Source: Deroplatys truncata
Lineage: Eukaryota; Arthropoda; Insecta; Mantodea; Mantidae
Length of the DNA stretch: 64,000 nucleotides
Assembly: GCA_030765065.1 (NCBI GenBank)
Contig: CM060979.1
Coordinates: 20,489,001-20,553,000 of the forward strand
Reading direction: 5' to 3'
Both the position numbers and the translations under genes were made by a program. Positions 1 through 64,000 of the stretch are shown here, in pieces. Under the pieces are notes generated by a model that was given only the letters and a program-made list of their open reading frames with translations, had not been told where the DNA came from and ran no database searches. Positions within the stretch are counted from its first letter, which is position 1. Each line of letters starts with the position of its first letter.

Positions 1-309
1 GTACCAAAGTTTTGGATGCAATGCAATACCTTCTCTACCTATGTAATGTACGTGGCAGAGATAGTAAAAATGGATGTATGTGTGTACAGGTATGTTCCAG
101 AATAACTCTGGAACGCCTGGAGCAACTTCAGCGAAACTCGGCATACAAATGACTCACAATCTGGAAAACAATACTGTGGGGTTGGGAAGAGGTGACATAT
201 AGAAATAATATATATATATATATCAGTGTCGAATCCATAGTATTCAGGTTCGTTGAGATGAATAGTGGCACTCCCGATCTCATTTAAGTCCAAGTTCAAC
301 CTCCATCAG

Positions 310-500
310 CATCCGGTCGTCCTTCGTGGTGTAGTGGTTACCATGCTAGCCTCTAGTTCCCGAGGTCGCGGGTTCAAACCCGGCGGAGGGCGATGGATAA
401 AGAGGCCTCTGAGCAAAATTACCGGTCTTTCATGCCTAATATAGAATGGGAGCTAATGACCACAGCATTAAAGAAAGTCCATAAATAAAACTCAATTTAA
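310..500 (+). repeat. tRNA-derived SINE (family A)
   Basis: A tRNA-like head has a Pol III A box (TGGTGTAGTGG, 327-337) and B box (GGTTCAAACCC, 371-381), and the two ends of the head can pair as an acceptor stem. The non-tRNA body that follows ends in an AT-rich tail. Related copies lie at 53515-53745 and 57172-57300 on the minus strand, which shows that this is a SINE and not a tRNA gene. Confidence 0.75.
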
Positions 501-2132
501 TTTAATCAGCATCGAGGTGAGAAGGGGGCACAAAATACAAAATGATCAATATTAGTATCGAATCCATATTTTCAGGATTGCTGAGATGAACAGTTTTCCT
601 CGTAACCAGTTGAACCCAGCCTAATTTTGTACTAAATCCCGAAGCCGGACGACCCTATGGTCTCACTGCGGCTCGCTACGGTCGTGCGAGGTACAAGAGA
701 CCGTACTCGTATTGGTAAGAAATTACCCACAAAATAAATAACTTATTGGACTTTTGTTCATTTGTTTTTGCATATTATGATGCATAATTTTTTTACATGT
801 GTTATGGATATTTGCATTTATGTTTTACTTATTTGATTATTTATTCAAATCCGAGCTATAATGATGAGGCTAGGGTACTTGTGACGTTAAGCTCTTAAAA
901 ATCTCTTCATTTTAATACATTCAACACTGAGCAATGGTTCTTTTACAGCTGAAGTAGCGAGCTTGGGCTTGTTGTCAACATTGTGCTATTTCAGTGCAGA
1001 GCGCACGCCGCAGAAACAATCGAAATAGCAACAGCGCGCGGGCTGAGTCGCTCTGCTGCTTATGAAGAGACCACGTGGGGTATGTAATGCGCTCACGCGA
1101 CGTGCAGTTTAGTCTGCTAATGTAAGGGAAATAAGGAAGAACAGAACAATACGATCGTGTGTTTTCTACGTCTTCTCGATGATATTTACACGGAAGGAAC
1201 TTCTGAATTCCAACACACGAATTCGTTTTCAAGGAAACGCATATCTACCAACATAAATTTGATGACTGTATCAAGATGTAAAATATAGTCCAATTTCTCA
1301 CGCCTCTTCAATATCTGCGTCTTCATAATCCAAGTCTCCGACTACAAATTGTTCTTGAAATATTGAATCAGAGGTTTCTGGAAACAAGTAAGGAACAGAA
1401 TGGAGGATATAGGGAAACAAGAATTATTTCAAAGTCTTAGAGATAGGAAAAGTTTAATCTATATAGTCAAATGAAGCTGGACTGGGGCAGTATGTAGGGA
1501 GAGAAGATTGGCATGCACTAGATTAGGAGTGCATAGGCTAAGAGGAGATAGCAAGGGAATGAACTTAGATATATGCCCTTTAAGTGGGGCGGGGCAGATA
1601 ATGACTTGCATTATATAGTAGAATGTGGAGGGGAAAAAATGGGAGAATATTAACACAGAAATTCTAAAAATTAAGATAATGAACATAAAGAAGAAAGGCT
1701 GCTTCATAGGGAGAGAAAGAAAAAAATGGTACAGAAAAACAACATGATCTAAGGTCCATTATATATAAATAACCACGGAGTTAAATTCCATGAGGCACTA
1801 AGGGATAAAATTACCAAATCAAAATAATATAAACGAAAAATTGTAAAACTTAATATACAGATTAGGGAAATTAAATAAATACAAATACTGAATCTCTGTT
1901 AACGTCCATATTATTAGCTTCAAACAACCCGCTTTGAATCACGGTATCAACTAACAAACTATTGACTCAAAGCCTCCTAAAATATTGTATCTTACTAAAC
2001 CTCGTAATAGTTATGGCTGTTGGATGGATTGAGAACACAGAAGCTGTCATAGTACCAATTCGTAGAGCGGAACTTCCCCTAAAAATGGTGTAAGGTTTAC
2101 CTCTCTACACCGAAGTTTGTAGGAGTTATGAT
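501..2132. other. no recognisable gene
   Basis: AT-rich sequence with only short, unsupported open frames. A CpG-containing patch lies near 990-1110. I see no domain, RNA or transposon ends. Confidence 0.5.
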
Positions 2133-2265
2133 TTTTACTTTCTCTACAACGTACACAGTGGGCACAAAAGGTATTGCATTCCACCCAAAAATTCAATACC
2201 GAGATTTCACCGGAAAAAATTGTTTAAGCACCCCTGAATAAAAAAAAGGTATTTTTAGAAAAAAG

Positions 2266-2318
<53 letters not shown>

Positions 2319-2330
2319 GCGTGTGTCCGC
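2133..2330 (-). repeat. R1 dispersed repeat, 3' part
   Basis: Reverse-orientation R1 end (TTTACTTTCTCTAC) followed by the conserved segment with TTCCACCCAAAAATTC and a (GT)n tract at about 2269-2316. The rest of this copy resumes near 3104, beyond an inserted segment. Confidence 0.6.
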
Positions 2331-2647
2331 GTACCTCCTCCGAGTGGAGGAGAAAATGATTTAATCACTAACCCCAGCCCCGATTGGAGTCGGAACTGGG
2401 AGTGTGGGACTCACAAATGAATCGGCATACCCACTAAAAACTCCTCCACCGGAGTAAGAAAGGAGGTTTGCAGCGGTACCGCCTAAAGCACCTGCGCATT
2501 CCATGGTGACGGTATGACTGGGCCACAGTGTGGTCACCAGGGGGAGTAAGGAATTATTGCCGGAGACAGACTTGACCAGGGTCCAGTCTGCCCCCGCAGC
2601 GAAGTAAAGGAGAAAATTGTAGGGATTGCAGGTGCTATTGTGAAGGA

Positions 2648-3100
2648 TTAGTGGCGCTTGGATTTTCGGTTAGGATGATCTGGATAGGAAGAGGATTGTG
2701 AGGGGTGCGGCATCACATAGGATTCGATGAAGTTCCGAATTAGGGTGTAGCTTTCTTGTAGGTGGTTGTAGTGGTCGGTGAGTTCCTTGTAGTTCTGTCT
2801 GATGGAGTCGTTGGTGTTGGTTTGTAGCTCTCGAATCCCCGCAACTGAAGCGCTAAGGGCGCCTAGTCGCGTGGACCGGTCGTCGCTGCCGTCGGTGTAG
2901 GGTTCGACGAGATGGCACTCGATTCGTTCCAGCTTACGCTGGGCAGACGCGAGAACACCATCTTCGTCCTGTAGCTTGAAGATCTTATTCGTGAGTGCAG
3001 TGATCACCCTGGCTGAAGTTCGCTGCTTGCCCTCCACAGCCGAAAGGCGTGTGAAGGTTGTGCGACGTAGCTCAGGCAGCTGTGAGGAGAGGTCCTTGTG
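2648..3100 (-). CDS. unrecognised coiled-coil-like open frame in a GC-richer insert
   Basis: An open frame of about 150 codons ends with TAA at 2648-2650 and stays open upstream past the first GTG near 3037, so no true start can be chosen. The protein is hydrophilic and charged, with heptad-like leucine, isoleucine and tyrosine spacing in its middle and second half (for example the stretch DHYNHLQESYTLIRNFIE) and a basic, proline- and serine-rich C-terminus. Its base composition is clearly richer in GC than the surrounding AT-rich repeats. It sits in a segment (about 2331-3103) that splits an R1 repeat copy exactly at its GT tract. A retroelement gag-type or captured exon fragment would fit, but I do not recognise a family. 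No start context, promoter or splice sites were identified. Confidence 0.3.
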   Translation of the reverse strand, partial: HKDLSSQLPELRRTTFTRLSAVEGKQRTSARVITALTNKIFKLQDEDGVLASAQRKLERIECHLVEPYTDGSDDRSTRLGALSASVAGIRELQTNTNDSIRQNYKELTDHYNHLQESYTLIRNFIESYVMPHPSQSSSYPDHPNRKSKRH

Positions 3101-3103
3101 TGT

Positions 3104-3419
3104 GTCTAATTCCCCACACCAAACTACCCTTTATATGTAACAGTTTTGAAAAATGGCGCTGTCGATTTTTAATAAAATACCATATGTTAAAAGTGTTTAC
3201 ATGAGAAATAAAATGTATATCTTTAATTTTCTGTGATTAGCCTGTGAAGTCCTCTTCATTCCAAAGAAATTTTATATAATCTTGCATAACTGGTAAACGT
3301 TAAGTGATATAAGGTTAAGTACTCCACAAAAAGTGTAGATCTCTCTAAAACACACAATTTATTTCATAAAACTTTTTTTTTTTTTTTTGCTGCATCAACT
3401 TTTCGCGAGATATCCATTA
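3104..3419 (-). repeat. R1 dispersed repeat, continuation
   Basis: Reverse-orientation R1 body carrying complements of the family's conserved blocks (CCCCACACCAAACTACCC, the mirror of the GGGTAATCTGGGGTGGGG block). It is interrupted at 3418-3419 (TA) by the Tc1-like element and resumes at 5326. Confidence 0.6.
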
Positions 3420-3599
3420 CGGAGCATTGTTAACGTCTATGGCAACAATATCAAACGAGCACAATTGCTCCGCGCTGAAACATGTGGGACCGAATGAAAG
3501 TTCAACAGTATGAGTGTATCACTGTGTTTGCTCAGTTGTGTGCTCTTGTTCTACTGCATCAAATGGCGTCAAAAATAGAACCTTTCTGATAAGGGTACA

Positions 3600-5277
3600 T
3601 TATGGCCCCTTCCGATGCAAAATACTTGTATTCTAAGGTTATTAAGCATGCAAGAGCTGTGCTTTTACCAGATCAAAGAAAGTGATCACGTGTGCGCTCA
3701 ACAAAAAAGGCCACATCAGGACTTATTCCAAAGAGCAAGAAACAGGGAAACCCACACCGGTCACCAGTCGCACCCCGGAGATAGCTTGGAAGGTGAAGGC
3801 CCATACTTCTGGACCAAATCCTGCAACTCAGAGGGTCATTGCACTGTAATTAGGGATCTCTATTACTACTGTGAACATAAGAGCCGGGGATATAAGCTGT
3901 TGCCTAAACACATCGCAGAACGTGCCACTAACAGCAGAAAAGCTGTATGAACGATACCTACCTGGTGAAAAGTGGAGGTTTGTTGGCTTTTTAGATGAGG
4001 TATGTGTTTATCTAACTGACTGCAACAAACCCTGGGCTATATAATACCGACCAAGCGGAGAAAAAAAAATTGATCTGTTACACTCACATGACTTTCTCTA
4101 CTTTTGTACAAACTATTTATACAAACGCTTATTCTCCATCTACTTCATGTTAATCGAGATAAACATTTGCAGACTCTATCTTATTGCTAATTTTCTTGTA
4201 GATGTAAGGGGAATATATATTTACAAGGGCAATTTGGAAATACAGTAGCCTTTAAGCACATACATATCTCTTAATAGCTGGTTGCTAGGTGCAGCACCAT
4301 TCCCTTTCTCACAGATTAATACTCTTTGCATATCCAAGACAAAAAAAATGAATAACGAATTCCCATTTGAGAAAATAAGTATTGAAAAATTTAAGGGAAT
4401 AACAAGCAATATCTCGAAAATGGTTCACTCAACAAAAACAAAAATGTATATGAGATAAATTGTGTATTTTAACGCGATCTACATTTTTACTTTCTCTACT
4501 ACGTATAGTAAGTAGGGGAAGTATTGTATTCCACCCAAAATTTCGATACCGAGATTTCACCGGAAATACATGTTTTGAGACTCACTGAATCCAAAAAAAG
4601 CATTTTTGGAAACATGTCCGTGTGTGTGTCTGTCTGTGTGTCTGTGTGTCTGTCTGTGTGTCTGTGAACAGCATAACTCAAAAACGAAGAGTCGGATAAA
4701 CACCAAACTTGGTATTTAGGTTCAGTATCTTTCAGAGATGCGACACGAAGGTTTTCAAGAAAATCCCCCCACCCCATCCCCAATGGTTTCATGGTAATAG
4801 CAAGGTGCAGTTGCAATGGTAAATTAACCATTCGCCGTAAAAATGTGAAAATCAATTCGGCATATTATCAGACTAACGTCCTGATACCAATTTTCCATAC
4901 ACAAATCCCTGCTCTCTGCGGTGTAGATGCAGATAAAGTCTGCTTGCATGAGGATAAGGATAAGGCTTCAACCTACAAATTTTTGGAGAATATAAAGAAA
5001 TGGGAATACATTCCATATCTTTCATCTACATCCGCGTTAAGTCATCTGATGCATCACTGATGGAGTTTTGTGCATTTGGGTTACTGAAAACAGCCTTGGA
5101 AGTAGACGGCCGCGAACTTTGAAGTCTCTGGAAACCTGCCAGGAGGAATGGAATAAACTGGACATCCCTGTATTTCGTAGCAGTTTGCTCCAGTGGAAGC
5201 TGTGCTGCAGATTGACAGCTCAAGCCAAAGGCTGCGAGATAGAACGTCACTGCTGGTGGAGGTGTGGTTTTTCATAA
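3600..5277 (+). pseudogene. broken Tc1/IS630-type transposase
   Basis: Remnant of a DDE transposase that would have cut and joined the element's ends. The upstream half is frameshifted. It reaches the first catalytic block, seen as LDEVCVYLTDCNKP with the Asp codon at 3994-3996. After the R1 insertion the frame resumes near 4785 with KINSAYYQTNV and the second block VCLHEDKDKAS, which carries an insertion relative to the HQDKASSHT form I expect for this family. The third block (SSDASLMEFCAFG, about 5035-5080) sits in another frame, and a conserved-looking C-terminus (RRPRTLKSLE...EEWNKLDIP) follows. At least three frame changes plus the insertion make it non-functional. Assignment to the Tc1/mariner superfamily rests on the DDE blocks and on the TA duplications of the element. 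Confidence 0.7.
4068..4783. repeat. R1-derived insertion with inverted halves
   Basis: The first half (about 4068-4490) is R1 in plus orientation beginning TGTTACACTCACATGACTTTC. The second half (4490-4783) is the 3' part of R1 in minus orientation, with a GT/CT tract at about 4619-4665. The junction (near 4490) occurs where the minus-strand end motif ACTTTCTCTACTACG abuts the body, so the insertion is a head-to-head composite. Confidence 0.6.
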
Positions 5278-5327
5278 GGTAAGGGGGTCTTAAGTTTGTT
5301 ACCATAGATTGCCAACAACCCTCTGTA

Positions 5328-5620
5328 TTAATGGTTCGAATTGATCAGTTCTTTTAATGTCCTGTGGACATTCAGTTGTTTCTCGCGATGTCATGGAAAC
5401 AGTATGGAATTTTAAGGCCAGCATACAGCGTCCAGTTGTTAAACATTTGACTATCGCTATTCCTTTGTATTGATAACGAAATGTGTGATGTAGCTATTTC
5501 TGCAGAGGTTTATTTGGATTAAAATGAAGTAGAAAGGAAAATTAACTATCGTATCAATAAGTTGCATGTCCACTAATAAACGATAGAGGGTTAAGAAAGT
5601 AATGGAAACACATCAGATTT
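5328..5620 (-). repeat. R1-related repeat
   Basis: Resumption of the R1 copy interrupted at 3418. It starts ATTAATGGTTCGAATTG, matching the segment at 33402-33420. Confidence 0.5.
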
Positions 5621-5862
5621 TTTTTTTTCTTTTCTGTGAAGTGGTGCAAAATTCACAGTATAAAATGGCAGATGTAGTACCATTGATAAAAATGTATTTA
5701 CAATATAAGTGTTATGCCCACAGTGATAAAATATATACCAAATTAAAGAGAAAATTCCAATTTATAAGGCTGCACAAAAAAAACTTAGCATTACATTTCC
5801 ATCCCTCCACACTGCACCTCCAACAAACTTCGTGAATATATTATCGTCACACTTCGGGTGGG

Positions 5863-6054
5863 TTGGTGTCTGTGAAAGCACGTGATTGCGCAACAGAGAA
5901 TGTTGTTACGAGAAAGCTATGCGAGTATTCTGCTAGTGCTTGTATAAGTGTTCCAATCAGCGTAGGCGATAACTGTCTCTGCAATGCCTCAATGCATTTC
6001 GTAATCTTTATGATGTACCGTGAGGATGCTACTGTGGGAATTGGATTGGCACCG
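5863..6054. other. no recognisable feature
   Basis: Short open frames only, with no domain or RNA signal. Confidence 0.4.
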
Positions 6055-6492
6055 ATCCAAGAATGAGGATATGGGGCGCCCCTCTGAGGAAGGGATGAAA
6101 TGAAGAGAGACGCCGGGTGGCCTGAACCAGGAATGACGGTACAGCAATGACAGGGCCCTTACACTTTCAGATTCCCGCCCCAGATAGGGTCCAACGTCCT
6201 TGTACCCCAGCACCAGCCGAAGGCCGAGGGACGGAGAAAGTTCAAAAAGGGCATCCTTTTCTCTTGCCACGGTGCACCGAAATTCCATCACCGACACTTC
6301 CAACCCTGAAATGGACTAAACGGGGTGAAGGATGAATGATGTGATTAAGGAACGGAATGGAGGGGCAGGAAATTCGGGAGTTGAAAGAAACCCCTCCAAC
6401 CCATGGGTCAGAGTGAGCGGTCGCCGGGAATCGAACCTGGGACCTCCCGAATACGGGCCACAGGCGTTACCGCCTGAGCCATCCCTCTCGGT
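6055..6492 (-). repeat. tRNA-derived SINE (family B)
   Basis: Reading the minus strand, the head starts near 6490 with an A box (complement of 6470-6481) and a B box (complement of GGGAATCGAACC, 6426-6437). A long non-tRNA body follows that recurs at 54385-54968 and 58445-58896. Confidence 0.75.
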
Positions 6493-6514
6493 TTCTGTGG
6501 GAATGCATCAACTT

Positions 6515-8150
6515 AAAATAATATGTTTCACACAGTCACACGACTTTCTCTACTCACTCTTCTACAAACTACTATTAATTTTCATGATACATTTACACAT
6601 TTCATTGCAGGCATAAGAACACCGTAGCTAAAGCAATAGTCAGATTTTAAAAAAGCGGGTCATGAGAAAAGACGAATAGTGAGTTATACCACTTGAAAAT
6701 GTATAAATAAGTATTTAATGTTTGAAACCAGTGTCAAAGAATATCTCGGAAGCTGTTAACGACACCACACATTTTTTAGACGTAAATTTAACCAGACCTT
6801 TTTTGTGTAGTAAGATTTGCCTATCTCTTAAGTTTACCAATTATACAAAAGTTATTTAGAGCAAGAAGGGCTTCACAGGCTATTGCCTGAAAATTCAAGA
6901 TATCAATTTTATTTGCCATGTAAATATCTTTCATATATGGTATTTTAATCTAAATTGTTAGAGCCATTTTTTAGAAAATTAGTTTCGAAAAATGTTCTGT
7001 GTAAAGAATAGTTTGGGATAGGGCATTTTGCTGAAAATCTTTGTGTCGTATCTTTGGAAGGTACTAACGCAAATACCAAGTTTGATATTTGTCCGACTTT
7101 TCGTTTTTGAGTTATGCTCTTCACAGACACACACACGGACATATTTATAAAAATCTGATGTGTTACACTCACATGACTTTCTTGTACAAACTATTTCTAC
7201 AAACGCTTATTCTCCATATGCTTCATGTTAATCGAGATATCGAGATGTTAATCTTATTGCTAATTTTCTTGTAGATGCAAGGGGAATTGGTAGGCTTTAA
7301 GCGATAGTCAAATATTTTAAGAGCGGTTGCTATATGGTTCTCTTTGCATTACCAGGACAAAAAAAATGAATAACGAATTTCCATTTGAAAAGTATAAGTA
7401 TTGGAAAATTTAAGGGAATAACAAGCAATATCTCGGAAATGGTTCACTCAACCCGACAAAAATGTATATGACATAAATTGGGTATTTTAACGCGATCTAC
7501 ATTTTTTGTGTAGTAAAATATTGTCTATCTCTTTGGTTTACGAATTATGCAAAAGTCGTTCACAGTGAAGAGTACTTTTGGAGACATTCCCAGAAAATTC
7601 AAGATGTACATTTCATTTGTCATGAAAGTATCTTAAATATATGATCTTTTAATCAAAATCCTTAGAGCCATTTTTGAGAAAATTAAAATTTTCGAAAAAT
7701 GTTCCATGTAAAGGGTAATCTGGGGTGGGGGGATTTTCTTGAAAACCTTCGTGTCGCTTCTCTGGAAGGTACTGAACCTAAATACCAAGTTTGGTGTTTA
7801 TCCGACTGTTCGTTTCTGAGTTATGCTGTTCACAGACACACACACAGACAGACACACACACACAGACAGACACACACACACAGACACACAACCGGACATG
7901 TTTCCAAAAATGCTTTTTTTTTGGATGCAGGGGGTCTCAAAACATGTATTTCCGGTGAAATCACGGTATCGAATTTTTGGGTGGAATACAATACTTCCCC
8001 TACTTTACGTAGTAGAGAAAGTAAAAAATGATTTATTTGGATTCGGGGGGTCTCAAAATGTGTATTTCCGATGAAATCTCGGTATCTAATTTTTAATCTA
8101 TACATTCTCTTACGATACTATGGGTAGGTAACAGGAAAAGTAAAAATTCG
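6515..8150 (+). repeat. R1 repeat, tandem copies
   Basis: Two R1 copies lie in direct tandem. The first runs 6515-7150 and ends at its CA tract, the junction being CGGACATATTTATAAAAA. The second starts with TCTGATGTGTTACACTCACATGAC, carries a CA tract at about 7836-7889 and ends with AGTAGAGAAAGTAA near 8025. A partial duplicate of the last 110 bp follows to about 8150. Confidence 0.65.
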
Positions 8151-8379
8151 CTTTCTTCCTTTCATTTTACTGACTTTCAAATATAAAATTATAAACTAAG
8201 GACATAAATCATAATACTATTGGCGTTTGTTGTCGGTTTCGTACAGCGTTTGAAGAAAGAACTGCTGAAGCCGGTTACTCTGCCAGTCTTTTGCAGTTGT
8301 TTCTGTTTAAGGGAACACAAATGGCGAAAATTGCCCCCAAAATTACATTTTTAGGTTTTGTACAGTCTTATAAATTGGA

Positions 8380-9019
8380 TTATATACCTTTACCCAGGTA
8401 GTGGATGTCTATCATCTCTTTGAATCCCAAAAGACAGCTGCCATGATTTTTCCTGCCGACGAAATGGTTTTCGCTTTCTTTGGAGCAGGTTCTCCGAAGG
8501 AATCAACTGCTTTGATTGTTGTTTGGTTTCAGGTTGATAGTAATGGATCCAAGTTTCATCAACCGTGATATAACGCCGCAAAAACTCATTTGGGTTGCAC
8601 TGGTACATGTTCAAAAATTCCTGTGAAATGGTCACACGTTTCCGCTTGTTCTCAACTGTGAGCAGTGCGGCACCCATCTTGCTGACAGCTTTCTCATACC
8701 CAAAAATTCGTGCAGAATGTTATACACCCGTTCACTCGAGAAGTTTACGGTCTTGGCTAGCTCACGGATTTTCACTCGGCGGTCTTGCAGCACAATATCG
8801 TGAACTTTGTTCACCATTTCTTCTGTTGTGACCTCAACCGGCCGTCCTGTGCGCACGGCATCTCTTGTGCTCGAACGGTCACATCGAAATTCTGTGAACC
8901 ATGCCATGTGATGGAGCAGAGTCCCCATAATACTTGTTCAGCTTTCCTTCCATTTCCTTCACCGTCTTACCACGCAAAAAGTAGTGCTTTATCAGAACAC
9001 GAAATTCACTTTTCTCCAT
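8380..9019 (-). pseudogene. mariner transposase relic (mauritiana-like)
   Basis: The reading frame begins at a minus-strand ATG (9017-9019) followed by MEKSEFRVLIKHYFLRGKT, the usual mariner N-terminus. The helix-turn-helix segment follows (RPVEVTTEEMVNKVHD, then a YNILHEFLGMRKLSARWVP linker). The first catalytic block is VDETWIHYYQPETKQQSKQ, with its Asp codon at about 8568-8570. The frame is broken at least three times: a shift near 8900, another near 8660 and a third just before 8405. The similarity stops near 8390, before the second and third catalytic residues, so about half of the gene is missing. Terminal inverted repeats and TA duplications could not be located. Such enzymes act in the nucleus on their own element's ends; this one cannot be active. 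Confidence 0.8.
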
Positions 9020-9529
9020 TTTCTACAAGCAACACACATCTGGTTATTTTAGACCTCTCAACAATGTTCTAAGAAACAAATGACTACGAATTTCCGCGAT
9101 TATACCCAGAATATATGTAAGACTTGGGTGCAAACAAGAAATCTGTGATTAGAACGCTATCTCTAGTCAAAGTCATGAACTTATCAATCCGTGGTGTTTG
9201 TCTTCTCTATTTTTTATTTTCATCAGCTTTAAATATGAATGACATTTGCTTGTATTAATGACCCGTTGCTTTAGAAAGAGTAGGTAATAAAGACAACTAC
9301 GAGTAAATTTTAGGATGGGAAAAGAAGCTCTGGTTGTTGTTGCGGATCTATTTTGGTTTTAATAACTTGATTATTTGTTTAAAGATAATTGCTGATAAAT
9401 TTAAAATCAGAAGTTGAATGTAATTAAGAAAATAATCCTATCTTCCTTAATAAATAAACCCATTGGATGAAAGTAGGTAGGTAAAGTAAACCTAGAAGGC
9501 ACGAATTTACAGTGTAAGAATCTTACAGG
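9020..9529. other. no recognisable gene
   Basis: Probably includes the 5' untranslated part of the mariner relic up to about 9180, then AT-rich sequence without any recognisable signal. Confidence 0.35.
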
Positions 9530-9988
9530 AGGGGTGCACCTCGCGCACTGAGATCTACATAGATCTATTGTGGCTAACACCGCCAGGAGAAAGGGATGAA
9601 GTGCAGGAACCGCAGGAGGCTAAAGGCCGCAGAGACGCGCAAAAGTCCCTAATAGTTCCGGTCTCGAGGATTCGTTCCACTACTGGAGCTGCCTAGAGAG
9701 GGCGATAAACGTCCCGTCGATCAGCAGCCCTCTAGTGTTCTCGGGGAGTACTCTTTCCTGTGAGCAAGCATCCGCGTCCGGCACCGCCATACGCCACGAA
9801 ACCTAGAAGCACGCCTGAAATATGAGAAGGAAACGAAACGAAAAGGAAATGATATCATGGTGGTTGAGAACCACCCCAGCATTTACTTGTCGACCAGGAA
9901 AAACCACGAAAAACCCAAGTGGGGGAATCGAACCCGGGACCTCCAGAACGCGAGGCTCACACGTTACCACGGAGCCATCTCGCTCGTC
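9530..9988 (-). repeat. tRNA-derived SINE (family C)
   Basis: Minus-strand head near 9986 (GAGCGAGATGGCTCCGTGG) with a B box complementary to GGGAATCGAACCC (9923-9935). The body contains the segment with AGATCTACATAGATCTATTG (9550-9569), which recurs at 50550, 52430 and 52980. Confidence 0.75.
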
Positions 9989-10344
9989 TATATTCTTAAT
10001 TAGTTTCTGAGATAATGAATAATGAAATTAACAAATTTAACATTGGCGGTTATGACATTTGGCCACGGCAAAAAAAATTAATTTATCCATACACCTTCCA
10101 TCCATAGCTCTGTATAGCTTAAAGACAGAATAGCTTTAAATATCCGATAACAAAATAACAATTTTTAGAACAGTTTTAAAACGGTCCCGTATAAATCGCA
10201 TGGTTTTACTGAATAAATAACTGAAATAACGTGTGCCTTAAACAGTACGCGCTCACACAGATACCGATTTCGTTATGTACGTCTGTCTGATTAGTAAACA
10301 TCCTAGAATGTTGCAATTAATTGTTTTTCCACACAAACAGTGTA
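9989..10344. other. no recognisable feature
   Basis: AT-rich sequence, no signal found. Confidence 0.4.
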
Positions 10345-10433
10345 GTGCCATCGCCAGGGTTTGTGAACCACTCGTTTTCCGTCTGGTAAGAGCAACCGGT
10401 GGTTCAAATCCCGGCGATGGCATTGAATTCTTC
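10345..10433. repeat. foldback carrying inverted tRNA T-arm-like sequences
   Basis: TGCCATCGCC near the left edge is exactly complementary to GGCGATGGCA at the right edge. The next 15 bases inward on each side (GGGTTTGTGAACCAC / GTGGTTCAAATCCC) are also nearly complementary. The right half has a B-box form (GGTTCAAATCC). The result is a hairpin with an arm of about 25 bp and a loop of about 30 bases. Confidence 0.6.
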
Positions 10434-10787
10434 AGTCGCTGATTCCACCTTTCCATCGTACAAAGTTGTTGAAATGTCGCTAACACTGGCAACAAATTTC
10501 AAGGACCTCGGAATTACAGGGACGATTCTAGGTAAACCGCTTGTTGTGATATCTGTGAGAAGGAAAACAACAGTAAGTAAGGTCAGTAACGAACGGAAGG
10601 TAACTTAGGAAGAAATAAAACAAGTTATTTATTAATTACTCTGTTGATGCGATCGGGAGGCCACCATATCTTCGCTCTTGGTCCTTGCCAAAGCACCTGT
10701 TGTACCTACTTCCGTCATGTAATGGGGGAGTTGCAGTGCAGCATAACAAACATTTTTGGGTGTATAACAATTTTCTCTCACCACAAC
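10434..10787. other. no recognisable feature
   Basis: No ORF, RNA or transposon signal seen. Confidence 0.35.
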
Positions 10788-11290
10788 CGAGCGACGTGGC
10801 GCCGCGGTAACGTGTGAGACTCGCATTATGGAGATCTCGGGTTCGATCCCTGGCGACAGTCCGCTCTGGCTCAGGGTTTTTTCTGGTTTCCCCGGGTCGG
10901 TAGGTGAATGCTTGGGGTGGTTCATCTTCTACCACGACTTTCTTGTACCCATCATCTTCCTTGTCACCTGTTTCAGGGTTGTAGGAACAGACGACGGTGT
11001 TCGACGGGTTACGTCTGGATGGTGCCTGTGCGTTCTGTAGAGGTTTCTTGCTGTCGTTGCGGGACTACTCAGTTAAGTCTCGCCAGGGTTTCGGTGACTT
11101 GTGGGTGGATCCAGGCGGCGAATGCGTTCGATCTGGAAACGTTTGGGACCCATGCCTGCGTCCGTCGTCATCCGAATCCTTCGGATCTCTCCCGTCATCC
11201 CTCCCTTCCAGGGACCACGGTAGAAGCAAAAAGGTCCGTTGCGGCGTTATGCCCAGGTTGCTGGGGTCCCTCCTTTCATCCGTACCTTTA
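10788..11290 (+). repeat. tRNA-derived SINE (family C/B composite)
   Basis: The head GAGCGACGTGGCGCCGCGG is followed by B box GGTTCGATCCC (10840-10850). The body resembles the minus-strand copy at 11470-12020, so the two form a converging pair separated by about 180 bp. Several overlapping open frames (up to 158 codons) lie inside it and are incidental. Confidence 0.75.
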
Positions 11291-11469
11291 CCTCACCACA
11301 TATATACCTAGTTGCACGGCTGCTGACGAATATCCTCATTGTTTCATTACTTGCGCGAGAGACTTCACTCTTGTTTCTTCCTAACATATATCTGAAGCAT
11401 ATTAACCTTCTGTTCCGGTGAGCTTCATAGCTTTAGCTCCGAGTCTTTTACTCTCTCCATGGCTCTTCA

Positions 11470-12020
11470 CCACAGTAAAGGTAAGGTACGGACGAACGGA
11501 AGGCCCGCCTCCAAAACCGGGACAGAGCACCGCGCACAGGCTAGCCGGCCTCTTGTGCTTCTACCGTGACCGCCGGGAGGGAGAGACCCGAAGGGCGACC
11601 AGATCCGAATGACGACGGTCTCGTGCACAGACGGGATCCCTAACGTTTCCAGATGAAAGCCTCCAACGCCGCCCGAGCCCACTCTATTGGGCCCCTAGCC
11701 TCCGGGGGTTCTCCTGTCCGAAAGCACCCAGAGGACGTGCTCCAGCTGAGCAGTCCGTGGACGACGTCAGGATGAAACTTTCACAGAGCACACAGCCACA
11801 ACTCTCCGAATACCGTCCTACAACCCTGAAACAGATAACAAGGAGGATGATAGGGGCAGGAGAATCGTGGTAGAAGATGAACCCACTCCAGCAGCATTCA
11901 CCTGCCGACCCGGGGAAACCACCATAAACCCATGGCCCAGAGTGGGCGGTCGCCGGAGATCGAACCCGGGACCGCCCGAATGCGAGTCGCGCACGTTACC
12001 GCAGCGCCATCTCGCTCGGT
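11470..12020 (-). repeat. tRNA-derived SINE, inverted partner
   Basis: Minus-strand head at about 12020 (ACCGAGCGAGATGGCGCTG) and B box complementary to GAGATCGAACCC (11956-11967). The body contains the CCGAAGGGCGACCAGATCCG segment (11589-11608) also found at 43811 and 58499. Confidence 0.75.
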
Positions 12021-12577
12021 TCTCCAGTGCAGTAGTAACAAACACCTAAGTATTTTCTTGGGACTACAACCTCTAAGTCTTCTGCACTTTAGCTTGTAAG
12101 ATTGACTTTGGAAGTTTCTTGTCACTTTTCCGTTCTTTCTGAAAAAGACCTAGGACGGGTCAAGCTGTTTTAGATTTTAAACATGCCGTTTTTATTCAAA
12201 GCTTCATTATTAAAACAACCGGAATCAAAGGTTCTACTGCCCGAGTTAGTTCGCCAAAGCATGCCATATTTAATTATATTAATGCACAGCTTTAAAAATC
12301 ACAGACATACTAACAAATCTATCACAAACACTCTCATACTCGAAACAAAGGCAATAGTGTGTAATGGGCGATATACACGCGCCATTATTGCACGGAGATA
12401 TTTGACTAAAAGCGTGTCTACCCCTGGCCAATCAAAGATTAGCACCAAACTTAAGAAAGAAGTGGTGTAAAGAGAGAAAGCACAGCAGCATCCTGAGTGG
12501 TGCTGAAGGTAAACATGTGGCAGATTGTCTATCCAAGAGGTGTTAGAAACCGTTTTGTAGCTTTGCTTTATCAGAAG
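12021..12577. other. no recognisable gene
   Basis: Only short frames of up to about 100 codons, without similarity I can name. Confidence 0.4.
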
Positions 12578-12579
12578 TA

Positions 12580-13933
12580 CAGAGTGATTTATGAAGAACT
12601 GACACATTTATTTCTTTAATTGTTTCAAAACTAGTTATGCTAGTGACAACTTATTATACCTGAAATGCAGAGGAGTTTTGGGAGATTATTTACCTCTATA
12701 GCAAATGTTGAAAATATCCCCCATCCTGCATAAGGCACAACTCAACATGTTCCGTGTTACTGGCCACTCGTTGGAGGACTCTGTTGTCAATAGCTTGAAT
12801 CTCCTGTGTAATGTTGTGCTTCAGATCGTCTAATGTCTGGTGACACGTGGCATAAACCCTGTCTTTTAAGTAACCCCATAGAAAGATGTCCGGCGATGTC
12901 AAATCCGGAGATCTCGGTGGCCACAGGTTCTTGGAAATTATCCTGTCGTCAAAGAAACTTGCAATCAGTGCCATGGATGCATTTAATGTATGGCATGTAG
13001 CGCCGTCCTGCTGAAAATATCCTTGACTCAGCTCTGCATCGTCTAGCTGCTGAGCAAACTCCGTGAAAATCCGTTGGTACTCTGCAGTGCTCATATTGTT
13101 TTAAAAAAAATTGGTCCCACTATTCTCTGTGCGGATATTGCGCACCAAACTCCAATTTTAACCGGGTGCATAGGTGCTTCATGAATAACATGTGGATTTT
13201 CGCTGGCCCAATAGCGTGAGTTATTTGAGTTCACATAGCCAGATAAATGGAACCATGCTTCATCTGTGAACCATGTGATGGACAATATGACAGGATTTTG
13301 CACAATGAACGCCTGAAACCAACGACAATAATTCAGTCGTCTATCCTTATCTGGTCCCTGTAACTGATGGACAACCGTAATCCTTTATAGCTTTAGGCCT
13401 GCACTTTTCACAGCTCTCTGACACATTGAGTAGCTGTACCCTGCCTCCTGCGACAAACGTCTTAATGATTTTTTTTTGTGACTGATCCAGTCGTGCTCTT
13501 ACGTCAACAACCGTGGTAAGCCTAGATGAACGAGTTTTGCCTTTTTACTCACCAGAGATCCAGTTGTTTCCAGTTTGTTTACCAGTCCTAGTATTGTGTT
13601 TCTTTGGGGAGGATTCCGAACACTAAATTCTCTTTGGTATGTCCTTTGAGTAGCTGTAATTGAATTCGTAATCCAGTATTGCTTTAGAAGGAAGAGTCGT
13701 TTATTTAATGTGTACTTCATTTTCACGTTGACTAGAACAAAATCTCAAAAACAGTTGAAGACATTAAAACTAACAATTACGAATAAAACATGAATATGTG
13801 CGCATCTATTGACAAGCAATCGAAACTCCAGCTCCAAATTCTGCTTAATTTGGTGTTAAAATTGGGGCATTGGGTGAATTTCGAACAGAATAATTAAAGA
13901 AAGAAATGTAGCAGTTCTTCATAAATCACCCTG
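12580..13933 (-). mobile_element. Tc1/mariner-superfamily transposon with DUF4817-type transposase
   Basis: Inverted ends of about 50 bp (CAGAGTGATTTATGAAGAAC on the left; CAGGGTGATTTATGAAGAAC read from the right) are flanked by TA at 12578-12579 and 13934-13935. The length is 1,354 bp, and one transposase gene on the minus strand fills the element. Confidence 0.85.
12696..13726 (-). pseudogene. DUF4817 plus DDE transposase, frameshifted
   Basis: The ORF starts at about 13726 and encodes a DUF4817-type helix-turn-helix (YTLNKRLFLLKQYWITNS, then NPPQRNTILGLVNKLETTGS). The frame is then lost between about 13500 and 13303. The catalytic core follows: WFTDEAWFHLSGYVNS (Asp codon 13262-13264), SAQRIVGPIFF, the second block YFQQDGATCHT (Asp codon 13005-13007) and the third block PPRSPDLTSPDIFLWGY. 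The C-terminus ends MQDGGYFQHLL with its stop at 12696. All three acidic positions are still legible, but frameshifts at about 13500 and 13095 split the gene. The enzyme would have bound the 50-bp ends of the element. The relative at 59669-61929 has a similar protein but different ends. Confidence 0.85.
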
Positions 13934-13935
13934 TA

Positions 13936-14289
13936 TAATAGACACATAAGGTACTGTCTATCCAAGAGGATAGCGTTGTGCAAGACAGCAAATATCTCTT
14001 TTTCAATATATACGAAATAATTACACATAGTTATTTATGGTAAATAGTATACACTATTATATTTAGTGACGTAGTCTAAGAAGTAAAGCGAGCTAAAACA
14101 AACTTTCTCTCAATATTTAGGATAGACAATGCCTAACTTGTCTCTCTAGACGCTCACAGAGTGCATGAGGCAATTGAAGCTCTAGAAATTACACAACTAT
14201 TTCTATCATCGCAAAGCTGAAATGATGACAGAATTTCTGTGATTAGTGCATACAGTCGACTAGTGTATATTCATTCATTCATTCATTAG
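13936..14289. other. no recognisable feature; ATTC microsatellite
   Basis: AT-rich. An (ATTC)n run at about 14269-14288 probably belongs to the tail of the neighbouring SINE. Confidence 0.4.
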
Positions 14290-14656
14290 CTGTTTACCCT
14301 CCTCTTATGTAGGACTTACACCCCCCAGGACTTACAAGCGGGTGCCTGGGGTCAGAGGCCCGTCAAGGAGCAGACACTCATGGATCAGATAGAACATCCA
14401 GGATGGGTGATCAGCCCGATGCCTGGTATGGGATGAAGGAAGTAGATGAAATGAAATGTTGGTGAAATGGATGAAAGGAAAGGTGATGATGGAGCAGTTG
14501 GTGGAATGAATGGCGGGGGAAACCGGAGAACCCGGAGAAAACCCGCCCAGACGCCGCTTCGTCCACCACAAATCCCACATGCAGGTCCCTGGGATTGAAC
14601 CCGGGCCGCCTCGGTGGGAGGCGAGCGGTCTAACCACTCGGCCACGGCGCCGCCCG
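14290..14656 (-). repeat. tRNA-derived SINE (family D)
   Basis: On the minus strand the head GGCGGCGCCGTGGCCGAGTG carries an A box (complement of 14633-14644) and a B box (complement of GGGATTGAACC, 14591-14601). A degenerate relative lies at 55150-55465. Confidence 0.75.
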
Positions 14657-14917
14657 ACTAGTGTATAACTGTATGGAAAAATCAGAGAAGCAAAGAAAAA
14701 TTCATAATCCCTTTAAATCATCGAAAAGCACCAATACTCTGAATCACTTTTTTTAGTTTTAAATATAATGTAATTCTTGGTATGCATTTAAGTACACTAA
14801 ACAGGATATTACGTTTACTATTTACGTACTTGTTTCATTTATTGCTTCCTATATTAAATAATACACAATCATCTTGAATAAAAATCGTATATGATATATT
14901 CATATGATTTTCTCTAC
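14657..14917 (+). other. AT-rich flank ending in an R1 start
   Basis: The last 25 bp (TTCATATGATTTTCTCTAC) are the beginning of an R1 copy that continues at 31226 after the large insertion. Confidence 0.5.
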
Positions 14918-14923
14918 CTTCTA
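14918..14923. repeat. target-site duplication, left
   Basis: CTTCTA, identical to 31220-31225. Confidence 0.9.
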
Positions 14924-14976
14924 AGTAGGGTATAAATGATGGTTCACGGCCAGTTAATTTATGCATGGCTATTCAT

Positions 14977-14984
14977 ATGCAAAT
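14977..14984 (+). promoter_or_regulatory. octamer motif near left terminus
   Basis: ATGCAAAT at nucleotides 54-61 from the tip, mirrored at 31159-31166. Some adenovirus origins place an Oct-1 site in the first 50 or so nucleotides. A similar role here is inference only. Confidence 0.35.
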
Positions 14985-14989
14985 GAGCT

Positions 14990-15034
14990 CCCCCACCTCC
15001 TCCCTCCCCCACCTCCTCCCTCCCCCTCCCCCCC
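14990..15034 (-). promoter_or_regulatory. G-rich tract near left tip
   Basis: A run of 45 bases, C-rich on the plus strand and therefore G-rich on the minus strand, with at least four G runs of three or more. This could form a G-quadruplex. It lies 67-111 nt from the terminus. Confidence 0.5.
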
Positions 15035-15586
15035 GCTGTGCCTTGGTAGTTTTAGCTGCACCTGCGGTCGTAAATCATGTTGAGTACAATGGAGGCTTGA
15101 CAGTTAGGTAATTAAGGTTGTCAATCAACTGTCAAAACGAACAAAGGGGTCCTAAATTTAAGGTTCTGTAACAAAGGCGAGATGTTTTTCCTACCCATTC
15201 CACATCCGGCCACTTCTGCACCTGGTCAGTTACCCGCCCCCCACTTCCATTGTGTGTGTCGAACACGTGGCATACTCGTTCCACTAGCTTTTAACAAAAG
15301 AACAATGCTTGCCCTTCAGCTGTCAAAATGAACAAAGCCCATGATGAATTAGGGTTGTAACAAAGCCTGACCCTTTCCATTGTGTAAGAGATTCTATTGT
15401 GTGTGCCTTTCTATTGTCCGATGCAAGCATTCTTTAGAAAGACCACCTGGAAACCCAATAACAAAGCCTGACCCTTTCCATTGTGTAAGAGATTCTATTG
15501 TCCTTGGCAAGGCTAGTTTAGAAAGACACCTGCAGCGTTCCCATTGTTTGGCCACCTGCTAGTTTAACAAAAGAATTCGAGGGCTG

Positions 15587-15656
15587 CTTTATACTCGTCC
15601 TCTCCTTGTTTGTGTGAAAGAGAGAGAAACTTGTTTACCAACTCTGCGTGACGTCA
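15587..15656 (-). promoter_or_regulatory. outward-facing CRE plus TATA promoter, left arm
   Basis: A perfect CRE palindrome TGACGTCA (15649-15656) lies about 56 bp upstream of a TATA box (minus-strand TATAAAG, 15587-15593). It points toward the left tip. No clear downstream ORF is seen; the first ATG opens only a few codons. Confidence 0.45.
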
Positions 15657-15827
15657 TAGTCGGCCATCATGATTTTGCCTGAGGGAGCTCTCTCCGATGT
15701 TTTACGACCTCCTACGAATATACCCGAGCATAGTTAACAAGCATTCTGTTTCAGCCAACGACTCCGAAAAAGCGTCTAATATACATTTCATTACGTGCAT
15801 TAAACCTCTGAGTGATATCCATAGATC

Positions 15828-17215
15828 GGTGTTCGATTCTTACTGTAATCAAAAGTTTATTGCTAATGAGAAATTAATGATTGATATTATTATAATATTA
15901 CCCTAATTAATAAAAAGGCGTTCAGAGAATTCTAGCTCGGGTCTTACCAAGTGAAACTCTAACGCGTAATAACTATTAAACTATGCAAGGTCAGATTAAA
16001 AAAATGTATTTATCAATTATAATTTAATTTTTTAAATATCATTACCCTAATTAATGAAAGGGTGTTCAGAGGGTTCTAGTTCGAATCTTACCCAACGAAA
16101 CTCTAATGCTTAATAAATATTAAACTATGCAAGGTCAGATTTAAAAATGTATTTATCAAATATAATTTTTTTATACATCATTACCCTGATTAATGAAAGA
16201 CCGTTCAGAGGACCCTAGTTCGAATCTTACGCAGCGAAACTCTAATGCTTAATAAATATTAAACTATGTAAGGTCACCTCATGCGTATACATACATACAC
16301 CAGTGCTCTTACACTCACACATTCACGCACCTCATGCGTACACATACATACACCAGTGCTCTTACACTCACGCATACATATACATGGACACACACACACG
16401 TGCAAACACATATGCCTGTTCACTTACACCCAACAGCAGCAACCCACACTCGCACACACCAACTCACGCGCATGTCCTGAATGAAAAGAGACAAAATGAT
16501 GCAATAAAAACTAATTATAGCTCGGGATGCAAGGCTCCATTTACGATTGCTCGAAACCGGTCTTCTAATAACTCCAAAACTAATTAAAATAAACTTTATT
16601 ACTTTTATGCCATTAGCTCGTTTCTTGTGCATGTATATTAGAGTCCGGGTGTCATGGGTTCGATCCTTAACTTTAAAATCTCAATTATCTCAGAAACTAG
16701 CAGGGATTAAGGTGCGGACCAAAGCACGATTTTTAGTTCCTACGATGAACAATTAATGCTTTATATAATTTCCAATCAGTGTCCCTAGCTCGAATCCCGA
16801 TCTTTCAGTGACTTCCTTAATTTTCCACTGTGTTCTAGAATATATCACTTAGATCAATGTTGCAACTGTATACAGGTCTTTTAAACACATCAAACTAATA
16901 TTATAAATAATTTTGTTTCTGGCGTTCTGAGTTCGAATACCGATTCAATGAAGTTTACTTATAAATTTAATAACAGTAAATAATTAAGACAAAGGTACCA
17001 AATAAACCTATTACGTTTATGTCATCAGATAATATCTTGCGGGTGTATATTAGGGTACCTGACGTCCAGGGTTCGATCCTTAAGTTTAAATCTCAATTAT
17101 CGCAGAAACTAGCAGAGATAGAGTTGTAGATGAAAGCATGTTTGATAGCTCATACAATGAACAATTAATGCTGTATATAAGTTTCAATCAGTTGCCCCTA
17201 GTTCGAACCCCGATC
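15828..17215 (+). repeat. ~140-bp satellite with B-box-like motif, left arm
   Basis: Degenerate units each contain a tRNA T-loop/B-box-like core: 15831, 15934 (degraded), 16078, 16217, 16657, 16787, 16930, 17070 and 17200. The steps between neighbouring cores are mostly 130-143 bp. Examples are GGTTCGATCC and AGTTCGAACCCC. A CA-rich microsatellite (about 16275-16460) interrupts the array. Confidence 0.65.
16275..16460 (+). repeat. CA-rich microsatellite, left arm
   Basis: CACA-type variant repeats with two near-identical 60-bp blocks containing ACATACACCAGTGCTC. The open frames across it are simple-repeat artefacts. Confidence 0.7.
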
Positions 17216-17355
17216 TTTCAATGACTTCACTGATTTTCCTCTGTACTCTAGAATACATCACTTAGATTGATGCTTTAACTGCATGCAGCTGTGTGAGAGA
17301 GAGCGAGAGAGGGAGAGGAAGTGAAACAAGCAGGGATAGAAGTGCTGAGGGCCTC

Positions 17356-17470
17356 TGCGCATGCGTAGCAAGAGATGATGCCATTGGCTGCAATAATCAC
17401 GTGACGTGTAAGCATCACAGCCATGATGACGTGCAGGCATCGCCTGGAGGGGGTTTAGATCCCTATATAA
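17356..17470 (+). promoter_or_regulatory. promoter of left-arm two-exon gene
   Basis: In order: NRF1-like TGCGCATGCGT (17356-17366), inverted CCAAT (ATTGG, 17383-17387), E-box CACGTG (17398-17403) overlapping CRE-like TGACGT (17402-17407), a second TGACGT (17427-17432) and TATATAA (17464-17470). No ATG occurs between the expected transcription start (about 17495) and the first codon at 17596. Confidence 0.6.
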
Positions 17471-17595
17471 ACAGACATCTGTCCCATGTTAGAACTGTTG
17501 TGTACTTATTAACTTTACATTCAAGTTTTAAAGAGCTTTAAAAGCAACGTGAGCTACAGGCCGTCTACACATTCAGCACATATCAAAACGGGGCA

Positions 17596-18702
17596 ATGCA
17601 AGGTGAGTTTTAAATAACTATACAAAATCACTGTTGGCTTTTACAATACATTTAATTTTATTTAAACGTTACAGTAAATGAAAGACGATTCGTTACAAAG
17701 AGCATCATATTTTCTAATCTGTGCTTTACATTAACATGGATTTCACTGCATACTCTTCTTCAGTTCACATGATTTTCGCCACACATTCTTCTTACATAAA
17801 CATTCATACGACTTTCCCCTCATTCTTTGTTTCACTATACACTCACATGATTTCCTCTACTCATTCTTTGTTCCACCTACAGGTTCATGCTCTGTTAACA
17901 TTCACAATCCTTGCTTCCATTAACATTCACATGATTTTCGCCACACCTTCTTCTTACATAAACATTCATACGACTTTACCCTCATTCTTTGTTTCACTAT
18001 ACACTCACATGATTTCCTCTACTCATTCTTTGTCCCCCTGCAGGTTCATGCTTTGTTAACATTCACACGACGTTCTCAGCTCATTTCTCTATTGACATTC
18101 ACATGATCTTCTCAACACATTCTTCTTACTTAAACATTCATACGATTTTCCCCCTCATTCTTTGTTTCACTATACATTCGCACACGATTTCCTCTACTCA
18201 TTCTTTGGTTCTCTGCTGGCTCATCTTCAATGAACATTCACATGATTTCTGTACTTATTCTTTATTTCTCTACACCCTCATAGGCTTACTTACAAAACAT
18301 ACACACCCTAGTTCTTCAACTTGAATAATGTAGTGAAAATAATAATTCATGACAATGACTGTTACAGATTGTTTAGCTGATAGACTTAACAAGATGGTGG
18401 AAGAGCGTAGTTTCCTACCGACTCGCCGAGTTCAAGATCTCGAAATAGGTCTTAACTATGAGATAAAGTCCTTAAAGAGAGTTCAAACAAGATATGGTAC
18501 CAGGATCGTATCTTCGCTGGAGGATTGTCAAGTGTTCTTGCCAGAGCGCTATAATTCGTTAACCGATCAAGAGATTGCAGAAATACCTGGGAGCGTATAC
18601 CTACAGTATAATGGCATGGCAGAGAAGGGGAAATTTAAGACATGTAAATTGTCTTTTTTACATGCAAAGAAGGTGCGTAGAAGTGTCAAACTTAAGTATT
18701 GA
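17596..18702 (+). CDS. putative two-exon small protein, possible OB-fold (left arm)
   Basis: Exon 1 would be the seven bases from ATG 17596-17598 to 17602. A consensus donor CAAG/GTGAGT starts the intron at 17603, and an acceptor TTACAG ends it at 18367. Joining keeps the frame (phase 1) and gives about 113 residues. Without splicing, ATG 18349 gives 117. The protein is basic. Its core is YEIKSLKRVQTRYG followed by a strand-like IVSSLEDCQVFLPERY, and the C-terminus is lysine-rich. The pattern of a hydrophobic strand, the RYG turn and VFLP resembles small ssDNA-binding-type OB-fold proteins I associate with arthropod mobile elements; this is from memory and not a domain hit. AATAAA follows 33 bp after the stop (18735-18740). 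The intact frame in both arms suggests either selection or recent arm copying. Confidence 0.6.
17720..18300 (+). repeat. intron tandem repeats, left arm
   Basis: About 163-bp units built of roughly 40-bp submonomers beginning ACATTCACATGATTTTC. Monomers at 17841 and 18001 read ACACTCACATGATTTCCTCT, very close to the start of the R1 family. The units contain CTACAG/CTGCAG acceptor-like sites. Confidence 0.7.
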
Positions 18703-18740
18703 ATGTTCTCCCATTTCACAATGAAAAATTCATAAATAAA

Positions 18741-20079
18741 ACAACTGACTCATTGATATTACATATAAAGATACAAAAGATGCATATTATAGAATTTTAT
18801 AAAAAATTAACGAAATTACAATATCACATGCTTGAGTTTAATTATATCTAGCGCATTGAAATAACTCTAAATATCCGAATGTTTATACAAATCTTTGTGC
18901 TTCTTTTTACATGTGCCATATGCTTCATTTTACATTTATCATAACAAAAAATGTAATTCTTTCCAGGTTGCCTTTACTTGACCAAGATAGTTTTCTAAGA
19001 CTTTCATTGTGCAATGTTTCAGGGTGTGCAATAAGAGGAAGAAGAAGAAGAGGAATAGCCTGCTGGCATGCAAAGGATGCTGACGCTATGGGAGGGTAGA
19101 ATACCTACAAGAAACATTTCGGCAAGAAACGGGTGCTGAGACATCTACATCACCGAAACACATTAAGACAGGATCCTTATATAACATTACAGGGTATACA
19201 ATGAAAAACTACGGTCAATTTTGTATACAATTCAATGCATGGCTGAGAGTTAGCTCGAACTAGTCTCCCTATATTCACTGAAATTAAGCATTGTGAGCAA
19301 TAATTTAAGTGACTGTGAAAATACTTTAAGTAATGGTGAAATTTGTATCCTAAAAGACTTGAGCCCTGTATACATTAACAGCATTAAGGCTGTTTGCCAC
19401 GCTGGAATACAAATTATGAAAATAAAAAGACTTTCATTTAAATAATAAGGAAATTTGCATAACCTGCTGTTACAAGTGTAATGACATATACAGAAACAAT
19501 GAGTCGGACGAGAAAGTGATGGAAATGTAAGATAAATAATAACAATAAAAGAATTAAGGTATGCTTTTACATAGTGTTTTTATTCATTAAAAATCCTTGT
19601 ATTCCTAATGAAAAATAAATCATTACAATGATTAGTTTAAGTTATATCACAATGATCAAAAAGAGAACCGTCTTTAGATGCATTACTCGATCTTAAGTCA
19701 GAGCACCAAAAAATGACAAATCACGGCTTCTCCATTTTAGATGTGGTGTCACTATTCAGGTAAATTCATGTAACACAACAGGTTGAGTATGCAGATCTGT
19801 GGTCCTAAATGGGTGAAACAGAGTCTTGTCCAGCTTAACAGTCTTGAGATCTCACCATCAGGAAGTCGAATCACAAGCCTTCTCCACTCGCTGAGCACAG
19901 GTTTAACAACAGCATTCTCTTCACCCTGAGACGATGTAAAGTATATAAATGTTCAACTTGACAAGGGATTCTAAACTGGTTGTTAGAGTCCAGAACTGAT
20001 GTATTATATGGTAAAAACACATGTTCCTCTTCTTAGCGATCTTGTCGTCGAATCTCGGTGTCATTGAAGATGCCCATGA
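18741..20079. other. left arm, no clear gene; decayed coding segment near 19750-20075
   Basis: Mostly AT-rich. The minus strand of 19750-20075 has two partly open frames (mirror of 24905-25230) that look like fragments of one former gene. Confidence 0.35.
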
Positions 20080-20550
20080 TTATAGGATTCTGAAGCCCAA
20101 AAACTGTAGGAACTGCTGATTGCGTGATGTTAACCTGATGGGCGTCAAGGGCAGAGCATGATGTGTGCGTCGAATCATTCCATTATTATATCCTCGACGT
20201 CGTTGACTTCTTCTAAAAACTATAGGCATTATGCTTATATCCTTGTTTCTAAAGGCAATGATATTGCTGTTAGGCTCCCCTGTTTGCTCTATGAAGCGGG
20301 TGTTTATGAACAACAGGTAAAATTTGATTTGATGGTTCCTGTGAAATACGTTATCCAGCCGTAACAGATGGGAAAACTGGTAGATGGAGTGTCCACTTTT
20401 ACTATAGAGGAAGGAGACTGATGCAATACTGCGCTAAATTCGTATGATGCTCAACTTAAATATATTCACTAGGAAATCAGATTCAGATAGCTGATTAGAT
20501 GGAATAACTTTGTCACTGAAGGGTCGCAGAACGTTCCTATAGAACAATCA
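20080..20550 (-). pseudogene. decayed element gene, left arm
   Basis: Mirror of 24430-24900, with the same single in-frame TAG and no ATG at the start of either open part. A splice acceptor-like polypyrimidine tract plus CAG precedes it on the minus strand, so it may have been a downstream exon. The C-terminal half is basic (RRSQRRRGYNN) and ends LTSRNQQFLQFLGFRIL. I do not recognise the family; its position after the X/protease locus would suit a structural or packaging gene of a Polinton, which is inference. Confidence 0.4.
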
Positions 20551-20678
20551 CTGGAAAAAATCAAGAGTGAAAGGACATTTTAATTATTATTATTATTATT
20601 CACTGATCTAATAAAGAAGACATTCGCATCCTAATATGACGAATCTTTCTAACTCTTTCATGGTTTTGCAAATGCTAA

Positions 20679-21251
20679 TCACGCTATAAAACCACCCAGC
20701 TTTAAATCCTGAATAATGTCGTTAATCGCATCGGAAAAGTCATTTTTATCTGGTGTATGAAGCATCATGAGTACCCTTAGCATGTTTACCAAATCATTAG
20801 GATCGGTGTAGCGGTATAGCATCTCCTCTGTATTCGCTTTGGATATATCTTCTAATCTAGGTGATTTGACACTAGTATGCTTGCTTTCATTGGTGTGCTT
20901 ATTCAGAGCTTGCTCATTCAAAGAAACTGCTGTCATTGCTTCATCAGTGGTAGCTCTTGACGTTATTACAGGGTCGCTTGAACTGGTTCCAAGTACGGTA
21001 CATCTTGAATCCCGCTCTTCGGGACTTGAGAAGATTTCAGGATCTCGTTTGGGTGTTGTAGTCAATGCACAGCTGGTCATTGCTTTACAGCATCTTCTCC
21101 TATGTTGTTTAAGCCTTGAAATTGTCCTGTTCTTTAAAGTTCTATTACATATGCAGCACTTAACAAAGCGATTACTCCCCCCTTGGGAAACATACGAAAA
21201 ATCAAGATTCTCGTAAATTGACTGTAATTGACCGTCTTTGTGAGTGTTCAT
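20679..21251 (-). CDS. BED-like zinc-finger ORF, element centre
   Basis: The first true ATG is at 21249-21251, giving 190 residues to the stop at 20679. An N-terminal zinc-finger pattern Cys32-x2-Cys35-x14-His50-x3-Cys54 lies in KCCICNRTLKNRT...LKQHRRRC, typical of BED-type or C2HC fingers of transposon and chromatin proteins. A serine/threonine-rich, probably disordered middle follows. An acidic and hydrophobic C-terminus (NDLVNMLRVLMMLHTPDKND, then FSDAINDIIQDLKLGG) resembles a helical protein-interaction tail. A TATA-like box (minus-strand TTTATATATACTG) lies only about 10-22 bp upstream of the ATG, so the leader would be very short or transcription starts elsewhere. The ORF is intact, single copy and transcribed away from the minisatellite. 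DNA binding is inferred from the finger; the target is unknown. Confidence 0.55.
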   Translation of the reverse strand: MNTHKDGQLQSIYENLDFSYVSQGGSNRFVKCCICNRTLKNRTISRLKQHRRRCCKAMTSCALTTTPKRDPEIFSSPEERDSRCTVLGTSSSDPVITSRATTDEAMTAVSLNEQALNKHTNESKHTSVKSPRLEDISKANTEEMLYRYTDPNDLVNMLRVLMMLHTPDKNDFSDAINDIIQDLKLGGFIA

Positions 21252-21566
21252 GCTCAAGCAGTATATATAAACTAGTCAATGTATACTGTAGATGTTGAAT
21301 TCGTATACGATAACACGAGACTGAGCTATTTTTTAACATTTATGTATTTATATATGTACTCAGGTTTTGATGCATATAAACAGCCATGCCGAATTAGACT
21401 AAGCAAAATATTGTAGCATTCGCACATAATAGTTGTAATTTCGTTAATTATAACTATCTCATTAAGCACAAGCAGATTCAAGTAGCTAGAAATGGATTCA
21501 TAGAGGTAAGAGTACAAGTTTTCTTGATAGTTAGCACAGAGAATGCGAGAGTTGAGGGAGATACTG

Positions 21567-23245
21567 GTCATTTTCCATTTGCAGGTCACCTTTTTTCCCT
21601 TTGCTGGCCACCTTTTTCCCTTTGCTGGTCACATTTTCCCCTTTGCTGGTCACCTTTTTCCCTTTGCTGGTCACATTTTCCCCTTTGCTGGTCACCTTTT
21701 TCCCTTTGCAGGTCACGTTTTTCCCTCTTCTGGTCCCATTTTTCCCTTTACTGATCACCTTTTTCCCTTTGCTGGTCACATTTTTCCCTTTGCTAGTCAC
21801 AATTTTTCCCTTTGCTGGTAACATTTTTTCCCTTTGCTGGTCACTTTTTCCCTTTGCAGGTGGCATTTCTCCCTTTGCTGGTCACGTTTTTCCCTTTGCT
21901 GGTCACGTTTTTTCCATTGTTGGTCACCTTTTTTCCTTTGCTGATCACATTTTTCCCTTTCCTGGTCACCTTTTTCCCTTTGCTGGTCACCTTTTTCCCT
22001 TTTGCTGGTCACGTTTTTTCCCTTTGCTGGTCACCTTTTTCCCTTTGCTGATCACATTTTTCCCTTTCCTGGTCACCTTTTTCCCTTTGCTGGTCACCTT
22101 TTTCCCTTTTGCTGGTCACCTTTTTCCCTTTGCTGGTCACCTTTTTCCCTTTGCTGGTCACGTTTTTCCCTTTGCTGGTCACCTTTTTCCCTTTGCTGGT
22201 CACCTTTTTCCCTTTGCTGGTCACCTTTTTCCCTTTGCTGGTCACCTTTTTCCCTTTGCTGGTCACCTTTTTCCCTTTGCTGGTCACCTTTTTCCCTTTC
22301 CAGGTCACCTTTTTCCCTTTCCTGGTCACCTTTTTCCCTTTGCTGGTCACCTTTTTCCCTTTGCTGGTCACCTTTTTCCCTTTTCTGGTCACCTTTTTCC
22401 CTTTGCTGGTCACCTTTTTCCCTTTGCTGGTCACCTTTTTCCCTTTCCTGGTCACTTTTTTCCCTTTGCTGATCACATTTTTCCCTTTGCTGGTCACCTT
22501 TTTCTCTTTGCTGGTCACCTTTTTCCCTTTCCTGGTCACCTTTTTCCCTTTGCTGGTCACCTTTTTCCCTTTCCTGGTCACCTTTTTCCCTTTCCTGGTC
22601 ACCTTTTTCCCTTTGCTGGTCACCTTTTTCCCTTTGCTGGTCACCTTTTTCCCTTTGCTGGTCACCTTTTTCCCTTTCCTGGTCACCTTTTTCCCTTTGC
22701 TGGTCACCTTTTTCCCTTTTGCTGGTCACCTTTTTCCCTTTGCTGGTCACCTTTTTCCCTTTCCTGGTCACCTTTTTCCCTTTGCTGGTCACATTTCTCC
22801 TTTTCCTGGTCACCTTTTTCCCTTTGCTGGTCACCTTTTTCCCTCTGCTGGTCACCTTTTTCCCTTTGCTGGACACCTTTTTCCCTTTCCTGGTCACCTT
22901 TTTCCCTTTCCTGGTCACCTTTTTCCCTTTCCTGGTCACCTTTTTCCCTTTCCTGGTCACCTTTTTCCCTTTGCTGGTCACCTTTTTCCCTTTGCTGGTC
23001 ACCTTTTTCCCTTTGCTGGTCACCTTTTTCCCTTTCCTGGTCACCTTTTTCCCCTTGCTGGTCACCTTTTTCCCTTTCCTGGTCACCTTTTTCCCTTTGC
23101 TGGTCACCTTTTTCCCTTTGCTGGTCACCTTTTTCCCTTTCCTGGTCACCTTTTTCCCTTTGCTGGTCACGTTTTCCCTTTGCTGGTCACGTTTTTCCCT
23201 TTGCTGGTCACCTTTTTCCCTTTGCTGGTCACCTTTTCCCTGAAT
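21567..23245. repeat. 21-bp minisatellite, about 80 units
   Basis: The unit is CTGGTCACCTTTTTCCCTTTG with GCTGG/CCTGG and CACCT/CACAT/CACGT variants. Being 21 bp and free of stops, it leaves long frames open on both strands: up to 551 codons on the plus strand (FPLLVTF repeats) and 358 on the minus strand (VTSKGKK repeats). Occasional one-base indels switch the frame along the array. The plus strand is almost pure pyrimidine between GGTCA blocks. Confidence 0.9.
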
Positions 23246-23785
23246 GGGTTACATGATGGGAAAGTATATAACGTTGACATGAAACAGTTTTCCACTAAGT
23301 TCACATCTAAAGTCGCTTTCAAAGTCTAACATATGAATAGGCTGTGAGCATTCTTGTTTCATCCTCTCTAGCTTGACAGCTAAAGTAAAATAAATCGCTC
23401 TTAATGTATATACGCTAATGAGAAAGTATAAAAGAACTATCCTGAATAAAAATCGATTAGTATAACGTGACAGCTAAGGTGGTTAAGCCCGCAAGAGGTT
23501 TCGGTTTAATTAACTCTCTCACTAGCCTGCAATCAGTGAAGTACATTTACCTGGTTACATAGGCTGAGGAACTGTGGTAAAGCTAGAGAAAAATTAAAGA
23601 GAGGAGACCCTGGAATCATTCCGTTAGACGATTCGTGTAATCTTAGCGGCATTGCCAACGCTCAGCATAAGGTCTCTGCTTCGAGAAACATTGCCGCCAA
23701 GATCTGACTGAAACGACTTGGAAAAGCGTGCAATCTGATGTTACATTAGGTGAAAAAGTTGGCAGCGTGACTAGTAACATCAATT
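23246..23785 (+). promoter_or_regulatory. X gene upstream region with TATA box
   Basis: TATAAAAG at 23427-23434 would start transcription near 23460, about 330 bp before the X start codon. A short upstream ATG near 23739 opens only three codons. No other gene is seen. Confidence 0.4.
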
Positions 23786-24295
23786 ATGAAGGGAAAGGTA
23801 GCTCCAGGTGCAGTAACCATGAAGAAGAAACGAGGAGGATTTCTACCTCTCATACCAATTATTGCAGCTCTAGGCGCTGCTGCTGGAGGTGCAGCCCAAA
23901 TTGCCTCAGCAGTAAATAAGAAAAAGGCAGCAGATAAACAACTTGCCGAAATGATGAGGCATAAGAGAGAAATTGAGAGAAAGGTATCTGTTGGCGGAGG
24001 GTCCAAAAAGAAGAAACGAGGAGGATTTCTACCACTCATACCAATTATTGCAGCACTAAGAGCCGCCGCTGGAGGTGCATCACAAATTGCTACAGCTGTA
24101 AATACGAAAAAAGCTGCAGATAAACAACTTGCTGAAATGATGAGACGTAACAGAGAAATTGAAGCAAGAGGGAGAGGTTTTCGAGTGAAGAAGAATAAGG
24201 GAAGAAACACAGAAACGAAGAGGAGACAGAGCCTGAAAGGGAATTCAAAAAACTCCGGCAGAGGACTATACTTGTCCCGGAAAAACATTGAGTAA
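23786..24295 (+). CDS. X protein, adenovirus pX-like, tandemly duplicated
   Basis: Starts at ATG 23786-23788; 169 residues. Residues 13-64 and 75-126 are near-identical 62-residue-spaced units, each a basic KKKRGGFLPLIPIIAAL start, a Gly/Ala-rich hydrophobic stretch (about 19-43 and 81-105) and a lysine/arginine-rich helix (DKQLAEMMR). The DNA repeat period is 186 bp. The C-terminus is basic and ends SGRGLYLSRKN. Basic plus GG-rich hydrophobic proteins of this kind are the X proteins of Polintons and adintoviruses, related to the adenovirus core peptide pX (mu) that condenses DNA in the particle. Most copies I know have a single unit, so the duplication is unusual. The frame is intact up to TAA 24293-24295 and overlaps a protease-like segment in the +1 frame. 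Confidence 0.7.
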   Translation: MKGKVAPGAVTMKKKRGGFLPLIPIIAALGAAAGGAAQIASAVNKKKAADKQLAEMMRHKREIERKVSVGGGSKKKKRGGFLPLIPIIAALRAAAGGASQIATAVNTKKAADKQLAEMMRRNREIEARGRGFRVKKNKGRNTETKRRQSLKGNSKNSGRGLYLSRKNIE

Positions 24296-24374
24296 CATAG
24301 ACCTTGACTTGTATGCCCGACGTTTAAAGATTCCTCATATTAGGATGCGAATGTCTTCTTTATTAGATCAGTGA
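24288..24374 (+). pseudogene. remnant of Maverick cysteine-protease N-terminus
   Basis: In the +1 frame relative to X, LSNIDLDLYARRLKIPHIR is followed by a few codons and a stop at 24372-24374. In many arthropod Maverick proteins a similar L-x-x-x-DL-x-x-Y...LKIP-x-FRG block precedes the adenain-like (Ulp1-type) maturation protease. Here no catalytic His or Cys region follows, so only the extreme N-terminus survives. The inner edge of the right inverted repeat (24326) falls inside this block, and the left arm carries its mirror up to 20648. The breakpoint that created the palindrome therefore lies in this gene. The family link is from memory of the motif. Confidence 0.5.
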
Positions 24375-24429
24375 ATAATAATAATAATAATAATAATTAA
24401 AATGTCCTTTCACTCTTGATTTTTTCCAG

Positions 24430-24900
24430 TGATTGTTCTATAGGAACGTTCTGCGACCCTTCAGTGACAAAGTTATTCCATCTAATCAGCTGTCTGAATC
24501 TGATTTCCTAGTGAATATATTTAAGTTGAGCATCATACGAATTTAGCGCAGTATTGCATCAGTCTCCTTCCTCTATAGTAAAAGTGGACACTCCATCTAC
24601 CAGTTTTCCCATCTGTTACGGCTGGATAACGTATTTCACAGGAACCATCAAATCAAATTTTACCTGTTGTTCATAAACACCCGCTTCATAGAGCAAACAG
24701 GGGAGCCTAACAGCAATATCATTGCCTTTAGAAACAAGGATATAAGCATAATGCCTATAGTTTTTAGAAGAAGTCAACGACGTCGAGGATATAATAATGG
24801 AATGATTCGACGCACACATCATGCTCTGCCCTTGACGCCCATCAGGTTAACATCACGCAATCAGCAGTTCCTACAGTTTTTGGGCTTCAGAATCCTATAA
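24430..24900 (+). pseudogene. decayed element gene, right arm
   Basis: An open stretch of about 156 codons starts after the acceptor-like TTTTTTCCAG (ends 24429) and is interrupted only by TAG at 24544-24546. The first part is FYRNVLRPFSDKVIPSNQ-like and acidic to neutral. The second part contains GHSIYQFSHLLRLDNVF, then a very basic RRSQRRRGYNN segment and a C-terminus LTSRNQQFLQFLGFRIL. No ATG begins either part. The locus lies 55 bp downstream of the protease-like remnant and is transcribed in the same direction. An unrecognised Polinton ORF is the best description. Readthrough or simple decay of the single stop cannot be separated by inspection. Confidence 0.45.
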
Positions 24901-24904
24901 TCAT

Positions 24905-25230
24905 GGGCATCTTCAATGACACCGAGATTCGACGACAAGATCGCTAAGAAGAGGAACATGTGTTTTTACCATATAATACATCAGTTCTGGACTCTAACAA
25001 CCAGTTTAGAATCCCTTGTCAAGTTGAACATTTATATACTTTACATCGTCTCAGGGTGAAGAGAATGCTGTTGTTAAACCTGTGCTCAGCGAGTGGAGAA
25101 GGCTTGTGATTCGACTTCCTGATGGTGAGATCTCAAGACTGTTAAGCTGGACAAGACTCTGTTTCACCCATTTAGGACCACAGATCTGCATACTCAACCT
25201 GTTGTGTTACATGAATTTACCTGAATAGTG
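24905..25230 (+). pseudogene. further decayed coding segment, right arm
   Basis: One frame reads IMGIFNDTEIRRQDR, then a stop, then a long open stretch including VFLPYNTSVLDSNNQFRIP. Another frame later has VVKPVLSEWRRLVIRLPDG. The switch of sensible-looking sequence between frames suggests a frameshifted gene. The family is unknown, and the mirror lies at 19750-20075. Confidence 0.3.
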
Positions 25231-26239
25231 ACACCACATCTAAAATGGAGAAGCCGTGATTTGTCATTTTTTGGTGCTCTGACTTAAGATCGAGTAATGC
25301 ATCTAAAGACGGTTCTCGTTTTGATCATTGTGATATAACTTAAACTAATCATTGTAATGATTTATTTTTCATTAGGAATACAAGGATTTTTAATGAATAA
25401 AAACACTATGTAAAAGCATACCTTAATTCTTTTATTGTTATTATTTATCTTACATTTCCATCACTTTCTCGTCCGACTCATTGTTTCTGTATATGTCATT
25501 ACACTTGTAACAGCAGGTTATGCAAATTTCCTTATTATTTAAATGAAAGTCTTTTTATTTTCATAATTTGTATTCCAGCGTGGCAAACAGCCTTAATGCT
25601 GTTAATGTATACAGGGCTCAAGTCTTTTAGGATACAAATTTCACCATTACTTAAAGTATTTTCACAGTCACTTAAATTATTGCTCACAATGCTTAATTTC
25701 AGTGAATATAGGGAGACTAGTTCGAGCTAACTCTCAGCCATGCATTGAATTGTATACAAAATTGACCGTAGTTTTTCATTGTATACCCTGTAATGTTATA
25801 TAAGGATCCTGTCTTAATGTGTTTCGGTGATGTAGATGTCTCAGCACCCGTTTCTTGCCGAAATGTTTCTTGTAGGTATTCTACCCTCCCATAGCGTCAG
25901 CATCCTTTGCATGCCAGCAGGCTATTCCTCTTCTTCTTCTTCCTCTTATTGCACACCCTGAAACATTGCACAATGAAAGTCTTAGAAAACTATCTTGGTC
26001 AAGTAAAGGCAACCTGGAAAGAATTACATTTTTTGTTATGATAAATGTAAAATGAAGCATATGGCACATGTAAAAAGAAGCACAAAGATTTGTATAAACA
26101 TTCGGATATTTAGAGTTATTTCAATGCGCTAGATATAATTAAACTCAAGCATGTGATATTGTAATTTCGTTAATTTTTTATAAAATTCTATAATATGCAT
26201 CTTTTGTATCTTTATATGTAATATCAATGAGTCAGTTGT
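25231..26239. other. right arm, no clear gene
   Basis: Mirror of 18741-19749. A 62-codon frame at 25881-26069 (minus; mirror 18911-19099) has no recognisable features. Confidence 0.4.
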
Positions 26240-26277
26240 TTTATTTATGAATTTTTCATTGTGAAATGGGAGAACAT

Positions 26278-27384
26278 TCAATACTTAAGTTTGACACTTC
26301 TACGCACCTTCTTTGCATGTAAAAAAGACAATTTACATGTCTTAAATTTCCCCTTCTCTGCCATGCCATTATACTGTAGGTATACGCTCCCAGGTATTTC
26401 TGCAATCTCTTGATCGGTTAACGAATTATAGCGCTCTGGCAAGAACACTTGACAATCCTCCAGCGAAGATACGATCCTGGTACCATATCTTGTTTGAACT
26501 CTCTTTAAGGACTTTATCTCATAGTTAAGACCTATTTCGAGATCTTGAACTCGGCGAGTCGGTAGGAAACTACGCTCTTCCACCATCTTGTTAAGTCTAT
26601 CAGCTAAACAATCTGTAACAGTCATTGTCATGAATTATTATTTTCACTACATTATTCAAGTTGAAGAACTAGGGTGTGTATGTTTTGTAAGTAAGCCTAT
26701 GAGGGTGTAGAGAAATAAAGAATAAGTACAGAAATCATGTGAATGTTCATTGAAGATGAGCCAGCAGAGAACCAAAGAATGAGTAGAGGAAATCGTGTGC
26801 GAATGTATAGTGAAACAAAGAATGAGGGGGAAAATCGTATGAATGTTTAAGTAAGAAGAATGTGTTGAGAAGATCATGTGAATGTCAATAGAGAAATGAG
26901 CTGAGAACGTCGTGTGAATGTTAACAAAGCATGAACCTGCAGGGGGACAAAGAATGAGTAGAGGAAATCATGTGAGTGTATAGTGAAACAAAGAATGAGG
27001 GTAAAGTCGTATGAATGTTTATGTAAGAAGAAGGTGTGGCGAAAATCATGTGAATGTTAATGGAAGCAAGGAATGTGAATGTTAACAGAGCATGAACCTG
27101 TAGGTGGAACAAAGAATGAGTAGAGGAAATCATGTGAGTGTATAGTGAAACAAAGAATGAGGGGAAAGTCGTATGAATGTTTATGTAAGAAGAATGTGTG
27201 GCGAAAATCATGTGAACTGAAGAAGAGTATGCAGTGAAATCCATGTTAATGTAAAGCACAGATTAGAAAATATGATGCTCTTTGTAACGAATCGTCTTTC
27301 ATTTACTGTAACGTTTAAATAAAATTAAATGTATTGTAAAAGCCAACAGTGATTTTGTATAGTTATTTAAAACTCACCTTGCAT
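26278..27384 (-). CDS. putative two-exon small protein, possible OB-fold (right arm)
   Basis: Mirror copy of the gene at 17596-18702. ATG is at 27382-27384, the donor follows exon 1 at 27377, the acceptor ends at 26613, the stop is at 26278 and the polyadenylation signal is at 26240-26245. The encoded protein is identical in sequence to the left copy, so the element carries two convergent copies pointing toward its centre. A replication-associated ssDNA-binding role is plausible only if the OB-fold reading is right. I see no frameshift, stop or missing splice base in either copy. Confidence 0.6.
26680..27260 (-). repeat. intron tandem repeats, right arm
   Basis: Mirror of 17720-18300. Confidence 0.7.
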
Positions 27385-27509
27385 TGCCCCGTTTTGATAT
27401 GTGCTGAATGTGTAGACGGCCTGTAGCTCACGTTGCTTTTAAAGCTCTTTAAAACTTGAATGTAAAGTTAATAAGTACACAACAGTTCTAACATGGGACA
27501 GATGTCTGT

Positions 27510-27624
27510 TTATATAGGGATCTAAACCCCCTCCAGGCGATGCCTGCACGTCATCATGGCTGTGATGCTTACACGTCACGTGATTATTGCAGCCAATGGC
27601 ATCATCTCTTGCTACGCATGCGCA
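27510..27624 (-). promoter_or_regulatory. promoter of right-arm two-exon gene
   Basis: Exact mirror of 17356-17470: TATA at 27510-27516, the CRE/E-box at 27573-27582 and the NRF1-like site at 27614-27624. Confidence 0.6.
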
Positions 27625-27764
27625 GAGGCCCTCAGCACTTCTATCCCTGCTTGTTTCACTTCCTCTCCCTCTCTCGCTCTCTCTCACACAGCTGCATGCA
27701 GTTAAAGCATCAATCTAAGTGATGTATTCTAGAGTACAGAGGAAAATCAGTGAAGTCATTGAAA

Positions 27765-30080
27765 GATCGGGGTTCGAACTAGGGGCAACTGATTGAAACT
27801 TATATACAGCATTAATTGTTCATTGTATGAGCTATCAAACATGCTTTCATCTACAACTCTATCTCTGCTAGTTTCTGCGATAATTGAGATTTAAACTTAA
27901 GGATCGAACCCTGGACGTCAGGTACCCTAATATACACCCGCAAGATATTATCTGATGACATAAACGTAATAGGTTTATTTGGTACCTTTGTCTTAATTAT
28001 TTACTGTTATTAAATTTATAAGTAAACTTCATTGAATCGGTATTCGAACTCAGAACGCCAGAAACAAAATTATTTATAATATTAGTTTGATGTGTTTAAA
28101 AGACCTGTATACAGTTGCAACATTGATCTAAGTGATATATTCTAGAACACAGTGGAAAATTAAGGAAGTCACTGAAAGATCGGGATTCGAGCTAGGGACA
28201 CTGATTGGAAATTATATAAAGCATTAATTGTTCATCGTAGGAACTAAAAATCGTGCTTTGGTCCGCACCTTAATCCCTGCTAGTTTCTGAGATAATTGAG
28301 ATTTTAAAGTTAAGGATCGAACCCATGACACCCGGACTCTAATATACATGCACAAGAAACGAGCTAATGGCATAAAAGTAATAAAGTTTATTTTAATTAG
28401 TTTTGGAGTTATTAGAAGACCGGTTTCGAGCAATCGTAAATGGAGCCTTGCATCCCGAGCTATAATTAGTTTTTATTGCATCATTTTGTCTCTTTTCATT
28501 CAGGACATGCGCGTGAGTTGGTGTGTGCGTGTGTGGGTTGCTGCTGTTGGGTGTAAGTGAACAGGCATATGTGTTTGCACGTGTGTGTGTCCATGTATAT
28601 GTATGCGTGAGTGTAAGAGCACTGGTGTATGTATGTGTACGCATGAGGTGCGTGAATGTGTGAGTGTAAGAGCACTGGTGTATGTATGTATACGCATGAG
28701 GTCGTGAATGCGTGTGTGTACTGGTGTATGTGTGTGTGTGTACTGTTGTATGTATGTGCATGTGTGTGTATGTGCTGGTGTATGTGCTTGCGTGGGTGCG
28801 TGTGTGCGTGTGTGTACTTACATGTATGTGTATGCGTGTGTGTACTGGTGCATGTGTGTGCATGTGTGTGTGTGTGTGTTCATGTATATGTATGTGTGTA
28901 AGAGCACTTGTGTATGTATGTATACGCATGAGTTGTGTGAATGCGTGTATGTGCGTGTGTGTGTGTGTACTATTGTATGTATGTGAGTGTGTGTGTGTGC
29001 GTGTGTGTGCATGCGTGCACCAGTGTATGTTTGCTGATGTGTGTACAAGCGCTCGTGTATATGCGAACGCCTAAATGTGTACAAGTCGTGGAGAAAGAAA
29101 GAGATAGATAGAAAGAAAAAGAGAGGAGATGAAGAAAGAATGTTGGCTAGGCATCGAGATATCTAAGTATGCATCAGGGTTTAATATAAATAATTATATT
29201 TGCTAATTGCAATTTTAATCCGACCGCCCGCTGCTTCAATAAGTTAATAGTTATTATAGCGTTTCACAGGGTTGGATTCGAACTAGGGGGGCCTCTGGTT
29301 CCTAACAATACAGCTCGTTAAACATTGTAATGTTGTATAAATTAAATTATATTTGTTAAACACGTTTTAATCTGACCACCCAATACTCACATAGTTTAAT
29401 ATTTATTAAGCATTAGAGTTTCGCAGATTCGATCTAGAACCCTCTGAACATCGTTTCATTAATTAAATTATATTTGTTAAATACATTTTAATCTAGCCGT
29501 GCATAGTTTAATAGTTATTGGGCATTGGAGTTTCGCAGATTCGATCTAGGACCCTCTGAACACCCTTTTTATTAATTATTGTAATGATATATAAAAATTA
29601 AATTATATTTGTTAAATACATTTTATTCTGACCTTACATAGTTTAATATTTATTAAGCATTAGAGTTTCGCTGCGTAAGATTCGAACTAGGGTCCTCTGA
29701 ACGGTCTTTCATTAATCAGGGTAATGATGTATAAAAAAATTATATTTGATAAATACATTTTTAAATCTGACCTTGCATAGTTTAATATTTATTAAGCATT
29801 AGAGTTTCGTTGGGTAAGACTCGAACTAGAACCCTCTGAACACCCTTTCATTAATTAGGGTAATGATATATAAAAAATTAAATTATAATTGATAAATACA
29901 TTTTTTTAATCTGACCTTGCATAGTTTAATAGTTATTACGCGTTAGAGTTTCACTTGGTAAGACTCGAGCTAGAATTCTCTGAACGCCTTTTTATTAATT
30001 AGGGTAATATTATAATAATATCAATCATTAATTTCTCATTAGCAATAAACTTTTGATTACAGTAAGAATCGAACACCGAT
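27765..30080 (-). repeat. ~140-bp satellite with B-box-like motif, right arm
   Basis: Mirror of the left array with more units. Additional motifs occur near 29270, 29425, 29535, 29675, 29815 and 29960. The TG-rich block 28560-29060 lies inside it. Confidence 0.65.
28540..29060 (+). repeat. expanded TG-rich microsatellite, right arm
   Basis: About 520 bp of TGTG/TATG/GCGTG variants, the mirror of the much shorter tract at 16275-16460. Both strands are open for 80-180 codons only because of the repeat. Confidence 0.75.
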
Positions 30081-30248
30081 CTATGGATATCACTCAGAGG
30101 TTTAATGCACGTAATGAAATGTATATTAGACGCTTTTTCGGAGTCGTTGGCTGAAACAGAATGCTTGTTAACTATGCTCGGGTATATTCGTAGGAGGTCG
30201 TAAAACATCGGAGAGAGCTCCCTCAGGCAAAATCATGATGGCCGACTA

Positions 30249-30318
30249 TGACGTCACGCAGAGTTGGTAAACAAGTTTCTCTCTCTTTCACACAAACAAG
30301 GAGAGGACGAGTATAAAG
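30249..30318 (+). promoter_or_regulatory. outward-facing CRE plus TATA promoter, right arm copy 1
   Basis: TGACGTCA at 30249-30256 and TATAAAG at 30312-30318, the mirror of 15587-15656. Confidence 0.45.
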
Positions 30319-30487
30319 CAGCCCTCGAATTCATTTGTTAAACTAGCAGGTGGCCAAACAATGGGAACGCTGCAGGTGTCTTTCTAAACTAGCCTTGCCA
30401 AGAACAATAGAAAGGCACACACAATAGAATCTCTTACACAATGGAAAGGGTCAGGCTTTGTTATGGAGCAGGTGTCTTTCTAAAGTA

Positions 30488-30557
30488 TGACGTCACGCAG
30501 AGTTGGTAAACAAGTTTCTCTCTCTTTCACACAAACAAGGACAGGACGAGTATAAAG
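30488..30557 (+). promoter_or_regulatory. outward-facing CRE plus TATA promoter, right arm copy 2
   Basis: TGACGTCA at 30488-30495 and TATAAAG at 30551-30557. It is a 239-bp tandem duplicate of copy 1 that the left arm lacks. Confidence 0.45.
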
Positions 30558-31108
30558 CAACCCTCGAATTCTTTTGTTAAACTAGCAGGTGGCCAAACAA
30601 TGGGAACGCTGCAGGTGTCTTTCTAAACTAGCCTTGCCAAGGACAATAGAATCTCTTACACAATGGAAAGGGTCAGGCTTTGTTATTGGGTTGCCAGGTG
30701 GTCTTTCTAAAGAATGCTTGCATCGGACAATAGAAAGGCACACACAATAGAATCTCTTACACAATGGAAAGGGTCAGGCTTTGTTACAACCCTAATTCAT
30801 CATGGGCTTTGTTCATTTTGACAGCTGAAGGGCAAGCATTGTTCTTTTGTTAAAAGCTAGTGGAACGAGTATGCCACGTGTTCGACACACACAATGGAAG
30901 TGGGGGCGGGTAACTGACCAGGTGCAGAAGTGGCCGGATGTGGAATGGGTAGGAAAAACATCTCGCCTTTGTTACAGAACCTTAAATTTATGACCCCTTT
31001 GTTCGTTTTGACAGTTGATTGACAACCTTAATTACCTAACTGTCAAGCCTCCATTGTACTCAACATGATTTACGACCGCAGGTGCAGCTAAAACTACCAA
31101 GGCACAGC

Positions 31109-31154
31109 GGGGGGGAGGGGGAGGGAGGAGGTAGGGGAGGGAGGAGGTGGGGGA
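31109..31154 (+). promoter_or_regulatory. G-rich tract near right tip
   Basis: Mirror of 14990-15034 with runs of 9, 5, 3, 4 and 5 G. It is a potential G-quadruplex on the plus strand. Confidence 0.5.
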
Positions 31155-31219
31155 GCTCATTTGCATATGAATAGCCATGCATAAATTAACTGGCCGTGAA
31201 CCATCATTTATACCCTACT

Positions 31220-31225
31220 CTTCTA
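31220..31225. repeat. target-site duplication, right
   Basis: CTTCTA, identical to 14918-14923. Confidence 0.9.
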
Positions 31226-31720
31226 TCGTTTATTAATGGACACACAAATTATTGTTACTAAAGCTTATTTTTCTATATACTGCATTTTAATCCAACTAAA
31301 CCTTTGCAGAAATAGCCACATTACACAATGTGTTATAGGTACAAAGAGAATAGCGTAATCAAATGCTTCAGAACAGGGCGCTATATGCTGGCCTTAAAAT
31401 TCCATACTATTTCCATGACATACCGAGAAACATGAAAGGTCTTTAAGAGAATGACCAAGAAATGAACAATTCGAACCTTTAATAACGTTATATCTCAGAA
31501 ATGGCTTATACCACAAAAGAACTTATTTTGAATAAATTGTGTGTTTTAAAGAGATCGACCTTTTTGTGTAGTATTTTTCGTCTGTAGCTTAACATTTACC
31601 AGCTATACAAGATTATACAAAATTCCTTCCGAATGAAGAGGACTTTACAGGCTATTCCCCGAAAATTCAAGATATACATTTTACTTGTCATGTAAATATC
31701 TATTATATTGCATGTCTGGA
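31226..31720 (+). repeat. R1-related repeat interrupted by the palindromic element
   Basis: Continues from 14917: the joined host sequence matches the independent copy at 63440-63560 (ACTTTCTCTACC, then CTTATTA and ACAAATTATT). Confidence 0.65.
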
Positions 31721-31974
31721 ACAATAACTATACATGTCAGTATTTGAAGGATTAAATATATTTATTTCAACTCCACAAACATGACAATATGTGGTTAAAA
31801 AACACTATCGTCAAAAAATAATATTTACAACGCTTCTGTACGCTCTTGGGTCTCTCCTCTTTGTCTCTTATGCATCATCATCGTGTGATACTTATTTAAG
31901 GAATATACGTTAACATTTACGAAATGTACATCGTTGCATATATAAATTGTCCCGGGTCGAAGTCATATTTAAAA

Positions 31975-32822
31975 AAACTGATGTGTTACACTCACATGAC
32001 TTTCTCTACTCTTGTACAAACTATTCTTCAAACCCTTATTCTCCATATGTTTCATGTTAATCGAGATGTTAATCTTATTGCTAATTTTCTTGTAGGAGCA
32101 AGGCGAATATGGTAGGCTTTAAGCGATAGTCAAATATTTTAACGCTGGTTGCTATGTGGCGCATTCCTTTCTTTTTGCATGTCCAGGACATAAAAAAATG
32201 AATAATGAATTTCCATTTGAGAAAAAGTATAAGTATTGGAAAATTTAAGGGAATAACAAGCAATATCTCCAAAATGGTTCACTCAACAAGACAAATTTGT
32301 ATGACACAAATTGTGTATTTTAACGCGATCTACATTTTTTGTGTAGTAAAATTTTGTCTATCTCTTATGGTTTACCAGTTATGCAAAAGTCGTGCACAAT
32401 GAAGAAAACTTTTGGAGACATTCCCAGAAAATTCGAGATGTACATTTCATTTGTCATGAAAATATCTTAAACATATGATATTTTAATCAAAATCGTTAGA
32501 GCCATTTTTGAGAAAATTAAAATTGTCGAAAAACCTTCCATGTAAAGGGTAATCTGGGGTGGGGAATTTTCTTGAAAACCTTCGTGTCGCATCTCTGGAA
32601 GATACTGAACCTAAATACCAAGTTTGGTGTTTATCCGACTGTTCGTTTTGGAGTTATGCTGTTCACAGACACACAGACACACACACGGACATGTTTCCAA
32701 AAATGCTTTTTTTTTGGATTCAGGGGGTCTCAAAACATATATTTCAGGTGAAATCTCGGTATCGAATTTTTAGGTGGAATACAGTACTTCCCCTACTTAC
32801 TATAGGTAGTAGAGAAAGTAAT
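31975..32822 (+). repeat. R1 dispersed repeat, near full length
   Basis: Starts ACTGATGTGTTACACTCACA and ends TACTATAGGTAGTAGAGAAAGTAA, with a short CA tract at 32668-32685. Confidence 0.7.
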
Positions 32823-32849
32823 TATAATAATGGTTATAGAAAGTGAAGT

Positions 32850-33720
32850 TACCTTTCTACTTTCTGTACCACCTACATAGTAGGTAGAGTATGTATTGCA
32901 TTCCAACCAAAAAATTGATAACGAGATTTTACCGAAATACATGTTTTGAGGCCCCTGAATAAATAAAAAAAAGTATTTTAAAAAATCCCCGTGTGTGTGT
33001 GTGTGTTTATCCTTGAACAGCATAACTCAAAAACGAAAAGTCGGATAAACACCAAACTTGGTATTTAGTTTAGTACCTTCTAAAGATGCGACACGAAGAT
33101 TTTCAAGAAAATCTCCCCACCCCAAACTACCCTTTACATAAATATGTTTCAATTTTTTTTTATTTTCCACACTTGACAACAACGATTTTCATTAAAGGCA
33201 TTTACATGACAAATAAAATGCTTATCTTCGGTTTTCTGAGAATAGCCTTTAGTGAATTTTAGAATTTGGTGTAATCTTGTATAACTAGTACTAGAAGTTA
33301 AGACGAAAACGTACTACACAGGAAATGTAGATCTCTTTAAAAGACACAATTTATTTCAAATAACTATTTTTTGTGGCATCAGCCATTTCCGAAATATCCG
33401 TTATTAATGGTTCGAATTGTTTAATACTTAGCGATTCTTTTAAGGTTCTGTCGATTTTCAGTTGTTTCTCGCGAATGCATGGAAAGAGCGAGACCAGCAT
33501 ATAGAGTGCCCAGTTTTTAACATTTGACTATGTCTATTTCCTTTGCATTTATAACAAAAGTTCTAATGTAGCTACTTTTGCGAAGGTTTATCTGGATTAA
33601 AATGAAATAGACAGGAAAATAAGCTTTCATAAGAATGGTTTTTATACCGATTAATTAGTGATACAAGGTAGAGAAAGCCATATGAATGTAACGCATCAGA
33701 TTATTTTAGTTTCTGAATAC
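32850..33720 (-). repeat. R1 dispersed repeat, inverted neighbour
   Basis: Begins with the complementary end (TTTCTACTTTCTGTACCACC) and a GT tract at about 32990-33006, then the body to 33720. With the preceding copy it forms a tail-to-tail inverted pair. Confidence 0.65.
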
Positions 33721-33769
33721 AAAAATACTAAAATGTGAAGTGCTGAAAACGCATTTTCTGTGAAGTTAC

Positions 33770-34160
33770 GTTCTGAGTCGACTGGTAAACTCATTATGAC
33801 GCGGAGAGTGCCGTGATAAGCGGATCCGTCCTAAGGCAAGCAATAACAATGGGATACACTCTCGGCTCGGGCCGAGCGGGATCGTTCACCTATTTGCGCC
33901 ATGCGCGTGCGCGAACCGCGCCGGGTGACTCAATGCTGACCGTACAGGTTCTTCACCCCGGCACATACACACATGGGCAGGCTTTGAAGTAACGGGACTT
34001 GCCGGTCCAAACCGAGCCTGCCAACTTCGTAATGAGAAGCTGCCGAAATAATTGTTTGGGGGCGAAGGTGTCTCCCTGCCTCTGTACTAATTCACTAACC
34101 GCAGCGTAACGCGATCCCACTGCCGAGGTTTTTGTTTGTATAACTTTGTAAGCCACGGGT
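33770..34160. other. GC- and CpG-rich segment, unassigned
   Basis: Markedly richer in GC than its surroundings (for example CATGCGCGTGCGCGAACCGC). A 67-codon minus-strand frame (33953-34156) has no recognisable domain. Possibly an unclassified SINE or a captured fragment. Confidence 0.3.
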
Positions 34161-34212
34161 TTACAGCCTCACCGAATACATAACTATCACTGAGTAAACA
34201 TTCCCTTCCCAT

Positions 34213-34267
<55 letters not shown>
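34213..34267 (+). repeat. (CT)n microsatellite
   Basis: About 55 bp of pure TC/CT. Confidence 0.95.
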
Positions 34268-34270
<3 letters not shown>

Positions 34271-34359
34271 TTTAAAGGTGGTCAAATAGAGTAGAAACAT
34301 TTGTTCTTAAAACATTTGAAGATGTGAATTATCCTATTAATTTAAAACCTCCAGGGGAG

Positions 34360-35510
34360 GGGGAGTGATGTGCTACATTTACATTACTTTCTCTGCCTAT
34401 CATTTATCTACTCATAGTTTGTACAAAATAACGAAATCATGTTTTTCTACCTACTTCATTTAATCTGTGAAGAAATAGTTTAATTTCGCATTTCGTTGCA
34501 AGTACAAGGGAGACAGAGGAAACCGGATCAAAAGTCACATGTTTAAAAACCGGATCGCTAAATTCTGGCCTTGAAATGCCTTACTCTTCGCATGACATTG
34601 CGAGAACCCAATGAAGAACATCAGCGTGTTTAAAAATTACATAAGTATTGAAAATTTAAACCACTAGGAACTGATATCTCGGAAATGGCTTGCCATAAAA
34701 GAAAATCTGATGTGTTACACTCACATGACTTTCTCTACTCTTGTACAAAGTATTTCTACAAACGCTTATTCTCCATATGCTTCATGTTAATCGAGATGTT
34801 AATCTTATTGCTAATTTTCTTGTGGATGCATGGGGAATTGGTAGGATTTAAGCGATAGTCAAATATTTTAAGAGCTGGTTGCTATGTGCAGTATTCCATT
34901 CTCTTTGCATTACCAGGACAAAAAAAAATGGATAACGCATTTGGGAAAAAGTATAAGTATTGGAAAATTTAAGGGAATAACAAGCAAAAAAATGTATATG
35001 ACATAAATTGTGTGTATTTTAACGCAATCTACATTTTTTGTGTAGTTAAAGTTTGTCTATCTCTTATGGTTTACCAGTTATGCAAAAGTCGTTCACAATG
35101 AAGAATACTTTTGGAGATTCCCAGAAAATTCAAGATATACATTTTATTTGTCATGAAAATATCTTAAACATATAATATTTTAATCAAAATCGTTAGAGCC
35201 ATTTTTGAGAACATTAAAATTGTCGAAAAATGTTCCATGTAAAGGGTAATCTGGGGTGGGGGGACTTTCTTGAAAACCTTCGTGTCACATCTCTGGAAGA
35301 TACTGAACCTAGATATCAAGTTTGGTGTTTATCCGATTGTTCGTTTCTGACTTATGCTGTTCACAGACACACGCACACACACGGACATGTTTCCAAAAAT
35401 GCGTTTTTGGATTTAGGGGGTCTCAAAACATGTATTTCCGGTGAAATCTCGGTATCGAATTTTTGGGTGGAATACAATACTTCCCCTACGTAGTAGAGAA
35501 AGTAAAAAGT
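34360..35510 (+). repeat. R1 dispersed repeats
   Basis: A partial copy (34360-34700) is followed by a nearly complete one that starts ATCTGATGTGTTACACTCAC and ends CGTAGTAGAGAAAGTAAAAA, with a CA tract at 35366-35382. Confidence 0.65.
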
Positions 35511-35735
35511 TATTTGAAATAAATCGCGTGTTTTGAAAGAGATTACATTGTTTGTGTAGTGGTTTCTGTCTTTATGTTTTAACGTTTACCAGTTATACAA
35601 AGTTCCTCCCCAGTGAAGCTATTCCCAGAAAAATCAAAATATGCATTTCATTTGTAAGGGAAACATCTTAAATACCTGGTATTTTAATAAAACCCTTTAG
35701 AGCCATTTAACCGACTTTTCGTTATACGTTGTGCT

Positions 35736-35737
<2 letters not shown>

Positions 35738-35783
<46 letters not shown>
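35738..35783 (+). repeat. (CA)n microsatellite within R1
   Basis: About 46 bp of CA at the position where every R1 copy carries one. Confidence 0.9.
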
Positions 35784-35784
<1 letters not shown>

Positions 35785-35830
35785 ATCGTACTTTATCTAA
35801 AAAAAACCTTTTTTTTCAGGAGACTTCAAA

Positions 35831-36115
35831 ACTTTTTTTTAAAGTTTTATTTAGGGTCGTTTTAACCTTCCTAGGTTTTATCAGCACTTTTACATTATTG
35901 GATTACAGTATAATACTTATACATTATGTATACATACACGTTACAATTTGGTTAAAAGTATTGATGGATATTAATTAATTTAAGAAAAATAATTACTTTC
36001 TGGATGAAAGTTGCATCCTGGAGTGCTGCAGAAATATTTCTGGGTATACCAACCTGACTACGTTGATTTTCAAATTTTGGACATGTTAGTATAATATGTA
36101 CTACTGTTAATGCTG
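35831..36115 (-). mobile_element. LINE 3' fragment inserted in R1
   Basis: Bounded on the plus strand by a T run (35833-35840), as expected for a minus-strand poly(A) tail. The R1 sequence before and after it is continuous. On the minus strand a frame reads VGIPRNISAALQDATFIQ near 36060-36000, resembling the C-terminal tail of insect non-LTR reverse transcriptase ORFs. The clade is unassigned. Confidence 0.45.
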
Positions 36116-36269
36116 TTCCTCAAAACTTGTATTTCCACTGAAATCGGTATATCGAATTTTTTTGGATGGAATGCAATACTTCCTCTATTTACTAGAGATA
36201 AACAGTAGTAGAGAATATAACCATCTTTTTTCTATCTACTACATTTTAATACAAGTAAACCTTTGTAGT

Positions 36270-37170
36270 GAGGCAGTATTTTTAACACTTAAGTGATTTC
36301 AGTGTAATTATATAATATATAAATTCAATAACAGCCGGCGTTAAAGCAATATGTGTATGTAATAATTTGTAAAATGTATGTAACAGTCATTGTAAATGTT
36401 TATATTATTGTATACATGTAATAATGTTATGTGAATGTATTACGTAATTTAATAATGTAGGAGCTGTGAGAATAATAGGTTAAAAGTTGCTAACAATGAG
36501 GTAACAATGAGGCAATAATGAGTAAGAAAGTGTAATAATACTACTTGTGATTCTTGGAAGCAATAATGTAATTTTTGTGACAGTTTCTAAAATAGCCAAT
36601 CAACAACCAGAAAAAGCTTTAGTTAAAAAAAGTATTCTATTGGATTAGGAATAGCCAATCAGAGGCTTGAAATACAGAAATTTACAAATTTAGGCGGAAG
36701 AAATCAAGTCACTTGATTGTAAGCAGTGTTCTTAACCGGATGCGAGATGTGTCCTCGAGAATTTTAATAAGTATTCGTGTGAGACGAAAATAGTTTTACG
36801 TGTTAAAAAGTGTGAGTAATTAATAAAAAAAACTCACAGCTCTCTATATCAGTGAAGTGTTATTTAAATCGTGTCAAGCATTAATAAAAGGAGTGAAGTA
36901 AAATTATAATCTGTGTAAGCCTACATTCTTCAGTCGCACCACAACCCTGCAAAGAGAAACATGTCTCTAACAATAATATTGACGCCGAGGCAAACATAAA
37001 TATATAATATTTAAAGAAGCAGTCAAATTACAAAGTTAATATTTTTAAACATTTGGGGCAAAGGACACCGGAAAGTACATTTGGGGCGAAGGCTACCGGA
37101 AACTTTACCATACGTGCGTTTGCAACTATTTCAAGTTCGGCTCCCCAACACTTGAACTACAATACAACTC
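36270..37170 (+). repeat. LTR-like dispersed repeat, copy 1
   Basis: About 900 bp shared with the minus-strand copies 42425-43150 and 56300-57165. The 3' part holds TTTGGGGCGAAGGCTACCGG and TTCGGCTCCCCAACA, which resemble the first bases after an LTR. AATAAA-type signals lie near 36822 and 36883. No gag or pol remains. Confidence 0.5.
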
Positions 37171-37194
37171 CTACTTCAAATTAGTTTTCCATAC

Positions 37195-37850
37195 GTGGGG
37201 CAGAAACTACGTTTCTTCAGTAAAAACAGCTACATTACACATTTCGTTACAGATACAAAGAGAACAGCGATAGTCATACGTTTAATAACTGGACGCTATA
37301 TGCTGGTCTTAAAATTCCATACTGTTTCCACAGAATCGCGAGAAACAAATGAATATCGACAGGACTTATATGAAGCAAAAATTGAAATAAATTGTGTGTT
37401 TAAAAGAAACTTAACTTTAACACTTAAACAAGATTATACAAAAGTCATTCAGAACGAAGAAGACTTTACAGGTGTTCCCAGAAAATTGCAGAAACACATT
37501 TTGTTTGCTACGTAAATATCTTAAACATATGGTATTTTAATCAAATCGTTTGAGCCATTTTTTGAGAAAATTAAAAATAACAAAAATTCCATTTAAAGGT
37601 TTGTTTCTTGAAAATCCTCGTATTGCGTCCTTGAAAGATGAACTTAAATACCAAGTTTGGTATTTAACCAACTTTTCGTTTTAGGGATATCCTGCTCACA
37701 GATAAAACACACGTTCACAGAACGTTTTCTAAAAATATTTTTTGAATGAAGGGACAACGTGTATTTCAGTGAAACCTTCATATAGAATTTTTGGGTGGAA
37801 TGCAATATTTTCTCTGCTTACAATAGTTACGCAGTAGAGAAAGTAAAAAG
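37195..37850 (+). repeat. R1-related repeat
   Basis: Body and end blocks of R1 ending CGCAGTAGAGAAAGTAAAAA. A 106-codon open frame inside it is incidental. Confidence 0.5.
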
Positions 37851-38354
37851 TGACTCCAGCAATTTTGGCTATTTTGTCACTCCCCTTTCTTTGGACTATA
37901 ATTAAAGGGGGCGTAGCCTAACTCAGGTTGCTAAACACAAAGACGGCTGATGACGCATGTCACGGTGGTCAACGTTCTAACTTGAGTCAGTAGATTTATA
38001 ACCAGGGAAATTACCAGACAGCCTTTTTACAAACGACACAGTATTGCGGCCTTCTGCTAGTATTATGAGTCATTGTCATATACATACTGTTCTGTAATAT
38101 TTATACTTCGGTGCAAAGGTTTTGTTATCACCTTCTTTCTCCGCCATAATCTTGACTACCTCTAACCTGGCTGCACGTTATGTATTGAATGCACTGAATC
38201 GTGTCATGGACTTCATTTATACAGCATGCATATGCTATTAGAGTTGCAAGTTACTCTACTGTATATGAAGAACAACTTATAGTTACGTTTTAATACGATT
38301 TCGCCGTACTTACATAAACCAAACAATTGAATTTCTTGGTTTTTGCTTTACATA
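37851..38354. other. no recognisable feature
   Basis: AT-rich, no gene signal seen. Confidence 0.4.
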
Positions 38355-38962
38355 TACACTACGTGATCAAAAGTATCCAGACACCTGGCTGAAAATGACG
38401 TACAAGTTCGTGGCGCCCTCCATCGGTAATGCTGGAAGTCAATATGGTGTTGGCCCACCCTTAGCCTTGATGACAGCGTTCACTCTTGCAGGCATACTTT
38501 CAATCAGGTGCTGGAAGGTTTCTTGGGCCATGGCAGCCCATTCTTCACGGAGTGCGGAACTGAGAGGTATCGATGTAGGTCGGTGAGGCCTGGCACGAAG
38601 TCGGAGTTCTAAAACATCCCAAAGGTGTTCCATAGGACTCAAGTAAGAACTCTGTGCAGGCCAGTGCATTACAGGGATGTTATTGTCGTGTAACCACTCC
38701 GCCACAGCCCTTGTAGTATAAACAGGTGCTCGATCGTGTTGAAAGATGCAATCTCCATCCCCGAATTGCTCTTCAACAGTGGGAAGCAAGAAGGTGCTTA
38801 AAATATCATGTAGGTCTGCGCTGTGATCGTGCCACGCAAAACAAGGGGTGCAAAACCCCCTCCAGAAAACAACGACCACACCATAACACCACCACCTCCG
38901 AATTTCACTGTTGGCACTACACACGCTGGCAGATGACTTTCACCGGGCATTCGCCATACCTA

Positions 38963-40527
38963 CTGTCTGTGACTCAGGAGTTTAGCTTTGTCCTTGAGGT
39001 TGACGTAAACGAACCTGAGAGAGGGTTGTGTTATTCTTTCCTATCACTTTATTGCTTACACCCTGTTCCAAAGGTACTTATCCTTTCTTTCCGCGACAAC
39101 AAATATTAGGCGAAGTAACATCAATATTACATTATTACCGCATCAAACAAAACAATTATGATCATAATTTCAATAAGTGAACTTGTAAAGCATGTATACA
39201 TGTAAAACAGTATATTTACGACACTATACATGTGGAATATTATTTTACTAACCTCATTAATCCAAAGGGTATGCAAGATCGATGCAGATGATTCGGAGTC
39301 CGAGTCATCGGATGATATCCCTTCTTGCTCATCAGAAGAACTGTCGTTTGCATTTGAAATAATAATCTGATCGATCACATCAGAAACCACACGATCCATG
39401 GACAGTAACCATCTTCTAATTTTCTAACATGCCGGTGATATCCTACCCTGTGTTCTGCAGGTACCGCAGAGATTCCTTCGTTGGTTAAACTCAATAAACG
39501 AAATAACGAAAATTCCCCAGTAACGTTGCGCTCCCTTATGAAGTGCTTTACTGTCGCCCATGCAACCTCAATGGGATTAAGATCGCAATTGTAAGGCGGC
39601 AGATACAGAGTGGAGTGTCCATGTGCATTAAGGATGCGGTCAATCTTAAATAACTTTTCTCTTGGTCAATGAGTGTTTCCTACACTACCATCAGTAAGCA
39701 CCCCTGTGATCCCATCAGCTTGCCAACATTTCTTGAATGTTAAATTATTGTCCATCCACATTTCATCCAAATAAACGATATCCCTGCCTTGACTTCGGTA
39801 TTCCCCTAGCTCAGCCAAGTATTTGCATCTCCATTCAACAAGTCTTGGCTTTTCGATTAAGATTGTTCGCTTTCCTCGGCACTTGCGCCATATAAATCCC
39901 AATTTCCGAATAACTCTCCTTAACTCTCCCCCCAAGGAAATTGTATCTTACTTCTAACTACAGGAGTAACTTTCTGCATGTCGGAACTATCTTTTTATTG
40001 ACGTAGAAGTCCATTATTGTCCGCTTAATGAGCACATGTCGAAATCGCCTATATTTATATTTCGTTCTGGATTTGGAGGTCTTATCTTGCCTGCAGTGCG
40101 TAAAGGGCTTCCTTCTGTTCTCTTCGCAATTTCTTGTCTTATATTCTTAATTGTTCCCACAGACACACCGCACTAATTGCCTGTTCCCTCATCCCTCGCG
40201 AAATCGGTAGAATTAGTTGTTTCTGCTCTGCTTCCTTTTTGCATTGCTTGTTTACATGGTTTATTATTTCGCGAGCCTCGCTATGAATGGTTTTTCCCTT
40301 TTTCCGAAAATTAGCCATTTCACTAATGGATTATATTAATTTGACACTCGCAATACAACGCGTTTTAACACTGTAGCATCCTCTGACACTGCCTGCAGTA
40401 AGACTGCACTTGTTGAGAATATTTTTGAACTGTTGGTGTTGCACTATCTACACCTTACGCAAGAAGCTCCCAGTCCACTGCACGCTTGCAGTTCAAGGAC
40501 AAAGTCAATCTCCTGAGTCACTGACAG
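38963..40527 (-). mobile_element. nested Tc1/mariner-superfamily element
   Basis: Inverted ends CTGTCTGTGACTCAGGAG and CTGTCAGTGACTCAGGAG, flanked by TA (38961-38962, 40528-40529) within the Tc1 copy. 1,565 bp with one decayed transposase gene on the minus strand. Confidence 0.9.
39127..40319 (-). pseudogene. DDE transposase of nested element
   Basis: The N-terminus near 40319 reads MANFRKKGKTIHSEAREIIN, a helix-turn-helix region typical of insect DDE elements. Several stops and shifts follow. A recognisable central block (RRVIRKLGFIWRKCRGKR) leads to IVYLDEMWMDNNLTFKKCWQ with the first catalytic Asp, near 39770. Further on, LPPYNCDLNPIEVAWATVK supplies the third acidic position (about 39575-39630). 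The C-terminus is acidic and serine-rich (SSSDEQEGISSDDSDSESS) up to about 39270. The second catalytic Asp region is not clearly preserved. Multiple lesions make it a pseudogene. The superfamily follows from the TA duplication and the DDE blocks. Confidence 0.75.
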
Positions 40528-41189
40528 TACATCCTGCCATCGGATCACCACATTGTGTACCGTGATTCGTCACTCACACAACGTTTTGCCACTGTTCAGT
40601 CCTGTAATGTTGACGCTCCTTACACCAAGCGAGGCGTCATTTGGCATTTTCCTGCGTGATGTGTGGCTTATGAGCAGTCGCTCGACCATGGAATCCAAGG
40701 TTTCTCACCTCACGCCCAACTGTCATAGTACTTGGAGTGGAATCTGATGCAGTTTGGAATTCCTGTGTGAGGGTCTGGATAGATGTCCTATTCCTCTACG
40801 ACCCTCTTCAAATGTCGGCGGTCTCTTTCAGTCAACAGACGAGGTCGGCCTGTACGCTTTTGTGCTGTACATGTCCCTTCACGTTTCCACTTCACTATCA
40901 CATCAGAAACAGTGGACCTAGGGATGTTTAGGAGTGTGGAAGTCTCGCGTACGGACTTCTGACACAAGTGACACCCAATCACCTGACCACGTTCGAAGTC
41001 CGTGAGTTCCACGGAGCGTCCCATTCTGCTGTTTCACTGTCTAATGACTACTGAGGTCGCGGATAATGATTACCTGGCAGTAGGTGGCAGCACAATGCAC
41101 CTAAGATGAAAAACGTATGTTTGTGGGGGTGTCCGGATACTTTTGTTCACATAGTGTATCTTCCTTCTCTAAAAATAAAACCCCACACA

Positions 41190-41914
41190 AACTGACAACG
41201 CTTACAAAAAAAATATATCTGCTTTTGCATTTACATGACTATCTCTACTCTTGTACAAGCTATTTTTACAAACGCTTGTTCTCTATCTACTTCATTAATC
41301 GAGATAAACATTTGCAGATTTTATTGCTATTTTTCTTGTAGATGCAAGGGGAATATGGTAGGCTTTAAGCGATAGTCAAATATTTTAAGAGCTGGTTGCT
41401 ATATGGAGTATTCCATTCTCTTTGTATGTACAGGACAAAAAAACTAATAACGAATTACCATTTGGGAAAAAGTATAAGTATTGGAAAATTCAAACAAATA
41501 ACAAGGAATATCTCGGAAATGATTCACTGGACAAAAAAGAAAATGTATATGAAATAAATGGTGTGTTTTAACGAGATATACATTTTTTGTATAGTAACAT
41601 TTTGTCTATCTCTTACGGTTTACCAGTTATGCGAAAGTCATTCAGAATGAAGAGGACTTTTGGGGAAATTCCCAGGAAATTCAAGATATGCATTTTATTT
41701 CCTACGAAGTTATCTTAGACGTATATTTTAAACAAAATCATTAGTTATTTTTGAGAAAATTAATATTTTCGAAAAATGTTCTATGTAAAGGTAGTGTGTG
41801 GTGTGGGAATTTTCTTGAAAATCTTCGTGTTGCATCCTTGGAAGATACTAAACTCAAATGCCAAGTTTGGTATTTATCCGACTTTTCGGTTCTGAGGTAT
41901 GCTGTTCACAGACA

Positions 41915-41976
<62 letters not shown>

Positions 41977-42095
41977 CATGTTTCCAAAAATGCTTTATTT
42001 AGTTTCAGTGCACCTCAAAACATGTATCTCGGTATAGAAATTTTTGGGTGGAATGCAATACTTCCCCTACATACTATACGTAGTACGGAAAGTAA
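41190..42095 (+). repeat. R1 dispersed repeat with long CA tract
   Basis: Full-length-like copy from ATATCTGCTTTTGCATTTAC to ACTATACGTAGTACGGAAAG. The CA tract spans 41916-41973. Confidence 0.7.
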
Positions 42096-42424
42096 AAATT
42101 GCAGAAACAATTCAAATTTCTAGTTAACTGTAAAGGTAAGGCGTAATAATAACCTAATAGTCTAATAAATATAACTAATGTAATATAAATAGTGCTGTAA
42201 TTAATACAATAATAGTTAATGTAATTAATGTTGTAATCAGTGCGTCGATATGTGACTAAATGGTCGGCGTGTAAAGTTTGACCCCTGCAAATATAAAAGC
42301 AGGGCACCAGCGTAACAGATGCAATAGAACTACCTTCCCAATACATGTACCAGGTGCGTATTTGCGGAGAAGTTGCCGGTTGTGAATGGAAGCTAACAAT
42401 TGAAGAAGGAGTATTGAAGTTCCA

Positions 42425-43150
42425 CTGTTGGGGAGCCAAAACTTGAAGTAGTTGCAACCACGTACGATACAAAGTTTCCGGTGGCCCTCGCCCCCACATT
42501 TAAAAATTCAACTTTGTAATTTTAATGTTTATTTAAATATTATATATGTATGCCTCGGCTTGCGTCAGTAGTACTTTTCAGAAACACGTATCTCTTAGCA
42601 GAACGTCTAAGGAATGAAGGCTTACACAAATTATAATGGTATTTAACTTCGTTTTATTAATCTTTCACACGATTAAATAACACTTCACTGATATATCCTA
42701 CTGTAGAGCTGTGAGATTATTGTTACTTGTACTATTTAACACTTAAACTTTATATTATTCACGCCGTAATGAATTTTTTATATCTCACAGTGAATACGTA
42801 CCGAGCGAACGAACTGCTCAGGTACGCTAGCTTCTAGCGTCTGGCGTTTACCGCTTAAATTTGTAAATTTCTCTATTTCAAGTCTCTGATTGGCTAATCC
42901 TAGTCCAATGGAATACTTTTATTTAACTTAAGCTTTTTCTAGTTGTTGATTGGGTATTTATTAAAAATGTTTTAAATATTACATTATTGTTCAAAGAATT
43001 ATTAGTAGCATTATTAAACTTTCGAATTTATTGTTGTCTCAAGGTTACCTCATTGTTAGCAACTTTCGACTTCTATTCTCACAGCTCCTACATTGTTAAA
43101 TTATGTAATACATTCGCATAACATTATTATACATGTAGATAATAATGGTG
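42425..43150 (-). repeat. LTR-like dispersed repeat, copy 2
   Basis: Minus-strand relative of 36270-37170, beginning GTTGGGGAGCCAAAACTTGA and including CTCACAGCTCCTACATTGTT near 43078. Confidence 0.5.
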
Positions 43151-43775
43151 GAAAATTTCATAGCTGCACTTTAGTAACCTCCCATATACTGTGACCTCTA
43201 TAAATCGTTTCTTCGGGCTGAAGTCCATTTAAGGTCGAAAGATTAATATCTGAAAATTTAAACGAACTTTATATTAGTCATCCAGTATGCCTGGTGGTGG
43301 TTGTTTGGCAGTACCAACGTTTGCACACGAGTGTTTAGATAACGTTAACAAAGAGCGGAACTTAGGAAACGAAATAAAGTTAAAGCCCTTTTATGACGTT
43401 ATCAACCTAACGCTTGTTTGCTCATTGTGCTTTATCACAGGTTTGGCTCGTTCAACGGTCTTTGTGCGAGGTTAACAGTTTCATCATTCATTTGGTATTC
43501 CTTACATGACTCAAATTGTAGTTTGTCCGATAGGTTGCACATTTCAAGTTTTGGCATTGTACTTAGGGGTCACTCTGAAAGTTTAGAGAATGGGAAACAA
43601 TGAGTTGTGGTCGCCCTAGCTCTAGACTGAAGTTCAGATAGTAACGTGTGCCAGGCTGGGTGTGCTCCAACAATGTGCATGCAGATGTTGCAGCGACGGG
43701 ACTGGAAAAGAATGACAAAGTATTAAACAATCGAAGCACCGCACGCAGGCCAGTCGCTTCATTATGCTTCCAACG
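43151..43775. other. no recognisable gene
   Basis: Short unsupported frames only. Confidence 0.4.
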
Positions 43776-43935
43776 TGAGCCGTGGGTGGGAGGGATGCGG
43801 GGAGAGGCCCGAAGGGCGATCAGATCCGGATGCCGACGGACGGGATCGTAACGTTTCCAGATAGAACGCATCCGACGCCACCCGGTCCCTGAGCTGTACC
43901 GCAGGGACACCTGGGAAGAAAGCTTTACAGAGCGC
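43776..43935 (-). repeat. SINE body fragment
   Basis: Contains GCCCGAAGGGCGATCAGATC as in 11588-11607 and 58499. The tRNA-like head is missing. Confidence 0.55.
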
Positions 43936-43944
43936 AAGCCAATT

Positions 43945-44160
43945 TTTCAAAGTGCTGTCGATATTCAGTTGTTTCTCTCGTTATCATGGAAGACGTATGG
44001 AATCCCTAGATCAGCATATACAGACCCGGTTTTTAAACGTGTGATTTATAAACATCTCGATTATAATGAAGTAGATGTGTAAGAAAAATAAGCTTTTATA
44101 AGGACAGTTTGAACAAGTTAGTATATATTTAACAGAAAAGTATTGGAAGTGCTAGTCATA
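43945..44160 (-). repeat. R1-related fragment
   Basis: TATTCAGTTGTTTCTCTCGTTATCATGGAA and following bases match 5380-5560 and 33450-33620. Confidence 0.45.
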
Positions 44161-44200
44161 TGCCTGGAATGCCTCCAGAGATTATGTATCAGCTTTTGCA

Positions 44201-44447
44201 CTACAATATGCTTAAAACGGAAGTGGCCAGCAACAAATGTTCAGCATAAAGTATAGTAGAGGGGAACAGATACGGGAGGATGTCATCTGCATCGCGAGGC
44301 GCCTGTGATATCAGTTGCCTCCAATACCGGAGTCGTGTTAACACGCCAAATCGCTTAAGACCTTCCTCTGCGATGGATTCCTCTTGAAGCAATCCGAATT
44401 CCTGAGCAACGCGGAGTGCTTTCTTTAGAAGCGAACCAGAGATATCT
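44201..44447 (-). CDS. unrecognised open frame, about 82 codons
   Basis: Open from just after an in-frame stop (near 44448) to TAG at 44201-44203. It has no ATG at its start. The peptide looks protein-like: an amphipathic helix-forming start (KKALRVAQEFGLLQEESI), then LRYWRQLISQAPRDADD and a leucine-rich end. It could be an exon entered through a splice acceptor, a fragment of a transposon protein or chance. No neighbour supports any of these, and I name no family. Confidence 0.2.
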
Positions 44448-45242
44448 TAGCTGTTTCCTGGATAACGTATCTCAACTATAGAGTAGGGCAATGGCCAGCA
44501 AAGGTTAGGATTTTAAGTATAGAAAGTTTTCAGAATAATTATACTACCTCTGATGTCGCGTCATCTTTTGGTTTTTGCATCATAGACATTGCTAATGTGT
44601 ACATAAATTCTGATCATGGGTCACAGGGTATGAAAATACATATTTGTTAGTGAAGTTTTGGTTATTTATGCGATTTTTTCGATTTTACTTCTTTATTTTG
44701 TCATTTTCTTGTCCTTTGTGTCTCTGGTAATTTCTTACATTTACATTCAGTATATAAATATTTTCATAGGGACTATTTTTTAAATAGATAGTTCACTATT
44801 AAACTGAGAAATAAGAGTAATTTATTTTTGAAAAAAGAAAGCATTCCTATTTCATGGTTAGCTTGGGAGGGGTTACAAGTGTGTGGAGGGGAGCAGGTAT
44901 AATTAGAGTTATGAATTCCTCTCCCAAACTAGGGACGAGACAGATCAGTTTTCCCTTTTTCGCGTTAACGAGTGCGCACAATCAGGTTGCCATTGTCATG
45001 AGCTATGAAGTGCTCTTCATTCGCTATGAATTTTGTATAATTGGAGATTTCAAAGAGTTAGTGTTATAGTTTTGTAAGACGTGCTTCAAAAACAATTTTC
45101 TTAATTCTCTTTTTAGATTTTTCAAGCAAGAACAAGGAACAAATACAGTGCTTTTCCTTCGCCGCGCTACTCGCGCGCCGGCCGCCGCAGCTCGGACTCC
45201 CGCCGAAACAATCTATTTTGCATTCGCTACATGAATTAAAAA
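44448..45242. other. no recognisable gene; small CpG-rich patch
   Basis: AT-rich, with a GC-rich stretch at about 45160-45210 (CGCGCTACTCGCGCGCCGGC). Confidence 0.4.
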
Positions 45243-46125
45243 TCTGATGTGTTACATTCACATGACTTTCTCTACTCTTGTACAAACTATTTTTACAAAC
45301 GCTTATTCTCCATCTACCATGTTAATCGAGATAAACATTTGCAGACTCTATCTTATTGCTAATTTTCTTATAGATGTAACGGGAATATATATTTACAAGG
45401 GCAGTATCGAAATACAGTAGCCTTTAAGCATAGACATATCTCTTAATAGCTGGTTGCTAGGTGCAGCACCATTCCCTTTCCCACAGATTAATACTATTTG
45501 CATATCCAAGACAAAAAATGAATAACGAGTTCCCATTTGAGAAAATAAGTATTGAAAAATTTAAGGGAATAACAAGCAATATCTCGAAAAAGTTCACTCA
45601 ACAAAAAAAATGCATATGACATAAATTGTGTATTTTAACGCGAGCTACATTTTTTGTGTGGTAAAATTTTGTCTATCTCTTATGGTTTACCAGTTATGCA
45701 AAAGTCGTTCACAATGAAGAATACTTTTGGAGACATTCCCAGAAAATTCGAGATATACATTTTATTTGTCATGAAAATATCTTAAACATATGATATTTTA
45801 ATCAAAATCCTTAGAGCCGTTTTTGAGAAAATTAAAATTTTCGAAAAATCTTCCATGTAAAGGGTAATCTGGGGTGGGGGATTTTCTTGAAAACCTTCGT
45901 GTCGCATCTCTGGAAGATACTAAACCTAAATACCAAGTTTGGTGTTTATCCGACTGTTTGTTTCCGAGTTATGCTGTTCACAGACACACACGCGGACGTT
46001 TCCAAAAATGCCTTTTTTAGATTTAGGGGGTCTCAAAACATATATTTCCGTTGAAATCTCGGTATCGAATTTTTGGGTGGAATACAATACTTTCCCTACT
46101 TACTATACGTAGTAGAGAAAGTAAT
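45243..46125 (+). repeat. R1 dispersed repeat, near full length
   Basis: From CTGATGTGTTACATTCACAT to CTATACGTAGTAGAGAAAGT. The CA tract is short (45980-45991). Confidence 0.7.
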
Positions 46126-46126
46126 A

Positions 46127-46345
46127 ATTTTTGCCTTAGATGGGGCTTCTTCCCCAAATGCATTTCTAAGCCGATCTTCACATTGTTTAGGCTTGACGAT
46201 TTAAAATCGTAAAAAAATCATAGCCCGGAAAACAATTCGGCAAACTACACGGCAATCAACTCGCAAAACATTAGAAAGTAGCTTCAAATATAAACAAATT
46301 TGATTTGTTTTTAGAGATATGACATTCTAAAAATTGTCAGTATCG
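46127..46345 (-). mobile_element. 5' fragment of SETMAR-type mariner
   Basis: AATGCATTTCTAAGCCGATC...CATTGTTTAGGC matches 52202-52232, and CAAACTACACGGCAATCA matches the flank at 52635. Only the start of the element survives. Confidence 0.55.
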
Positions 46346-46734
46346 ACCACATATTGCAAACCAGTACTCAGTAAGAGAAGAAAGTAAAGCAAATGGCGGT
46401 CAACTACTCTCAACTCAAGTATCTAATGCGGAAGATGGAATACAAGCTCAGCGTGCACATAGACACAAAAATATGAGGAACGCCAGCATAATATTTTTCT
46501 CATAAAACACGCCTGAAGCGCAATTCACCTTCCACAAAACAAAACAAACAAATAATTTTCTTGACACTTCCCTAAACCTATTGCAAAACGCGTTTGTGAC
46601 TACCTCCGTAAAGCATATGGTGCGCTTGCATACATCTGTGGTGTAGTGTCACATTCACACGACTTTCTCTACTTGCTATATAGATAAACTTTCATTACAC
46701 ATTTCGTTGTTGGTATAAGAAGAATATTATACCG
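46346..46734. other. no recognisable gene
   Basis: AT-rich. A short R1-like start (TTCACACGACTTTCTCTACT) lies near 46652. Confidence 0.35.
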
Positions 46735-46965
46735 ATTGGAATGACTCAGTTGGGAACATCTGTGACCCGCATTTGGGAGGTACCGGGTTCAAATCCCGTG
46801 AGCCGACCATCTACTGTTTTTTTTTTCGTGGTTCCCCTCAGTCGCCAAAGTAAATACCCGATTGGATATTTAATACTACAACCCACAGTTCCACCTTAAG
46901 TCTAAAACAATAGTAAAAATGAAAATACAGGGAAATAGCGAATGCTCTGCCATCTACCTACAGAT
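46735..46965 (+). repeat. tRNA-derived SINE
   Basis: B box GGTTCAAATCC at 46786-46796, an A-box-like TGACTCAGTTGGGA near 46742 and a non-tRNA body after a T run. Confidence 0.55.
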
Positions 46966-47019
46966 AATGAAAGCAAGTAGACTGAACGGCACCCTAATGC
47001 CATCTGCCCGGCACGAATA

Positions 47020-47775
47020 TGTTAAGACACATCCACATGACTTTCTCTATCCTCTATCCTTCTTACTAAAGTTTATTATTATATGTACTACAATTTAATC
47101 CAAATGAACCTTTGCAAAAATAGCTACATTACACATTTCATTACAAACACAAGGAGTATAGCGATAGTCAGATGTTTAAGAACCGGACGCTATATGCTGG
47201 CCTAAAAATTCCACACTGTTTCCATGACATCACTAGAAACAAACGAAACTCAATGGGACATCAGAAGAATGACAAGTATTGAAAAATTAATACCTTTTAT
47301 AACGGATATTTCAGAAACGGCTTATGCCACAAAAAAGCTTTTTAAAAGTAAATTGTGTATTTTACTGTTTTCTGTGTGGTGCGTTTTCGTCTATGCATAA
47401 CGTTTAACAGTTATACAAGTTTATACAAAATTCCTTCCGAATGAAAAGATCTTCACTGGCTATTCCCAGAAAATTCAAGACATACATTTTTATTTATCAT
47501 GTGAATATTTTTCATTTATGGTATTTTAATCAAAATCGTTAGATCCATTTTTTAGAAACTTTAAATGTTCGAAAAATGTTCCATATAAAGGGCAGTTGGG
47601 GGTGGGGATATTTTCTTCAAAATTTTCGTGTCGCATCCTTGGAAGATACTAAACTCAAACACGAAGTTTGGTGTTTATCCGACTTTTCATAACTTTCTGA
47701 GTTATGTTGTTTACAGACAGACACGGAAACGATTCCAAAAATGCTATATTTGGATTTAGAGCGCCTCAAAACATA
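47020..47775 (+). repeat. R1 repeat interrupted by Tc1
   Basis: R1 body to CCTCAAAACATA. The same copy continues at 48988 with TCTCCAGTGAAATTTCGG. Confidence 0.6.
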
Positions 47776-47777
47776 TA

Positions 47778-48985
47778 CACTATGTGATTAAAAGTATCCG
47801 GACACCCCCACAAACATGCGTTTTTCATCTTAGGTGCATTGTGCTGCCACCTACTGTCTGGTACTCATTATCCACGACCTCAGTAGTCATTAGACATCGT
47901 AAACAGCAGAATGGGACGCTCCGTGAAACTCACGGACTTCGAACGTGGTCAGGTGATTGGGTGTCACTTGTGTCAGAAGTCTGTACGCGAGATTTCCACA
48001 CTCCTAAACATCCCTAGGCCCACTGTTTCTGACGCGATAGTGAAGTGGAAACGTGAAGGGACATGTACAGCACAAAACCGTACAGGCCGACCTCGTCTGT
48101 TGACTGACAGAGACCGTCGACATTTGAAGAGGGTCTTAAAGAGTAATAAGCAGACATCTATCCAGACCATTACACAGGAATTCCAAACTGCATCAGGATC
48201 CACTCCAAGTACTATGACAGTTAGGTGTGAGGTGAGAAACCTTGTGATTCCATGGTCGAGCGGCTGCTCATAAGCCACACATCACGCAGGAAAATGCCAA
48301 ACGACGCCTCGCTTGGTGTAAGGAGCGTCAACATTACACGATTGAACAATGGCAAAACGTTGATTGGAGTGACGAATCACGGTACACAATGTGGCGATCC
48401 GATGGCAGGGTGTGGGTATGGCGAATGCCCGGTGAACGTCATCTGCCAGCGTGTGTAGTGCCAACAGTGAAATTTGGAGGTGGTGGGTTATGGTGTGGTC
48501 GTGTTTTTTCTGGAGGGGGCTTGCACCCCTTGTTGTTTTGCGTGGCACGATCACAGCGCAGACCTACATTGATATTTTAAGCACCTTCTTGCTTACCACT
48601 GTTGAAGAGCAATTCGGGGATGGCGATTGCATCTTTCAACACGATCGAGTACCTGTTCATACTGCACGGGCTGTGGCGGAGTGGTTACACGACTTGAATC
48701 CTATAGAACACCTTTGGGATGTTTTGGAACGCCGACTTCGTGCCAAGCCTCACCGACCTACATCGATACCTCTCCTCAGTTCCGCACTCCGTGAAGAATG
48801 GGCTGCCATTCCCCAAGAAACCTTCCAGCACCTGATTGAAAGCATGCCTGCGAGAGTGAACGCTGTCATCAACGCTAAGGGTGGGCCAACACCATATTGA
48901 CTTCCACCATTACCGATGGAGGGCGCCACGAACTTGTACGTCATTTTCAGCCAGGTGTCCGGATTCTTTTGATCACGTAGTCTCG
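47778..48985 (+). mobile_element. Tc1-like transposon
   Basis: Left end CACTATGTGATTAAAAGTAT; right end GTGTCCGGATTCTTTTGATC...CACGTAGTCTCG, in which CTC has been inserted before the last G. TA flanks at 47776-47777 and 48986-48987 lie inside an R1 copy. 1,208 bp. Confidence 0.9.
47911..48900 (+). pseudogene. Tc1-type transposase, frameshifted
   Basis: Starts MGRSVKLTDFERGQVIGCHL with the paired-like helix-turn-helix (STLLNIPRPTVSDAIVKWKR) and GRPRLLTDRDRRHLKRV. The frame is lost near 48220. The middle of the gene, including the first catalytic region, is spread over other frames (48252-48458). From about 48451 the core resumes ([20 protein letters not shown]), with FGDGDCIFQHDRVPVHTA holding the second Asp, and runs to AKGGPTPY at 48900. 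Compared with the copy at 38357, 42 bp are deleted between two GAC triplets after EWLHD. This shortens the spacing to the third acidic block (LNPIEHLWD) by 14 residues, so the gene cannot be active. Confidence 0.9.
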
Positions 48986-49074
48986 TATCTCCAGTGAAAT
49001 TTCGGTATGCAACGCAATACTTCCGCTCCTTACTATATGTAATAGAGAAAGTAAAAAAAAAAGCATTTTTAGAA

Positions 49075-49905
49075 AAATCTGATGTAATACATTCACATGA
49101 TTTTGTCTACTCAGATTTGTACAAACTATTCTTACAAACGTTTTTTCTTCTATGTTAATCGAGATAAACATTTGCAGAAGTTGTCTTGTTGCATATTTCC
49201 TTGTACGTACAACGAGATTAGGTGTATACAGCAGCCTTTAAGCGATAGTCAAATATTTTAGGAGCGGGTCGCTATATGGCTTGGTGTTGCATGATCAAGA
49301 GGGTAAAATAAAATAAAATAAAACGGATAACGACTTCCCATTTGAGAAAAGTATTTTAAAATGGAAAACTAATAACAAGGAATATCTCGGAAATGATCAA
49401 CGGCACAAAAAAATCTATATTTATACATAAATTCTGTGCTTTAGTGAGATCTACAGTTTTTTGTGTAGTAAGATATTTTCTATCTCGTACAGTTATGCAA
49501 AAATCATTCAGAATAAAGACGACTTCAGATGCTATTCTCAGAATATTCAAGATATACCTTTCATTTGTGATGAAAATATCTTAGGTACGTGGTATTTTAA
49601 TAAAAATCGTTAATGCCATTTTTGAGAAAATCAAAATTTTCGAAACATTTTCCACTTAAAAGGGTGGGGGATTTTCTTGAAAATCTTTGTATCGCATCCT
49701 CGGAAGTAGCTAAACGTATATACCAAGTGTGTATATTAACCGACTTTTCGTTTTTGTGTTATGCTGTTCACAGACACACATACGCGGACCTTTTTAAAAA
49801 AAAAATTGGGGAGTTTCAGGGGGCCCGAAAACATGTATTTGCGGTGAAATCTGACATGGAATTTTAGGTTGGAATACAATACTTATCGTAGTGAAAGTAA
49901 AAAAC
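49075..49905 (+). repeat. R1 dispersed repeat, diverged
   Basis: Starts ATCTGATGTAATACATTCAC. The CA tract is reduced (49770-49785). Ends TACTTATCGTAGTGAAAGTA. Confidence 0.6.
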
Positions 49906-50149
49906 GAATAGCGACTTGGTCATTTAAAATGTACCTATGAAGTATTTGACAATTCAAACCAATAATAAACGATATCTCGGAAATGGTTAATGCCACGTAT
50001 TGTGAAAACTCTTGCGTTTCATCGAATTGTGGACATCAAAGAAAACTTCGATCCACAGCTTTCGAAAAGGGGTGACCGAAGTACGCGACTTCTGAATGCG
50101 CTGTTGTCTACTAGTTACGTTCTTAGACAATAATCACTGCCATGTGATA

Positions 50150-50600
50150 CCGAGCGAGGTGACACCGCTTACTCTGACCCGTGGATTTTTCAGTTTTCCT
50201 GGCTCTGCAGACGAATGCTGGGGTGGTTTCTTCATTACCATGATTTCCTTTCCATCATTTCGCTTTCATTTCGTTTCCTTCTTATATTTCAGCTGTGCTT
50301 CTGGATTTCGTGACGTATGTCGGTGCTGGACAGGCGGTGCGGGTGCATGATCATTGGAAAAGGTACCCCCCGTGGGTGCCAAAGGGTTGTTTGGAGGTGG
50401 GTTGTTCATCGCCCTCTCTCGGCGGCTCCAGCAGTGGGACGGGTCTTCGAGCTTGGAAATGTTAGGGACTTCCGCGCGTCCCTGTGACCTGTCTGCCTGT
50501 AGCCAACTGTGGTTCCTTCATTTCATGCTGGGGATGGTTACCGCAATAGATCTATGTAGGTCGCAGTGCGCGAAGTGTCCCCCTCCATTCAATCATCTAT
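50150..50600 (+). repeat. SINE (family C) with deleted B box
   Basis: Head CCGAGCGAGGTGACACCGCT near 50150, then a direct jump into the body. The tail carries AATAGATCTATGTAGGTCGC. Confidence 0.6.
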
Positions 50601-51179
50601 ACCTATTGCCATGTGGTTTTCCTGGTAGTTTGAGTTTAGAGTCATGATGTCAACTTGATTTTTCACTTTCGAAAAGGCGTTAATTATAGAATTGGTTACT
50701 AAGTAAAGAAGAAATACCGGAAAAAAACAGAAGGAAGGAAATTAAAAAAAAATGGATTTAAAGGAAAAGAACCTAACTTGGGAGAAAATCCGCTAGAGAT
50801 TTAACTGCAATGCAGGCATATCTACAGGCGCAGTAAGTAACTGCGGCAACTTCATGTCAACATAAAACTCAGCACCAAAAACAGGGCAAGCGGGAAGAGC
50901 GTTTAGAACATTTAAAACTGATGGAAAGTGCGTTATCAGAGATCAAGTAGAGCCCAACAAAGTTACTTTTCGCTTCTTAAAGCAATTGCTTTGAAAGTCT
51001 TCCGGATAAATCCATAAACTTAGCTTTGAAAATACCAACGCTATCACACACCATTACCTAAATGAAAAGTGCCAGTAGCGTAAAAATGTTGCATAGGAGA
51101 AAGAGGTATGTTTCTGTTGGCAGTATTCTAACCTCTCTCATATGAAGGCGATGCAGTTTAACTGATTTTATTGTTTTTA
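50601..51179. other. no recognisable gene
   Basis: AT-rich, no signal seen. Confidence 0.4.
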
Positions 51180-51184
51180 AAAAT

Positions 51185-52300
51185 ATTCCCGTTTAACGTC
51201 AATATACATTTTTGCCTTCGATGAAACCAGTCCTTAAAGCAATGATGCCAGTCTTCCTGAGGCACTTCAGAAACCCTGTTTTTATAATGCTCCACTGCCT
51301 CATCTGATGACGAAAATGTGATCTTTAATTTATGAAAACAAAAAGAAATTAAAAGGTGCTAGGTCAAGGCTGTATGGTGGAGGTTCCATGGTGCTAACCT
51401 GTAGGGCATCCAGATACTCAGATGTTATTTTTGTTGTATGCGAAGATACGTTGTCGTGATGTTACATTTATTTTTCGTTTTAGGCATTTTTCACAAACTT
51501 TTTAAAAACATTGCGTTAAACAGACATTTGTGTACCAATCGGCAGTAACGGTACGTCTAACTTCTAATACTATAGTACCAATATGGCCCGTTTTAGAAAG
51601 AAAACCAGGACCCATGTTTTTACCAGCACTGCGAATTCCTCGGACTTTTGTAGACTTAGGTTCTGTTCGGAAAACGCATTGAACCGATTGACTTTTCTTT
51701 TCAGGATCATAACAATAAATACAAGATTCATCTCCAGTAACGATATTCCAAACCAAATTTGAACTGCCAACTTGGAATGTTTCCAGAGCTTTTCTGCACC
51801 AATCAGTGCGTTATTGCTTTTGATCGGGAGTCAATTTATGTGAAATCTATCGACAACAAAGCTTTCTCAAGCCTAACTGCTGATGTAAAAGGTTTTAAAT
51901 TTGACTCATACCAATGTATTAAACGTTTTAGTTGACTCGCACTCGTATATGGCACAAAAATAATTTATAGTCCAGCATCCTTATGAGTCTTAGAATTTAT
52001 TTTCAATGTCGCCGGAATAAATTCATAAGATGTTCGCCGATCTTCTGCAAGCATTGCTCGAACATCGGCAATATTTTCATCAGTAACAGCAGTTCTTGGG
52101 CGCCCTTCACGAAATTCATCATTAAAACAAAACTCTCTTGAACTCTTTTGAACTCGCTGCATCCATTATAAATTATTGCCTTATATTTGGTTTCTTCGCC
52201 AAATGGATTTCTAAGCCGTTCTTTGCATTGTTTAGGCGTAAATAACGATTTAAAATCATAAAAAACAATGGGCCGGAAGTGTTCTCTAGTCAAGTTTATT
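51185..52300 (-). pseudogene. mariner transposase (SETMAR-type), multiply broken
   Basis: The N-terminus reads REHFRPIVFYDFKSLFTPKQ near 52290, the first helix-turn-helix. After a shift, FNDEFREGRPRTAVTDENIA follows with the second helix-turn-helix and the short arm LAEDRRTSYEFI. The linker between about 51970 and 51790 is degraded. The core resumes with WNIVTGDESCIYCYDPEKKS, holding the first catalytic Asp (about 51735). The second block HHDNVSSHT is near 51440, in a region with stops. A third block, PPPYSLDLAPFNFFLF, lies near 51370. The SETMAR-type subgroup is assigned from this pattern of motifs. Frameshifts and at least two stops rule out function. Confidence 0.8.
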
Positions 52301-52319
52301 TTTGGGCGAACACACTGAA

Positions 52320-52608
52320 GAATTAGTTACGTTGATATCATGACTGTAAACACGAACTATCAGGGAAATCACATGGGAATAGGTATAGGTGATTCACTGG
52401 AGGAGGACACTACGCGCACTGCGACCTACACAGATCTATTGCGGTTACCACCCGCAGGAGGAAGGAATGAAGCTGAAGGAACCACAGGAAGCCACAGGTT
52501 GCAGGCAGACAGGTCACAGAGACGCGCGGAAGTCCCTAACATTTCCAAGCTCGAAGACTCGATCCACCGCTGGAGCCGCCGAGAGAGTGCGATGAACAAC
52601 CCATGATA
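52320..52608 (-). repeat. SINE body fragment (family C)
   Basis: Shares ACACAGATCTATTGCGG and GACGCGCGGAAGTCCCTAAC with the copies near 9550 and 53860. Lies within the mariner 5' region. Confidence 0.6.
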
Positions 52609-52924
52609 ATTAGCAAACTATTAGAGAAAATCGAACAAACTACACTGCAATCAGCTGTCAAATATTGCATTTGTTTTTAGAAACATATTTTCTAAAAGTT
52701 TTCAGTATCGCACTCGTACTTCCTTTACAACTCTGTTCGCGACTTCTTTGGACAGTCTGTGTCAATTTAAAAATTCCTGTTCTTACAGGTTTTCAAATTC
52801 ATTATGATGCATGGTTCTTCTTCGCTTAGAAACTGCATTTAAAACCTCCAAATACAGCAACTCCGCATTGTCAACAATTTGGCTTGCGGCAGCCGTTTTC
52901 CAACCTCTAACACTTGTTAAACGC

Positions 52925-53470
52925 CTTTTAGGTTATAGGTTGTTCAACGGAGGGAGAACCTCGACACCACGACCTACAGAGATCTATTGTGCCTACCGCC
53001 CCAGGAGGAAGGGATGAAGTGAAGCAACCACACCGGAGGCTACAGACCGTAGGCAGACAGGCGTGGAAGTTTTTTTTTTTTTTTTAAATTTTTAGTCGCT
53101 TTAACATATTAATCATATCGCGACTTTACAACTTTTAAAATAAATATTTAACAATAAAACAATGAGGTTATTTAACATTTGAACCATTACAATGAACTAG
53201 TATAAAATTGTGACACTATAATTAATCAAACTGATTGAACATTATATACTTTTATATACATTTATGCTTTTAAAAAAATTCAACTATCTTAGGGTACAGC
53301 AAATAGTTGAGTGCTGTTTGTAAATAATTGGGTATCACACCTTAAAAATGAGAGGGAAACGGAAATCGTGCTAGAGAAGAAACCACCACAGCATTCGCCT
53401 GTCGACCACAGAGAAACAAAACACCATGCGTCAGAGCGGACGGTCGCCGGGACCACCCTTAACAGAGGTG
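52925..53470 (-). repeat. SINE split by a poly(T)-led insertion
   Basis: The SINE body (52925-53068) and a SINE fragment (53345-53470, with ACGGTCGCCGGGACCACC) flank a 275-bp segment that starts with 16 T (53069-53085). This is consistent with a minus-strand LINE or SINE 3' end inserted into the SINE. Confidence 0.5.
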
Positions 53471-53514
53471 TACGGCGATGTTAATACCAAGTTTAACACA
53501 GCGTTACAAAGACT

Positions 53515-53745
53515 TAAATTGAGTTTTATTTATGGACGCCCTTTAACTGCTATGGTCATTTTGCTCATAGGCCTCTATCAGGCTTGAGGTTCTTTTGCGT
53601 GCCGTAAACCTACCACACGGGAGCACCGACTTTACTTCACTTCCATGCTAAGGATTTTTACACCCGAAAAAAGATCCATCGCCCTCCGCTGGGTTTGAAC
53701 CGGCGACCTCGGGAACCGGAGGCTAGCATATTACCACAAAGTTAC
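53515..53745 (-). repeat. tRNA-derived SINE (family A)
   Basis: Minus-strand relative of 310-500. The B-box complement GGGTTTGAACC is at 53691-53701, and the body carries AAATTGAGTTTTATTTATGG at the 5' edge. Confidence 0.7.
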
Positions 53746-54384
53746 AGCTAACATTGTTCGAGGAAACAGAATTTACGTTAACTTCAATGTTAAATCACTT
53801 TAACACTGTGTTGAAATCTAACAGCGATTGGTGAAATGTTGGAACTGTTAGACACTTCCGCGCGTCTCTGTGGCCCATCTGCCTGCGTCTATAGCCTCCT
53901 GTGGTTCCTTCACTTCATCCCTTCACATAAAGAATGGCGTTGCTCATTAATCTCATTTTATAATTAAACACAACAACAACGTTACTAAACGTTCCTCGAA
54001 TATGTTTTTATTGGAATTGTTAAATGCTATTGCCTAAGAAAATATTTTCATCTTCACAATTACTTTAAAACAGGCAATAGGCCTGTGAAATTGGGTGAAA
54101 ATCTGGAAATAATACAAAAATTGCATATTAACACACTGTGCAGCCTTTTAATTGCTCTTGAAGACAATACTATTTCAGTTTTAAGCTTCATTTTCCTGAA
54201 AACATATCTTCTCATCTTTTTTATTACTTAAAATGCTCCACTTGTCAAAATTATTGACGATTAACTTCTAATTTTGAGCAAAACTTCATTGACGATTACT
54301 TTAAAAACTCACAGCCGTTTTTAAAATTGTATAATTATGTTATACATTATCATCATCATCATCCTCATCAGCCTTCAATGCACC
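53746..54384. other. no recognisable gene; SINE tail piece near 53850-53930
   Basis: GTTAGACACTTCCGCGCGTC recalls the SINE C body. The rest is AT-rich. An ATC repeat lies near 54348-54370. Confidence 0.4.
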
Positions 54385-54968
54385 TTCGGTTCGGTCTTCC
54401 TGGATTTCTTCGGCCTATTGGATTGGATTGTGAAGTGGAGGGGATTCGGCAGCGATCCAGGAATGAGGATATTGTACCCACGAAGGGGCGCCCCTGGGAG
54501 GGAGGGAGGAAGGGACGAGGTAAGGGATACACTGGGCGGCCGAAATCAGGAATGACGGCACAGCAATGACAGGGTGCCTACAGTTTCCAGATTGAGACTG
54601 ACAGTCGGACTAGCAGACCGGGGACCTCGCCCCACGTAGGGTCCAATGCGCCCCAGTGGTTGGCCCTTATGTCCCGGAAAACAACCGAAGACTGAGGGAC
54701 GGATAAAGATCACAGAGGACATTCTTTTTCCCTACCACGCTGCACCGAAACACCATCGCCAACACTGCCAACCCTGAAACAAATCAGATGGTGTGAACTA
54801 GGAATGAAATAATCAATGGAACAAATGGAGAGACAGGAAACTCTAGGGATGAAAGAAACCACACAGTATTCGCTTGACGACCCGGGAAAACACTGGAAAA
54901 AACCCACAGTGGACGTTCGCCGGGAATCAAACCCAGGACCATATACCGTCTGAGTCATCCCGCTCGAT
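54385..54968 (-). repeat. tRNA-derived SINE (family B)
   Basis: Minus-strand head near 54968 with the B-box complement GGGAATCAAACCC (54922-54934). The body is shared with 6055-6492. Confidence 0.7.
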
Positions 54969-55149
54969 TTTTTCGGCCTATAGTCATTATAACAGCTGCA
55001 TTTGAATTATAAAAAACTCCAACATGGGCTTCTGTATAATGGCCTGTTAAAGGCAAAATAAAATTGTGAATAAGCAGTAACCTTTTGACACGTTGATAGG
55101 TCAAGGATTGTGCATTTTAGTATTTTCACCGATGGGTTTTCTTCTTAAA

Positions 55150-55465
55150 CGGATTGCCCTCTCTTTGCAGGACCTACAAGCCAATACCTTGTGTCGGTAG
55201 TCTGTCGAGGAGCAAGTAAACTCTGGATCATAGCATATTCAGGATGGTGATAGCCCAGTGCCTGGTATGGCCATAAAGAAGATGGAAATGAAATGTAGTG
55301 ACGAAAGTGATGATAGGAAAAATTCGCGGATCAAATTATCCAGCATTCACTTAGCCACCGAGGAAAACTGCAAGGAAGCCTTCGGTCAGGTTGGTCGGCC
55401 CCGGGGGTTTAAACAACGACCTCCCGAATTATCGCGGCGCCACGTCGCTCGGTTGGGTTTTCTTA
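55150..55465 (-). repeat. SINE (family D), degenerate
   Basis: Shares GTCGAGGAGCAAGTAAACTC and ATAGCCCAGTGCCTGGTATGG-type sequence with 14290-14656. The head near 55455 is decayed. Confidence 0.55.
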
Positions 55466-55707
55466 AGTAAATGATTTAAAAAGAGCTCAGTGTAGCAGCC
55501 ATGTAGAATAAAACTTTGAGTAATGTTGCTCCAGAGGTCGAGTGCCGCGCAACGTCAGACAGGCTACCCTGTAGAAAAAAAAACGCTAAAATTTCGCGAA
55601 TGTGTGGCATTTCGCTTTTTAAATGCCCCACGGTTGCTTAAGTACTTCCGATTATGTATTCTGTCGGGATTTATTGAATTGGTTATGTAACCTGGCGTGA
55701 ATTTGCC

Positions 55708-55962
55708 ATGGACAACTTACGAATCGTTGCAGAGAATGAGATCTTAAATAAATACGCTGTCCTAATGGAAAATTGGGACATAGAACAGCTTGCAGAAGAG
55801 CTAGCAACTCCAGAGATAGCAACCTTGAGAGGCAGTTCGGTACTTCTGAGGAGCTCTTCAACTCATACTTGCATGAGTTCATGTACAGGAACAGCTGTCC
55901 CATTTGGAGAGTGTTTCAGAATTTTCTTGTGACACTCTCCGAGAATTATCCTGCGACATAAC
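55708..55962 (+). pseudogene. frameshifted ORF of the unassigned transposon
   Basis: Starts MDNLRIVAENEILNKYAVLM and continues WDIEQLAEELATPEIA. A one-base shift near 55825 moves the sensible sequence to another frame (LERQFGTSEELFNSYLHEF, then CPIWRVFQNFLVTLSENY). Together they look like an N-terminal segment of about 84 residues. It lies about 170 bp inside the left inverted end, as expected for a transposon-encoded protein. I do not recognise the family, and no catalytic motif is visible. The downstream part may have been lost when the LTR-like sequence inserted. Confidence 0.35.
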
Positions 55963-56144
55963 ATCTCTGCTCCTTTTTGGTTCGTCTTCTCCCTCAGAAC
56001 TTCCTTTTCATCTTTCTTTTCTTCCAAAATTTTATATTTCTTCATTGTCTTATTGCATCGATGCAAAACAGCCTTTATTAAGGCTAACAATTGCACCGTG
56101 AAAGAGTAGATATGTCCTTGGACATAATTATAGTAGCATTCATT

Positions 56145-56265
56145 ATTATTTAGTTGTATTACATTTGCTTATTGCGTCGCGCTAATTATTTAGTTGTATT
56201 ACATTTGCTTATTGCGTCGCGGTAATTATTTAGTTATGTTACATTTGCTTACTGTTGCACGGTGA
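56145..56265 (+). repeat. 40-bp tandem repeat, three units
   Basis: Units start TAGTTGTATTACATTTGCTT at 56151 and 56191, with a diverged third at 56231. Confidence 0.85.
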
Positions 56266-56299
56266 AGAAGGTTAATTTCATGGTGTTGTTGTATTGTAT

Positions 56300-57165
56300 T
56301 TCGACTGTTGGGGAGCCGAACTTGAAGTAGTTGCAACCGCACGTATAGTACCCGGTAGCCTTCGCCCCAAGTTTAAAAACATTAACTTTGTATTTTTACT
56401 GTTTCTTTAAATATTATATATTTATGTTTGCCTCGGCTGCGTCAGTATTATTGTTAGAGACATGAATATCTTTGCAGGGAGTATTGCGACTAAGAATGTA
56501 GGCTTGCACAGATTATAATTTTTACTTCACTACATTTATTAATCCTTGACACGATTTAAATAACACTTCACTGATATAGAGAGCTGTGAGATTATTTGTT
56601 AATTACTTACACTTTGTTTTAAACACGTAAATTATTTTCGTCTCACACTGAATACGTATTAAACTTCTCGAGGACGCGTTTCGCGTCCAGTTAGCAACGC
56701 TGTCTACTAGCAACTGATTTCTGAATTTGTACAATTTGCCCTATTTCAGTTTCTGATTGGCTAATCCTACTCCAATAGAATACTTTCATTTAAATTAAGT
56801 TTTTTCTGGTTGTTGATTCGCTATTTATAAACTGGCTCAAAAATTTACATTATTGTTGCTCCAATAATTACAAGTAGCATTATTAGACTTTCTTACTCAT
56901 TATTGCCTCAAGGTTACCTCATTGTTAGCAACCTTTAACCTATTATTCTCACAGCTCCTACATTATTAAATTACGTAATACATTCACATAACATTATTGA
57001 ACATGTACATAATAATATAAACATTAATACAATGACTGTTACATGCATTTTATATGTTATTTATACACATATTGCTTTAAGGCGAGCTGTTATTATATTT
57101 TATATTATATAATTTGACTGAAATCATTTAAGTGTTAAAAACACTGCCTCAACGGCAATCATTCA
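56300..57165 (-). repeat. LTR-like dispersed repeat, copy 3
   Basis: Minus-strand relative of 36270-37170, starting TGTTGGGGAGCCGAACTTGA at 56306. It ends with AAGTGTTAAAAACACTGCCTC, which matches the other copy's outer edge. Confidence 0.55.
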
Positions 57166-57171
57166 GTTGAA

Positions 57172-57300
57172 ACATTAAATTGAGTTTTATTTAACTGCTG
57201 TGGTCCTTAGCGCCCCATTCTATATCGGGCGTGAAAGACCGGAAATTTTGCTCAGAGGTCTGTTTATCAGGCTTGAGGTTCTTTACATTTATTTAGTAGT
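57172..57300 (-). repeat. SINE (family A) tail fragment
   Basis: ACATTAAATTGAGTTTTATT and CGTGAAAGACCGGAAATTTT match the 3' part of the 310-500 SINE. Confidence 0.65.
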
Positions 57301-57540
57301 GCACGAGCGCCAATGGTCATTACTAAACGCCACGCATTAGACAATAACAACAGTATATTTTACTGCTTCGCGGTTATTATTAAATTTTATTGCATTTGTT
57401 CACTATTTCGCGTTTTTCTATTATGACAGCGTATAACAATACAAAACTATTTCCGTTTAACAGTTGGTACCTGACATTGCGCATTTACATCGTCTGCCAT
57501 GACACGTCGACCTCTGGAGCAACATTACCAAACTTTGTTG

Positions 57541-57914
57541 GATCATGCCAATGACTAACTCGCATTAAACGTCTGATCATCTCTTAAGAAGAGTTCGGAC
57601 ACCACGTTATCTTTAGCGTGCAGATGTCAATGTCACCGAGTTCGCTCTCCAACCCTCACCTTGCTCCAGTGACCCTTGACCCGATCGTGATCGAGATGCT
57701 TGCTCCACTTTCCCAGCGCTTGGCCCCATTTGTACTACACCAAACTTTCTATGCTCCTCTCTCCCCCTCCCTCGCGCCATTTGTCTGCTCCACCCACTAT
57801 ATTCCAACAGTTTGCACGAATGCGGATATGCGAATCTGAAACAGGAACAAACAACGGCACAGCTTCACAAAAACCGCTCCTCCCTCACTCTTCCATAAAT
57901 CAATGTTGCTAAGG
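57541..57914. other. no recognisable gene
   Basis: C-rich patches and short overlapping frames on both strands. No family recognised. Confidence 0.4.
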
Positions 57915-58440
57915 CTTACTATTTTCTATCTGCTCCTTGTTAATCGAGATGAACCTTCATTACATGTTTCATTGTAGGTACCTATAAAAAGGCTAATGCG
58001 ATACTCAGTCGGAATTTTATTTTCTCTACTGAAAATAGGGGAAGTACTTCATTCCACCCAAAAATTCTTTATCCACATTTCAACGGAAATACACGTTTCG
58101 AGACTCCCTGAATAAAAAACAAACAGCATTTATAGAAAAAGGTCCGCGTGTCTGTGAACAGCATACTCAAAACAAAAATGAAAAAGTCAGTTAAACACCG
58201 TACTTGGTACTCAAATTCAATATGTTCCAAGGATGTGACACGAAGATTTTCAAGAAAATACCCCACCACAAACTACCGTTTACATGGAAATTAGCTTCGT
58301 TATTTTTTATTGTCTCAAGAATGACTAACGATTTTGATTAAAACAACATATGTTTAAGACATTTACATGACAAAAATAATTATATATTTAATTTTCTGGC
58401 AATAGCCTCTGAATGTCTTTAGTATAATTGGTAAACCGTA
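57915..58440 (-). repeat. R1-related repeat
   Basis: Minus-strand R1 blocks (GAAGTACTTCATTCCACCCA; ACACGAAGATTTTCAAGAAA). The CA/GT tract is nearly lost. Interrupted by the SINE at 58445 and continued at about 58905. Confidence 0.55.
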
Positions 58441-58444
58441 CGTT

Positions 58445-58896
58445 CGGCCCTTTTTGTTTGCAACGTGACCCCTAGGAGGGAAGGATGAGGAGAGAGACCC
58501 GAAGGACGACCAGATCCGGATGTCGACGGGTGCAAGCATGGCGGGGTCCCTAACGACGCCGCACGGTCCCTGCCCACAAGCCGAGCCCCACGCTGTGGAG
58601 AGACCTAACTGAGCGGTACCGCAGCGACACCTTTACAGAGCGGAAGCCACCGCCCAGCCGCAACTTGCCGAACACCGTCGCCTGGTTCTACAACCCTGAA
58701 ACAATGACAAGGAAGATTATGGCTACAGCAAATGAGAGGAAGGAGAGTCGTGGTAGAAAATGAACCACCCCAACATTCGTCACCCGCGAAACCACGAAAA
58801 AACCCATGGTCCAGTGTGGGCGGTTGCTGGGGATCGATCCCGGGACCTCTGGAATGCGGGCCACCGACGACACCGCCTGAGCCATCCCGCTCGGTT
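58445..58896 (-). repeat. tRNA-derived SINE inserted in R1
   Basis: Minus-strand head ACCGAGCGGGATGGCTCAGG near 58896 with the B-box complement GGATCGATCC (58831-58840). R1 sequence TTGGTAAACCGT occurs on both sides as the insertion duplication (about 58429-58440 and 58899-58910). Confidence 0.75.
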
Positions 58897-58984
58897 ATTG
58901 GTAAACCGTGAGAGATAAACAAAATATCAGTACACGAAGATGTAGATCTCATTAAAGCACACGATTTATTTTAAAGTATTTTGT

Positions 58985-59265
58985 GGCTGGTCCCGTAGCT
59001 CAGTCGGTAGAGCAACTTCCTGTTGTGTGAGAGGTCCTGGGTTCGATTCCCGGCTGTGGTTGGGAGTTTTTCTCCACACAAGATTATTCCCTATCCTCCC
59101 TAGAGTCTGGAAAAATGAACGAGAGTGTGAATGTGTGTGACCTAATGTAGAAAAACCAGAAATCCAATGACAACTGTATACGAGTTGCCGAAGTGCTATA
59201 TGTTCCAAAGGCCGCTGATATGACCATTGCAGTTAAAGGCTACATAAATGCAGCAATAAAAAATA
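58985..59265 (+). repeat. tRNA-derived SINE (family E), well preserved head
   Basis: A box TAGCTCAGTCGGT (58997-59009) and B box GGTTCGATTCC (59040-59050), with a near-complete tRNA cloverleaf length to 59059. A body and an A-rich tail (AATAAAAAATAAAAAA) follow. The related copy at 61945-62235 identifies it as a SINE. Confidence 0.75.
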
Positions 59266-59666
59266 AAAAATTGCGGCATTAACTATTTCTGACATATTAT
59301 TTCGTATTGGTTTGAATTTTCAAATCCTTTATACTTTTCTCAACTGCTTTTGTCTTTCTTTCTTTATTTATTTCTTTCTTTCTTTCTTTCTTCTCTTCCT
59401 TCCTTTTCGTGTTCATGCAAAGAGAACAGAATTTCCTAACCATAACATAGCGACCGGCTATGGAAAGATTTGGCTATCGTTTTAGCTTACTGTATTCTTC
59501 CACAAATAAACGTATAAAGAAGTGGGTAGAAGAATAAGAAGAGTGAGTAGAGAAAGTCGTGTGAATGCAACACATCAGATTTTTAAATGGCGGATCGTTA
59601 TGTGATGGCTTTAAAATTCCATGACCACGAGAAAAAACGAATAACGACTTACCACTTGAGAAAAAG
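59266..59666. other. no gene; TTTC microsatellite and R1 fragment
   Basis: (TTTC)n-like run at about 59354-59395, then a minus-strand R1 start near 59535-59585 (AGTAGAGAAAGTCGTGTGAA). Confidence 0.5.
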
Positions 59667-59899
59667 TACAGTGCGATCCGTATAAACCTGAACTACTTTA
59701 ATGGACCATAATTTCCCTCTGAAAGCTCGTAGAAGTGTGAAATTTGTTTTGATGATGTAAATGGCTCTGGGAGTATCAGTACCACTGCCATTTGTTGACT
59801 ATGTTGTTTTATTTCGATGGCAAGTATGGGCATTGTTGGTATTGTTGACAGTCTTTAGTTTGCAGTCGTAACAGAAACATGCAATACTGGCTTCGAGAG

Positions 59900-61801
59900 T
59901 GTGTGTTCATTGTGAAAGCGTATTGGAAGACAAATTAATTGATAACACAACGGGAATTTCGAAGAAAATTCAATATGCGCGATGTTCCAACAAAGGCAAC
60001 AATTTTATCGCTAGTAAGAAAGCTGGAAACAACTGGTGTACTCGCCAGTGAGAATGGAAAACATAGACTATCATTGAGTGCAGAGTCTGTTGATAATAAT
60101 TAATGTTCGAGGACGCTTAGTGAACTCTCCAAAGAAATCATTGCGTCGATCGAGTCAGGAGACAGGCTGTTCAAATGGCACTTGTCAAAGAGCTGCGAAG
60201 AAATCGAGATTGCGACCATATAGAGCGCGTATGGTGCAGCAATTGAAAGAAGCACATCATGAAGAATGAATGTGTTATTTTCGATGGGTTCAGGGTTTTC
60301 CAGACATTCTCTCCATAACGTGGTTTACAGATGAGGCATGGTTTCATATGTCAGGTTACATCAACACAAAACAGCAGATACTGGGCTGTTGTACACCCCC
60401 ATATCATCACACCACTGCATGATGAAAAGGTTGGGGTGTGGTGCGGTTTGTCAGCTTCCAGGATTGTTGGCCCCATCTTCTTTGATACGATTGTAGATAC
60501 TGCAATTTGTGGCAGTATTTTATATCACAACAATGTAAATGCCAGAGTGATTATAGTGTAAATTAACATTATTGTATGACAATGATTTGAGATGTTTGTT
60601 AATTATAAGCATCGTTAGGAAATAAGTTTACACGGCCTCACTGAAACTGACAATAGGAGCGGATAATAATGAAACGAGGGGGTGAGTTGTTTATCAATTA
60701 GAAGAGACAAACAAATGACGTCAGATTAGCGCGCTTTTCTTAGAAATGGAGGGAATATCTTCCCTAGAGCATTTGTGTTCGTAATTTTAATTAGATATAA
60801 AAATAGACGCTAATGTTGGCGCGCTTTATTAACCAATAGCAGCTCCGTTATACTGTTTAGGCATATCGGGGTGATGGAGTATAAAAAGCTAAAGCCAGAG
60901 ACGGGTAACGTTCGGTCCAACAGAAGCACTCGCGGGTAATACGTCGCGCAGTTCAACAGAATCATACAAAGGTTATACGTCGCACAGTTCAACAGAAGTA
61001 TTCACGGGTTACACATCGCACAGTTTAAGAGAATCATTCACAGATTATACGTCGTGCAGTTTTACAGAATCTCTCGCGTCGTAAAGTTAGTTATAAATGT
61101 GAAATACGCGAATTAATAATGTGCAGCAAATATATAATTATAGTGACATTAGAAAATATAACAGTTTCAGTCGGGCGTGTATCAAGAGTAATTATGTGAA
61201 ATGAATAAAGTGTGACGGCAATAAAAGTGTAAAAACAAAATTCTTTTTTCAGTGTTATCTTTCAGTAAAAACTCCTTTCCGTTTACACACCCTGTTTAAG
61301 AGATATGCTCGACTGAGAAATAATAGCTAGCCGGAGGACAAAGAACCCAAAATTCGAACTAGTAATACAATAACAGGCGCTCAGCAAAAAGATAACACGA
61401 AGTGACCGCGACAAATTTATGGGCTACTTCAATGCATTTGTGGAGCAGCTGGATGATATCGAATTGAAAGAAGGCTATTTCCAGCAAGATGGAGCAACGT
61501 GTCATACATCTAACTCCTCCAAGCAACTTGTAACCAGTTTCTTTGATAATCGAATAATCTCAAAAGGCCTGTGGCCCCACAGATCACCTGACCTAACCTC
61601 GCCGGACTTTTTTTAATGGGGGATACCTTAAAAATAGTGTATAAGAATAGACCCCTGACAATTGCTGAACTCCGTGAATCCATTAGTAACGAAATAAGTA
61701 ACATTGGCGAGGATATCCTTCGTAGAACATCACAGAATATGCTGAAACGAGTGCAGATATGCATGGATGCCTGTGGAGGACACTTCCAACATTTGCTCTG
61801 A
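59900..61801 (+). pseudogene. DUF4817 plus DDE transposase, split by insertion
   Basis: The helix-turn-helix part is legible at about 59915-60080 (TQREFRRKFNMRDVPTKATI, then LVRKLETTG) but contains a stop. The first catalytic block follows near 60318 (WFTDEAWFHMSGYI-like, in shifted frames), then VGVWCGLSASRIVGPIFFDT to about 60490. After the insertion the gene resumes at ATG 61419 with MGYFNAFVEQLDDIELKEGY, FQQDGATCHT (second Asp) and PHRSPDLTSPDFF (third acidic block). A stop at 61614 and a frame change lead to the C-terminal NMLKRVQICMDACGGHFQHL, ending at 61801. The protein resembles the one at 12696-13726, but the transposon ends differ, so they are separate families. Confidence 0.8.
60500..61415 (+). 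mobile_element. LTR-like insertion inside transposase, copy 1
   Basis: Has a TATA-type box (TATAAAAAGC near 60880), four roughly 40-bp tandem units (about 60930-61085, ACGTCGCRCAGTTCAACAGA) and AATAAA signals near 61203 and 61221. A similar sequence lies inverted at 62600-63358. TGTAAATT at 60557 and TTTACA at 61282 could be LTR ends, but similarity extends beyond both, so the class stays open. Confidence 0.5.
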
Positions 61802-61944
61802 GGAACAATGAACAATGTAATCTCCCAATTGTGTATTACCTATATTCTCCCAAAGTTGCATATGTGTCCTATTATTGGTTCAAGAGTTACGGCCCATTAA
61901 AGTGGTTCAGGTTTATATGGATCACACTATATAATAGAATTCAA

Positions 61945-62235
61945 ATCGGCTGCCTCTGCGTTCGTGTGGTCAGCACTTGGCTTCTTAACCCAGAGGTCAT
62001 GGTTTCGACTACCGGCTGGAGCGGGAAAATGCTTTCTTTCAACGGAATCATTCCCTATCCTCCACAGATTCTGAAAGTGTGAATGTGGAAGTGTTGGTAT
62101 GTTTAATAGTTAAAAACTAACGTTAAGAAACACTACGCGGTACCGTAGAACAATAACATCAGTTGTTCCTCAGGTCAGAGCCTCCGATATGAACATGCAA
62201 GTCAAATGAGGCTATACAAACGAAAAAAAAATCTC
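61945..62235 (+). repeat. tRNA-derived SINE (family E)
   Basis: Tail and middle (TCCCTATCCTCCACAGATTC; CCTCCGATATGAACATGCAA) match 58985-59265. The head is diverged and the A-rich tail ends near 62232. Confidence 0.65.
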
Positions 62236-62590
62236 GGAAATGGTTAATGCAACAATAAATTTATTAAAAAAACAACAACATGTGTTTTAATAAATATTGC
62301 TTTTTTCTGTAGTAAGGTTTTGTCCATCTCTTATGGTTTACCAGTTATACAAAAGTCATTCAGAATGAAGAGGTCTTAATAGGTTATTCCCAGAAAATTC
62401 AACGTATACATTTTATTTGCCATGTAAATATCTTTAATATATGGTACTTTAATCAAAATCGTTAAACAAATTTTTGAGAAAATTAAAAAATAAAGTTTTT
62501 TGTCGTGTAAAGGGTAATTTGGGATGCCAGGGGGGATTTTCTTGAAAATTTTCGTGTCGCATTCTTGCAAGACGCTGAACTTTGTCGCAG
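62236..62590 (+). repeat. R1 repeat fragment
   Basis: From TCTCGGAAATGGTTAATGC to CTTGCAAGACGCTGAAC. Continues after the inverted LTR-like segment at about 63360. Confidence 0.6.
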
Positions 62591-62599
62591 TTCTCATGG

Positions 62600-63358
62600 C
62601 TCGTGTTATCTTATTTACTGGGCGCCTCTTGTTTTATTATTTTAAATTTGGGTTCATTGTCCTCCGGCTAGCTATTAAAACTCAGTCGAGCAAGTGTCTC
62701 TAAGCAGGGCGTGTAACGGAAAGGAGTTGTTGCTAAAAGATAACACTGATAAAATAATTTGTTTCTACACTTTTATTGCCGTCACAATTAATAATTCACA
62801 TATTCAACCTTTATACACGCCTGACTGAAACTGTGATATTTCCGAATATAACCACAGTCGTTTAGTTGCCGCGCACCAATTACTTCACCTACTTTACATT
62901 TTTGTAACTAATTCTGCGACGCGCACCTCGTGAGAGATTCTTCAGAACTGTGCGACACTTGCTTATGGCTCGAGAATATATACTCCTTCACCTCGAATTG
63001 CCTAAACATTATAATATAGTTGCTATTGGTTGCCAAATCGCGCCCACTTTAGCGTCTGTGTTGGTCAGCCAATCACTACTACTAACATATATGCCCTAGG
63101 GAAGATATTCCCTCCATTTCTAAAAAAGGCACGCTACCCTGACGTCATTTTGTTTATCTCTTCTTAGTGATAAACAACTCACCCCCTCGGTTTATTGTTA
63201 CCCACTTCTATTATCAGTTTCAGTGAGGCCGTGCAAACTTATTTCCTAACAATACTTATAGCTAACAAACATCTAAAATCCTGTACATACAATAATATTA
63301 ATTTACACTACAATCACTTTGGCATTCACAGCATGTTATGATATAAAATATTGCCTCA
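62600..63358 (-). mobile_element. LTR-like insertion, inverted copy 2
   Basis: Complement of most of 60500-61415, including the GGGGGTGAGTTGTTTATC and GAGGGAATATCTTCCCTAG blocks. The tandem units are largely missing. It interrupts an R1 copy between 62590 and 63360. Confidence 0.6.
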
Positions 63359-63359
63359 A

Positions 63360-63660
63360 CTTAAATATCAAGTTTGGTATTTAACCAACTTTTTGTTTTT
63401 AAGAAATCTGTTCACAGATACACAGACCTTTTTCTAAAAATCTGATGTGTTACACTCGCATGACTTTCTCTACCATCTACCGCTTATTAGGTATACAAAT
63501 TATTATTACGAAAGTTTGTTTTCCTATGTTCTTCGTTTTAATCGAGATAATCCTTTCCGGAAATATGTACACCCCCTCAAGGGAGTATTCGTTTGCACTT
63601 TAAAAAAGTTTAGCAGTCAAATTAAAGGAGGAAAAAAATATATTTCTTTAATATAAAGAT
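63360..63660 (+). repeat. R1 repeat, two joined pieces
   Basis: The end of one unit (TTCACAGATACACAGACC) is joined directly at 63438 to the start of the next (ATCTGATGTGTTACACTCGC), the same junction type as at 7150. Confidence 0.6.
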
Positions 63661-64000
63661 TAAATGCTAATACACTTTACGTGTTTAGGCGGTTTTTCAG
63701 ATCGTTTATTTTATCAGTTTTATACATTTTTGAAAAACATGCCAAAATTGCAACTCTTTTGTACCTGGTGTTTTCAAAACTATCTTAGATGCATCCAGTA
63801 GAGCAATTTGTTTTGTGTATTACTAGAATTTGCGGTAAAAACAGGACTGTATTTGACGGAGGAATAAAATGTCAACTCTTTGACTTAATTCCTCATTTTA
63901 GGCTCACTTTATACGACTTCACGAATTTATTTCTCCACCTGTTTAAGTCACATGTCGATGAAAGAGTGTGGATGAATGCACAAAAAAAATGGTCTACCCA
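63661..64000. other. no recognisable feature
   Basis: AT-rich sequence up to the window edge. Confidence 0.45.

What the first reader, a model, noticed from the sequence alone, without database searches (positions are those of the whole stretch)
14918..31225. A 16.3-kb palindromic Polinton/Maverick-lineage element with 5.7-6.9-kb inverted arms
A perfect 6-bp target duplication (CTTCTA), AG...CT ends and an X-type (pX-like) protein gene identify the lineage. The arms make up over three quarters of the element, far longer than the few hundred to about 1,000 bp usually given for Polinton terminal repeats. Polymerase B, integrase, ATPase and major capsid are not visible. It would be a trans-mobilised, hairpin-capable derivative.
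Basis: partly seen in the sequence, partly recalled or inferred. Interest (0 to 1): 0.9.

Follow-up and report, generated by a model that had tools for sequence, protein, structure and literature searches.

The report
Palindromic Polinton derivative with complete siblings
This stretch is a virus-like jumping element that lost its own copying and insertion genes, turned one half of itself into a mirror image of the other, and very probably spreads by borrowing the enzymes of complete relatives present in the same genome.

Summary
In detail: 14924-31219 is palindromic (arms 5,725 and 6,894 bp, 77% of it) with a perfect 6-bp target duplication. It is not an assembly artefact: 106 of 150 scored copies of its arm ORF form 53 close pairs, all mirror-oriented. 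The lineage is right too. It encodes an adenovirus-pX-like protein and decayed ATPase, PLA2, protease, penton and capsid pieces, collinear with a complete adintovirus-type Polinton in the same genome whose integrase has 125 scored copies. Its polymerase-integrase half reads as replaced by an inverted copy of the right end. One junction serves 23 of 26 sampled copies; one other copy shows a further arm extension. Behind a variable 27-bp tip, both types share the next 1.2 kb (97.6-100% where aligned), and some tips too, though longer interior matches are mostly 72-85%. Best reading: a non-autonomous, satellite-like Polinton derivative, born by fold-back copying, mobilised in trans, its two ends homogenised. 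New variant of a known kind. Fold-back birth, trans-mobilisation, packaging and gene functions are inferred, not shown.

The parts
14918..14923 (.). left target-site duplication CTTCTA
   Evidence: exact repeat at 31220-31225; 9 of 10 copies with both ends read (window included) have a perfect 6-bp TSD
31220..31225 (.). right target-site duplication CTTCTA
14924..14950 (+). 27-bp variable tip (AGTAG...), identical to the right tip and to the tip of a complete-type copy
31193..31219 (-). 27-bp variable tip, right end
14924..20648 (+). left arm, 5,725 bp; inverted repeat of the right arm
24326..31219 (-). right arm, 6,894 bp; gene pieces collinear with the right part of the complete relative
18349..18702 (+). 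117-aa arm ORF, left copy; no relative found
26278..26631 (-). 117-aa arm ORF, right copy, same protein
20679..21257 (-). 192-aa ORF: weak BED-like zinc finger (E 0.011, below Pfam's cut-off) plus a C-terminal stretch shared with the protein next to integrase in the complete relative (21 of 53 identical)
21571..23241 (.). minisatellite, 21-bp unit, 79 copies
23270..23452 (-). N-terminal piece of packaging ATPase (57% identical, residues 1-60 of the relative)
23564..23851 (+). phospholipase-A2 remains upstream of pX (57% identical)
23786..24295 (+). 169-aa pX-like core protein, internally duplicated (186-bp unit)
   Evidence: Adeno_PX PF05829 E 1.2e-9; 150 scored copies, 95-100% identical; duplication
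24201..24344 (+). protease N-terminal piece; next to it about 0.5 kb of the complete type is missing
24397..24750 (+). penton-like protein piece (residues 124-244, 51%); mirrored at 20583-20230
24897..25340 (+). major capsid protein pieces; mirrored at 20083-19640
25616..25775 (-). weak pieces (E 2.9e-4) of the 156-aa ORF that follows the capsid gene; mirrored at 19205-19364

Best explanation
A non-autonomous, satellite-like derivative of an adintovirus-type Polinton. In one ancestor the left half (polymerase, integrase, left end) was replaced by an inverted copy of the right end, most likely when the replicating strand folded back on itself or switched template during protein-primed, strand-displacement synthesis. 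What was kept: both ends, a pX-like protein, a BED-like protein with a tail shared with the complete element, and one 117-aa ORF per arm. It multiplied to well over a hundred copies by using polymerase and integrase of complete siblings. In rounds of copying the two complementary ends pair and become alike again, and ends are swapped with the siblings. Shown: anatomy, shared junction, shared ends and tips, complete siblings, TSDs. Inferred: fold-back birth, use in trans, pairing of arms in replication.
For: Palindrome and TSD. Mirror arrangement in 53 of 53 close arm-ORF pairs. Core and right arm collinear with the complete element; no tblastn match (E 1e-3) of its polymerase or integrase in 7 of 7 palindromic copies examined. 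Complete sibling, one copy annotated: integrase PF00665 4.9e-10, ATPase 2.2e-6, PLA2 2.2e-15, capsid PF21738 3.8e-110; polymerase 45% identical to the PolB named Ladona dragonfly adintovirus. Integrase: 125 scored copies, 105 without a stop; 0 of 125 within 20 kb of any of the 150 arm-ORF matches. Ends: positions 27-1227 are 97.6-100% identical within and between types, over aligned letters, while the longer interior matches are mostly 72-85%; tips shared between types. Left junction shared by 23 of 26 copies; in one of the other three the arms reach 0.4 kb deeper, 937 bp mirrored with 0 mismatches and 4 gaps. Number of tandem tip units equal at both ends in 29 of 33 elements; 0 of 20,000 shuffles reached this.
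Against: In the tree of 1.7 kb of arm the two arms of a copy are sisters in only 4 of 6 copies, one of the four weakly; in a 420-bp slice of the ends the window's own two ends do not group together, though few sites differ. So homogenisation is incomplete, or copies exchange arms. The 117-aa ORF has no match in the four complete copies fetched, so these are not the direct ancestor. One complete copy lacks a matching TSD. No observation of replication, virions, hairpins or new insertions. Selection on the retained ORFs is weak or undecided. Exchange of ends could also come from gene conversion in the chromosome.
Confidence: 0.82

Rival explanations
1. Assembly artefact: a false inversion or collapsed haplotypes produced the mirror image.
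For: Long palindromes are a known assembly trap (recalled).
Against: The same arrangement at many loci: 53 mirror pairs, six further palindromic copies fetched and compared, each with its own flanks; perfect TSDs in 9 of 10 copies of both types with both ends read. The window's arms differ by substitutions, indels and repeats.
Confidence: 0.02
2. The arms were lengthened in the chromosome, by gene conversion, unequal crossing-over or gap repair between copies, and not during replication of a free protein-primed molecule.
For: Galileo copies recruit internal sequence into longer TIRs, and the longest TIRs are in non-autonomous copies (PMC3573991, abstract and section 7). Arms of 2 of 6 copies are not sisters, which fits exchange between loci.
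Against: Galileo TIRs in that section reach about 1.26 kb, here 5.7-6.9 kb. Equal tip-unit number (29 of 33) and at most 1 mismatch in 27 between the two tips in 10 of 10 copies fit copying of one end from the other.
Confidence: 0.3
3. An element with its own role: the inverted arms give long hairpin RNA that silences the complete sibling, a natural repressor rather than a passive passenger.
For: Mirror arms next to ends near-identical to the sibling's; AAV snap-back genomes are reported to regulate their parent virus (PMC8235507, passages).
Against: No RNA data. Behind the shared ends the longer matches of the arms to the complete element are mostly 67-85%, poor for silencing.
Confidence: 0.12
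4. An independent kind of mobile element that merely borrowed pX and ends from Polintons.
For: The 117-aa ORF and the BED-like N-terminus have no match in the complete copies.
Against: Eight gene pieces (one weak) lie in the same order and orientation as in the complete element.
Confidence: 0.04

Closest known systems
Polinton/Maverick elements, adintovirus type
   Same: AG...CT ends, 6-bp TSD, pX, remains of ATPase, PLA2, protease, penton and capsid genes in the same order as the complete sibling
   Different: no polymerase or integrase; arms of 5.7-6.9 kb against 46-1,447 bp (mean 402) in intact vertebrate Mavericks (PMC8097293, passages) and 1.8-2.0 kb in the four complete siblings compared here
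Snap-back (self-complementary) defective genomes of AAV; symmetric recombinants of adenovirus 12 (the latter recalled only)
   Same: one half of the genome mirrored around a loop; depends on helper functions (reported for AAV, inferred here)
   Different: integrated at many loci; no free or packaged form seen
Galileo / Foldback elements
   Same: long inverted arms with internal repeats, longest in non-autonomous copies, exchange between copies (Galileo: PMC3573991, abstract and section 7)
   Different: unrelated enzymes (recalled for Foldback); arms here several times longer than the Galileo TIRs described there
Teratorn
   Different: 41-182 kb, herpesvirus-piggyBac, 18-bp TIRs

Membership tests
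[quoted passage not shown]
   no tblastn match (E 1e-3) of the sibling's polymerase in the window element or 6 other palindromic copies; present in the sibling
Polinton/Maverick (autonomous) | rve-type integrase in the element | tested here: not met
   no match in the same 7 copies; the sibling has it
Polinton/Maverick (autonomous) | intact ATPase, protease and capsid genes | tested here: not met
   only pieces
non-autonomous Polinton derivative | 6-bp TSD and AG...CT ends | tested here: met
non-autonomous Polinton derivative | ends shared with a complete Polinton in the same genome | tested here: met
non-autonomous Polinton derivative | body derived from Polinton genes | tested here: met
   the 117-aa ORF remains without a known source
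non-autonomous Polinton derivative | moved in trans by the complete element's enzymes | not testable with these tools
   inferred from shared ends and TSD length
snap-back / symmetric defective viral genome | inverted duplication of one genome end replacing the other | tested here: met
   collinearity and junctions
snap-back / symmetric defective viral genome | replicates or is packaged as a free molecule with helper | not testable with these tools
   no read data
Galileo / Foldback | P-superfamily transposase relatives or their ends | not tested
   no search was aimed at this
adintovirus (for the complete sibling) | adintovirus-type polymerase plus capsid and PLA2-pX | tested here: met
   one copy annotated, its PLA2-pX frame interrupted

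The most novel reading that the evidence does not exclude
A long-lived satellite lineage of an endogenous adintovirus that keeps a self-complementary, two-armed genome, re-extends its arms by fold-back copying, and evolves in concert with its helper by swapping a hypervariable 27-bp tip and the adjoining 1.2 kb; possibly packaged in helper capsids.
Probability: 0.4. Interest if true: 0.78.

Novelty: new variant of a known kind. Interest (0 to 1): 0.6.

Why it matters
Polintons are thought to be transposon-viruses, but direct signs of virus-like replication are few (recalled). A family of mirror-image derivatives that look like the snap-back defective genomes of other DNA viruses, living beside complete elements, is what protein-primed, virus-like replication would be expected to leave behind. 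Many integrated copies make end exchange, arm homogenisation and helper-satellite dynamics measurable in one genome. No report of a non-autonomous Polinton family with arms this long appeared in my literature searches: 17 of 17 papers listed; 8 of 8; 15 of 29; 2 of 2; 25 of 84; 15 of 47; titles and abstract starts only, plus the passages named in the report, so absence from print is not shown.

Tried and rejected
Structure prediction of the 117-aa ORF from one sequence gave mean pLDDT 50.5, so no fold search was made; its function stays unknown (I recall similar short proteins in insect Polintons, but no call supports that). No relatives were found for the 117-aa ORF (protein database, viral contigs, Pfam, PHROGs, NCBIfam and PDB), for the BED-like ORF in the protein database or for pX in viral contigs. 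Scans of the sibling's polymerase against Pfam, PDB and PHROGs gave no polymerase match; homologues settled it.

Selection on the retained ORFs. Changes per nonsynonymous against per synonymous site: 0.31 for the 117-aa ORF (13 rows, two of them the window's own identical arms), 0.39 for pX (23 rows, most chosen by protein similarity and so biased; 7 partial rows dropped), 0.23 for the BED-like ORF (5 rows, 1 partial dropped), all. With 24 BED rows (1 of 25 had no match) 61 of 87 distinct changes are nonsynonymous against 76% expected, P 0.12; changes seen in two or more rows 15 of 24, P 0.097; 15 of 24 keep the full 192-aa frame. The small-sample figure did not hold; undecided.

The idea that palindromic copies are simple deletions of the sequenced complete copies was dropped: longer interior matches are mostly 72-85% (a 117-bp piece beside pX is 93%) and the 117-aa ORF is absent there. 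Literature searches on adenovirus symmetric recombinants gave nothing useful (no paper, one unrelated). One search on defective adintoviruses listed 12 of 2,240 papers, none on the topic by title.
Full report
WHAT IS THERE. The window element runs from 14924 to 31219, flanked by CTTCTA on both sides. Its arms are 5,725 bp (14924-20648) and 6,894 bp (24326-31219), together 77% of it; the inner 4.4 kb are 99.7% identical, the outer 0.73 kb 99.2%, and a repeat-rich middle explains most of the difference in length. The core (20649-24325) holds a 192-aa ORF on the minus strand, a 79-copy minisatellite of 21 bp, and a 169-aa pX-like ORF. Each arm holds one 117-aa ORF. The other frames of 80 aa or more lie in repeats, run against these ORFs, or are short (such as 82 and 87 aa) and were not tested. 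Among the 40 longest blastn matches of the element to the window (E 1e-20) none lies outside it.

NOT AN ARTEFACT. The window lies on the 211-Mb contig C5 of a 4.29-Gb assembly. The first 177 bp of the element have 43 scored matches, many in facing pairs 10-19 kb apart. The 117-aa ORF gives 150 scored matches out of 7,420 first-look candidates, so the count is a lower bound of the best ones. Of the 150, 106 form 53 adjacent pairs under 12 kb, all 53 in the same mirror orientation, 0.06 expected by chance, median spacing 7.7 kb; 44 are unpaired in this list. In 23 of the 53 a listed pX copy lies between (149 of the 150 pX places were entered). A 30-base subterminal motif has 686 exact matches (347 and 339 per strand), its reversed control none.

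COMPLETE SIBLINGS. Ten copies were fetched as two separate halves each. Six are palindromic like the window copy (one shortened to 10 kb); four are about 19 kb with arms of only 1.8-2.0 kb, 99.5-100% alike. One of the four was annotated: a 1,217-aa polymerase frame, an integrase (PF00665, 4.9e-10), an ATPase (Pox_A32, 2.2e-6), a PLA2 domain (PF08398, 2.2e-15) followed by pX and interrupted in that copy, a weak protease (Peptidase_C5, 0.04, below cut-off), a penton-like 255-aa frame without a Pfam match, a capsid protein (PF21738, 3.8e-110) and smaller frames. 'Penton' and 'protease' rest on position and on my recognition. The polymerase is 45% identical over 99% of the part searched to the PolB named 'Ladona dragonfly adintovirus'; several of the 120 relatives listed carry PF03175, and those with names are mostly insect, although Pfam and PHROGs scans of this protein itself gave no polymerase family. 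The integrase has 125 scored copies of 96-100% identity, 105 without a stop. None of the 125 lies within 20 kb of any of the 150 arm-ORF matches, so the two types are distinct. Among the 31 paired elements of contig C1 seen in the first 100 motif places, 6 hold a listed integrase (18.4-19.5 kb), 11 a listed arm ORF or pX (6.6-18.2 kb), none both, and 14 neither.

HOW IT IS BUILT. tblastn of the sibling's proteins on the palindromic copies shows, from left to right in the window core and right arm: the C-terminal stretch of the protein beside integrase (minus), an ATPase N-terminal piece (minus), PLA2 remains and pX (plus), a protease piece, a penton piece, capsid pieces, and weak pieces of a minus-strand ORF. 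This is the order and orientation of the complete element. Polymerase and integrase give no match. The left arm is the inverted repeat of the right arm from just before the penton piece outward. So the left half reads as replaced by an inverted copy of the right end. The left junction is contiguous in 23 of 26 copies examined beside the window (4 of the 6 fetched as halves, 19 of the 20 short stretches). The exceptions are two copies with deletions there and one in which the arms run 0.4 kb further, into pX (937 bp mirrored with 0 mismatches and 4 gaps). The 20 stretches were picked from copies with an arm-ORF pair and a listed pX, so they do not sample rearranged copies evenly. One founding event plus amplification, with arm extension again at least once, is the simplest reading. 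The 117-aa ORF is not found in the four complete copies fetched, so the founder probably came from a related Polinton, not from these.

ENDS ARE SHARED. In ten aligned ends (6 palindromic, 4 complete; the shortened copy left out) the first 27 bp are highly variable (mean identity 57-68%), the next 1.2 kb are 97.6-100% identical within and between types, over aligned letters; from 627 to 1227 bp the aligned share falls to 0.50-1.00 because of indels, and beyond about 1.4 kb the alignment is unreliable in tandem repeats. The longer interior matches between types are mostly 72-85%, about 67% in one repeat stretch, and 93% over 117 bp beside pX. Seven tip variants occur in 11 copies if two that differ in the last base are taken as one; three of the seven occur in both types, two of these letter for letter. 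Within each of 10 copies with both tips read the two tips differ by at most 1 of 27 bases. TSDs are perfect in 9 of the 10; one complete copy has unlike flanks, and the eleventh copy's right tip was not fetched. Some ends carry two or three tandem tip units; by exact motif matches the number is equal at the two ends in 29 of 33 paired elements among the first 100 of 686 places, not reached in 20,000 shuffles. A tree of 1.7 kb of arm puts the two arms of a copy together in 4 of 6 copies, one weakly; in two they are apart. Trees of two outer slices do not separate the types and resolve little.

HOW IT MOST LIKELY WORKS. Polintons encode a protein-primed polymerase and a retroviral-like integrase (PMC6431247, passages). 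Protein-primed copying from an inverted-repeat end displaces a strand whose ends can pair; a displaced strand that folds back and copies itself yields a mirror molecule with the same end twice. This is recalled from adenovirus-type replication; 'snapback' genomes are reported for AAV (PMC8235507, passages). Such a molecule would need only end-recognising polymerase and integrase in trans. Shared ends and TSD length fit use of the same enzymes; that the sibling's enzymes do the work is inference. Pairing of complementary ends would explain matching tips and arms. Chromosomal exchange, as discussed for Galileo (PMC3573991, abstract and section 7), is the serious rival for arm length and for the copies with unlike arms.

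COMPARED WITH WHAT IS KNOWN. Intact vertebrate Mavericks have TIRs of 46-1,447 bp, mean 402 (PMC8097293, passages). Galileo TIRs reach about 1.26 kb, again longest in non-autonomous copies. Teratorn has long inverted repeats but carries a herpesvirus and a piggyBac-like transposase (PMC6431247, passages). Searches for Polintons with palindromes, long inverted repeats or non-autonomous insect forms listed no report of such a family; only part of the hits were listed, and only titles and abstract starts were seen, apart from the passages cited. Passages of PMC4028283 and PMC7805219 added nothing on arm length.

VERDICT. The element belongs to the Polinton lineage only as a non-autonomous derivative; it fails the tests for a complete Polinton. 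It works, on the evidence, like a snap-back satellite of its siblings.

Noticed in passing
14924-14950, 31193-31219 and tips of ten other copies: Hypervariable 27-bp tip (AGTAG fixed) beside 1.2 kb that is almost invariant; seven variants in 11 copies (two that differ in the last base taken as one), three shared by complete and palindromic types.
   Followed up: partly
L008, L011, L012 and places: Ends with two or three tandem tip units of roughly 90-120 bp (mostly about 106), in most listed elements the same number at both ends.
   Followed up: partly
L051, L035, L069 (C16:454.99 Mb): A copy in which the mirror arms run about 0.4 kb deeper, into the pX gene: a further arm extension.
   Followed up: yes
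window 21571-23241: 21-bp minisatellite of 79 copies in the core; matching arrays are seen in other palindromic copies.
   Followed up: no
window 18349-18702: 117-aa ORF in both arms, 98-100% identical in the 150 best-scored copies, no relative found.
   Followed up: partly
window 12696-13094 (-): 132-aa transposase-like piece, weak DDE_3 match (E 0.023, below cut-off).
   Followed up: no
L025/L026 (C6:28.2 Mb): Complete-type copy whose flanking hexamers do not match (AATATA, GCTATA), unlike the other nine with both ends read.
   Followed up: no
window 23822-24162: The pX repeat unit is duplicated in tandem here; the complete type and some palindromic copies match over one unit only by blastn.
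   Followed up: partly
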